In this document: positions 1-43,692 of the stretch, piece by piece | Layout of the letters: each line of letters starts with the position of its first letter | Numbering within the stretch: the stretch's first letter is position 1 | DNA from: Roseateles aquatilis | GTDB lineage: Bacteria > Pseudomonadota > Gammaproteobacteria > Burkholderiales > Burkholderiaceae_C | Direction: 5' to 3' | Length of the DNA: 43,692 nucleotides | Assembly (NCBI RefSeq): GCF_002205645.1 | Contig: NZ_NIOF01000024.1 | Span: forward strand, 1-43,692 | Notes under the pieces: model-generated | Database searches by the model: none | What the model was told of the DNA's origin: nothing | The model's input: the letters and a program-made list of their open reading frames with translations, nothing else | Translations under genes and position numbers: made by a program

Positions 1-106
1 CAACCCCAAGCGGCGCCACGGCACCGCAGGCGACACTTCGCCGGTCGAGTTCGAACGACGCCATTCCCAACGGCTCACGGGTGTCTAGGAAATCCGGGGC
101 GATTCA
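1..106 (+). mobile_element. Right end of an IS3-family insertion sequence (IS-A)
   Basis: The window opens inside an insertion sequence. It contains the last codons of an OrfB transposase, then a terminal inverted repeat ending at 106. Read inward from 106 on the minus strand, the end begins TGAATCGCCCCGG and carries TAGACACC about 20 bases in. The same layout, with TGAATCGACCCGG and TAGACACC at the same distance, appears at 43588, so these are probably the right and left ends of one IS type. The element has inserted just after codon 23 of a chemoreceptor-like gene. Only its edge is visible, so the name and length are unknown. Confidence 0.8.
2..88 (+). CDS. IS3-family transposase OrfB, C-terminal end (partial)
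   Basis: Reading frame 2 gives 28 residues that start NPKRRHGTAGD, continue through SPVEFERR, and stop at TAG 86-88. This matches the usual C-terminus of IS3-family OrfB integrases (N-P-x-R-R-H-G ... S-P-x-E-F-E). The catalytic DDE residues would lie upstream, outside the window. It belongs to IS-A and stops 18 bases before the terminal repeat ends. The identification rests on a short but characteristic tail. Confidence 0.75.
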   Translation, partial: NPKRRHGTAGDTSPVEFERRHSQRLTGV

Positions 107-175
107 GGTGGACATGAGCGTCGCGTCCTCACGGATCTCATATTCGCGCTGGGTTACGGGTTCATTGATACGCAC
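107..175 (-). pseudogene. Aer-like PAS chemoreceptor, 5' end only, cut by IS-A
   Basis: From a GTG at 175-173 the minus strand reads VRINEPVTQREYEI, continuing to DATLMST, and then meets TGA at 106-104, which belongs to the IS end. This is the N-terminal signature of Aer-type aerotaxis receptors (V-T-Q ... D-x-T-L-M-S-T-T-D), where a PAS domain follows. A GGAG stands seven bases upstream of the GTG and supports the start. The rest of the gene, if it survives, is left of the window. The family call rests on about 23 residues. Confidence 0.6.
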
Positions 176-265
176 AGATTGCTCCGGTTCAGGGTCTGAT
201 GGATCCGTCCGAGATTCAGGGCAGTATGAATCGCCCCGGGTTCTGCGGAGGCCAGTTGGTTTAAG

Positions 266-1207
266 TCAGACGGTCGCGGCCTGACCAGCGCGTTGACGAT
301 GGTAATTGGCTTCGAACTCCGCAGGCGGGACGTGCCCCAGCGGCCCCATCAGCCGGTGATGGTTGAACCAGGCGACCCCTCCAGCGTTGCCAGTTCCACC
401 GCCTGCTTGGTCTTCCACGGCCCGCGCCGGTGAATGACCTCGGCCTTGTACAGCCCGTTGATGGTCTCGGCCAGGGCGTTGTCGTAGCTGTCGCCCTTCG
501 AGCCCACTGAGGGCTCGATGCCGGCCTCGGCCAGCCGCTCGCTGTAGCGAATCGACAGGTATTGCGAGCCGCGGTCTGAGTGATGCACCAGCCCATCGTC
601 TTCGCTCGGCTTGCGGTCGTAGAGCGCCTGCTCCAGCGCGTCGAGCACGAACTCGGTGTGCATCGAGCTGCTCTGGCGCCAGCCCACGATGCGCCGGCTG
701 AACACGTCGATGACGAACGCCACATAGACCCAGCCTTGCCAGGTCGAAACATAGGTGAAATCCGAGACCCAGAGCTGGTTCGGCCGCTCGGCACGGAACT
801 GCCGATTGACGCGGTCCAGCGGGCATGGCGCCTTGGGATCGGGAATGGTGGTCCGCACAGCCTTGCCGCGTCGCACGCCCTGCAGCCCGAGTTGACGCAT
901 CAGACGCTCGACGGTGCAGCGCGCAACGGCCACGCCTTCGCGGTTGAGCTGGCGCCAGACCTTCTCGGCGCCATAGACCTGGTGGTTGGCCTGCCAGACG
1001 CGATGCACCTGCGGCAGCAACTGCGCATCGCGCTGAGCCCGCAAAGAGCGTAAGACAGGGCTGCGCTGACACGCGGCGTGGCGCCAGTACGCCGATGGGG
1101 CAATCTGCAAGACGCGGCAGATCGACTCGACCCCAAGCTGCTGGCGGTGCTGGTCGATGAACGCCTTCAGGACTTGATGCGGCGGTCGAGCTCCGCCTGG
1201 GCGAAAA
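266..1207 (-). pseudogene. IS3-family transposase OrfB (DDE integrase), frameshifted near its C-terminus
   Basis: This is the catalytic half of the transposase and should be translated by a -1 frameshift from orfA at the TTTTTC run (1208-1203). An IS3 helix-turn-helix-like region is followed by the rve integrase core: D in WVSDFTYV, D in HHSDRGSQY and E in YDNALAETING, so the DDE triad is present. A base appears to be missing at about 378/379. The sequence reads CTGGAG-GGGTCG where CTGGAG-TGG-GTC is expected (L-E-W-V). This moves the frame to a stop at 351-349. The normal ending, WFNHHRLMG through VPPAEFEANYH, continues in another frame to 266. The copy is probably inactive unless a full-length transposase acts in trans or the gap is a sequencing error. 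Confidence 0.8.
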
Positions 1208-1490
1208 ACGCGCTGGCCAGCTTCAGAATCTCGTTGGCCTTGCGCAGCTCGCGCACCTCTCGCTCCAGTTCCTTGACGCGCTGAGCCTCCACAGTCGAGA
1301 CGCCGTCTCGCTGGCCGGAATCGACCTCGTGCTGCTTGACCCAGGTGTGCAAGGTCTGCGGCACGCAGCCGATCTTGTCGGCGATGGATTCGATGGCCGC
1401 CCACTGCGACGGATGCTCTGCCCGGTGCTCCAGCACCATGCGCACGGCACGCTCACGCACCTCAGGCGAAAACTTCGGGGACTTCTTCAT
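1167..1490 (-). CDS. IS3-family transposase OrfA
   Basis: The 107-residue protein opens [19 protein letters not shown], a typical helix-turn-helix OrfA that binds the terminal repeats. A C-terminal leucine-zipper-like stretch ([19 protein letters not shown]) matches the OrfA dimerisation region. The tail [12 protein letters not shown] is the usual end in this IS group, and its TTTTTC codons form the slippery site for fusion with OrfB. The start lies 48 bases inside the right inverted repeat end. The gene itself looks intact. Confidence 0.9.
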
Positions 1491-1538
1491 GGCTCCATTC
1501 TCCAGAGTTGGAGCCTCCTCGAAACCCGGGGCGATTCA

Positions 1539-1945
1539 GCCCTGTCCGTGCGTTCAAGCTTCAGGTCAGACAGGAACTCTCGCAGATGGTGGTCTGGGAT
1601 CGTCTCTGCGAAGATGACGTGTGCATTGAGGCGCTTGGTCGTCGGGGCGGAGAGTCGCAGCTCGATACCCGGAAATACGATCTTCTTCAGCGCGGGTGCG
1701 CCAGGTTCAGCCAGTCGGCGCTTGAGCGCGAACCATCCGTCAAACGTCCAGTAGTCCATGATCGCGAAGACGGCCGGCTCAGCGGCATTCATCGCTTCGA
1801 TCATTTCGTCGATCAGCGTGCGGTTCTCAGGAGAGGATATGTCTCCGTCGAACTTCTTGCCTGTCCAGTGGAAGGACGCCGGTGTGTGCACGTGCAGATC
1901 CCACTGGCGCCAGACTGAACCTCTGGCGATCTCCCTTTTTGACAT
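1539..1945 (-). pseudogene. PHP-domain protein, TrlF-like (PHP-ATPase), truncated by IS-B
   Basis: The start ATG at 1945-1943 overlaps the TAA of the helicase gene (TAATG), so translation is coupled. The N-terminus includes GSVWRQWDLHVHTPASF. The H-x-H metal-binding motif is characteristic of PHP phosphoesterase domains, and the surrounding sequence resembles the N-terminus of TrlF-type proteins, where a PHP domain precedes a long ABC/SMC-like ATPase. About 135 genuine codons remain before the IS-B end; the frame then runs into the IS and stops at 1487, giving a 152-residue hybrid. The large ATPase part is missing and is not found on the other side of the IS. PHP-ATPases have been reported as antiphage proteins (the Ppl type), so this may be the remnant of a defence gene. 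Confidence 0.7.
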
Positions 1946-4812
1946 TAGATTAGCTCCCATTGAATGCAGAAAAGGGGCTGCTCTTTGACTTGTTGTTTGA
2001 GCTGGCCTTCTAACTGACTGATGATGTCGTTGCGCTGGGCCTCGATTTCATCTTGTTTGTTGAAGAGTTCGCGACGCAGCTTCGTGCGCGTACTCTCAAG
2101 CTCACGTTGTTTCTTTTGCCACGACAACTTCTCGTCCAGCGTCGGCGCACTGGCTGCCGTACGCCGGACTTCTTTGATCTGCCGGTCGATCTCCTTGATC
2201 TCTTGCTCGATGCCCAGCTTGAGGTCGTCGGCCCAGTCGTCCAACTTTTGGACCTCTTGCTCGAAGTAGCCCAGATTGCGCTGGTTGATCTCACGCAGGA
2301 TGTCCATCCTGCGGCCCAAACTGTCCTCGGCTAGTTCGGACACCGGCTCATTGCCATCGCACGGCCCTTCCAGCTTCACGGGTAGGCGCAGGAGTTTCGA
2401 CGGGTCGTCTTCGGCCAGCGGTGACCCGTCAACGGTGACGGCGGCCACGACAAGCCGCTCTTCCAAGTTGCCCAGCGCTTCCACGGCGACCAGGCTCACG
2501 GACAGCCAACCAGACTTGCCGCGATAGTTCTTCAAAGTGCTGATCTGCGTGCCGTAGGCGCCGTAGTCAAACAGCAGTTTGGCCATCGGCAGCTTTCGGG
2601 ACTTCGCCTGGGCTGTTACCCACTCGGCGAGTGGATGCCCGATCCGATACAGATGCGATTCGCCTGATCGCCGGGGCAATTCGTACCGCCCCAGCTCGAC
2701 GCCAGCAAGTGCGGAGCTTGGGAGTCGCTGTAGGACGAATCCTTCTTCATCGAATGTTGCGTGCCCCGCGAGCTCTGCTCGCGTCAAGTCCAGCAGCATG
2801 CGCTCGTACTTGCTTCGTGCGGCGCTACTGGCCTCAGCTCGTACACGCAGCTTGTCCTGAACCTCTTCATCGAAGTTCTCAAGCAGGATCTGCCGCGTTT
2901 TCACCATGGCTTCGTTGATCTCGCCGGACAGGTCGCGCTGCAATTGCTCGAAGCTAGCCTTGATGGCATCTGGGTCACGGCAGTTCTGATAGATGTCCGC
3001 GATACGCCGCTCGAAGTCCACGCCGGAGCCGATGGCGCCCAGTACCTCGTCGCTGGCACCAAACACGCCTTCGAAGAGTTGGAATTTTTGGTCCAGCAAC
3101 TCGTAGACGCGGGCGTCGGCTTCGTTGCTGCGGTCAACGAAGTTCACCACCACAACGTCAAACTTCTGTCCGTAACGATGGCAGCGACCGATGCGCTGCT
3201 CGATCCGTTGCGGGTTCCATGGCAGGTCAAAGTTGATCACCAGCGAGCAGAACTGGAGGTTGATGCCTTCAGCGCCTGCCTCGGTGGCAATCATCACGGT
3301 GCCGCGCTCTTTGAAGTGCTCCACCAGGGCCGCGCGCGTGTCTGCCGTGCGCGAGCCGGTGATCTTGTCGGTGCCCTGGTGGCGCTTGATCCAGTCCGCG
3401 TAGACAGCTTGGGCGCGGGCGTCGCTGTTCGTGCCGTTGAATAGCACGATGCCTTCACCGTACGGTGTCTTCTCTAGCAGCGAGAGCAGGTACTCCTGAG
3501 TGCGCTTGGACTCTGTGAAGATGATGGCCTTCTTGGCGGCTCCCAGCCGCTCAAGCTCGGCGAATGCCTTGTCTAGGGCGGTCAGCAGCGCGGTGCCTTT
3601 GGCGTTCTCGCGGATGTTGGTTGCCAGGGTCTTGAAGTGCCGCAGCTCGGCAATCTCCTGTGCAACAGCGTCGCGCTGGGCCGCTGGCGATGCGTCTGTG
3701 GTCTCAGCGCTGCCATCCCACTCGTCTGCGGTTTCGTCGAGTGACTCGTAGTCGTCGTCGAGTACCTCCGCCAGATCAGGGACATCTGGGGATGCTTCGA
3801 GTTCGCCTTCGAGGCGCTTGGCCATTGTCTCCAGCGCGCCTGCGATAGCGTGCGTGGACGAGGCCAGCAGTTTCCACAGCACGAGTGAGATCAGCTGCCT
3901 CTGGCCCTCGGGCAGGGCTTTGAGGTTTGGGCGGCGAAGGTAGTCGGCCACCAAGTTTGAGAGTTCGCGCTCTTCGGTCGAGGGGGTGAACTCCTCCACC
4001 ATGGCACGCCGTGCCGTGTATGGCACGTACTGCTGGACTTGCCTGCGTAGCGTTCGCTTGCACACGGTCGCAAGCCTGGAGCGCAGCGCTGCAAAAGCCT
4101 GCTCACGGGGCTGCGCGGTGAACTGCGTGCGGAAGCTGTCGATGTCACCGAACACGCGGTCGTCGATCATGCTGACAAGGCCGTACAGCTCCAGCAGCGA
4201 GTTCTGCAGCGGCGTAGCTGTAAGCAGCACCTTCGAGTGGACATGCGCCAGTGCCTCTTTCAGCGTCTTGGCGATGACGTTGCTGGCCTTGTAGACATTG
4301 CGCAGGCGGTGGGCTTCGTCCAGAACCACCAGATCCCATTCGACAGCCTTGATGTCACCGGCCTTGGCCTTGGCGAACTGGTACGAGCAGATGACGGGGC
4401 CTGTTGCGCCTTGGAAGGGATTGCGGCGGTCTTGCTTGCGAAGGGTGTTGTAGCTCTTGGCTTCCAGCAGAACACTCTGCAGGTTGAACTTGTCTTGCAA
4501 TTCCTGGTGCCATTGCTTGCGCAGGTTGGCGGGCACGATGATCAGGATGCGACGGCGGCGCTCAGCCCAGCGCTGGGAGATCACCAGCCCCGCCTCGATG
4601 GTTTTGCCGAGCCCTACTTCGTCGGCCAGGATGACGCCGCGCGATAGTGGATTCGCACAGGCGAACAGGGCTGCCTCGACTTGATGGGGGTTGAGGTCAA
4701 CTTGCGAGTCCACCAAGGTGGAGGCGAGCGACTCAACAGAGTCGCCCGCCGCGCGTCGGGTCAACAGCCAGGCGTAGTACAGGCTTTGATATGGCGTCAG
4801 CGTCTGTTGCAT
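1945..4812 (-). CDS. SNF2/RapA-like DEAH helicase
   Basis: This 955-residue superfamily 2 ATPase should translocate on double-stranded nucleic acid. Walker A is DEVGLGKT at about residues 64-71, motif II is DEAH at 164-167, and motif III is LLTATPLQN. The C-terminal RecA-like lobe has TEAGAEGINLQ and the arginine-finger motif QRIGRCHRYGQ. A charged coiled-coil-like region fills the last 100 residues (many E/K/R/Q). The start at 4812 was chosen because the ATG overlaps the Fic stop (TGATG); a longer frame from 4845 would overlap Fic further. It is the middle gene of a coupled Fic-helicase-PHP operon. Related SNF2 proteins occur in DISARM and other defence loci, so a nucleic-acid sensing role is plausible, but the substrate is unknown. 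Confidence 0.88.
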   Translation of the reverse strand: MQQTLTPYQSLYYAWLLTRRAAGDSVESLASTLVDSQVDLNPHQVEAALFACANPLSRGVILADEVGLGKTIEAGLVISQRWAERRRRILIIVPANLRKQWHQELQDKFNLQSVLLEAKSYNTLRKQDRRNPFQGATGPVICSYQFAKAKAGDIKAVEWDLVVLDEAHRLRNVYKASNVIAKTLKEALAHVHSKVLLTATPLQNSLLELYGLVSMIDDRVFGDIDSFRTQFTAQPREQAFAALRSRLATVCKRTLRRQVQQYVPYTARRAMVEEFTPSTEERELSNLVADYLRRPNLKALPEGQRQLISLVLWKLLASSTHAIAGALETMAKRLEGELEASPDVPDLAEVLDDDYESLDETADEWDGSAETTDASPAAQRDAVAQEIAELRHFKTLATNIRENAKGTALLTALDKAFAELERLGAAKKAIIFTESKRTQEYLLSLLEKTPYGEGIVLFNGTNSDARAQAVYADWIKRHQGTDKITGSRTADTRAALVEHFKERGTVMIATEAGAEGINLQFCSLVINFDLPWNPQRIEQRIGRCHRYGQKFDVVVVNFVDRSNEADARVYELLDQKFQLFEGVFGASDEVLGAIGSGVDFERRIADIYQNCRDPDAIKASFEQLQRDLSGEINEAMVKTRQILLENFDEEVQDKLRVRAEASSAARSKYERMLLDLTRAELAGHATFDEEGFVLQRLPSSALAGVELGRYELPRRSGESHLYRIGHPLAEWVTAQAKSRKLPMAKLLFDYGAYGTQISTLKNYRGKSGWLSVSLVAVEALGNLEERLVVAAVTVDGSPLAEDDPSKLLRLPVKLEGPCDGNEPVSELAEDSLGRRMDILREINQRNLGYFEQEVQKLDDWADDLKLGIEQEIKEIDRQIKEVRRTAASAPTLDEKLSWQKKQRELESTRTKLRRELFNKQDEIEAQRNDIISQLEGQLKQQVKEQPLFCIQWELI

Positions 4813-5873
4813 CAGACTTTCCCCTCCGCCTTGACTTGCGACCATTTCGCGCCGCGTCCCTTTCCTGTTGGGGCAATCACCCCCTCGGCCTTCATAGCGC
4901 GCAGGATCACGCGCACCATGTCGCGGCTGATGCCGGGGCAGGCCTCTTCGATCTCCGAGATGGAGAAGGGCAGTTGGCGTTTGAGAATTTCAGAGCGAAC
5001 GCGGTCGCCCTTAGCGCCACGGCCTCGCTCGATGGTGCCCACGCGCTCTTCAAATTCCTTGTAGGCCCGCAGCAGGGCGCCCCAGAAGTAATCGAGCCAC
5101 GGGGCGATGTCGTGTGCGGCCTCGTGCCAGCCCTGGGAGCTGGCCTCCAGCGTTTCGTAGTAGCTCTCCTTCGACTCTTCGAAGATGCGCTCCAGGCTGA
5201 TGAAGCGGCCCACCGCATAGTCGAAGTGATAGAGCAGCTGCAGGGTGAGCAGACGTGCCATGCGGCCGTTGCCATCCGGGAACGGGTGGATGCACAGGAA
5301 GTCGAGGATGGCCAGCGGCACCAGAACCAGGGGGTCTGCCAAGTGCTGATCCAAGGCCAAGCGGTAGCGCGCGATCAGGTCCGCCATCGCGATGGGTGTG
5401 AGGTGCGCGGCAACCGGACGAAAGCGGATGCGTGAGCTGCCATCGGGGTGGCGCTCGACGATGTCGTTGTTGGTGGCCTTCCATTGCCCGCCTGGTTGGG
5501 GCATGTAGCGGTACAGCATGCCGTGCAGCTGCAGGACCGTGCCTTCGGAAAACGGCATCTGCTCACCGCTCTCATGGATCAGACCGAGGGCATCGCGGTA
5601 GCCTGCCACCTCTTGCTCGGAACGGCTTTGCGGCGTGGCATTCTTGAGCACCAGGGACTTCAGCCGGTGCGCGGCGACGACCACGCCTTCCAGGCGGTTC
5701 GACGACTCGGTGGACTCGACCACTGCCACTTGCCGCAGATCGCTCAAGACCTCCGGCGACTGCGCCACGAAGAGCTGCTGCTTGCCCCTGTACTCACCCA
5801 GGGCGCGCAACGTCGCCAGCTGCTGCGCGTCGAAGCGCAGCTTGGCGAGGTAGTCTTGCGAGAGTGATTGCAT
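4812..5873 (-). CDS. Fic-domain protein with C-terminal winged helix (putative AMP/UMP transferase)
   Basis: The protein has 353 residues. The Fic core motif HPFPDGNGR is complete at about residues 196-204, with the catalytic histidine, so nucleotidyl transfer (usually AMP from ATP to a hydroxyl side chain) is expected. An S-x-x-x-E-G motif at residues 58-63 matches the inhibitory alpha-helix of class II Fic proteins, which holds the enzyme off in cis. Residues from about 290 to the end form a winged-helix-like DNA-binding domain (SISEIEEACPGISRDMVR). It heads the operon with the SNF2 helicase (1-base overlap) and the truncated PHP gene. Four TTGGGGTA-like boxes lie upstream and may be its own operator. 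The target protein is unknown. Confidence 0.87.
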   Translation of the reverse strand: MQSLSQDYLAKLRFDAQQLATLRALGEYRGKQQLFVAQSPEVLSDLRQVAVVESTESSNRLEGVVVAAHRLKSLVLKNATPQSRSEQEVAGYRDALGLIHESGEQMPFSEGTVLQLHGMLYRYMPQPGGQWKATNNDIVERHPDGSSRIRFRPVAAHLTPIAMADLIARYRLALDQHLADPLVLVPLAILDFLCIHPFPDGNGRMARLLTLQLLYHFDYAVGRFISLERIFEESKESYYETLEASSQGWHEAAHDIAPWLDYFWGALLRAYKEFEERVGTIERGRGAKGDRVRSEILKRQLPFSISEIEEACPGISRDMVRVILRAMKAEGVIAPTGKGRGAKWSQVKAEGKV

Positions 5874-5896
5874 GCGGCAGCATCCGGACGAGAAAG

Positions 5897-5970
5897 AATG
5901 GGGTAATACTACTGCAAATTGGGGTATGTTTGATCTTCATTGCCCCAATAACTCGTTGTTTACCCCAATT
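5897..5970. promoter_or_regulatory. Operator-like array of four TTGGGGTA boxes upstream of fic
   Basis: Between the integrase stop (5983) and the Fic start (5873) there are four copies of a TTGGGGTA-like box. Two are on the plus strand (G runs at 5900-5903 and 5921-5924) and two on the minus strand (C runs at 5943-5946 and 5963-5966). The spacings are 21, 22 and 20 bases, about two helical turns each. The inner plus box and outer minus box form a perfect 10-base inverted pair (AATTGGGGTA / TACCCCAATT). No clear -10/-35 pair is evident. The arrangement suggests a cooperatively bound regulator, possibly the Fic winged helix itself. Confidence 0.55.
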
Positions 5971-5982
5971 GGCCCTGTCGGA

Positions 5983-7038
5983 TCAGCTAGCGGACTCCGG
6001 TTCGTCGGGATCGGTAGGCGCCACTTCAGGCGCCGTGCCCTTGACCGGCCTCTCTGCTTCGATACGCAGTGGCTTCAGACGATGTGCCGGTTTGCCTTGT
6101 GATGCGGTGCCGTAGACCCTCTGAGTCTTTCGGGATAGGTGGCCCAGCCCCCGGCTGACCGCGTCTGCGTCGCCGTTCCGCTTGGCATCTGCCCCCCATT
6201 GGTGCCTTAGGCAATACGCCGTCACGGTGTGCGGGTGCGAAGGCCACAAGCAGCCAGCTAAGCGCTGTACCTCTGCAGAGAAGTTCATGGCGCTCGCGAC
6301 CTGAACGACGACTGGGGTCTCGGCCGTGCCGGGCAACAGCGCCTTGATCATCGACAACAACGGATGCGTGTCTCCCGCCGCGTACGTCAGGCGGCGATGC
6401 GGCTGCCCTTGTTCCCGTTTGACCTTCGCACCAGCGACCTCAAAGTGGATCTCGATCTCCTGCGTCGCTGCATCCTGCGTTTGCCAAACCTTGATGCCTC
6501 TCTCCAGTTCGCTGGGGCGGCATCCCGTCAGCGCTGCGACCAGCAAGGCAGCACCGTACCGTCCCGCACGGCCGCGATTGCAGAGTTGGACGCGCCAGTC
6601 AGGGGGAAGCCCACTGAGGGCTCGCCGTTTGCTGTTGCGTAGGGCTCGCAGACCGCCCAGGCCTCTTCGCCGAAGTTCGAGCAGGGCCTGCACGCGCGCG
6701 ATTTGTTCGTCGAACGCAGCGATGTGTCTTTGTGCCTGCTCATCCGAAACGGGTTCGATGATGCTGCCCAGCAATTCCAACTGCCTTTGCTGCAGGGTGA
6801 ACCGCAGGGCGGACATGCGCTTCTGGAACGTGGAGGGGCGTAGGGTGTCAGACACCACGCCGATCAAGCCGTCCTGCGCCACCTTGGCTCGTCTGAGCAA
6901 CGATTGCCCGAGTCGCAGGTAGTCGTGCTCCGTGTCGGGCGAGCGACCGGCATTGCGCGAGCGGTCGGACGCAAGCTGCTGTAGAAGCTTGGTGCTTTGA
7001 AGCATCTTGGCTTTTAGACTTTGTATGAGCTTGCTCAT
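5983..7038 (-). CDS. Tyrosine recombinase / phage-integrase-like protein
   Basis: The start at 7038 was chosen because its ATG overlaps the RepA stop (ATGA) and a GGAG lies upstream. The 351-residue protein has an N-terminal helical part and a C-terminal catalytic region. The box I arginine is in TGCRPSEL, the box II motif is YCLRH (Y in place of the first H of HxLRH), and LGHLSRKTQRVYG carries the last His and the putative Tyr nucleophile. It is the third gene of an AlpA-like/RepA/integrase operon. It probably moves or resolves the island by tRNA, but it lies about 2 kb from tRNA-Pro, so its att site is unproven. Confidence 0.75.
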   Translation of the reverse strand: MSKLIQSLKAKMLQSTKLLQQLASDRSRNAGRSPDTEHDYLRLGQSLLRRAKVAQDGLIGVVSDTLRPSTFQKRMSALRFTLQQRQLELLGSIIEPVSDEQAQRHIAAFDEQIARVQALLELRRRGLGGLRALRNSKRRALSGLPPDWRVQLCNRGRAGRYGAALLVAALTGCRPSELERGIKVWQTQDAATQEIEIHFEVAGAKVKREQGQPHRRLTYAAGDTHPLLSMIKALLPGTAETPVVVQVASAMNFSAEVQRLAGCLWPSHPHTVTAYCLRHQWGADAKRNGDADAVSRGLGHLSRKTQRVYGTASQGKPAHRLKPLRIEAERPVKGTAPEVAPTDPDEPESAS

Positions 7039-8147
7039 GCACCGCTCCTCTCGCATCGCGGACGGCGGGGCGGACTCACCGCAAAGACTCGTGGTTGCAC
7101 GGGCGGAGGCGAGGCGTGCAGCTCCAGCCCGCCTGGGTATCGGGTGACTTTCGCTTGCGGGTATTCCGCCAGCACTTTGGGTAGGGCAAGCAAGAAGCTC
7201 GTGCGGAAATCGTCCTCGGCACGAACGCCACAGTACTCTTGCCCGAATTGCAGGCGCAGCGCCGCCCACGGGACGGTCACGGGTGGCCCCTTGATGAGGT
7301 GAAGCCGGTAGGCCAGCCATGTGTAGATGTCGATGCACAGGGCGGACCCGGTCAAAGCGTGAAGCGCACGACGATCCAGTGGAACGCCGTGTGCGCGCAA
7401 CTCTTTGTAGAAGTCGTCGGTGAGAACAAGAACATTGGGCCACTTGTTGAGTTCACCGGCAGAACGCGGCAGCCAAGCTTCGTACTGCTTCACGGCCATG
7501 CTGTTGAAGGTATGGTCGGCGAAGCCCATCTGAAGCCGACAGGCAGCCATGGCGTTGAGCTGGCAGCGCAGAGTCTTGTAGCGACCCCCTTGCGTGTCAG
7601 CGAGGCCAATCAAGCGCATGAAGTCAGCGGGCGTGCGACCAATTTCGATGGCCGGCGAACTGCTTCGCAGGGCCAACGTGGCGATACATGCCAAAGCAAG
7701 GCGCGGGGTAGCGCCGTACGGGATGGGCTGAGGAACCGGCACGCCGGCAATGCTGAGGATGCCTGCCTGCACGTGCAGCCATGCCGAACCGACACGACGC
7801 TGGAACTCCCGCTCCTTCACTTTCCGACGCGGCAGGCCGGTCTGACAAAGGATGGAGTGATGGAAGATCAACTCATTCCAATCTGGTGGGTCTTGCGCGA
7901 TGGCGACCCCTGCTTCAAGCAGCTTGGCGTCACGAGCGCTGAGCGCCTTTGGCTGAGCGTCAGGTAGCGGAAGGGCGTCTGCTCGCAGCGAGGGCTTTGC
8001 CGCCTGGGTCGTGCGCGGCAAGTACTGCGTTCTCGCTGCAAGTGCATGGGCATCTTCTCCGGAAATGCCTCGTGCGATCAACGCGGCGGCATACTCGGCG
8101 CGGAGGGCTGCGTCGCCGTCGATGGGGAAGTCGTCAAGGGATCTCAT
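7035..8147 (-). CDS. RepA-family plasmid replication initiator
   Basis: The 370-residue protein matches the plasmid-encoded RepA family. The conserved block around VPQPIPYGATPR is followed by IEIGRTPADFMRLIGL, a G-G-R-Y-K segment, then FYKELRAHGVPLDRRAL, DIYTWLAYRLH and an L-x-x-QFG motif. Such proteins bind iterons and start plasmid replication, so this gene marks the island as plasmid- or ICE-derived. Start and stop overlap its neighbours by ATGA at both ends, so all three genes are translated together. No iterons could be recognised in the window. Confidence 0.75.
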   Translation of the reverse strand: MRSLDDFPIDGDAALRAEYAAALIARGISGEDAHALAARTQYLPRTTQAAKPSLRADALPLPDAQPKALSARDAKLLEAGVAIAQDPPDWNELIFHHSILCQTGLPRRKVKEREFQRRVGSAWLHVQAGILSIAGVPVPQPIPYGATPRLALACIATLALRSSSPAIEIGRTPADFMRLIGLADTQGGRYKTLRCQLNAMAACRLQMGFADHTFNSMAVKQYEAWLPRSAGELNKWPNVLVLTDDFYKELRAHGVPLDRRALHALTGSALCIDIYTWLAYRLHLIKGPPVTVPWAALRLQFGQEYCGVRAEDDFRTSFLLALPKVLAEYPQAKVTRYPGGLELHASPPPVQPRVFAVSPPRRPRCERSGA

Positions 8148-8602
8148 TGCTCACCTCCCTTGGCCGACGCTTGTGCTGCGGTGTTTTGAGCCCATCGAGC
8201 CCGCGACAGCTGCTCGGCTTTCGTTGGGCGGCCACGGGGGCGGCGCGGCGGTGGTGGCTCGGCGGGGCGGGTGGACTCGATCCACTGAAGGACATCGCAC
8301 TCGTACCAGCAAAGACGGCGGCTGTGCGGGAGCTTGAAGGGCCGAGGGATCAGGTGCGCATACTTGGTGTTGGTCGCGCACGTTCTGATCGTTGTTTCGG
8401 TCTTGCCAATGAGCTGGGCAAGTTGTTCGATGAACAGAATCCGAGGCAGATCGGCAGGCGGGGCCACAGGTGGCAACGTAGGAGCGAGGCAGACGGGGAC
8501 GAAGCCCTCTGCCACAGCTTGCGCAACCGGCTTGGGTGCGCTTTTTGACCGTGCGGGGCGTGATGAGTCGCCAGTACGGGCGACCGGAGATGATCTCGGC
8601 AT
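8144..8602 (-). CDS. AlpA/excisionase-like helix-turn-helix protein with AT-hook
   Basis: The protein has 152 residues. A central helix-turn-helix (LFIEQLAQLIGKTETTIR, then RPFKLPHSRRLCWYECDV) resembles AlpA/MerR-type excisionases that recognise att or promoter DNA. A Pro/Arg-rich stretch ending RRPRGRPTK looks like an AT-hook. Its stop overlaps the RepA start (ATGA), making it the first gene of the AlpA-RepA-integrase operon. It may regulate that operon or direct excision. The start at 8602 has only a weak ribosome binding site, so a shorter protein is possible. Confidence 0.65.
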   Translation of the reverse strand: MPRSSPVARTGDSSRPARSKSAPKPVAQAVAEGFVPVCLAPTLPPVAPPADLPRILFIEQLAQLIGKTETTIRTCATNTKYAHLIPRPFKLPHSRRLCWYECDVLQWIESTRPAEPPPPRRPRGRPTKAEQLSRARWAQNTAAQASAKGGEQ

Positions 8603-9081
8603 AGGAGTCTCACAAGCAAACGCGCTTGCGAGAGCCGATGCTGTTGGTTGCGGCGGGCAGAGCTACCGGTGGTCGAAGCTCGTGCGCTGGTCACCGCACC
8701 TCACGGTGCCGTAGTCACTTGGGGTTACGAAAGGACCGCGTGCGCTTACGGCCCAGACTGCGCCCCTGGCTGCTCAAAGCAGCCGAGCGTTGCGTGCTCT
8801 ATTGATCAAGCTATCTCTCATTTCACTTGATCTCACCTGCCACTTGCGCCTTGGGCTACACAGCGTTCTTGTAGGGCGCTAGGCAGGAGCGCTGTTACGT
8901 CCACCCATGCATGACAGTATGGGGAAATTCACAGCACCGTCAAGCCGTAAGCCTGGTCTGTGCCGACCTAGGGCATGTGCCCTACGCCCCCCGAGTCAAA
9001 ACCACATCGACTTGCTGGGCCATTCTTGGGCCATCGAGGGCCGAGATTTACTCCGAATCGTCATTCATGGCGATCAAAAGC
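8603..9081. other. Gene-free stretch between the island operon and tRNA-Pro
   Basis: No convincing gene was found in these 479 bases. The stretch should hold the promoter of the AlpA-RepA-integrase operon and possibly the island border. An inverted repeat GATCAAG (8804-8810) / CTTGATC (8826-8832) with 15 bases between is the only clear symmetry seen and could be an operator. No tandem iterons of the kind expected next to a repA gene are visible. Confidence 0.5.
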
Positions 9082-9117
9082 AAAAAAGCCCAAGTGCTTG
9101 ATTCACTTGGGCTTTTT
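9082..9117 (-). terminator. Intrinsic terminator of tRNA-Pro
   Basis: A 9-base-pair stem, GCCCAAGTG / CACTTGGGC (9088-9096 / 9104-9112), has a 7-base loop. It is flanked by a run of A on the left, which reads as T on the minus strand. It sits 13 bases past the tRNA 3' end in the correct orientation. Confidence 0.85.
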
Positions 9118-9129
9118 GGTCTTTTTGTC

Positions 9130-9206
9130 TGGTCGGGGTGAGAGGATTCGAACCTCCGGCCTCTACGTCCCGAACGTAGCGCTCTACCAGGCTAAGCTAC
9201 ACCCCG
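9130..9206 (-). tRNA. tRNA-Pro (anticodon CGG)
   Basis: The minus strand folds as a full cloverleaf. The acceptor stem pairs CGGGGTG with CACCCCG, the D-arm has AGCCTGGTAGAGC, and the anticodon stem is CTACG/CGTAG around TTCGGGA (anticodon CGG). The T-arm is GGAGG-TTCGAAT-CCTCT. The discriminator is A and CCA is encoded (9132-9130). The C1-G72 pair fits a bacterial tRNA-Pro. The accessory island lies immediately beyond its 3' end, the classic integration side. Confidence 0.95.
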
Positions 9207-9232
9207 TTTTGGTGTTCATTCGATCGAGAGTT

Positions 9233-10219
9233 TCAAGAACTTCTCTCCACCGACTGAGCCGCAAATTCTAGCAGACTTTCTTTCCACTTGGAAAGGGGCA
9301 GCTCGGACAGATATTGGTGGGCCTGTGCGACCTCCGCGCGCGCGGCTTCGCGCGTCGCCTCCAGGGCGCCGGTGCGCTGGACGATGGTGACGATGTCCTT
9401 CAGGCGCTCGACCTCGCCATGCTCGATCGCATGACGGATCAGCGCCCGTTCATCGTCGGTGCCGCGCTCCATCGCGATCAGCAGCGGCAGCGTGGGCTTG
9501 CCTTCGCGCAGGTCGTCGCCGACGTTCTTGCCGAGCGACTCGCTGGTGCCTTCGTAGTCGAGCGCGTCGTCGATCAACTGGAAGGCCGTGCCCAGCGCGC
9601 GACCGTAGCCGGCGCAGGCGTCTTCCAGTGCCGGCGGCGCGTCGGCCAGCACGGCGCCCAGGCGCGCGCTGGCTTCGAACAGCTTGGCGGTCTTGTAGCG
9701 GATGACGCGCAGGTAGCTGTCCACCGCGACATCGGGGTCGTGCATGTTCATCAACTGCAGGACCTCGCCCTCGGCGATGACATTGGTGGCGTCGGCCAGC
9801 ACTTCCAGGACGCGCATCCGGTCCACCGAGACCATCATCTGGAAAGCGCGCGAATAGAGGAAGTCACCGACCAGCACGCTCGCGGCGTTGCCGAACAGCG
9901 CGTTGGCGGTCTGCTTGCCGCGGCGCAGCGCGGACTCGTCGACGACGTCGTCATGCAGCAGCGTGGCGGTGTGGATGAACTCGACCACCGCCGCGAGCTC
10001 GCGACTGGCGGGGGAGTCGGCACCCAGCGCATTCGCGAACATCAACACCAGCTTGGGACGCATCCGCTTGCCGCCAGCGTGAATGATGTACGCGGAGATC
10101 TGATTGATCAGGGCCACGTCGGAACGAAGGCGTTGCGCGATGACGGCATCGACTTCATCCATCTGCGCATTCAGCGCCGCGAGGACCTCGGCAACTTGGG
10201 TAGAGGCAATAGGCTGCAC
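9233..10219 (-). CDS. ispB: Octaprenyl diphosphate synthase
   Basis: This trans-polyprenyl diphosphate synthase elongates farnesyl diphosphate with isopentenyl units to make the ubiquinone side chain. The two aspartate-rich Mg-binding motifs are DDVVD at about 90-94 and DDALD at 217-221, and GGKRMRP lies near residue 50. A GTG start at 10219 gives 328 residues, close to the usual 320-325. Longer frames run through a TATAAT at 10253-10248, which places transcription start near 10241 and rules them out. The gene is divergent from rplU, the normal order in Proteobacteria. The shine-dalgarno signal is weak. Confidence 0.95.
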   Translation of the reverse strand: MQPIASTQVAEVLAALNAQMDEVDAVIAQRLRSDVALINQISAYIIHAGGKRMRPKLVLMFANALGADSPASRELAAVVEFIHTATLLHDDVVDESALRRGKQTANALFGNAASVLVGDFLYSRAFQMMVSVDRMRVLEVLADATNVIAEGEVLQLMNMHDPDVAVDSYLRVIRYKTAKLFEASARLGAVLADAPPALEDACAGYGRALGTAFQLIDDALDYEGTSESLGKNVGDDLREGKPTLPLLIAMERGTDDERALIRHAIEHGEVERLKDIVTIVQRTGALEATREAARAEVAQAHQYLSELPLSKWKESLLEFAAQSVERSS

Positions 10220-10539
10220 TCTCGACTCACAGTGAGGGGAAGCGCGGATTATAGGAAGGCCCGCGCGCATGCCGACCCGCGTCGGCCGCGGTCTCGCACA
10301 ACGCCATGTCGAAGGGGTTCCGGCGATGCGTCCGCGAGCCGCTCCGAAGGAGGGGCGTCCCTGCGCCGGTGACCCGCGAGGCCGATGACCACGGGTCCTG
10401 AGAGGACTGGCCGTTTGCATCAGGGTTAGCACCTGTGCTACATTCGCGGGCTCCGCATCTTTGTGCGGTGTTTTTTCTTGGGCGGTCGAACCTGCTGATT
10501 CCCGGCTTGGGGCGGCTGTCCGTATGTGAAAGGGCTGAT
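10220..10539. promoter_or_regulatory. Divergent ispB / rplU promoter region
   Basis: This stretch has no gene. On the minus strand TATAAT (10253-10248) is a good -10 for ispB, with no clear -35. On the plus strand TTGCAT (10415-10420), 17 bases, then CTACAT (10438-10443) is a plausible promoter for rplU-rpmA. A rplU leader of roughly 90 bases follows, containing a small hairpin and a run of six T. Confidence 0.5.
10453..10476 (+). terminator. Hairpin plus T-tract in the rplU leader (possible attenuator)
   Basis: CCGCA (10453-10457) pairs with TGCGG (10464-10468) and is followed by TGTTTTTT. It resembles a weak intrinsic terminator placed in the 5' leader about 65 bases before the rplU start. 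Ribosomal protein operons are often controlled in their leaders, but the 5-base-pair stem is short and attenuation is only a suggestion. Confidence 0.3.
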
Positions 10540-10851
10540 ATGTACGCGGTCATAAAAACCGGTGGCAAGCAATACAAGGTTGCTGCTGGCGAAAAGATCA
10601 AGGTAGAACAGATTGCTGCGGAAGTTGGCCAAGAGATCGTGATCGACCAGGTTCTGGCAGTCGGAGACGGCGCTGAACTGAAGGTTGGCACTCCCTTGGT
10701 TGCTGGCGCCAGCGTCAAGGCCACTGTCGTGGCCCATGGCAAGCACGACAAGGTGCGCATCTTCAAGCTGCGCCGTCGCAAGCACTACAAGAAGAGCCAA
10801 GGCCATCGCCAGACCTTCACCGAGCTGGAAATCAGCGCGGTGAACGGCTGA
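10540..10851 (+). CDS. rplU: 50S ribosomal protein L21
   Basis: The 103-residue protein opens [14 protein letters not shown], the L21 signature, and ends with the basic [14 protein letters not shown] region that contacts 23S rRNA. The length equals the family norm. The start at 10540 was chosen over an in-frame ATG at 10435 because only the former gives the conserved N-terminus. Codons here are less GC-biased than in neighbours, as expected for a highly expressed gene. rpmA follows after 42 bases, forming the usual operon. Confidence 0.98.
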
Positions 10852-10893
10852 GCAATCGGTCCACTCTTTAGCAATCTGATCAAGGAGTAATCC

Positions 10894-11151
10894 ATGGCAC
10901 AGAAAAAAGGCGGCGGCTCGACACGAAACGGCCGCGACTCCAAGCCCAAGATGCTGGGCGTGAAGGTGTATGGCGGCCAGACCATCTCGGCGGGCTCCAT
11001 CATCGTGCGTCAGCGTGGCACCAAGTTCCACGCCGGTACCAACGTGGGCATGGGCAAGGACCACACGCTGTTCGCATTGGTCGACGGCACGGTGTCCTTC
11101 ACCGTCAAGGGCGAAAACAGCCGCTCCACCGTCGTCGTCACGGCGGTTTGA
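10894..11151 (+). CDS. rpmA: 50S ribosomal protein L27
   Basis: The 85-residue protein begins [16 protein letters not shown], the L27 N-terminal arm that reaches the peptidyl-transferase centre. [18 protein letters not shown] and a C-terminal VVVTAV complete the family pattern. A strong AAGGAGT ribosome binding site lies 8 bases before the ATG. There is no N-terminal extension that would need cleavage, unlike Firmicutes L27. A terminator follows at 11209. Confidence 0.98.
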
Positions 11152-11208
11152 GTCTGTTGATGTCCTGAAGCGCCGTGCCGGGCTCGTCCCGGCGCGGCGC
11201 GGACCCCC

Positions 11209-11240
11209 AAGCCCCGGCTTCGTCCGGGGCTTTGTTCTTT
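11209..11240 (+). terminator. Intrinsic terminator after rpmA
   Basis: GCCCCGG (11211-11217) pairs with CCGGGGC (11224-11230) around a short loop and is followed by TTTGTTCTTT. It separates rplU-rpmA from obgE, so obgE probably has its own promoter or depends on read-through. Confidence 0.8.
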
Positions 11241-11358
11241 CAGGCCCTGAAGTCGCGCGGGCCTCCGTGTTTCGCGAGTCCCGACTCGCATCGATCCAAA
11301 GCATGACCCGGCGCGGGAGCGCGGGGCGTGAATTACGATAGCCCCGCTCCGGGACTGA

Positions 11359-12696
<1,338 letters not shown>

Positions 12697-12728
12697 GTTT
12701 TCGATCGTCTCGCTGACGCACCCCGACC

Positions 12729-13862
12729 ATGAGCAACGATGAATTGAAGAGTGTCCTGAAGGATGCGCGACGCATCGTCGTCAAGGTCGGCTCCAGTCTG
12801 GTGACGAACGAGGGCCGCGGCGTCGATGCCGAGGCCATCGGCAACTGGTGCCGTCAGCTCGCCGAGCTGGCGCGCGAGGGCCGCGAGCTGGTGATGGTCT
12901 CCAGCGGCGCGATCGCCGAAGGCATGAAGCGCCTGGGCTGGGTCAGCCGGCCGAAGGAGCTGCACGAGCTGCAGGCCGCCGCGGCCGTCGGCCAGATGGG
13001 GCTGGCGCAGATGTACGAGACCAAGCTGCGCGAGCAGGGCCTCACCAGCGCGCAGGTGCTGCTGACCCACGCGGACCTGGCCGATCGCGAGCGCTACCTC
13101 AACGCGCGCTCGACGCTGCTGGCGTTGCTGCAGCATCGCGTGCTGCCGGTCATCAACGAGAACGACACCGTCGTCAACGACGAGATCAAGTTCGGCGACA
13201 ACGACACGCTCGGCGCGCTCGTCGCCAATCTGGTCGAGGCCGACGCGCTGGTGATCCTCACCGATCAGAAGGGCTTGTACTCGGCCGATCCGCGCAGGGA
13301 CCCGACCGCGCGCTTCATCGACGAGGCCGTCGCCGGCCGGCCGGAGCTCGAGGAGATGGCGGGCGGCGCCGGCTCCAGCATCGGCCGCGGCGGCATGATC
13401 ACCAAGATCCTGGCGGCCAAGCGCGCGGCGAGCAGTGGCGCCAACACCGTCATCGCCTGGGGACGCGAGCCCGATGTGCTGCTGCGCCTGGCGAGCGGCG
13501 AACGCATCGGCACCGCGCTGCTGGCGTCGACCGCGAAGCTCGCGGCGCGCAAGCAGTGGATGGTGGACCATCTGCAGCTGCGCGGATCGGTGCGCGTCGA
13601 CGCGGGCGCGGCGATCAAGCTACGGGAAGAGGGCAAGAGCCTGCTGCCCATCGGCGTGCAGGACGTGACCGGTGAATTCCATCGCGGCGACGTGATCGCC
13701 ATCCTCGACCTGGCCGGCAAGGAGCTGGCGCGGGGGCTGACCAACTACGGCAGCGCCGAAGCGCGACTGATCGCGCGCAAGCCGTCGTTCGACATCGAGC
13801 GGGTGCTGGGCTACTCGGCGGAGCCGGAACTCATACATCGCGACAACCTCGTGATGCGCTGA
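12729..13862 (+). CDS. proB: Glutamate 5-kinase
   Basis: The enzyme phosphorylates glutamate to gamma-glutamyl phosphate, the first step of proline synthesis, and is feedback-inhibited by proline. The amino-acid kinase domain has [11 protein letters not shown] at the N-terminus, SSGAIAEG for substrate binding, NENDTV and FGDND, and GRGGMITK for ATP. A PUA domain follows from about residue 280 ([18 protein letters not shown]). At 377 residues it matches the long PUA-containing form. It lies 32 bases after obgE and is probably cotranscribed. Confidence 0.97.
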
Positions 13863-13937
13863 GCCGGCGCGGCGCCGAGTCGCGTCACTCAACGCATGAC
13901 CCAGCGCGCCACGTAGCGCGCAGCGGAGCGCGAGAAA

Positions 13938-13972
13938 GAAAAAGGCGCTGGTGAAGACCAGCGCCTTTGTCG
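13938..13972. terminator. Bidirectional terminator between proB and rppH
   Basis: An 11-base-pair stem, AAGGCGCTGGT / ACCAGCGCCTT (13942-13952 / 13957-13967), has a GAAG loop. On the minus strand it is followed by TTTTTCTTTC, a strong T-tract for rppH. On the plus strand a weaker TTTGTCGTT serves proB. The convergent genes share it. Confidence 0.85.
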
Positions 13973-13986
13973 TTGCGCGGCGGGGG

Positions 13987-14703
13987 TCAGTCCTTCGACG
14001 GCTCCGTCGGCCCGCCGTGTCCGCCGCCTTGCGGCGCGGCGTCGTGCGGCGCATGCGCATCGTGCGTCGCCGTCGTGGCGGTCACTTCGTGCGCCTCATG
14101 GCCGTGTTCATGCGGGTGATCGTCGTGGTCGTGGCGATGATGGTCGCCGTCCCCATGGCCATGGCCGCCGTGGCGGTCGCCGCGAGGTGGCGGACGCATG
14201 CCGGCGCGCAGATAGCGGTTGTGGTGATTCAGGCGGGGCAGGAAGCGCGCAAGCTCCGTCAGCGCCATCTGGTAGACGCCGCGCTTGAACTCGATGACCG
14301 CCTCGAGCGGGACCCAGTACTCGTTCCAGCGCCAGGCGTCGAACTCGGGATGGTCGGTGGCGCGCAGGTTCATGTCGCTGTCGCGACCGGTCATCTGCAG
14401 CAGGAACCAGATCTGTTTCTGGCCGCGGTAGTGGCCGCGGGCATCGCGCCGGATGAAGTGATCCGGAACCTCGTAGCGGAGCCAATCGCGCGTGCGCGCG
14501 ATGATGCGCACGTGGTCTGCAGTGAGGCCCACTTCCTCATGCAGCTCTCTGAACATCGCCTGCTCGGGCGTTTCGCCATGCTTGATGCCCCCTTGGGGGA
14601 ACTGCCAAGAATGCGTGCGTATGCGCTTGCCCCAGAACACCTCGTTCTTGTGGTTGAGCAGGATGATGCCGACGTTGGGCCGGAAGCCTTCACGGTCGAG
14701 CAT
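13987..14703 (-). CDS. rppH: RNA pyrophosphohydrolase with His-rich C-terminal tail
   Basis: The Nudix hydrolase removes pyrophosphate from 5' mRNA ends and triggers decay by RNase E. The Nudix box [20 protein letters not shown] lies at about 38-57. WQFPQGGI and the [12 protein letters not shown] start are typical of RppH. ATG at 14703 has GAGGTTG upstream; the much longer open frame beyond it is only a shadow of proS. After about residue 170 the protein adds a His/Asp/Gly-rich tail ([18 protein letters not shown] and more), making 238 residues against about 160-176 in E. coli. The tail may bind metal. The gene is divergent from proS. Confidence 0.95.
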
Positions 14704-14883
14704 AATCAACCTCGAATCATTCGTTGGATCGATTATTGCACCCGGCTCACGGCCCGGAGCGATCATCGCTAACCCTCGGTAGCAATCGGCGATCCGGGCC
14801 CGTGGCGGGCCCTGGCGATGCCTCCCGGGCAGGCGCGCCGAAGGCGGGTCCCACGATGATGCCGGCCCGGATCCACGCACGTG

Positions 14884-14921
14884 CCGCGGCAGCTTCGCTG
14901 GCCGCGGACTTTTATTTTTGC
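14884..14921 (+). promoter_or_regulatory. Hairpin and T-rich tract directly before proS
   Basis: CCGCGGC-AGC (14884-14893) pairs with GCT-GG-CCGCGG (14897-14907) around a three-base loop, with one bulge. It is followed by ACTTTTATTTTTG, and the proS ATG comes at 14926. It looks like an intrinsic terminator or attenuator, yet lies only about 18 bases before the start codon. No purine-rich ribosome binding site is visible. Alternatively the T-rich tract acts as a -10 or an S1-binding enhancer. Confidence 0.45.
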
Positions 14922-14925
14922 GCCC

Positions 14926-16668
14926 ATGAAAGCCTCCCAGTTCTTCATCTCCACGCTCAAGGAAGCCCCCGCCGATGCGGAGATCGTCAGCCACAAGTTG
15001 ATGATGCGGGCAGGCATGATCAAGCGCCTGGGCGCCGGCATCTACAACTACATGCCGATGGGGCTGCGCGTGATCCGCAAGGTCGAGCACATCATCCGCA
15101 GCGAGATGAACCGCGCCGGCGCGGTCGAGCTGCTGATGCCGGTCGTGCAACCGGCCGAGCTGTGGCAGGAAACCGGCCGCTTCGACAAGATGGGCCCCGA
15201 ACTGCTGCGGGTGAAGGATCGCCATGGCCGCGACTTCATCATCCAGCCGACGTCGGAAGAGGTCATCACCGACATCGCCCGCCAGGAGCTGCGCAGCTAC
15301 AAGCAGCTGCCGAAAAATTTCTATCACATCCAGACCAAGTTCCGCGACGAGCGTCGTCCCCGCTTCGGCGTGATGCGTGGTCGCGAGTTCACGATGAAGG
15401 ACGCCTACTCGTTCGACCGTGACGTCGCGAGCGCCGGCCGCAGCTACGAGAACATGTACTCGGCCTACTGCAAGGTGTTCCATCGACTGGGCCTGCAGTA
15501 CCGCGCCGTGGCGGCCGACACCGGCGCGATCGGCGGCGACCGCTCGCACGAGTTCCAGGTCATCGCCGAGACCGGCGAGGACGCGATCGTCTATTGCCCC
15601 ACCAGCGACTACGCCGCCAACATCGAGCTGGCCGAGGCGCTGGCCCTGCTGCCCGCGCGCGGCGCGGCGACGCAGGCGCTGACGAAGACCGCCACGCCGT
15701 CGAAGTCGACCTGCGCGGACGTCGCCGAACTGCTGAAGCTACCGCTGGCGCAGACCGTCAAGTCGCTGGTGCTGGCCACCGACGAGTTGAACGAGCAGGG
15801 CGAGGTCGCCAAGTCGCAGGTCTGGCTGCTGCTGGTGCGCGGCGACCACGACCTGAACGAAGTCAAGGCCGGCAAGATCGAGGGTCTGAAGGGCGGCTTC
15901 CGCTTCGCCACCGTCGGCGAGATCGAAACGCACTTCGGTTGCAAGCCTGGTTACCTCGGCCCCATCGGCCTGAAGCTGCCGGTGAAGATCGTCGCCGACC
16001 GCACGGTGGCCCACATGGCCGACTTCGTCTGCGGCGCCAACGAGGCGGACTTCCACTTCACCGGCGCCAACTGGGGCCGCGACCTGCCCGAGCCCGACCT
16101 GGTGGCCGACATCCGCAACGTCGTCGAAGGCGATCCATCGCCCGACGGCAAGGGCGTGCTGGCGATTCAGCGCGGCATCGAGGTCGGCCATGTGTTCTAC
16201 CTCGGGACCAAGTACTCGGCCGCGATGAACGCGACCTACCTGGACGAGACCGGCAAGCCGCAACTGATGGAGATGGGCTGCTACGGCATCGGCGTGACGC
16301 GCATCCTGGGCGCGGCGATCGAGCAGAACCATGACGAACGCGGCATTGTCTGGCCCGACGCGATCGCGCCATTCACCGTGGTGGTCTGCCCGATCGGCAT
16401 GGACCGCAGCGAGGACGTCAAGGCCGCCGCGACCCAGCTCCACCAGGACCTGCTGGACCTGGACATCGACGTGCTGCTGGACGACCGCGGCGAGCGCCCC
16501 GGCGCGATGTTCGCGGACTGGGAACTGGTCGGCGTGCCGCATCGCGTGGTGATCTCCGACCGCGGCCTGAAGGAAGGCCAGGTCGAGTACCAGGGCCGCC
16601 GCGACGCGGAAGCGACCAAGCTGGCGCTGGCCGACGTCGTCGCCCACCTGAAGCAACGCCTGGCGTGA
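14926..16668 (+). CDS. proS: Prolyl-tRNA synthetase
   Basis: This class II aminoacyl-tRNA synthetase attaches proline to tRNA-Pro. The 580-residue protein starts [15 protein letters not shown], the standard bacterial ProS N-terminus. Motif 2 has [18 protein letters not shown] YbaK-like editing insertion, which clears Ala-tRNA-Pro, lies between motifs 2 and 3 (around residues 225-405). Motif 3 is in [17 protein letters not shown], and an anticodon-binding domain ends the protein. The start was set at 14926 from the family alignment; a longer in-frame ATG at 14881 lies inside the upstream hairpin. A membrane protein gene overlaps its stop. Confidence 0.97.
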
Positions 16669-17765
16669 GCCTCGCCCGTCCGCCGCAGCGCGTCGCGGCG
16701 GTGGACGCGCTTCGCGCGCTGGCGCTGCTGCCGGTGGTGCTGGTCAACTGGGTCGGTTATCCGGCGCTGCCCGACATGGGCCCGCTCACCGCGCCCACGC
16801 CCGCCGACAGCATGGCCGCGCAGGCCGTCTCATGGTTCCTGCATGCGCTGGTGGCCGGCAAGGGCATCGCCTTGCTGGCCTTCCTGTTCGGCTACAGCCA
16901 GGGCTTGTCGCAGGACCGCGGCGAGGCTGGCCTCGCGCATCGGCGGCGGCGGCTCGGCAAGCTGCTGCTGCTGGGCATCCTGCACGGCACGCTGCTCTAC
17001 ATGGGCGACATCCTGACGCTCTACGCGGTCGCCGGCTCGGTGCTGGCCATGTGGAGCGCCCATTCGCTGGCCCAGTTGAAGGTGCGGGCGTATGTCCTGG
17101 TCCTGCTTCAACTGGCGGTCGTCGCGCTCACCGTGGTGCTGTCGCATCTGCCGCTGACCGGCGAGCCGTCCGTGCCGCTGTCGGCGCCCACGACCTGGGC
17201 GGCCTGGACGCTGAGCAATGCCGGTCACTTCCTCTCGACGACGATCGCCTTCGTGTTGCTCGGTCTGCCGACCCCGTTGCTGCTGATGACCGCGGGACTG
17301 ATGGCGGCGCGGCTGCGGCTGTTCTCGCACCCCCGCTGGGAGCCGGCGCTGCGGCGCTGGTCGCGGCGCTGGTTCTGGCCCGCCGTTGCGGTGAACGTCG
17401 CTTTCACATCCCTGCTCTGGCCGGGCCTGCGCGACGGGGACAGCTTCATCGGTGGTTGCTACGCCATCTACTACCTCTATCCAACGGTGCTGCTGCTGAG
17501 CGCCGCCGTGCCGATGCTGGTCAACCGGATGCGCCACGACACGCGGCTGCTGAACGCGCTGGCGCCGCTCGGTCGGCATACGTTGACGCTGTACCTGATG
17601 AGCTCGGTCGCGAGCTTCGCGCTCTTCAGCGGCGCTGGTCTGGCCTGGCAGCCCAGCACCGTCGTCGTGACCGGGTTGGCGTTGGCCTACTGGGGCACGG
17701 GCGTGATACTCGCGCACGCGCTCGGGCCGAAACGCCTGCCGCTGGAACGCTGGTTGTCCCGCTGA
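16665..17765 (+). CDS. DUF418-type integral membrane protein
   Basis: The 366-residue protein starts at a GTG that overlaps the proS stop (GTGA), so translation is coupled. The N-terminal [23 protein letters not shown] and a later [12 protein letters not shown] match the DUF418 family of multi-pass inner-membrane proteins related to acyltransferases. About eight to ten hydrophobic segments can be seen. The function of the family is not established. In some Burkholderiales the neighbourhood proS-transglycosylase lacks this gene, so it may be a local addition. Confidence 0.75.
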
Positions 17766-17833
17766 CCATCGCCCGTCGCGGCGCTGCGTGTCGCCGCCTC
17801 GCGCCGCCAAGCTTCCTTCGTTCCTCTTACTTC

Positions 17834-18499
17834 GTGATCCCGTCGACCGCCGCCGTGTCCGCTCCAGTTCTCAAGCCCTCATCTTCCTCGACCACGCGCC
17901 GCGCGTTGCTGCTGGCCGGGGCGGCGGCCTGCCTGCCGCGTCCGGCGCTGGCGGGCGCGCAGGTCGAGGAGCCGCTGGCCGACGCGGTGCGCTCGGCGCT
18001 GTCCGCGGCGATCGCCTCGGACGCGCCTCCCAAGCCGCGCTTCGACGCGATCGAGCCGCGCCTGGCCTACCTGCGCTGGCTGGGCGAGATGAGCGAGCGC
18101 CTCAAGCGCCAGAAGAGCGAGGCGCAAACGCGCATCGAGTTCCTGGAGACCGTCTGGTACGAGAGCACCCGCGCCGGGCTGGAGCCCGCGCTGGTGCTGG
18201 GGCTGGTGCAGGTGGAAAGCGGCTTCCGCAAGTACGCGATCAGCGTGGCCGGCGCGCGGGGCTACATGCAGGTGATGCCGTTCTGGTCGCGGCTGATCGG
18301 CGACGGGCAGGCCTCGCGGCTGTTCCACATGCAGACCAACCTGCGCTTCGGCTGCGTGATCCTGCGCCACTACCTCGACATCGAGAAGGGCGACCTGTAC
18401 CTGGCGCTGGGCCGCTACAACGGCAGCCGCGGGCGGCCGGAGTATCCGAACATGGTCATGGGCGCGCGCAAGCGCTGGCTGGTGTCCGGTCAGGCCTAG
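17834..18499 (+). CDS. Secreted lytic transglycosylase (SLT domain)
   Basis: A GTG at 17834 (alternative GTG at 17855) gives about 221 residues. The N-terminus has a twin-arginine-like leader (SSSTTRRALLLAGAAACLP) ending near ALA-G, so export, possibly by Tat, is likely. The catalytic SLT domain shows ALVLGLVQVESGF with the catalytic glutamate, then GARGYMQVMPFW and LALGRYNGSRG, the pattern of family 1 transglycosylases that cleave murein to anhydromuropeptides. Proximity to proS is common in Burkholderiales. The start choice is uncertain because neither GTG has a clear ribosome binding site. Confidence 0.88.
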   Translation: MIPSTAAVSAPVLKPSSSSTTRRALLLAGAAACLPRPALAGAQVEEPLADAVRSALSAAIASDAPPKPRFDAIEPRLAYLRWLGEMSERLKRQKSEAQTRIEFLETVWYESTRAGLEPALVLGLVQVESGFRKYAISVAGARGYMQVMPFWSRLIGDGQASRLFHMQTNLRFGCVILRHYLDIEKGDLYLALGRYNGSRGRPEYPNMVMGARKRWLVSGQA

Positions 18500-18561
18500 G
18501 GCAGGTCCGCATGACGGTGTCGCGTCAGCCGCGGCAAGTCACCCTGACCTTCCCTGCAAAC

Positions 18562-18590
18562 AACGACGCCGCCCGGAGGCGGCGTCGGCG
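18562..18590 (-). terminator. Terminator after ubiX
   Basis: GACGCCGCC (18565-18573) pairs with GGCGGCGTC (18578-18586) around CGGA. On the minus strand it is followed by GTTGTTTG, so it suits ubiX. The T-tract is imperfect. Confidence 0.6.
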
Positions 18591-18623
18591 AGGCGAGCCA
18601 GCGGGGATCGCGGCAAGCCGTGC

Positions 18624-19217
18624 TCAGGCCGACGGCCTCAGCCCCAGCCAGGGCTGCGGTTCGGCGCCCGGCAACTGCGCCAGCTCCAGCACCCGCTCGA
18701 CGGTCTCGGCGACCATCTCGTCGATCGACTGGGGGCGCAGGTACAGCGCCGGCAGCGGCGGGAAGACGATGCCGCCCATCTCCGTCACGGCGGTCATGTT
18801 GCGCAGATGGGCCAGGTTGAGCGGCGTCTCGCGCACCATCAGGATCAGCCGGCGGCGCTCCTTCAGCGTGACGTCGGCGGCGCGAGACATCAGGTTGTCC
18901 GACAGCCCATGCGCGACCGCCGCGAGCGTGCGCATCGAGCAGGGCGCGATCACCATCGCGGCCGTGCGGAAGCTGCCGCTGGCCACGCAGGCGCCGACAT
19001 CGCCGGGCGCATAAGCCGCGTCGGCCTCGCGCTCCAGCGCGTCGCGGTTCAGGCCCAGCTCGTGGTGAGCGTTCAATACGCCGGCGGGGCTCAGGATCAG
19101 GTGGGTCTCGGCGCCCAACTGGCGCGCGCGGCGCAGCAACTGCAGCCCGTAGGCCGCGCCGGTCGCGCCGGTGATGCCGACGACCAGGCGCGGCCGTGGT
19201 GCCGCAGGCGCGCTCAT
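18624..19217 (-). CDS. ubiX: Flavin prenyltransferase UbiX
   Basis: The enzyme joins dimethylallyl phosphate to FMN, making the prenylated flavin cofactor of UbiD, which decarboxylates in ubiquinone synthesis. The 197-residue protein has LVVGITGATGA near the start, and then IAPCSMRTLAAVAHG and LKERRRLILMVRETPL, all family signatures. The ATG at 19217 overlaps the grxD stop (TGATG), so the two are coupled. Confidence 0.95.
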   Translation of the reverse strand: MSAPAAPRPRLVVGITGATGAAYGLQLLRRARQLGAETHLILSPAGVLNAHHELGLNRDALEREADAAYAPGDVGACVASGSFRTAAMVIAPCSMRTLAAVAHGLSDNLMSRAADVTLKERRRLILMVRETPLNLAHLRNMTAVTEMGGIVFPPLPALYLRPQSIDEMVAETVERVLELAQLPGAEPQPWLGLRPSA

Positions 19218-19531
19218 CAGGCCTTGGCCAGCAGCTGCTGCAGTTCGCCGCTTTCGTACATCTCCATCATGATGTCCGAGCCGCCGACGAACTCGCCGTC
19301 GATGTACAGCTGCGGGATGGTGGGCCAGTTGGCGTATTCCTTGATGCCCTGGCGGACGCCTTCGTCCTCCAGCACGTTGAAGGTCTTGATCTCGGGCGCG
19401 CCGCTGGCCTTCAGGATCTGGATCGCGCGGCCGGAGAAGCCGCACATCGGAAACTGGGCCGTGCCCTTCATGAAGAGCATGACGCGGCTGCTCTTGACCA
19501 GATCGTCGATGCGTTGCTGAACGTCGCTCAT
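19217..19531 (-). CDS. grxD: Monothiol glutaredoxin (CGFS type)
   Basis: The 104-residue protein has the CGFS active site at about residues 30-33 (FPMCGFSGRA). It also has the glutathione-binding WPTIPQLYIDGEFVGG and a second GG-x-D motif. Such proteins hold and transfer [2Fe-2S] clusters rather than reduce disulfides. It is coupled to ubiX. In many Burkholderiales grxD directly follows prmC; here a secreted-protein gene lies between. Confidence 0.96.
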   Translation of the reverse strand: MSDVQQRIDDLVKSSRVMLFMKGTAQFPMCGFSGRAIQILKASGAPEIKTFNVLEDEGVRQGIKEYANWPTIPQLYIDGEFVGGSDIMMEMYESGELQQLLAKA

Positions 19532-19777
19532 GGCGGAATCCTCGTAGGTGCGTGAAAGCTGAAAGTCGAAAGCGGGGCGGCGCGGACGGCATCCATCCGG
19601 CCATCCGGACGCCCGCTGGCGGGTGGCCGGAGCGCGGCAGGTTTCGTTCCAGGGGCAGGCGCCCACGGGGACCGGCCACGCGATCCAGAGATTATCGGCC
19701 AGTGGACAAGACCTCGCCGTGGCGGGTTCGATGTCCGCCGCGGGAGAGCCTGACGGGAAGGATCTGCCGCGCGGGGA

Positions 19778-20392
19778 TCAGAAGCTGTAGCTGACGCCGA
19801 ACTGCACGACCGGCTTGTAGCGCAGGTCGGACGCCAGGTCGTTCTGCGGCGCGCTGTTGCCCAGCCGCAGCCCGGGCGCGCCGTTGGCGACGAGGCCGAA
19901 ATCGGCGCTGAAGCCCCAGCCGTTGCGCAGCGAGTAGCTGGTGTAGCCCAGGCCGACGTAGGACAGCGAGAGGTTGGGCTCGCGCTCGGGGCCGGTCAGC
20001 AGGCTGAGCGTGCGGCGGCCGGCCGAGAGGGCGGAGGTGATCGCGGACCCGCGGCCCAGCGCCTGGCCACTGCTGCTTTGCAGCAGCGACATCGGGCCCA
20101 CCAGCAGGCCGCCGGTGGCGCGCAGGCCGCCCCGGGTGCCGCTGCCGAAGCCGGACCCGGTCAGGTAATAGTCCGCCAGCAGATTGGCGCTGAGCAGCCG
20201 GCTGCCGCGGCGCGCGTCGTAAGTGGTGCTGTCGTCGTCCTGGCTCTGGCTCAACTGCAGGCGCGCCTGCCAGCGGCTGAAGGCCTGCGCATCGGGCTTG
20301 AGCTGCAGGCCCTGTTGCGCCATCGCGCCGCCGGCCAGGCAGACGCCGGCCAGGACCATGGCAAGGCGCGAAAGCGGGGATGCGGCGCGCAT
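19778..20392 (-). CDS. Secreted outer-membrane barrel-like protein, unknown
   Basis: The ATG at 20392 gives 204 residues with a clear signal peptide (MRAASPLSRLAMVLAGVCL, cleavage near AMA-Q). The mature part is rich in Gly, Ser, Leu and Tyr with alternating hydrophobic residues (LSLSYVGLGYTSYSL, WGFSADFGLVA). It ends VVQFGVSYSF, a C-terminal Phe typical of beta-barrel outer-membrane proteins recognised by the BAM complex. No specific family was recognised. It sits between prmC and grxD on the same strand, separated by gaps of over 240 bases on both sides. Confidence 0.65.
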   Translation of the reverse strand: MRAASPLSRLAMVLAGVCLAGGAMAQQGLQLKPDAQAFSRWQARLQLSQSQDDDSTTYDARRGSRLLSANLLADYYLTGSGFGSGTRGGLRATGGLLVGPMSLLQSSSGQALGRGSAITSALSAGRRTLSLLTGPEREPNLSLSYVGLGYTSYSLRNGWGFSADFGLVANGAPGLRLGNSAPQNDLASDLRYKPVVQFGVSYSF

Positions 20393-20677
20393 GACAGGTC
20401 TCCCGGTTGACGTTGACGACAACGCCCGAAACGGATCCGGGCAGCTTGGTCGGACCATGCTACGCCCGGCCCGGTTACTTCGCCAGATCGAGATGAGGGG
20501 GAAAGTCGCGGTTGTTGCTGTTTTTCCGCGCCGTCCCGCAGTGCGGAACGACAACCCGACCGAAGGCGCCGAAGCGGGGATCGGCGGCCACCGGGCGGCC
20601 AGCCACGGGTGGGCGAGCAGCCGATGGCGCGCGGCCGGGTTCTGGCGGTCGCCCCGTTCAGTTGTCGCGGGTGGCAG

Positions 20678-21559
20678 TCAGCCCGGCCAGCGCCCGCCGC
20701 TGGCGCGTGGCTGGTCGCCCAGATCGCGGCGGTTGGCGACGTCGACGAAGCCGCGCTCCCGCAGCAGCGCCATCACCGCGTCGGCCTGGTCCCAGCCATG
20801 CTCCAGCAGCAACCAGCCCCCGGGGCGCAGCCGATCGGGCGCGTGGCGGACCAGATGACGCAGGTCGTCCAGGCCGTCGCCCTCGGGCGTCAGGGCCATC
20901 CGGGGCTCGTGTCGCAGCGCGGCGAGGTGGTGGTCGTCACCCGCGACATAGGGCGGATTGCTGACGATCAGGTCGAACGGCGCCTGGCCGGCCAGCGGCT
21001 CGAACCAACTGCCCAGGTGGCCCTCGACGCCGAGCGCCAGGCGCGTCGCGTTGTCCCGGGCGACGGACAGCGCATCGGGGCTGGCGTCGACCATGCGCAC
21101 GTCGGCGTCCGGCCGGCGGGACTTGATCGCCAACGCGATCGCCCCGGAGCCGGTGCCCAGGTCCACGACGCGAGGCGCTGATGGATCCACACCCGCGGCT
21201 GCGGCCGTAGCGGCGCCTGCACCCGAGCCCAGCGCCGGCCCCAGGCATTCGAGCGCCCATACCACGAGCACCTCGGTGTCGGGGCGCGGGATCAGCGTGG
21301 CGGGCGTGACGCGCAGCGTCAGGCCGAAGAACTCCTTCTCGCCGGTCAGGTAGGCCAGCGGTACCTGATCCAGCCGCTGGGCGAGCCAGTGGTCGAAGCG
21401 CCGACGCGTCTCGCCGCCGAGCACGTCGGTGTCGTGGCTGATCAGCCAGGCGCGGGAGACCCCTAGCAGGGCCTGCAGCAAGTACTGCGCCTCCTGGCGC
21501 GGCAGGCCGGCGGCGATGGCGGCGCGCTGGGCGCCGGCGACGGTCGACGGCTCGTTCAT
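20678..21559 (-). CDS. prmC: Release-factor glutamine N5-methyltransferase
   Basis: The enzyme methylates the Gln of the GGQ motif in release factors 1 and 2. The protein is 293 residues. The SAM-binding motif is DLGTGSGA at about 133-140, and the catalytic NPPY is at 201-204 ([10 protein letters not shown]). An N-terminal helical release-factor-binding domain and a short Gly/Ala-rich insert near 110-125 are visible. Its ATG overlaps the prfA stop (ATGA), linking enzyme to substrate. Confidence 0.96.
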
Positions 21560-22647
21560 GCGGCGCCGCCCTCCAGCGCCGCGAGCTGTTCCGCCGCCTG
21601 CGCCTGCTGCAGCCCCTGCAGCAGGTCGGCGAGATCGCCGTCCATGATCGCGCCGAGCTTGTACAGCGTCAGGTTGATGCGGTGGTCGGTCAGCCGGCCC
21701 TGCGGGAAGTTGTAGGTGCGGATGCGGTCGCTGCGGTCGCCGCTGCCGATCAGGCTCTTGCGCTGGGCGGCCTCCTTGGCGGCGCGCTCGACACGGTCTT
21801 TCTCGCGCAGGCGCGCGGCCAGCACCGCCATTGCCTTGGCCTTGTTGCGGTGCTGGCTGCGATCGTCCTGGCACTCGGCGACCAGGCCGGTGGGCAGGTG
21901 GGTGATGCGGATCGCGCTGTCGGTCTTGTTGACGTGCTGCCCGCCCGCGCCGCTGGCCCGGAAGGTGTCGATGCGCAGCTCGGCCGGGTTGAGCTGGATC
22001 TCCTCGGCCTCGTCGGGCTCGGCCATCACCGCGACGGTGCAGGCGCTGGTGTGGATGCGGCCCTGCGATTCGGTGGCGGGGACGCGCTGCACGCGGTGCC
22101 CGCCGGACTCGAACTTGAGCCGGCCGTAGACGCCGTCGCCGTCCAACCGCAGCACGATTTCCTTGTAGCCGCCCAGGTCCGATTCATTGGCCGACAGCAC
22201 CTCGCAGCGCCAGCCTTGCGCCTCGGCGAAACGCGTGTACATGCGGGTCAGGTCGCCGGCGAACAGCGCCGACTCGTCGCCGCCCGCGCCGGCGCGGATC
22301 TCGAGGAAGGCGGGACGCTCGTCGTCCGGATCCTTGGGGATCAGCGCCAGTTGCAGCTCCTGGTCGAGACGATCGATGTCCGCCTGCGCCGCGGCCATCT
22401 CCTCGCGCGCCATGTCGGCCATGTCGGCGTCGCCCTCGTCGAGCAGCTCGCGGGCGGCGGCCAGGTCGCGCTCGCGCTGCAGGTAGCGCCGGTAGCGCTC
22501 GACCAGCGACGACACCTCCGACTGCTCGCGGGTCAGCGCGCGGTAGCGCTTCATGTCGGCGGCGACGCTGCCGTCGGCGAGCGTGGTGTCGAGTTCGGCC
22601 AGGCGGTAGCCGAGGCGGTCGAACTGCTGGCGCAGGGCGTCTTTCAT
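21556..22647 (-). CDS. prfA: Peptide chain release factor 1
   Basis: The protein (363 residues) ends translation at UAA and UAG. The stop-codon-reading motif P-A-T is at about 190-192, which distinguishes RF1 from RF2 (SPF). The catalytic GGQ is at 235-237 (SGAGGQHVN). The start [12 protein letters not shown] at 22647 fits the family length; the open frame upstream is noncoding. The order hemA-prfA-prmC is conserved, and prmC overlaps its stop. Confidence 0.97.
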
Positions 22648-22757
22648 TGGGGGGCGAAGGCGAAGAAGCAAGCGATGGAACGGGCGGAACGAGGCCGCGA
22701 AGGGAAGCGGCAGGTCCGGCGGGGCGCGGCGCGGAACGCCGGGGCGGCCTCGCGCCG

Positions 22758-24083
22758 CTAGGAGTCCGCGAGGTCGTCGGTGCCGGTCGGGCGCAGGCCC
22801 GGGGTCTTCGCGCTGTCGCGCAGGAACAGCCGCGACACCGTCTGCGCCACCGCCAGGCGGTGATCGCCGTCGCTGCCGTTGAGCTCGGCCATTGCGCCGT
22901 GCAGCATCTTCTGGGTCAGGCCGCGCGAGAGCGCGTCCAGCACGGTGTCGATGTCCTCGCCGCGCGCCAGCAGCTTGCGCGCGCGCAGGATCTCCGCCTG
23001 CCGCCAACTGTCGGCCTGCTGGTGCAGCGCCTGGATCAGCGGCACCGTGTGGCGCTGGCCGAGCCAGTGCACGAAGCTCTGCACGCCGTTCTCGATGATG
23101 GCCTCGGCCTGCTGGACCGCCGCCTGGCGTTTCTCGCCGGCGGTCTGGACCAGTTGCGACAGGTCGTCCACGGTGTAGAGGTAGACGTCGTCGAGCTGGG
23201 CGACTTCCTGCTCGATGTCGCGTGGCACCGCCAGGTCGACCATGAACATCGGCTTGTGGCGGCGCTTCTTCAGCGCGCGCTCGACCGCGCCCAGGCCGAT
23301 CAGCGGCAGGCTGGAGGCGGTGCAGGAGATGACGGCGTCGAACTCGTGCAGGCGATCGGGCAGGTCCGCCAGGCGGAAGGCCTCGGCGTTGAGGTGGGAG
23401 GCGAGCTTCTCGCCGCGCTCCAGCGTGCGGTTCGCGACGGCGATGGCCTTGGGCCCCTTGGCGGCGAAGTGCGTGCCGACGAGCTCGATCATCTCGCCCG
23501 CGCCGACCAGCAGCACCCGCAGGTCGGCGAGGTTCTCGAACAGCTGCGAGGCCAGCCGGACCGACGCGGCGGCCATGCTGATCGAGTGGCTGCCGATCTC
23601 CGTCGAGCTGCGGACTTCCTTGGCGACCGAGAAACTGCGCTGGAACAGCTGGTGCAGCGTGGTGCCGAGCGTGCCGGCCTGATCGGCCTCGCGCACGGCC
23701 TGCTTGAGCTGGCCGAGGATCTGCGGCTCGCCCAGCACCATCGAATCGAGCCCGCTGGCGACGCGGAACGCATGCCGCGCGGCGGCGCCGCCCTCGGCGA
23801 CGTAGGCGTGGTCCATCAGCGTGGCGCTGCCGACGCCGCCGATCTCGGCCAGCCAGTCGACAGCGGGGCGCACCATGTCGCTGTCGCCGGCGACGTAGAG
23901 CTCGGTGCGGTTGCAGGTGGAGAGGATGGCCGCCTCGGCGGCGGGCGCGGTGCGGCGCCGGGTGCCGATCTGGTCCTGGAAGCGGAGCAGCGTGGGCGCC
24001 AGTTGCTCGAGCGTGAACGCGAACCGGCCGCGCAGGTCCAGCGGCGCGGAGGTGTGGTTCAGGCCCAAGGCAAACACCGTCAT
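22758..24083 (-). CDS. hemA: Glutamyl-tRNA reductase
   Basis: The enzyme makes glutamate-1-semialdehyde from Glu-tRNA, the first step of C5 heme synthesis. At 441 residues it starts [15 protein letters not shown]. The nucleophilic cysteine lies in [10 protein letters not shown] (about residue 57). The Rossmann region has [12 protein letters not shown] and [13 protein letters not shown]. The start at 24083 matches the family. A TATAAT at 24098-24093 lies so close to the ATG that the mRNA could have almost no leader. Confidence 0.96.
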
Positions 24084-24092
24084 GATCCGCCG

Positions 24093-24098
24093 ATTATA
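24093..24098 (-). promoter_or_regulatory. Possible hemA -10 box
   Basis: The minus strand reads TATAAT ten bases before the hemA ATG. If used, transcription would start about 3 bases before the codon, giving a near-leaderless mRNA. No good -35 lies 16-18 bases upstream, so the assignment is tentative. Confidence 0.4.
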
Positions 24099-24262
24099 AA
24101 ATTCCGACCCGTCCCGTGCATCGGGCGGGACACCCGGTTCGGCCGGTGGCCGGAGAAGCGTCAAGGAAATGGCGTCGAAAACGCCCGGTTTGTCGCTTCC
24201 TCGCCCACTTCCGGCCCGTCGCATTGGCCGATCCTTCTTTCCCGTCCCCTCGCGAGCCCCCC

Positions 24263-24535
24263 TTGAACCCACTCGACGCCGTCTGGCATCTCGGCAACCT
24301 GTTCCTGCCCGCCTGGGGTGTGGCCGCGCTGATGGCGCTGGCGATGAAGCTGCTGTGGAAGCAGAGCGCCGCCGGCATGAAGTGGCGCACGTTGTTCGCC
24401 TGGGGCGGTCTGGGCGGGAGCCTGGGCATCGTCGCCGCCCTGACGCTGCTGGGGCGGGACGGGACGATGGCCGGCTACGGGCTGATGCTGATCGGCATCT
24501 CGGTGACGCTGTGGGGCGTTACCTTCAAGCGCTGA
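24263..24535 (+). CDS. Small membrane protein, unknown
   Basis: A TTG at 24263 gives 90 residues: [18 protein letters not shown], then three hydrophobic segments ([50 protein letters not shown]). It is probably an inner-membrane protein. A GAG lies just upstream of the TTG but no better start exists in frame close by. It is divergent from hemA and overlaps the end of miaB by 11 bases, tail to tail. No family was recognised. Confidence 0.6.
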
Positions 24536-25880
24536 GCACGTCCTCGGTCACCGGCACCTCGCCTCGCAGCGAGTGCGGGAAGGCCTCGGTGATGCGCAGC
24601 GGCACGATCTGGTTCATCAGCCGCTCGTGACCCTTGAAGTTGACGATGCGGTTGCACTCGGTGCGGCCCATCAGCTCGGTGGCGTCCTTGCGGGCGTGGC
24701 CGGAGACCAGCACCGGCACCGTCTGGCCGACCATCTCCTGGTTGTAGCGCATCGCGGTGGCCTCGATCTCGGCCTGCAGTTCCTGCAGGCGGCGCACCTT
24801 GACCTCGTGCGGCGTGTCGTCGGCCAGGTTGGCCGCGGGCGTGCCGGGACGCGGGCTGAAGATGAAGCTGAAGGAGGCGTCGAAACCGATGTCCCGCACC
24901 AGTTGCATCGTCTTGGCGTGGTCGTCCTCGGTCTCGCCCGGGAAGCCGACGATGAAGTCGCTGGCGATGCGGATGTCCGGACGCACGGCGCGCAGCTTGC
25001 GCACGGTGCTCTTGAACTGCAGCGTGGTGTAGCCGCGCTTCATCGCCATCAAGATGCGGTCGCTGCCATGCTGCACCGGCAGGTGGACGTGGTTCACCAG
25101 CTGCGGGATCTTGCCGTAGGCGTCGATCAGGCGCTGGCTGAACTCGTTCGGATGGCTGGTGGTGTAGCGGATGCGCTCGATGCCGGGGATCTCGGCGACG
25201 TACTCCAGCAACAGCGCGAAGTCGGCGATCTCGTCGCTGCCTTCGGCGCCCGCGCCCATCTTGCCGCGATAGGCGTTGACGTTCTGGCCCAGCAGCGTCA
25301 CTTCCTTGACGCCCTGGTCGGCCAGCCCGGCCACCTCGACCAGCACGTCCTCGAAGGGCCGGCTGACCTCCTCGCCGCGCGTGTACGGCACCACGCAGTA
25401 GGAACAGTACTTCGAGCAGCCTTCCATGATGGACACGAAGGCCGAGGCACCCTCGACCTTGGCCGGCGGCAGGTTGTCGAACTTCTCGATCTCCGGGAAG
25501 CTGATGTCCACCTGCGGGCGCAGTTGCTCCTGGCGCTGCGCCAGCATTTGCGGCAGGCGGTGCAGCGTCTGCGGGCCGAAGACGACGTCCACGTAGGGCG
25601 CGCGCTCGATGATGGCGGCGCCTTCCTGGCTGGCGACGCAGCCGCCCACGCCGATCAGCGTGCCCTTGGCCTTCAGGTGCTTGATGCGGCCCAGGTCGGA
25701 GAACACCTTCTCCTGCGCCTTCTCCCGCACCGAGCAGGTGTTGAACAGGATCAGGTCGGCCTGTTCGACGTCGGTGGTCGGCTCGTAGCCGTCGGCGGCG
25801 CGCAGCACGTCGGCCATCTTGTCCGAGTCGTACTCGTTCATCTGGCAGCCGAAGGTCTTGATGAAGACTTTCTTGCTCAT
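24525..25880 (-). CDS. miaB: tRNA-2-methylthio-N6-dimethylallyladenosine synthase
   Basis: This radical SAM methylthiotransferase modifies A37 of tRNAs that read UNN codons. The N-terminal cluster cysteines are at about 12, 49 and 81 ([22 protein letters not shown]). The radical SAM motif C-x3-C-x2-C is at 155, 159 and 162 ([16 protein letters not shown]), and a TRAM domain ends the protein. The 451-residue length and the [12 protein letters not shown] start match the family. The start has a GGGGAAC upstream. Confidence 0.97.
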
Positions 25881-26015
25881 GGGGAACTCCGGGAGAAAAC
25901 AGGAGAAAAAGGAGAAAGCGGGAAGGGGCGGGAGCAATCGCGAGACATCGACCGCGCGGCGCGTGACCGGCGACAGCCGCGGCCGCCCCCGGCGGCGCGC
26001 GGCCAGGTCAATCGC

Positions 26016-26510
26016 TCAGGGCTTGCGCCAGATCTGGCTGGCCTGGTCGAACTGCAGCGCGGCGGCCTGCTCGGCGGTGGTCGGCCAGGTCTTGTTCGCG
26101 AGTTCGACCTCGTTCAGCACCCAAACGTCCAGGATCAGCCCGCTGATGTCGCGGGTGTAGAGGACGGTGAGCTTCTGGTCGTAGAGCGAGCCCGGCGTGG
26201 CGACGAGGTCCACCGCGTTGCGGATGCGGGCGCCGGGTGCCAGGCGCGCCGGCTTGCCGTTGAGCTTGACGTCCGGCGCGACGCCGATGATCAGCTCGCC
26301 GCGCAGCGCGCGTTGCGGGAAGTAGCGGTGGCCGGGGACGATCTGCGCCTGCGCGGTGGGCGCCGCGGCGAGCAGGAAGGTCGCGACGGCGGTCGGCGCG
26401 AGGCTGGCGAGAAGACTGCCGGCGACGAGACTGCCGGAGAGGGCGGTGCTGGCGACCAGCGCCGTCAGGGTCCGACGGCGGGGCGAGGCGGGCGAGGCAC
26501 AGCGGGACAT
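26016..26510 (-). CDS. Secreted protein, unknown function
   Basis: The ATG at 26510 gives 164 residues. The first 50 or so form a long signal peptide (SPRRRTLTALVASTALSG, later ATFLLAAAPTAQAQ) with cleavage near AQA-Q. The mature part contains YFPQRALRGELIIGV and a stretch ending TTAEQAAALQFDQ. It resembles conserved periplasmic proteins of Burkholderiales with no assigned role. It lies between miaB and an L,D-transpeptidase-like gene on the same strand. Confidence 0.65.
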   Translation of the reverse strand: MSRCASPASPRRRTLTALVASTALSGSLVAGSLLASLAPTAVATFLLAAAPTAQAQIVPGHRYFPQRALRGELIIGVAPDVKLNGKPARLAPGARIRNAVDLVATPGSLYDQKLTVLYTRDISGLILDVWVLNEVELANKTWPTTAEQAAALQFDQASQIWRKP

Positions 26511-26568
26511 GGTGTAGATCCAGTGGCTGCGGAAAAGCCGCGAGTGTAGCGGCTGGGCCCCGCCAGGC

Positions 26569-27384
26569 TCAGAGCCGGGAGCCCGCCGACCCTTGCGCCA
26601 CGGCGGCCGGGCGCGGCTCCGGCAGCACGTAGACGACCCCGGCGCCATGGCCCAGCACCGGCGTCACGATGCGGTCGAAGAAGTCCCCCGCGACGACGAC
26701 GCATCCCAGCGAGATGCGGTTGTCGTCCGGCGAGGCCGAGGCGAGCCGTTCGGCGCGGCGCTCGGCGGCCGGGCTGGGACGCAGGCGGTGGATGGCGAAC
26801 GCGGCGTCGTAGTCGACCCAGATGACGGTCTCGCCCTTGAGGTTGGGGCCGGGCTGGCTGTCGTAGCGGCCGGCCGGCGTGGTGCGCAGCGCCGCCGGGA
26901 TGCCCGTGGCGACCATCTGCCCGACTCCCGGGGCGGCCGTGTCGCCGCGGGCCAGGCCCAGCAGCGCCGGCGCGGCGCCGATCAGGTGGCCGTCGGAGCT
27001 GAAGACGAAGAGCTTGGCGTCCTTCTTGTCGACGATGGCGAAGGGCAGGCCCTTGGCGTCGCCGCGCTCGAACGCGGTGCGGGCCATGTCGCGGGCTTCG
27101 GGGGAGGCCGGTTCGCCCCGGAAGTCGATCGCGGCGGCCGGGAGGGGTGTGGCGAGGGTAGGCGCCGGGGCCGGCGCGGCGTGGACGGCCTGGACCGGTG
27201 GCGCGGCCGGTGCCGTGACGGAGGGCGACTGCGTAGCGGTGGCGGTCGCGGGCTCCGCGCGGGCGATGCCGATGCCCGATCCAAGCGCGATCGCCGCGCC
27301 AGCGAGGAGCAACGGCAGCGTCGCCCTGACGGCCCATGCCCTTGGAGAAGGTCCCGACTGACCCCACGACCCGATCGACTTCAT
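26569..27384 (-). CDS. L,D-transpeptidase-like periplasmic protein
   Basis: The 271-residue protein has an N-terminal membrane/signal segment (TLPLLLAGAAIALGSGIG, then ARAEP) and a Pro/Ala-rich linker. The C-terminal domain has AIHRLRP, and 20-odd residues later NRISLGCVVV. This is the YkuD H...S-x-G-C layout with the catalytic cysteine, but S-L-G-C replaces the usual S-H-G-C. Such enzymes crosslink peptidoglycan or attach lipoproteins. The GLARGDTAAPGVG and TPAGRYDS motifs also fit. The activity of this variant is unproven. Confidence 0.72.
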   Translation of the reverse strand: MKSIGSWGQSGPSPRAWAVRATLPLLLAGAAIALGSGIGIARAEPATATATQSPSVTAPAAPPVQAVHAAPAPAPTLATPLPAAAIDFRGEPASPEARDMARTAFERGDAKGLPFAIVDKKDAKLFVFSSDGHLIGAAPALLGLARGDTAAPGVGQMVATGIPAALRTTPAGRYDSQPGPNLKGETVIWVDYDAAFAIHRLRPSPAAERRAERLASASPDDNRISLGCVVVAGDFFDRIVTPVLGHGAGVVYVLPEPRPAAVAQGSAGSRL

Positions 27385-27850
27385 ACGGCCCGATGTCTTT
27401 CTGGCGGACGGGTTTCCAGGTGATCCGGCCGGGGCCGGGCTGTCCGCTGGGGCCGGATATTAAGGAGCAACCGCATGTTTCAAGCGGCGATCTGACGGCG
27501 GAAACGCCCGGACTTTCCCGGGAATTTGTAAGCCGGGCGATTAGCGGGAAGAGTTGGCGGCCAGTGCGTACGCCATCGGAACTTTCATCCCGCGCCGACC
27601 GCGACGGGACGCGGGGCGGCGACGGTCGGGACAGCACGGCCGACGGCGCGTCCGGGCTGCCGGGTGTCAACCGTCGCTTGCCAATCCTTCAATGGAGATG
27701 GGGCTGGCGCCTTGTGAATCCCTTGCCTACAGTCCAGCGGTCACGGCGGCCCCGCGCCGCCGTCACGCGCTCCCGACGCGTCCCGCCGCGCCCCCCGCGG
27801 CGATCCGGCGACGGGGCCGCCCCGATCGTCCCTTCTCCTTGCGAGGCATC
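27385..27850. other. Gene-free region between divergent transpeptidase and dehydrogenase genes
   Basis: No credible gene was found in these 466 bases. They should carry both divergent promoters. The segment near 27455-27560 is less GC-rich than its surroundings (CGGATATTAAGGAGC, GGGAATTTGTAAG) and is the likeliest promoter location, but no convincing -35/-10 pair could be named. Confidence 0.4.
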
Positions 27851-28927
27851 ATGGTCATGAACGTCCGCGGCTATGCCGCTCATTCCGTCGATTCGCCGCT
27901 GGGCCTGTTCAGCTTCTTGCGTCGCGATCCGCGTCCCACCGACGTCGTGATCGAGATCCTCTACGGCGGCGTCTGCCATTCCGACATCCACAACGTCCGC
28001 AACGATTGGGGCAACGCCAGGCATCCGATGGTGCCGGGCCACGAGATCGTCGGCCGCGTCACGCACGTCGGCGACGCGGTCGGGCGCTTCAAGGTCGGGG
28101 ACCACGTCGGCGTCGGTTGCATGGTCGACTCCTGCCAGCACTGCGCGCCCTGCGGCGCGGGCCTGGAGCAGTACTGCGAGAACGGCAACACGCTGACCTA
28201 CAACGACGTCGATCCGCACGACGGCATGACCACGTACGGCGGCTATTCCGAGACCATCGTCGTGTCCGAGAAGTTCGTCGTGAAGGTGCCCGACGGGCTG
28301 GACCTGGCCGGCGCGGCGCCGCTGCTGTGCGCCGGCATCACGACCTGGTCGCCGCTGCGGCATTGGCAGGTCGGCCCGGGCAGCAAGGTCGCGGTGGTGG
28401 GGCTGGGCGGCCTGGGGCACATGGCGCTGAAGCTGGCCAAGGCGATGGGCGCCGAGGTCACGCTGTTCAGCCGCTCGCCGGGCAAGGAGGACGACGCCCG
28501 GCGCCTGGGCGCCGACCGCGTCGTGATCTCCACCGACAAGGCGCAGATGAAGGCGGTGCGCAATACCTTCGACCTGATCGTCGACACCGTGCCCTACGTC
28601 CACGACCTGAATCCCTACGTCGCGACGCTGGGGCTGTCCGGCACGCTGGTGACGGTGGGCTACCTGGGCGGGCTGGAGGATCAGCTCAACACCGCGCCGC
28701 TGGTGCTGGGCCGCAAGGCGGTGGCCGGATCGGTGATCGGCGGCATCGCCGAGGCGCAGGAGATGCTGGACTTCTGCGGCCAGCACGGCATCACCGCCGA
28801 CATCGAGAAGATCGACATCCAGGAGATCAACGACGCCTGGGAGCGGATGCTCAAGAGCGACGTGAAGTACCGCTTCGTGATCGACCTGGCCTCGCTCAAG
28901 CGCGAGGCCGAGCACGCCGAAGGCTGA
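27851..28927 (+). CDS. Zinc-dependent NAD(P) alcohol dehydrogenase (CAD/YahK type)
   Basis: The 358-residue protein is a medium-chain dehydrogenase that should reduce aldehydes with NADPH. Catalytic zinc ligands are C42 (GGVCHSD) and the H64-E65 pair (GHEIVG). Structural zinc uses C95, C98, C101 and C109 (SCQHCAPCGAGLEQYC). The cofactor motif is VGLGGLGHMA at about 178-187. It resembles E. coli YahK and the cinnamyl alcohol dehydrogenase family. The ATG at 27851 has GAGG upstream; ATG at 27857 is an alternative. It appears to be a single-gene unit. Confidence 0.93.
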   Translation: MVMNVRGYAAHSVDSPLGLFSFLRRDPRPTDVVIEILYGGVCHSDIHNVRNDWGNARHPMVPGHEIVGRVTHVGDAVGRFKVGDHVGVGCMVDSCQHCAPCGAGLEQYCENGNTLTYNDVDPHDGMTTYGGYSETIVVSEKFVVKVPDGLDLAGAAPLLCAGITTWSPLRHWQVGPGSKVAVVGLGGLGHMALKLAKAMGAEVTLFSRSPGKEDDARRLGADRVVISTDKAQMKAVRNTFDLIVDTVPYVHDLNPYVATLGLSGTLVTVGYLGGLEDQLNTAPLVLGRKAVAGSVIGGIAEAQEMLDFCGQHGITADIEKIDIQEINDAWERMLKSDVKYRFVIDLASLKREAEHAEG

Positions 28928-29316
28928 GGCGCGTCGTCGAGCGGCGGCTGAGCGGCCGCGGCTCACGAACACCCGGCTCGACGAGGCTGGTGCGCGTGCT
29001 GACCGTGCCGACGGTGGCGGTGCCCGGCTGGTGACCGCGCGAGCCCGCGCGCGTCGCTCCCCGTCGCGGTGCCGACGCGCGTCAATCGCCCGGTGCGTGC
29101 AGGCATCGCGCGGGTCGCCGCCCGAGCGTGGGGAGTCGCCACCGTACGCGTACGGGCATTACCGCGCAGCAACATCGCGGCGCATGTCGACACAGAGAAT
29201 TCGCTCTCGACGGCCCCCGCGCGCGGTCGTCGAGGACCGGTCGCGGGACGCCACGCGAGCCCCGCGCCACGCAAGACGGAAGCGACGATGAGAACAACGA
29301 TCGTGGGACCCTGGCC
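28928..29316. promoter_or_regulatory. Region upstream of the RND operon with a 14-base palindrome
   Basis: These 389 bases hold no convincing gene. A perfect palindrome, CCGTACGCGTACGG, lies at 29142-29155, about 160 bases before the permease start. Its form and position suggest a binding site for a dimeric repressor (TetR or MarR type), but no regulator gene is nearby. Confidence 0.4.
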
Positions 29317-32300
29317 ATGCTGATGGACGTCGTGCGCGTCGCGCTGCGACGCCCCTACACCTTCCTGGTGCTGGCGCTGCTGCTGATGATCCTGGGGCCG
29401 CTGGCGGCGATGCGCACGCCGACGGACATCTTCCCGGAGATCCGCGTGCCCGTCATCGCGGTGGCATGGCAGTACACCGGCCTGCCGCCGGACCAGATGG
29501 CGGGACGGATCTCGACGCTGTTCCAGCGCTCGCTGACGACCACCGTCAACGACATCGAGCACATCGAGGCCAACACCTACCCCGGCGTCAGCGTCGTGAA
29601 GATCTTCTTCCAGCCGGGCGTCAACATCTCGGTGGCCAACGCGCAGGTCACCGCGATCGCGCAGGTGGCGGTGCGGCAGATGCCGGCCGGCACGACGCCG
29701 CCGCTGATCCTGAACTACAACGCGGCCACGGTGCCCATCCTTCAGCTGGCGCTGTCGGGCAAGGGCCTGTCGGAGCAGCAGCTCTTCGACCTGGGTTTCA
29801 ACACCATCCGCACGCCGCTGGTGACGGTGCCCGGCGCGGCCATTCCGCTGCCCTACGGCGGCAAGCAGCGGCAGGTGCAGATCGACGTCAACCCCGCCGC
29901 GCTCCAGGCGCGGGGCCTGTCGTCGCAGGACGTGGCCGCCGCGCTGGCGACGCAGAACGTGCTGACCCCGATCGGCACGCAGAAGATCGGCGAGCTGGAA
30001 TACACGCTGCAGCTCAACAGCGCGCCCTCCGCGATCGAGGAACTGGGCCGGCTGCCGGTGAAGGTCGTCAACGGCTCGACGATCTACCTGCGCGACGTCG
30101 CCGACGTGCACGACGGCAACGCGCCGCAGACCAACATCGTCCACGTGGACGGCGGGCGCTCGGTGCTGATGTCGGTGCTGAAGAATGGCGCGGCGTCGAC
30201 GCTGGCGATCGTGGACGGCGTGCGCGCCAAGCTCGCGGACCTGAAGCCGTCGCTGCCGGACGAGCTCGAGGTCAAGCCGATCAACGACCAGTCGGTCTTC
30301 GTCCGCGCGGCCATCAAGGGCGTGGCGATCGAGGGCGCGATCGCGGCGGCGCTGACCAGCGCGATGATCCTGCTGTTCCTCGGAAGCTGGCGCTCGACGG
30401 TGATCATCGCGGTGTCGATCCCGCTGTCCATCATGGGCTCGATCCTGGGGCTGGCGGCGATCGGCGAGACGCTCAACCTGATGACGCTGGGCGGCCTGGC
30501 GCTGGCGGTGGGCATCCTGGTCGACGACGCGACGGTGACCATCGAGAACATCAACTGGCACCTGGAGCACGGCAAGGGCGTCGAGGACGCGATCATGGAC
30601 GGCGCGCGCCAGATCGTGACGCCGGCCTTCGTCTCGCTGCTGTGCATCTGCATCGTGTTCATCCCGATGTTCTTCCTGGAGGGCGTGTCGCGGTTCCTGT
30701 TCGTGCCCATGGCCGAGGCGGTGATCTTCGCGATGGTGTGCTCGTTCATCCTGTCGCGCACGCTGGTGCCGACGATGGCCAAGTACCTGCTCCAGCCGCA
30801 CGCGCCGCTCACCGATGGCCACGGTCATCTGGCCGTGCCGCCGTCGCGCAATCCGCTGGTGCGCTTCCAGCGGAACTTCGAGGTCCGCTTCGAGCGCTTC
30901 CGCGAGGGCTACCGCGGCGTCCTGAGCGCCGCGCTGGGCCGCCGCCGGCCGTTCCTGATCGGCTTCGCGGCGGTGGTACTGCTGTCCTTCGGGCTGGTGC
31001 CCTTCATCGGCAGCAACTTTTTCCCGCAGGTGGACTCGGGCCAGATCCTGATGCACGCGCGGGTGCCGGTGGGCACGCGGGTCGAGGAGACCGCGGCACG
31101 CTTCGCCAGGATCGAGCAGGCGATCCGTCGCGTGATCCCGTCGTCGCAGATCGAGACGATGGTCGACAACATCGGCCTGCCGCCGTCGTCCATCAACCTG
31201 ACCTACAACAACACCGGCGTGCTGGGCACCTCCGACGGCGACTTCCAGATCGCGCTGAAGGAGGGGCATCCGCCGACGGCCGACTACGTGCGCCAGTTGC
31301 GCCTGACGCTGCCGCGCGAGTTCCCGGACACGACCTTCTCCTTCCCGCCGGCCGACATCGTCAGCCAGATCCTGAACTTCGGCGCGCCCGCGCCGATCGA
31401 CGTGCAGGTACGCGGCCGCGACATCGACGCCAACTTCGTCTACGCGCAGCAACTGCTCAAGCGCATCAAGGCGATCCCGGGCGTGGCGGACGCGCGCATC
31501 CAGCAGTCCAACAAGGCGCCGGTCTTCAATGTCGACGTCGACCGCACGCAGGCGCAACTGGTGGGCCTGACGACGCGCGACGTCGCCAACAGCCTGGTGG
31601 TGAACCTGGCCGGCAGCAGCCAGGTCGCGCCGACCTTCTGGCTGAGCCCGGTGAACGGCGTCAGCTACTCGATCGTGATGCAGACGCCGCAGTACCAACT
31701 GGATTCGCTGGCGTCGCTGGGCAACCTGCCGATCGGCAACGGCAGCGCGTCGGGCACGACCACGCTGGGCGGGCTGGCGAGCTTCCAGCGCACCACCGGC
31801 CCCGCGCTGATCAGCCAGTACGACGTGCAGACCATGGTGCAGATCCATGCGACGACGCAGGACCGCGACCTCGGCGCCGTCGCCCGCGACATCCGCCGGG
31901 CGCTGGCCGACACCGCGGCCGACGTGCCCAAGGGGTCCAACGTGCAACTGCTGGGCCAGGTGCGGACGATGGACCGCGCGTTCTCCGGCCTGCTCTTCGG
32001 GCTGCTGGGCGCGGTGGTGCTGATCTACCTGCTGATCGTCGTGAACTTCCAGTCCTGGCTGGACCCGGCGGTGATCGTGTCGGCGCTGCCGGCGGCGCTG
32101 GCGGGCATCGTGTGGATGCTCTTCGCGAGCAACACCACGCTGTCGGTGCCGGCGCTGACCGGCGCGATCATGTGCATGGGCGTGGCGACGGCCAACAGCG
32201 TGCTGGTGATCAGCTTCGCGCGGGAGCGGCTGGAGGAACTGGGCGACGCCACCGCGGCGGCGCTGGAGGCGGGCTTCGTGCGCTTCCGCCCGGTGCTGAT

Positions 32301-32562
32301 GACGGCGCTGGCGATGATCATCGGCATGCTGCCGATGGCGCTGGGCCTGGGCGAGGGCGGCGAGCAGAACGCGCCGCTGGGCCGCGCGGTGATCGGCGGC
32401 CTGATCTTCGCGACCTTCGCGACGCTGGTCTTCGTGCCGGTGGTGTTCAGCCTCGTGCACCGGCACCACCGCAAGACCGCTGCTTCCCCCGACTCCCTCG
32501 AATCGAATGCCGACGCCGTGCCGCCGCTGGCCGCGTCAGGAGATCCTTCCCATGCGAACTGA
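29317..32562 (+). CDS. RND efflux permease
   Basis: This inner-membrane proton antiporter exports hydrophobic or cationic compounds. It has 1081 residues. The first membrane helix follows MLMDVVRVALRRPYTF. The proton-relay pair D403-D404 is in GILVDDATVTIEN (helix 4). Two periplasmic loops and a second set of six helices (LLFGLLGAVVLIYLLIV onward) complete the RND layout. ATG at 29317 was chosen at the conserved start; ATG at 29323 is possible. The adaptor gene overlaps its end by 11 bases. Substrates cannot be read from sequence, but the hydrophobe/amphiphile exporter subgroup fits best. Confidence 0.94.
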   Translation: MLMDVVRVALRRPYTFLVLALLLMILGPLAAMRTPTDIFPEIRVPVIAVAWQYTGLPPDQMAGRISTLFQRSLTTTVNDIEHIEANTYPGVSVVKIFFQPGVNISVANAQVTAIAQVAVRQMPAGTTPPLILNYNAATVPILQLALSGKGLSEQQLFDLGFNTIRTPLVTVPGAAIPLPYGGKQRQVQIDVNPAALQARGLSSQDVAAALATQNVLTPIGTQKIGELEYTLQLNSAPSAIEELGRLPVKVVNGSTIYLRDVADVHDGNAPQTNIVHVDGGRSVLMSVLKNGAASTLAIVDGVRAKLADLKPSLPDELEVKPINDQSVFVRAAIKGVAIEGAIAAALTSAMILLFLGSWRSTVIIAVSIPLSIMGSILGLAAIGETLNLMTLGGLALAVGILVDDATVTIENINWHLEHGKGVEDAIMDGARQIVTPAFVSLLCICIVFIPMFFLEGVSRFLFVPMAEAVIFAMVCSFILSRTLVPTMAKYLLQPHAPLTDGHGHLAVPPSRNPLVRFQRNFEVRFERFREGYRGVLSAALGRRRPFLIGFAAVVLLSFGLVPFIGSNFFPQVDSGQILMHARVPVGTRVEETAARFARIEQAIRRVIPSSQIETMVDNIGLPPSSINLTYNNTGVLGTSDGDFQIALKEGHPPTADYVRQLRLTLPREFPDTTFSFPPADIVSQILNFGAPAPIDVQVRGRDIDANFVYAQQLLKRIKAIPGVADARIQQSNKAPVFNVDVDRTQAQLVGLTTRDVANSLVVNLAGSSQVAPTFWLSPVNGVSYSIVMQTPQYQLDSLASLGNLPIGNGSASGTTTLGGLASFQRTTGPALISQYDVQTMVQIHATTQDRDLGAVARDIRRALADTAADVPKGSNVQLLGQVRTMDRAFSGLLFGLLGAVVLIYLLIVVNFQSWLDPAVIVSALPAALAGIVWMLFASNTTLSVPALTGAIMCMGVATANSVLVISFARERLEELGDATAAALEAGFVRFRPVLMTALAMIIGMLPMALGLGEGGEQNAPLGRAVIGGLIFATFATLVFVPVVFSLVHRHHRKTAASPDSLESNADAVPPLAASGDPSHAN

Positions 32563-33769
32563 TGCCGTCGTCTCCCGTCCCCCGCGCTTCAAGCTGATCG
32601 CCACCGTCGCGGTGGTGGTGGCGCTCGCGGTGGTCGTCGTGGGCCTGCTGGCCCGTCGGTCCCGCGCCGAGCAACTGCAGGACATCGCCGCCGACCGCGG
32701 CCAGCCGACCGTGGCGCTGATCGCGCCTCGTCCGCTGACCGGCGCCGGGCTCGAACTGCCGGCGCGCATCGAGGCCTGGTCGCGCGCGCCGATCTACGCG
32801 CGTGTCAGCGGCTACCTGAAGCGCTGGAACGTCGACATCGGCGGCAAGGTCAAGGCCGGGCAATTGCTCGCCGAGATCGAGACCCCCGACCTCGACCAAC
32901 AGCTGATGCAGGCCAAGGCCGAGCTCGCGACCGCGCGCAGCAACGCGGTGCTGGCGGCCACCACGGCCAGGCGCTGGCAGGGGCTGCTGGAGTCGGACTC
33001 GGTGTCCCGGCAGGAGGTCGACGAGCGCACCGGCGACATGGCCGCCAAGCAGTCGATGGTCAACGCGCTGCAGGCCAACGTCGACCGCATCGAGGCGCTC
33101 AAGCGCTTCACGCTGCTGACGGCGCCGTTCGACGGGGTCGTCACCACGCGCAACACCGACGTGGGGGCGCTGATCAACATCGGCGGCGCGCCGGGCAGCG
33201 AGCTGTTCGTCGTCTCCGACACACGCAAGTTGCGCGTCTACGTCAACGTGCCGCAGCGGCAGGTCGCGCAGGTGCGCCCGGGCGCCAAGGCGGAGTTGAC
33301 CGTGCCGGAGCGGCCGGGCCAGCGCTTCGCGGCGACGGTGCAGTCGCTGTCGCAGGCGATCAATACCGGCACCGGCGCGATGCTGGTGCAGCTGATGGTG
33401 GACAACGACCACGACGAGCTGCTGCCCGGCGGCTTCGCGACGGTGCGCTTCGAAGGCGCGGGCGCGACGGCCGCGTCGACCGCCTCGTCGTCCACGCAGG
33501 CGGCGGGCGTGTCGCTGCCGCCGGGCGCGGTGATCATCGGCAAGGACGGCGTGCAGGTCGCCACGGTCGACGCGCAGAGCCGCGTCCGGCTGCGCAAGGT
33601 CACCATCGCGCGCGACATGGGCACGCGCATCGAGCTCGGCGCCGGCCTGACCGCCAACGACCGCGTCATCGAGAACCCGCCCGACGGGCTGGCCGAAGGC
33701 GACACGGTGCGCGTCGCTCAGCCGTCGGCATCGGCCTCGTCGGCGGCGCCGGCGAAGGGGCGCTCGTGA
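32552..33769 (+). CDS. RND membrane-fusion adaptor (HlyD/MFP)
   Basis: The 405-residue periplasmic adaptor links permease and outer-membrane channel. A hydrophobic anchor (LIATVAVVVALAVVVVGLL) follows a short basic N-terminus. The biotinyl-lipoyl half-motif is in VSGYLKRWNVDIGGKVKAG. A helical hairpin (AKAELATARSNAVLAATTARR) and second half (LLTAPFDGVVTTRNTDVG) follow, then beta-barrel and membrane-proximal domains. The ATG at 32552 has TCAGGAG upstream and overlaps the permease; its stop overlaps the outer-membrane gene (GTGA). No lipobox is present. Confidence 0.93.
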   Translation: MRTDAVVSRPPRFKLIATVAVVVALAVVVVGLLARRSRAEQLQDIAADRGQPTVALIAPRPLTGAGLELPARIEAWSRAPIYARVSGYLKRWNVDIGGKVKAGQLLAEIETPDLDQQLMQAKAELATARSNAVLAATTARRWQGLLESDSVSRQEVDERTGDMAAKQSMVNALQANVDRIEALKRFTLLTAPFDGVVTTRNTDVGALINIGGAPGSELFVVSDTRKLRVYVNVPQRQVAQVRPGAKAELTVPERPGQRFAATVQSLSQAINTGTGAMLVQLMVDNDHDELLPGGFATVRFEGAGATAASTASSSTQAAGVSLPPGAVIIGKDGVQVATVDAQSRVRLRKVTIARDMGTRIELGAGLTANDRVIENPPDGLAEGDTVRVAQPSASASSAAPAKGRS

Positions 33770-35250
33770 GCGCGCCGCTGGCCTTGCTGCGCGCCGGGCT
33801 GATCGCCGCGGCCACCGCGGCGCTGCTGGCCGGTTGTGCCCAGCCGCCGAAGACGCAGTTGCCCGACGTGCCCGCGGCCCCGGCCTTCAAGGAGGCGCGC
33901 GGTCCCTGGGTGGAGGCCGCGACCTCGGCGACGCCGATCGCGCAGGACGGCTGGTGGAAGGCCTACGGCGACCCGACGCTGGACACGCTGCAGCAGCGCC
34001 TGATCGACAACAGCCCGGACCTGGCCTCGGCCCTGGCCCGGTACCAGCAGGCGCGCGCCGCGACCGACAGCCTGCGCGCCGCGCAGTCCCCGACGCTGAA
34101 CAGCTCGGTCAATGTGCAGCGCGACCGGCAGTCGGAGTTGCGCCCCTTGCGGGTACTGGGGCCGACGTCCCCCGACTGGTACACCAGCGCGACGGCGGGC
34201 CTGGACCTGAGTTACGAGATCGACCTGTGGGGCCGCATCGGCCGTCAGGTGGCGGCGGGCGTGGCGTCGGAGCGCGCGGCGGCGGCGGACCTGGTGGCGG
34301 CGCGGCTGGCGCTGCAGGCGCAACTGGCCGACTCGATGCTGGCGCTGCGCGGGCTGGACCGCGATGCCGAGCTGCTCGCCGATGCCGAGGAGGCCTACAA
34401 GCACGCCTTCGACCTGATCAGCCGTCGCCATCAGGCCGGCATCGCGTCGGGCCTGGACCAGGCGCGCGCGGAGGGCCAGTTGGAATCGGCGCGCTCGCAG
34501 CGTCGCCAGTCGCAGGCGCAGCGCGCAGTGCTGGAGCACGCGATCGCCGCGCTGGTCGGCGCCAACGCGTCGACCTTCAGCATCGCGCCGATGCCGGTCG
34601 AGCTGGCGATGCCGATCGTGCCGACGGGGCTGCCGTCGACGCTGCTGGAGCGCCGTCCCGACATCGCCGCGGCGCGTCAGCGCGTGGTCTCCGCGACGGC
34701 CACGCTGGGCGTGGCGAAGACGGCGTTCTTTCCGTCGGTGGTGCTGGGCGGGCAGGGCGGTTTCCAGAGCAGCGACCTGGGCCGTTTCATCGAGGCACCC
34801 AACCTGTTCTGGGCGCTCGGTCCGACGCTGGCCTTCAACCTGTTCGACGGCGGCCGCCGCAAGGCGGAAGAGGCGCGCGCGCAAGCGGCACTGGACGAGG
34901 TCGCGCAGCGCTACCGAGGCACGGTGCTGTCGGCGTTCCAGCAGGTCGAGGACCAGCTCGTGCTGCTCGACCGCTACGGCGAGGCGCTGGTGGCCGAGAA
35001 CCGCTCGGTCGACGCGGCCGATCGCTCGCTCGCGCTGGCCACGAACCGCTACCGCGCCGGCGCGGCGGCCTACCTGGAGGTCGTCACCTCGCAGACCGCC
35101 GGCCTGCAGGCACGGCGCAGCGCCATCGATCTGGCGACGCGGCAGCGGCGCGCCACGGTGGCACTGGTGAAGGCCCTGGGCGGGGGATGGGAGGCGCCGG
35201 GGGAGATGAGGGCGGACGCCCCATCGAGCCCCGACGCCAAAAGACCGTAA
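33766..35250 (+). CDS. RND outer-membrane lipoprotein channel (NodT/OprM family)
   Basis: A GTG at 33766 overlaps the adaptor stop, and the protein has 494 residues. The lipobox LLAGC puts the lipidated cysteine at residue 24. Conserved features include DGWWKAYGDPTLD, the STP-like DLSYEIDLWGRIG, the GLPSTLLERRPDIAAAR repeat and FNLFDGGRR. It should form a trimeric channel-tunnel. The three genes form one operon with the order permease-adaptor-channel rather than the commoner adaptor-permease-channel. Confidence 0.94.
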   Translation: MSAPLALLRAGLIAAATAALLAGCAQPPKTQLPDVPAAPAFKEARGPWVEAATSATPIAQDGWWKAYGDPTLDTLQQRLIDNSPDLASALARYQQARAATDSLRAAQSPTLNSSVNVQRDRQSELRPLRVLGPTSPDWYTSATAGLDLSYEIDLWGRIGRQVAAGVASERAAAADLVAARLALQAQLADSMLALRGLDRDAELLADAEEAYKHAFDLISRRHQAGIASGLDQARAEGQLESARSQRRQSQAQRAVLEHAIAALVGANASTFSIAPMPVELAMPIVPTGLPSTLLERRPDIAAARQRVVSATATLGVAKTAFFPSVVLGGQGGFQSSDLGRFIEAPNLFWALGPTLAFNLFDGGRRKAEEARAQAALDEVAQRYRGTVLSAFQQVEDQLVLLDRYGEALVAENRSVDAADRSLALATNRYRAGAAAYLEVVTSQTAGLQARRSAIDLATRQRRATVALVKALGGGWEAPGEMRADAPSSPDAKRP

Positions 35251-35604
35251 CGCTGGGTCGTTAAATGTAAAACGCCTTTCCGAAATTCCTCAATCTCGGT
35301 AGGCTGCACTCCGATGTCAACCCGGCGGCGCCTGCGCGCGAGCTGGCGGCACATGGCCGCTGCCCACGGCCACCGTCCCCGCTTCGGATCCTGCTGGTCC
35401 AGGCGCGCGGCACGGATGGACAGGCAGTTGGCTTCCCCTTGAACACGTCCCGCGCCCGGTGGCAGCCGCGGCTCTGGCTGTGCCGTCGGCGGTCGCGGCG
35501 GTCAGCCCGTGTTCCGATTCCTGCAGTGGTCGATTCACCGTTCATCCGGTGGCGGGCGGAGCCTTGTCCGCGCCGGATCAATCCAACGAACTGGGAGACA
35601 TCCA
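35251..35604. other. Pectate lyase upstream region
   Basis: These 354 bases have no supported gene. The first 60 bases (around 35255-35300, with TTAAATGTAAAAC) are notably AT-richer than the neighbours and may contain the pectate lyase promoter or an activator site. No terminator for the RND operon was recognised. Confidence 0.35.
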
Positions 35605-37065
35605 ATGAGCAACGAGCATTCGCAGTCCTTCCCCCTTTCGTCCCCGGACCTGATCGCGCCCCGGCCCCGGGCCCTGCGCGCGCCCAGGCCGCCGAGGCAA
35701 GGCCTGGCCCTGGTCGCCGTGGCGTGCGGCGTCCTCGCGCCGGTCGGCACCGCGTCGGCGGTCGACTGGCCGTCCGGCTTTTCCAAGTGCGCCGACGAGG
35801 GTGGCAGCTGCAAGGTCGGCACGACGGCGCGGCCGGTGTCCTTCGGCGTCAAGGACAAATGGGTCGTCAAGACCTTGACCGGCACGGTGGCGTGCACGTC
35901 GGCCACCTTCGACGGCGCCGATCCGAATCCGGGCCTGGCCGAGAAATGCGCCGTCGGACCGGCCGGCTCGCCAGCGCCGGCGCCATCACCCGCACCAGCG
36001 CCTTCACCCGCTCCCGCACCGTCCCCCGCGCCCTCACCGGCACCGGCCGGGCACAGCGGCGGCTACGCGGGGCAGGTGACGGGCGGCGGATCGGCGACGC
36101 CGGTCACCGTCAACACGGCCGCCGAAATGCAGGCGGCGATCAATGCCTACAGCGGCACCGGCGGTCTGGTGATCCGCTACGCGGGCACCTTCGACTTCGG
36201 CACGATTCCCGACCCCTGCGCGCAATGGAAGAAGGCCGCCGGCGCGATCGTCGAGGTCAAGAACAAGAGCGACGTGACCATCGAGGGCGTCAACGGCTCG
36301 GCCGCCAACTTCGGGCTCGCGGTCAAGGGCGGCGCCTCGAACGTGATCATCCGCAACATGACGATCGGCCTGCTGCCTGGATCGATCGATGCGATCGGCA
36401 TCGAGGGGCAGGGCGGCAAGTACCCCGGCAACATCTGGATCGACCACAACACGCTGTTCAGCTCGCTCGCGGAATGCGCCGGCGCGGGCGACCTGGAGTT
36501 CGACGGCCTGATCGACAACAAGGCGGGCGCGCATCACATCACCTACTCGTACAACTACATCCACGACCACCACAAGGTCGGGCTGATCGGGTCGAGCGAC
36601 AGCGACGCCAGCGATCGCTACATCACCTTCCACCACAACTACTACCGCAACGTCGGCTCGCGTCTGCCGCTGCAGCGCGCGGGGTACACGCACCTCTACA
36701 ACAACCTCTTCTCGCAGGTCATCACCTCGGGCGCCAACATCCGCATGGGCGGCTACTCGCTGATCGAAGCCAACTACTTCGAGAACGCGCAGAACCCGGT
36801 GACCTCGCGGGACAGCTCGTCGATCGGCTACTGGGATCTGCGCAACAACAACGTGAGAAGCCCGGCCGACTTCGCCACCTACGGCATCACGTGGGTCGCG
36901 AGCGGCTCGTCACCCTCGCGCGATGCGACGGACTGGGTGACGACGGCCAACTTCCCGGTCGGCATCCCGTATGGCTATACGGCGCACGACCCGGCCTGCG
37001 TGAAGCAGAAGCTGGCGAACGTGGCGGGGGCGGGCAAGAACCTCGCGACCTTGAGCTGCAATTGA
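35605..37065 (+). CDS. Secreted pectate lyase, family PL1
   Basis: The enzyme cleaves polygalacturonate by calcium-dependent beta-elimination outside the cell. It has 486 residues. A signal peptide with a long basic N-region ends near TASA-V (about residue 52). A small cysteine-containing N-terminal domain (to about 118) and a Pro/Ala/Ser linker (about 119-148) precede the parallel beta-helix domain. Family residues visible are WIDHNTL (278-284), GLIDNKAGAHHITYSYNYIH, the HHNYY strand, and RLPLQR (353-358), whose arginines include the catalytic base. The start at 35605 has GGGAGA upstream. The gene stands alone. Found in plant-associated bacteria, it suggests plant-material use. Confidence 0.95.
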   Translation: MSNEHSQSFPLSSPDLIAPRPRALRAPRPPRQGLALVAVACGVLAPVGTASAVDWPSGFSKCADEGGSCKVGTTARPVSFGVKDKWVVKTLTGTVACTSATFDGADPNPGLAEKCAVGPAGSPAPAPSPAPAPSPAPAPSPAPSPAPAGHSGGYAGQVTGGGSATPVTVNTAAEMQAAINAYSGTGGLVIRYAGTFDFGTIPDPCAQWKKAAGAIVEVKNKSDVTIEGVNGSAANFGLAVKGGASNVIIRNMTIGLLPGSIDAIGIEGQGGKYPGNIWIDHNTLFSSLAECAGAGDLEFDGLIDNKAGAHHITYSYNYIHDHHKVGLIGSSDSDASDRYITFHHNYYRNVGSRLPLQRAGYTHLYNNLFSQVITSGANIRMGGYSLIEANYFENAQNPVTSRDSSSIGYWDLRNNNVRSPADFATYGITWVASGSSPSRDATDWVTTANFPVGIPYGYTAHDPACVKQKLANVAGAGKNLATLSCN

Positions 37066-37180
37066 TCGGCAACTGACCGGCAGCCGGGGGGGCGGGCGAC
37101 GAGGTGCCGCCCCCGGTTGATTGGGGCCGTGCGACAGGCCAGGCTGAACATGCGTGGCCTTCGGCAGGTCCCAAAACGCG

Positions 37181-37213
37181 AAACCCCGCAGAACTTGCGT
37201 TCTGCGGGGTGTC
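37181..37213 (-). terminator. Intrinsic terminator beside the tRNA fragment
   Basis: A 12-base-pair stem, ACCCCGCAGAAC / GTTCTGCGGGGT (37183-37194 / 37199-37210), has a 4-base loop. On the minus strand it is followed by TTTCGCGTTTT. It was probably the tRNA terminator before the element separated the two; it may also end the pectate lyase transcript. Confidence 0.8.
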
Positions 37214-37218
37214 TTGTT

Positions 37219-37268
37219 TGGTGGCGCTTCAGGGATTCGAACCCCTGACCTGCGGATTATGATTCCGC
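37219..37268 (-). pseudogene. Orphan 3' part of a CAU-anticodon tRNA (putative attachment site)
   Basis: The minus strand has an intact anticodon arm (GCGGA-ATCATAA-TCCGC, anticodon CAU). A T-arm (CAGGG-GTTCGAAT-CCCTG), the acceptor 3' strand AAGCGCC, A and CCA follow. The D-arm and the 5' acceptor strand (expected GGCGCTT) are absent; sequence to the right of 37268 is unrelated. A tRNA-Met (or Ile2) 3' half beside an integrase gene is the usual signature of attL/attR after integration. The complete tRNA should lie at the far end of the element, outside the window. It cannot make a functional tRNA. Confidence 0.85.
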
Positions 37269-37286
37269 GACTAATTTCATTCCCTT

Positions 37287-37369
37287 GTGTTGATTGACGT
37301 TGATGATTTCATTAAAAATCAAGCACTTGTGGTGAATTCTTCTCACCTGGTGTTGATCGGAGTTGATCC
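37287..37369. repeat. Paired GTTGAT repeats between att site and integrase
   Basis: Two 20-base direct repeats (37287-37306 and 37350-37369) match at 15 positions and start 63 bases apart. Each contains two GTTGAT hexamers 10 bases apart (37289 and 37299; 37352 and 37362). The position just beside the tRNA fragment fits arm-type binding sites of a tyrosine integrase. An inverted pair GTCTTAC / GTAAGAC (37384-37390 / 37415-37421) follows, nearer the integrase start. Confidence 0.55.
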
Positions 37370-37434
37370 GTTTTGACCAAATCGTCTTACATCCTCCCTT
37401 ACATTACTGCCCACGTAAGACAAGAGGGAGCGAG

Positions 37435-38871
37435 ATGACAAAGGTGGCATTCACGGCCGGCAGGGTCAACGGGTTCAAGTGCCCGCCGGAAAAGAAACAG
37501 GCGTTCTTGTGGGACGCCATAGCGCCCGGACTCGGCCTGCGCGGCACGCCTGCTGGGCGGCCTGCATACGTGTTCCAAGGCGTCTACCAAGGCAAGGACG
37601 TGCGCATCACCATAGGTGGTCTCGATGCCTGGTCCATCGACGAGGCGAGAGCGAAGACACGCGCGCTACAGCGTCTGATTGATGAGGGCAAGGACCCTCG
37701 CGATCTGAAGCGTGACGCGATAGCAGCGACCGAGGCTAAGAAGGCCGCCGCCGCTGCTCATGCAGAAGCGGAACGAGTGGCCGCCGTCACGGTGGGCGAA
37801 ATTTGGGCGATCTACCTGGAGGAGCGTCGCAGCGTCTGGGGCGAGCGTCACTACGCGGATCACGTCAAGATGGCTAAGGCGGGTGGAGAGGTCAGCAAGC
37901 GTGGTGTGAAGATCGCGGCCGACGGGACGAAGCCCAAGACCGTTCCGGGTCCGCTGTTCCATCTGCTCACCCTCCCATTGCGGGACTTGACCCCGGCTGT
38001 CATCGAAGAGTGGGCGGCCGAACAGGCGAAGACCCGGCCTACCTATGCGCGCTTGTGCTGGCGCTGCTTGAAGGTATTCCTGAACTGGTGTGCCGAGCAC
38101 TCGATCTACGCGGCGCTGTTGACCAGTGCCAACCCAGCGAAAACGAAGAAGGCGCGCGAGGCGCTGGGGCGGCCAGCGGCGCACGACGACGCAGTGGAGA
38201 AGGGCCAACTGGCTACCTGGTTCTCAGCTGTGCGAGGTATCGACAACCCAGTCATCAGCGCGTACCTGCAGGCCATGCTTCTTACGGGCGCTCGGCCTGG
38301 AGAGATGCTGACCCTTCGGTGGGAAGACATGGACACTCGCTGGATGTCGATGACGATCAGAGACAAGGACGAAGGGGATCGAGTCATTCCTCTCACGCCA
38401 TACGTGGCGGCGCTGCTTGACGCGCTTCCTCGGCGCAACGAGTGGGTCTTTTCTAGCACTCGTGCCCTGAGCCTTGATCCGGCCAGCATCAAGCGGCGGG
38501 AAGCTAAGCATGCCCGCAAGGGTTCGCAGGCGCCGACGGGCGAACGTGTGCGGGCTAGCGCGTCCGGACACTTGACGGACCCGGGCAGCGCACACCGCTG
38601 CGCCTGTTCGGCCGTCGGGCTTGAAGGGTTGACGCTGCATGGCCTGCGACGCAGCTTCTCTACGCTAACCGAATGGCTCGGAATCCCCACTGGCGTGGTG
38701 GCCCAGATTCAGGGGCACAAGCCCAGCGCGACTGCGGAGAAGCACTACAAGCGACGCCCGCTGGACCTACTTCGTGTCCACCACGAACGCATCGAGCAGT
38801 GGATTCTGGAGCAAGCCGGCATTAAGCGCGGCTCACCAGCCCAAGAGTTGCCACTGGTGGCCGCCGCCTAA
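37435..38871 (+). CDS. Tyrosine integrase of the tRNA(CAU)-integrated element
   Basis: The 478-residue protein begins with a DUF4102-like arm-binding region (FLWDAIAPGLGLRGTPAG, then VRITIGGLDAWSIDEAR), a core-binding domain, and a catalytic domain. The catalytic residues are R287 (TGARPGEM), H402 and R405 (LHGLRRSF), the QGHKPSA histidine and Y438 (EKHYKR). All are present, so it is probably active. ATG at 37435 has GAGGGAG upstream; the frame also opens earlier at 37363, inside the repeats. An alpha/beta hydrolase gene meets its end from the other strand with a 4-base overlap. Confidence 0.93.
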   Translation: MTKVAFTAGRVNGFKCPPEKKQAFLWDAIAPGLGLRGTPAGRPAYVFQGVYQGKDVRITIGGLDAWSIDEARAKTRALQRLIDEGKDPRDLKRDAIAATEAKKAAAAAHAEAERVAAVTVGEIWAIYLEERRSVWGERHYADHVKMAKAGGEVSKRGVKIAADGTKPKTVPGPLFHLLTLPLRDLTPAVIEEWAAEQAKTRPTYARLCWRCLKVFLNWCAEHSIYAALLTSANPAKTKKAREALGRPAAHDDAVEKGQLATWFSAVRGIDNPVISAYLQAMLLTGARPGEMLTLRWEDMDTRWMSMTIRDKDEGDRVIPLTPYVAALLDALPRRNEWVFSSTRALSLDPASIKRREAKHARKGSQAPTGERVRASASGHLTDPGSAHRCACSAVGLEGLTLHGLRRSFSTLTEWLGIPTGVVAQIQGHKPSATAEKHYKRRPLDLLRVHHERIEQWILEQAGIKRGSPAQELPLVAAA

Positions 38872-39608
38872 GCCGGGGGAGATTCGCGAACTGCGGCCGT
38901 TGGATTGGTGGCACCTGAGCCAGTAGCCGCTATCGCCGTGGCGAATCGCTGCACCGCCGCAGCAGAGGCTTCTGGAGCCGTTTGAAGCAGGAAATGAGGA
39001 GCTTCGACGTCAACGACCGTCACATCCTGCCTGAGCTGCTGAATGACTTGCGAAGCGTCCCTGGGCACCAAGCGGTCGTGCAGCGCGCGCAAGTAGAGGA
39101 TTGGCACCGAGACGTCCCGGAGGCTTTCAGAGGCATCGACGGCGAGAACTTCGCCCAGCCTAGCGCGAAGCGTTGAGGGCGGAACACTGGCGATAGCGGA
39201 ACGCAGGTGGGGCAATTGCGAGCCGGCAGCTTCGTTGCAAAGCAGCCAGCTCAACGGTTTGATGGGGGGCGCTATTGCGGGCAGCAGTCCGACCAGCGAC
39301 CGCAGGCTGTTGAACCTTGGGCGCGGGCTCTTCACGAAGGTAGCGCACAGCACCAGCCCGACCAGGCCAGCGGGCCGTCCGGCCGCTAGGGCCGTGGCTA
39401 TCGGGCCAGAGAACGACTCTCCCAGGATGATGTAGCGGCCGTCGGTGGGCAGCTCATTTGCAGCGAACGCCACCAACTCCTGGTAGCTGGCCATGGATGG
39501 CGGGTAGCGCACGACGCGAGCGTCAACGGTAACGCCCAACGCCGCCAAGAAGGGGCCGAACAACTGTCCCGTCCCATCCATCCCAGGCAGCAGTACGAGA
39601 CGAATCAT
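38868..39608 (-). CDS. Alpha/beta hydrolase coupled to an HNH endonuclease
   Basis: The 246-residue protein has the alpha/beta-hydrolase fold: LVLLPGMDGTGQLF (oxyanion loop), nucleophile S65 in ILGESFSGPIA, a later LRALHDRLVPR with the acid, and PHFLL with the histidine. The elbow reads G-E-S-F-S-G, so the last Gly of G-x-S-x-G is Ser. There is no signal peptide, so it is cytoplasmic. Its ATG overlaps the nuclease stop (ATGA), which makes a shared function likely. The substrate is unknown; esterase or acyl-transfer activity is plausible. Confidence 0.85.
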   Translation of the reverse strand: MIRLVLLPGMDGTGQLFGPFLAALGVTVDARVVRYPPSMASYQELVAFAANELPTDGRYIILGESFSGPIATALAAGRPAGLVGLVLCATFVKSPRPRFNSLRSLVGLLPAIAPPIKPLSWLLCNEAAGSQLPHLRSAIASVPPSTLRARLGEVLAVDASESLRDVSVPILYLRALHDRLVPRDASQVIQQLRQDVTVVDVEAPHFLLQTAPEASAAAVQRFATAIAATGSGATNPTAAVRESPPA

Positions 39609-41116
39609 TCGAGGGTCTCGATGCGTTCAGCGGGTGTTGCTGGGAAGGCCTGCGCGAACGTCAGCTTGAGCAGGCCGCGCAACTCCTCGATGGACAGCGT
39701 GGTCTTCTGCCGGTGCAGCATTGCATGACAGTTGGGGCAAACAGGTCGAAGGTCATTCTCCGGGTCCAGGATGTACGCCTGGCCGATAGTGTGAATTGGC
39801 TTCAGGTGATGGACATGAATGAACCCGTCCCCAAGGCTGCCGTACATGGCGCTGAAGTTGAAGCCGCACACGACACAGGTGGTGCCCCAGCGCTTGACGC
39901 ACCGAGGCTTTGCAGTCGGGTCACGTTCATAAGCATTCACCGTGATCTGCCGTTTCGCACCCTCGACCACACCGCTGGCCTCGTCCAACTCTTCGGCGAT
40001 CTGGATGGGTAGGGACAGTTCGGTGACTAGATCATTGAGGAAATGTGCAAGGCGCGCCTCTCGATTCGCGCCAGTGTTGGCCTGGGGCTTCAGGCCACGC
40101 AACCATGGGAGCCCTCTGGCTTCCAGCATGGCCGATATATTCTGCATACGCCGCTCAAAGGCCCCTTCGGGGCGCCCAAACCGCTCGGCCAGCCGCCGGT
40201 AGTAGTGAGCCTTGACTAACGAAGCACCGCGTGCGTCAAGCTGCTGCATCTCGCGATACGCCTCCACTGAGGCGCGCAACTCGTCATCGGTCCAGTCTTG
40301 CCCGCGTTGGCTGCCGCCATCCTTTGCGCCGCCGGCCCAGTGGGCGAAGACACGAAGACGTTCCTCATCCTCGTCCACGCCGAACTCACGTTCCATCCCC
40401 GTGGAGCAGCGTCCGGTTTCTTTGAGTACGACGAGCGCAGTAAGTATGGGCTCCTCGTTTTCCAGGCACACATGCCCAACCGCAGATAGGACATGGGCAA
40501 TGGTCAGGCGATTCAGATCGAATGCATCGAACAGTTCGCCATATGTCACCGTCGACCGGCGGGTTGCTGCGTCGATCAGGTACGTGCGGACAGCTGCGGC
40601 CTTGTAGGCCGTCTTCTCTTGTGCGTCGACGGGCTCCGGCGGATTTGAGTCAAGAAGGCTTGCAGGAAGTGGCTGGCCGGTGCCTGTCACTCGGCGATTG
40701 CGCATGTCTTGCGCCAATTGCTCTACCGGGACCGGCGCGCCGAGCACGGCATATGTCACGGTGCCCTCTTGCTCAAGGTGCTCTATAGGGAAGACAGCAT
40801 CAGGGCGAAAGCCGCCGATCTGACGAACGCCGTCAGTCTTGTCGTCCACAGGCGTGACGATCACTGCATACCCAGGCTGTCCGCCAGCCCACAACGCTCT
40901 GATGTGCGCCTTCCGTTCATTGAGTCCCGCCGACGTTGTGCCTCCGGGCCGACGCTCGTTGCCGAGCACAAGTACCCGGCGCGAGCGGGCTTGATACTCG
41001 TCGGACCAGGTACGCAGCAATATCGCATCGCCGCTCGTCGCCCCCCAGGATGTCCGGGTGTTCCTCAGTGCGAAGCCGAGCTTCATGAAGAATCGACTGA
41101 TGCTCTCTTCCGCCAT
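39605..41116 (-). CDS. HNH endonuclease, putative restriction-type nuclease
   Basis: The 503-residue protein has a C-terminal HNH domain: CVVC at about 414-417, VHHLKPI near 435-441, DPENDLRPVCPNCHAMLH at about 451-468. The two C-x2-C pairs bind structural zinc and the His/Asn residues the catalytic metal. The N-terminal 130 residues (FMKLGFALRNTRTSWGA, then LNERKAHIRALWAGG) and a middle segment (TVTYGELFDAF) resemble target-recognition parts of stand-alone HNH restriction enzymes, but no named domain is certain. No methyltransferase is next to it, so a modification-dependent (type IV) role or a different self-protection is possible. ATG at 41116 was chosen for the conserved start. Confidence 0.82.
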   Translation of the reverse strand: MAEESISRFFMKLGFALRNTRTSWGATSGDAILLRTWSDEYQARSRRVLVLGNERRPGGTTSAGLNERKAHIRALWAGGQPGYAVIVTPVDDKTDGVRQIGGFRPDAVFPIEHLEQEGTVTYAVLGAPVPVEQLAQDMRNRRVTGTGQPLPASLLDSNPPEPVDAQEKTAYKAAAVRTYLIDAATRRSTVTYGELFDAFDLNRLTIAHVLSAVGHVCLENEEPILTALVVLKETGRCSTGMEREFGVDEDEERLRVFAHWAGGAKDGGSQRGQDWTDDELRASVEAYREMQQLDARGASLVKAHYYRRLAERFGRPEGAFERRMQNISAMLEARGLPWLRGLKPQANTGANREARLAHFLNDLVTELSLPIQIAEELDEASGVVEGAKRQITVNAYERDPTAKPRCVKRWGTTCVVCGFNFSAMYGSLGDGFIHVHHLKPIHTIGQAYILDPENDLRPVCPNCHAMLHRQKTTLSIEELRGLLKLTFAQAFPATPAERIETLE

Positions 41117-41280
41117 ACTTCCCCCGCTTTTTGAGGGGATAGTAGCGCCGCGACAGAGGCCGCCCTCGATCCCTCCGCGGCAGTCTGGTCGGTGTGTCTG
41201 GCTTCGGCGTGACAAAGTGCCAGCCCTCAGGTGCCGAGGAACTGCGGATCAATAGGGCCAACGACCTATCCTTGCGGCCC

Positions 41281-42159
41281 ATGAAATACGCATACAGCGC
41301 CGTCGAAGCGGCAGCCTTGTGGGTGGGCGCGGACCCGGCGGCGATTCGTGGCCGAATGGAGGCTACCGATCTGGCACGACTGGAATCGGATCATGCCGAA
41401 GCTGTCGCTTGTGCGGCTAGGCGAGATGCCGACGAGAGCGCAGCGCACCTCTCTCGATGGAACTATTGCGACTTCCAGTGTCACAAGGAGCCGATGTGTC
41501 CGGATTGGCAGCAGGTCCAAACTGAAGACGACATACGGCTGGTGCTGAACTGCCCGCAAGGCTTCCGCGTCAAGCCGGCCGATGAAGCAGTACGGCCCAC
41601 AGTTGTCGTAAAGCCGAAGCTCAGCGCTCGCGCGCTTCCAGTGCCTGGCGAGTTCGCCGACTTGCCACGATTTGAGGAACGTATTGCATGGCTGAATCAG
41701 GCCATATCGACAGGTGATTTGCCAGGGACCGCGGAGGCGGTACTTGCGCGAGACCTACGCGAATGGATGCAGTCGAACTTTCCTGGCGACGCGCCCGGCT
41801 TCTTGTGGCGCGCAACCGAAGATCGGCCCGCAACATCATCACCCTACGACGATGAAGAGCTGAGTTCGATAACTGCGCTGGATATTGCAAGACCGAAGAG
41901 AGGCCCAAAGCGCACGAAGCAGTTCGCGATCATCCTTGAGGTCGTCAAGGAGCTTCAATACAAGCCGCTGCGCATTCCGCTTTCGGGTAAAGGCGAAATT
42001 CATCGTCGATGCGTTGCAAAAGACGCCCATCTATTTACCCCGGTTCAGGAGACGTTCAACGGCATTTGGCAAGAAGCTGTTGACGATGGCCATGTTCGGG
42101 TCGAAGGTCATGAAAGGTATGGGGCGGGCAGTGGGGAGAAAAAATCCCCACCTCCCTAG
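41281..42159 (+). CDS. Unknown protein of the integrative element
   Basis: The ATG at 41281 gives 292 residues. The N-terminus (KYAYSAVEAAALWVG) looks like a short helical adaptor region. A middle part contains LPRFEERIAWLNQAI and ARDLREWMQSNFP, and the C-terminus includes a Lys/Arg patch (ARPKRGPKRTKQ) followed by a helical ILEVVKELQY segment, perhaps DNA-binding. Similar proteins occur beside AlpA/RepA genes in Burkholderiales islands, but no function is known. It is divergent from the HNH nuclease; promoters lie in 41117-41280. Confidence 0.7.
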   Translation: MKYAYSAVEAAALWVGADPAAIRGRMEATDLARLESDHAEAVACAARRDADESAAHLSRWNYCDFQCHKEPMCPDWQQVQTEDDIRLVLNCPQGFRVKPADEAVRPTVVVKPKLSARALPVPGEFADLPRFEERIAWLNQAISTGDLPGTAEAVLARDLREWMQSNFPGDAPGFLWRATEDRPATSSPYDDEELSSITALDIARPKRGPKRTKQFAIILEVVKELQYKPLRIPLSGKGEIHRRCVAKDAHLFTPVQETFNGIWQEAVDDGHVRVEGHERYGAGSGEKKSPPP

Positions 42160-42311
42160 TCTTGCCTCCCCACTGGGACCCCACTCGACCATATCAACGC
42201 CGAGATAGATAGGCGACCGCAGCGGAATGCTTGCAGGCGTTGAGACGGAAATCGGCACGTACTCAACGTCGCAAGCGTCCGCTGGCAGGCGCCTGCAATT
42301 GGACGTTGATC

Positions 42312-42569
42312 GTGAACATCACCCAAATCGCCCCTGACCATCTTGCCGCACGCGGCATGGAGCCTGTTCTTTCCACCAGAGACGCGGCCGCCATACTCAA
42401 TCGCAAACCACAGACCCTGCGCAAATGGGCCTGTTTGGAGAATGGCCCTATCCGCCCAGTCCGCGTCAACGCGCACTTGACCTGGCGTGTCGCTGACATC
42501 ATGACCCTGCTGCGTGGGCACGTCTATGTGACGGCACAGACCTGCATCGGAGGCATCCATGCGGAATGA
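42312..42569 (+). CDS. AlpA-like helix-turn-helix protein
   Basis: A GTG at 42312 gives 85 residues with a MerR/AlpA-type helix-turn-helix (LSTRDAAAILNRKPQTLRKW, then RVNAHLTWRVADIM). Such proteins act as excisionases or as activators of integrase or replication genes. Its end overlaps the ATPase gene by 11 bases. Upstream in-frame starts exist at 42231, but the GTG sits just before the conserved region. Confidence 0.75.
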   Translation: MNITQIAPDHLAARGMEPVLSTRDAAAILNRKPQTLRKWACLENGPIRPVRVNAHLTWRVADIMTLLRGHVYVTAQTCIGGIHAE

Positions 42570-43590
42570 CGCCGCCAGCCAGCAGCTGGCGGCCCTGGCT
42601 GCCGCCAACGTGAGCTCTTTGCCTCCGGCCAGCACTGCTGATACGGCGAAGGTCAAAGCTATGCCAGCGCCTAAGGCGGAGAAGCTACCGCTGCAAATCA
42701 CCTTCGCCGACCAACTCCCTTCAACTTTCACGCCGCCCGACGAGCTGGTGCAGGGAGTCGTCGCGGCCGGCGGTGGCAGCATCGTCTACGGCGATTCGAA
42801 CAGCGGCAAGACGTTCTTCTGCATCGACATGGCTGCGGCCGTGGCGCGTGGTTCCGAATGGATGGGACGGCATACCGAGCAGGGCCTTGTCGTTTATCTG
42901 GCCGCTGAGTCTCCGTCGTCTGTCGCCAGCCGGCTTCAGGCCTACCAGACCCACCACGGAGTGCGCGTCCCCAACTTCGCCATCGTTCAGAACGCGGTCA
43001 ACCTGTTTAAGGACGATGCCGACACGAAGGCCATCATCAAGGCCGTTCGGATGATCGAAGAACAGCGCAAGCAGAAGGTGCGGCTCATCGTAGGTGACAC
43101 GCTCGCCCGTCTGAGTGCTGGAGCGAACGAGAACGCCGGTCAGGACATGGGCCTGGTTATCGAGCGCTTCGACCGCATTCGTAGCGAATGCAATGCGCAC
43201 TTCATGCTCATCCATCACAGCGGCAAGAACGTTGCTGCTGGTGCGCGCGGGTGGTCGGGCGTTCGGGCCGCCGTGGATACGGAAATCGAGGTGACCGACC
43301 AGGCTTCGGGCCGGTGTGCGGAAATCACCAAGGATCGCGACCTCGGCGTGAAGGGGGAACGCATCGGCTTCAGATTGGACGTAGTTCAGATGGGCGTCAC
43401 GAAGTGGGGCAGTGCAGCGACTACCTGCGTTGTCTCACCGGCCGAAGCACCCAGCAAGGGCGGCGGCAAGGGAAAGCAGCTGGGCAAGGTCGAAAGCGCT
43501 GTCGTCAAGTTGCTCTCGACCAATGCAGCCGGCATCAAGAAGGGTGACGTTGTGAAGCATCTTGAAGGCAGCCATGCCGGCGGGCCGTGA
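42559..43590 (+). pseudogene. RepA-type AAA ATPase, cut by IS-C near its C-terminus
   Basis: The protein has 343 residues as it stands. Walker A is GDSNSGKT at about 78-85, Walker B is RLIVGDT, and LIHHSGKN follows, the pattern of the AAA_25/RepA hexameric helicases found in plasmids and satellites. The C-terminal segment (KVESAVVKLLSTNAAGIKKGDVVKHLEG) begins a winged helix that should continue, but the frame ends five codons later in TGA at 43588-43590, which is the first triplet of the IS terminal repeat. The core ATPase is complete, so some activity may remain. Start at 42559 overlaps the HTH gene. Confidence 0.75.
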
Positions 43591-43692
43591 ATCGACCCGG
43601 GTCCAGTAGACACCTTCGAGCCTCAAACTGAGGCCCAATCGGAGGTGCCATGCAAAGCAAGCAACCCTACCCAGAAGAATTCAAGATCGAGG
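43588..43692 (+). mobile_element. Left end of an IS3-family insertion sequence (IS-C)
   Basis: A terminal repeat starts at 43588 with TGAATCGACCCGGG and has TAGACACC 20 bases in. It matches the IS-A right end at 21 of 27 positions. OrfA begins at 43650 and the window ends inside it. Orientation equals that of IS-A, so both are probably copies of one IS in direct repeat about 43.5 kb apart. Confidence 0.8.
43650..43692 (+). CDS. IS3-family transposase OrfA, N-terminal start (partial)
   Basis: An ATG at 43650 preceded by GGAGGTG gives MQSKQPYPEEFKIE, the opening of an IS3-family OrfA helix-turn-helix (usual form: K-x-Y-x-E-E-F-K-I-E-A-V). The gene runs off the window. It differs from the OrfA of IS-B. 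Confidence 0.75.
   Translation, partial: MQSKQPYPEEFKIE

Follow-up and report, generated by a model that had tools for sequence, protein, structure and literature searches.

A Fic, SNF2 helicase and TrlF locus of Roseateles aquatilis, probably the truncated front of a modular type III restriction-modification operon

Gene layout of the locus and its carrier island

The stretch of DNA analysed here (the window) comprises the first 43,692 nucleotides of contig NZ_NIOF01000024.1 of the bacterium Roseateles aquatilis and carries, near one end, genes for a Fic AMPylase and an SNF2 helicase, followed by the start of a TrlF-family gene (Table 1). A sequence-only reading of this DNA had described the three as a coupled operon of a Fic transferase, an SNF2/RapA-like helicase and a PHP phosphoesterase, and most of that description is borne out. 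The genes are co-directional and overlap by one base, with junctions that read TGATG and TAATG; the Fic protein has the complete motif HPFPDGNGRMAR at residue 196 and S-x3-E-G, in the form SNRLEG, at residue 58; the helicase contains GLGKT, DEAH, TATP, GINLQ and QRIGRCHR, with motifs I, Ia, II, III, V and VI all present; and a RepA_C protein and a tRNA-Pro(CGG) mark a plasmid-like island next to a tRNA. The longest open reading frame of the helicase starts at 4845 and encodes 966 aa, while the ATG coupled to Fic, at 4812, gives 955 aa. The 486-aa open reading frame between RepA and Fic had no match in Pfam; in the relative Parachitinimonas caeni (locus L060) an open reading frame of the same size lies at the same place, and the tRNA-Pro(CGG) is present at the homologous place.

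Table 1. Features of the Fic locus and of the island that carries it (window coordinates)
Feature	Position	Strand	Basis or remark
Fic AMPylase, class II type, 353 aa	4812..5873	-	inhibitory SNRLEG motif before Fic core; predicted C-terminal winged helix
SNF2 helicase, DrmD-like, 955 aa from coupled ATG	1945..4812	-	profile match and motifs
TrlF-family PHP-SMC ATPase gene, 5' fragment, ~135 native codons, PHP HxH motif	1539..1945	-	
Operator-like array, upstream of Fic	5899..5969	no strand	sequence only
IS3-family insertion sequence, two-frame transposase	227..1538	-	ends TrlF gene
ORF with tyrosine-recombinase-like motif at its end, between RepA and Fic	5983..7443	-	by eye
RepA_C plasmid replication protein of carrier island	7035..8147	-	
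tRNA-Pro(CGG), island boundary	9130..9206	-	

The third gene is not the intact phosphoesterase that had been supposed. Its native sequence ends at 1539, and the remainder of its 157-aa open reading frame, past the native codons, comes from the IS3-family element. The fragment matches positions 1–121 of the 944 positions of the TrlF model, with 114 bits against a cut-off of 350, and a full-length protein combining PHP and SMC-type ATPase parts above that cut-off is missing from the window. Within the insertion sequence lies an ALIL pseudoknot (Rfam RF01497, 109 bits, positions 1096–1212, minus strand), which we take to be the frameshift signal of IS3-family transposases. The trinucleotides that flank the element, compared by eye, are unlike (GTA versus GCC), which makes a rearrangement likelier than a simple insertion. 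Farther on, about 120 bp between two IS ends (107–226) encode, as judged by eye, the start of an Aer/MCP-type chemotaxis protein and are a scrap of rearrangement; contigs C5, C42 and C46 carry further copies of positions 1–106 at their ends, so the contig stops at a repeat.

The intact operon in relatives and its exchangeable genes

Two relatives match the locus closely, and identity to both ends exactly at 1539, where the IS3-family element starts. The P. caeni locus aligns with the window in one piece from the end of the tRNA (9206) to 1539, at 94.3% DNA identity (7673 columns, 31 gap positions), and that of a Giesbergeria MAG (L005) from 5877 to 1539, at 94.8%. Both read Fic, helicase, TrlF (1032 aa), AIPR (593 aa), a GHKL-like ATPase (665 aa), a type III methylase (Mod, 590 aa) and a type III nuclease (Res). 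The TrlF homologue of L005 is full-length, with 680.8 bits against the cut-off of 350; the AIPR protein of the same locus has 142 bits to Pfam AIPR, and its methylase 702 bits to the PADLOC model MTase_III, with DPPY preceding FAGSG (FxGxG). GHKL-type motifs (EAISNAVDA, DDGVGF, GGRGVGR) and a nuclease-like stretch, EPDI...VIEFK, can be recognized by eye in the 665-aa protein, for which Pfam gives a weak HATPase_c match (E 0.0027). The full Res proteins of L005 and L060 are 84% and 83% identical to that of locus L011, which scores 707 bits to REase_III (PADLOC); Res combines SF2 helicase and PD-ExK-like motifs, with DESH and PD..ETK. The intact relatives possess both parts of a type III restriction-modification (R-M) system with their catalytic motifs (Mod in L005; Res in L011 and L133), and both genes are present in L060 as well.

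The wider neighborhood was surveyed at the loci of the best 80 of 218 confirmed helicase relatives, which are 68–98% identical, so the sample is biased to close relatives; the genes are a greedy longest-ORF set, and cluster labels derive from HMM scans of a few members. When the counts are restricted to the 64 loci where 9 kb or more of downstream DNA is available (the other 16 were excluded), Mod is found in 62, Res in 61 and the two together in 61, all in the direction of the helicase; the exceptions are L052, which has no Res, L064, where the helicase is truncated, and L083. Exchangeable genes occupy the site between the helicase and the methylase, and RhuM often stands between Mod and Res. 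Over all 80 loci we count AIPR in 33, TrlF in 15, RhuM in 15, the 665-aa gene in 10, IetA in 7, IetS in 6, Fic in 5 and a Ppl-like TrlF in 4. TrlF occurs without Fic in 13 of its 15 loci, and at L011 and L014 Fic has different cargo beside it. In a quick tree built from 81 helicases, with counts made without a shuffled-label control, the minimum number of changes over the 64 loci is 16 for AIPR, 12 for RhuM, 8 for the 665-aa gene, 6 for TrlF, 4 for the Ppl-like proteins and 3 for IetS; for Fic it is 4 (81 rows). The recurrent unit is a helicase, a methylase and a nuclease with exchangeable cargo.

Beyond this sample, plasmids of Deinococcus and Salmonella (2 of the 45 helicase-matching plasmid records were inspected) encode helicases 54% and 48% identical to that of the window, in the order SNF2, then AIPR and VapC or Abi among others, then a methyltransferase and a DEAD/DEAH helicase, both so annotated. 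The helicase is found at E ≤1e-150 in 22 of 369 genomes of the same class, the window's own included. In locus L027 (~9205–9810) the gene preceding the helicase encodes a different Fic/Doc-type protein of 201 aa with the motif AHPFREGNGRATR, so that Fic-fold genes may have entered this slot more than once.

A role in defence, as had been supposed for the locus, is well supported by this context: the operons of relatives hold type III R-M, AIPR, TrlF/Ppl-like and IetAS-like genes. Like EcoP15I-type (type III) R-M systems, they end in Mod and Res; unlike them, they have an additional conserved SNF2 helicase as the first gene of the chassis and usually at least one cargo gene before Mod; in the window copy both Mod and Res are missing. 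Among the profile models, DrmD_b of class 1 DISARM comes closest to the helicase, with 669 bits, below the curated cut-off of 950; the helicase's lower matches to the DrmA, DpdE and BrxH models reflect shared helicase domains. DISARM was rejected as an assignment, the DrmD cut-off being missed and drmA, drmB, drmC and drmMI being absent from the PADLOC matches listed for the TrlF, AIPR, 665-aa and Mod genes of L005 (for Mod, the best 25 of 58) and for Res of L011. The TrlF gene of L005 resembles the TrlF/Ppl PHP-SMC ATPases in being full-length but is embedded in an R-M operon. Mobile R-M operons with MORC/paraMORC ATPases, SFII helicases and AIPR have been described (Iyer et al. 2008, PMC2292703), and ours resemble them in joining a GHKL-like ATPase, AIPR and SF2 helicases to type III R-M parts. 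Sections 4 and 6 of that paper name no Fic, TrlF or IetAS, and its SNF2 and Rad25/type III helicases, as those parts present them, belong to separate operon types, whereas here both occur in one. Gene order had led to proposals of such layered operons, which include Doc, RhuM, AIPR and paraMORC parts, in 2008 (PMC2292703) and again in 2013 (PMC3710099).

The Fic protein and its operator-like array

The Fic protein is 81% identical to PDB 8uqu over 252 aligned residues; a search of the open-licence literature for that structure (8UQU) returned nothing. In 28 aligned Fic proteins S58, E62, G63, H196, D200, G201, G203 and R204 are invariant and P197 and N202 nearly so, and a winged helix is predicted at the C-terminus (about residues 287–346). 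Among the 369 genomes of the class, 36 have a Fic match at E ≤1e-20 and 7 at 44% identity or more; in these 7 the helicase adjoins Fic in the window's genome only. The neighbors in the class genomes were judged by eye, except for those scanned with HMMs. In L120 (genome G091) a 48% identical Fic lies in a type I R-M operon (7656–15407, minus strand), between HsdS and HsdM and with HsdR upstream, and lacks the operator array described below. On an Acidovorax plasmid (L121, 15001–16529; 3 of the 10 Fic-matching plasmid records were inspected) a 97% identical Fic has the same array, and a cut-short HsdR N-terminus begins 33 bp after the annotated end of the gene. No R-M genes were seen by eye beside Fic in G092, G166 and G037; in G065 a 1401-aa protein is encoded downstream, and in G213 the contig ends about 500 bp after Fic. 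The link to R-M genes is thus recurrent but not universal. A 42-residue open reading frame that follows Fic in L115, presumably methylase-like, matched none of the genes of the 80 helicase loci.

Upstream of Fic, the plus strand of the window carries TGGGGTA at 5899 and 5920, TGCCCCA at 5941 and TACCCCA at 5961, spaced 20–21 bp apart, a repeat count reached in 0 of 5000 shuffles. The motif was defined in the window first and then sought elsewhere. Two to four copies of TGGGGTA/TACCCCA are found upstream of Fic in 9 of 11 loci with at least 57% Fic identity, a variant motif occurs in the other two, and the repeats also precede Fic copies that have no helicase beside them; two or more copies were present at only 1 of 75 Fic-free helicase loci and at 1 of 17 distant Fic genes. 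The inverted-pair form has 23 strand matches in the 2.01 Mb of DNA examined, all of them upstream of Fic, and occurs at 6 Fic loci besides the window, the 7-bp cores of the exact pair being separated by N34–36 at most such loci and by N15 at L118. The operator-like array, on this distribution, tracks Fic rather than the helicase. A scan for promoters and terminators between 5800 and 6100 found nothing. The motif also occurs twice close to the L035 helicase, but this pair was rejected as an operator, as the two matches are 318 bp apart and one is inside the upstream open reading frame. Look-alike palindromes, TTGGGGTA...TACCCCAA, occur in G115 (C3:73300–73349 and C4:66998–67047) with no Fic nearby and are perhaps operators of another regulator.

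A sequence of about 67 aa with a helix-turn-helix (HTH) stands just before the helicase in 22 of the 80 loci and in none of the 5 with Fic (a weak difference, with ~1.4 expected), which suggests that Fic takes the place of an apparent regulator. The sequence-only reading had envisaged helicase sensing with Fic as the toxin effector; together with the array, this exchange speaks in the first place for Fic as an autorepressor that heads the operon, and control of the operon may be either an addition to a toxin role of Fic or a substitute for it. A precedent is CccR, a Fic-HTH autorepressor and toxin reported to be a T6SS effector that AMPylates FtsZ. Its reported autorepression works through a palindrome close to its own -35 and -10 boxes, in which a spacer of 26 bp separates arms of 10 bp (PMC9755527). 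CccR (PDB 7XUX) matches the window Fic at E 3e-8, with 22% identity in a structural alignment. The two have in common a class II Fic domain, a C-terminal HTH (predicted in the window protein) and, as far as the nucleotide sequence indicates, a long-spacer palindromic operator over their own promoter; unlike the T6SS effector, the window Fic is coupled to an R-M operon. By analogy with CccR, we propose that Fic would repress the coupled operon and be itself a latent AMPylase.

A different emphasis would make Fic mainly a toxin effector that AMPylates an essential host protein, with its inhibitory helix and the R-M/helicase complex keeping it in check until infection releases it, and with any DNA binding secondary. 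PrrC is guarded in this manner by its R-M system. The invariance of both the inhibitory and the catalytic residues agrees with this alternative, as do the settings of the subfamily in L120, within a type I R-M operon, and in L121, where an HsdR N-terminus follows it. For SoFic, likewise a class II Fic, abortive infection is the reported mode of action (PMC12249575), and layered defence by R-M loci with Doc and RhuM toxins was proposed in 2013 (PMC3710099, section 10). The window protein has the SoFic motifs, HxFx[DE]GNGRxxR and, ahead of the Fic core, an inhibitory [ST]xxxE[GN] helix, as well as 123 bits to the PADLOC SoFic model, but it falls far below the NCBIfam SoFic model (39.9 bits against a cut-off of 550) and belongs to its own subfamily, close to PDB 8uqu. 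The array, moreover, accompanies Fic into helicase-free settings, which a pure effector would not need and which counts against a Fic that is only a toxin. We regard this alternative as unlikely, although it is the strongest of those considered.

State of the window copy and interpretation

In the window's own genome Mod had no match, in a search without a built-in positive control (the Res search there did match), and a DNA search with the downstream part of the L005 operon, also without such a control, found nothing. The single Res match is a fragment within a second, chimeric remnant on contig C34, so that no type III Mod and Res pair was found. That second damaged copy (L132:8312–10282) consists of the N-terminal half of a helicase, to residue ~449, fused in frame to the end of Res, from residue ~750, in an open frame of 656 aa; it is preceded by a small HTH sequence, recognized by eye, and followed by an AAA_13-type ATPase gene. 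Its Res fragment was rejected as the lost tail of the window operon, being part of this second copy. A tRNA-Ser predicted by ARAGORN at L132:10648–10743 (minus strand) overlaps the 875-aa AAA_13 open reading frame on the other strand; either one of these calls is probably erroneous or the tRNA is a scar left by an insertion. With no methylase or intact nuclease found in the genome, and only Fic and the helicase intact in the window, this copy has most likely lost restriction and is probably a recent relic.

Fic and the helicase, whose frames are intact, might still function in this strain as a two-gene defence unit that does without the lost genes. Compared with L060, synonymous and nonsynonymous differences number 132:17 in the helicase and 28:4 in Fic (dN/dS ~0.04–0.05), but the ratio is equally low in the TrlF fragment (10:1, dN/dS 0.03). 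Since a dead fragment also looks constrained, the cut looks recent, apparently too recent for visible decay, and dN/dS is silent on present function. The only other Fic locus, of the five, without Mod and Res is L064, whose helicase is truncated (an 861-aa open reading frame matching query residues 8–857), and we consider such a unit improbable. Least probable is a dedicated, self-contained Fic–SNF2–PHP system, as the sequence-only reading had it: the three genes are coupled in the window and stand first in L005 and L060, but in the co-occurrence check these were the only 2 of 80 helicase loci to have Fic and TrlF together, both are near-identical to the window and go on with AIPR, the 665-aa gene, Mod and Res, and Fic and TrlF, which are mostly found apart, each change several times on the helicase tree.

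The reading we favor, with a probability of roughly two in three, sees in the trio what remains of the 5' end of a modular type III R-M operon, headed by a Fic protein that is both a self-inhibited AMPylase and an autorepressor, and in the window copy a recent relic. The full operon would run Fic, SNF2 helicase, TrlF, AIPR, GHKL-like ATPase/nuclease, Mod and Res. Mod would mark host sites, and Res would attack unmarked DNA, probably with the help of the DrmD-like translocase, while cargo such as TrlF, AIPR, IetAS and RhuM would provide further lines of defence. The self-inhibited Fic AMPylase would use its C-terminal winged helix to bind the TGGGGTA array at its own promoter and, once bound there, would repress the coupled operon as CccR represses itself. 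Infection would be answered by lost repression or by released AMPylase.

More broadly, these operons could represent an undescribed platform that crosses phyla, with a fixed SNF2-Mod-Res chassis, a bay for plug-in effectors (TrlF/Ppl, IetAS, AIPR, RhuM, GHKL-nuclease) and, in some lineages, a Fic head gene that acts as promoter-bound repressor and AMPylase; this wider reading is tentative, and we hold it somewhat less probable than its opposite. Judged by titles and the starts of abstracts, no description of the SNF2-cargo-Mod-Res layout was recognized in the open-licence literature; term searches of PMC12255303 and PMC12839542 gave nothing on this architecture, and one of the ARMADA preprint (PMC12458937) returned neither Fic nor TrlF. 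Relative to the literature searched, the fixed chassis with its TrlF/IetAS cargo bay is new, as are the putative role of Fic as operator-bound head gene of such a chassis and the TGGGGTA/TACCCCA array upstream of Fic, including the copies without a helicase.

If the platform exists as outlined, a single Fic molecule would couple induction of the operon to a self-modifying stress response. The Fic operator would offer a simple handle on how such operons might stay off until needed, a question on which the literature searched held little. TrlF/Ppl, IetAS and AIPR, known as single defence genes, appear here as exchangeable cargo, and defence-finding tools that name them singly may split one system. 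What seemed a three-gene curiosity would then be one severed end of a restriction platform that is both modular and widespread.
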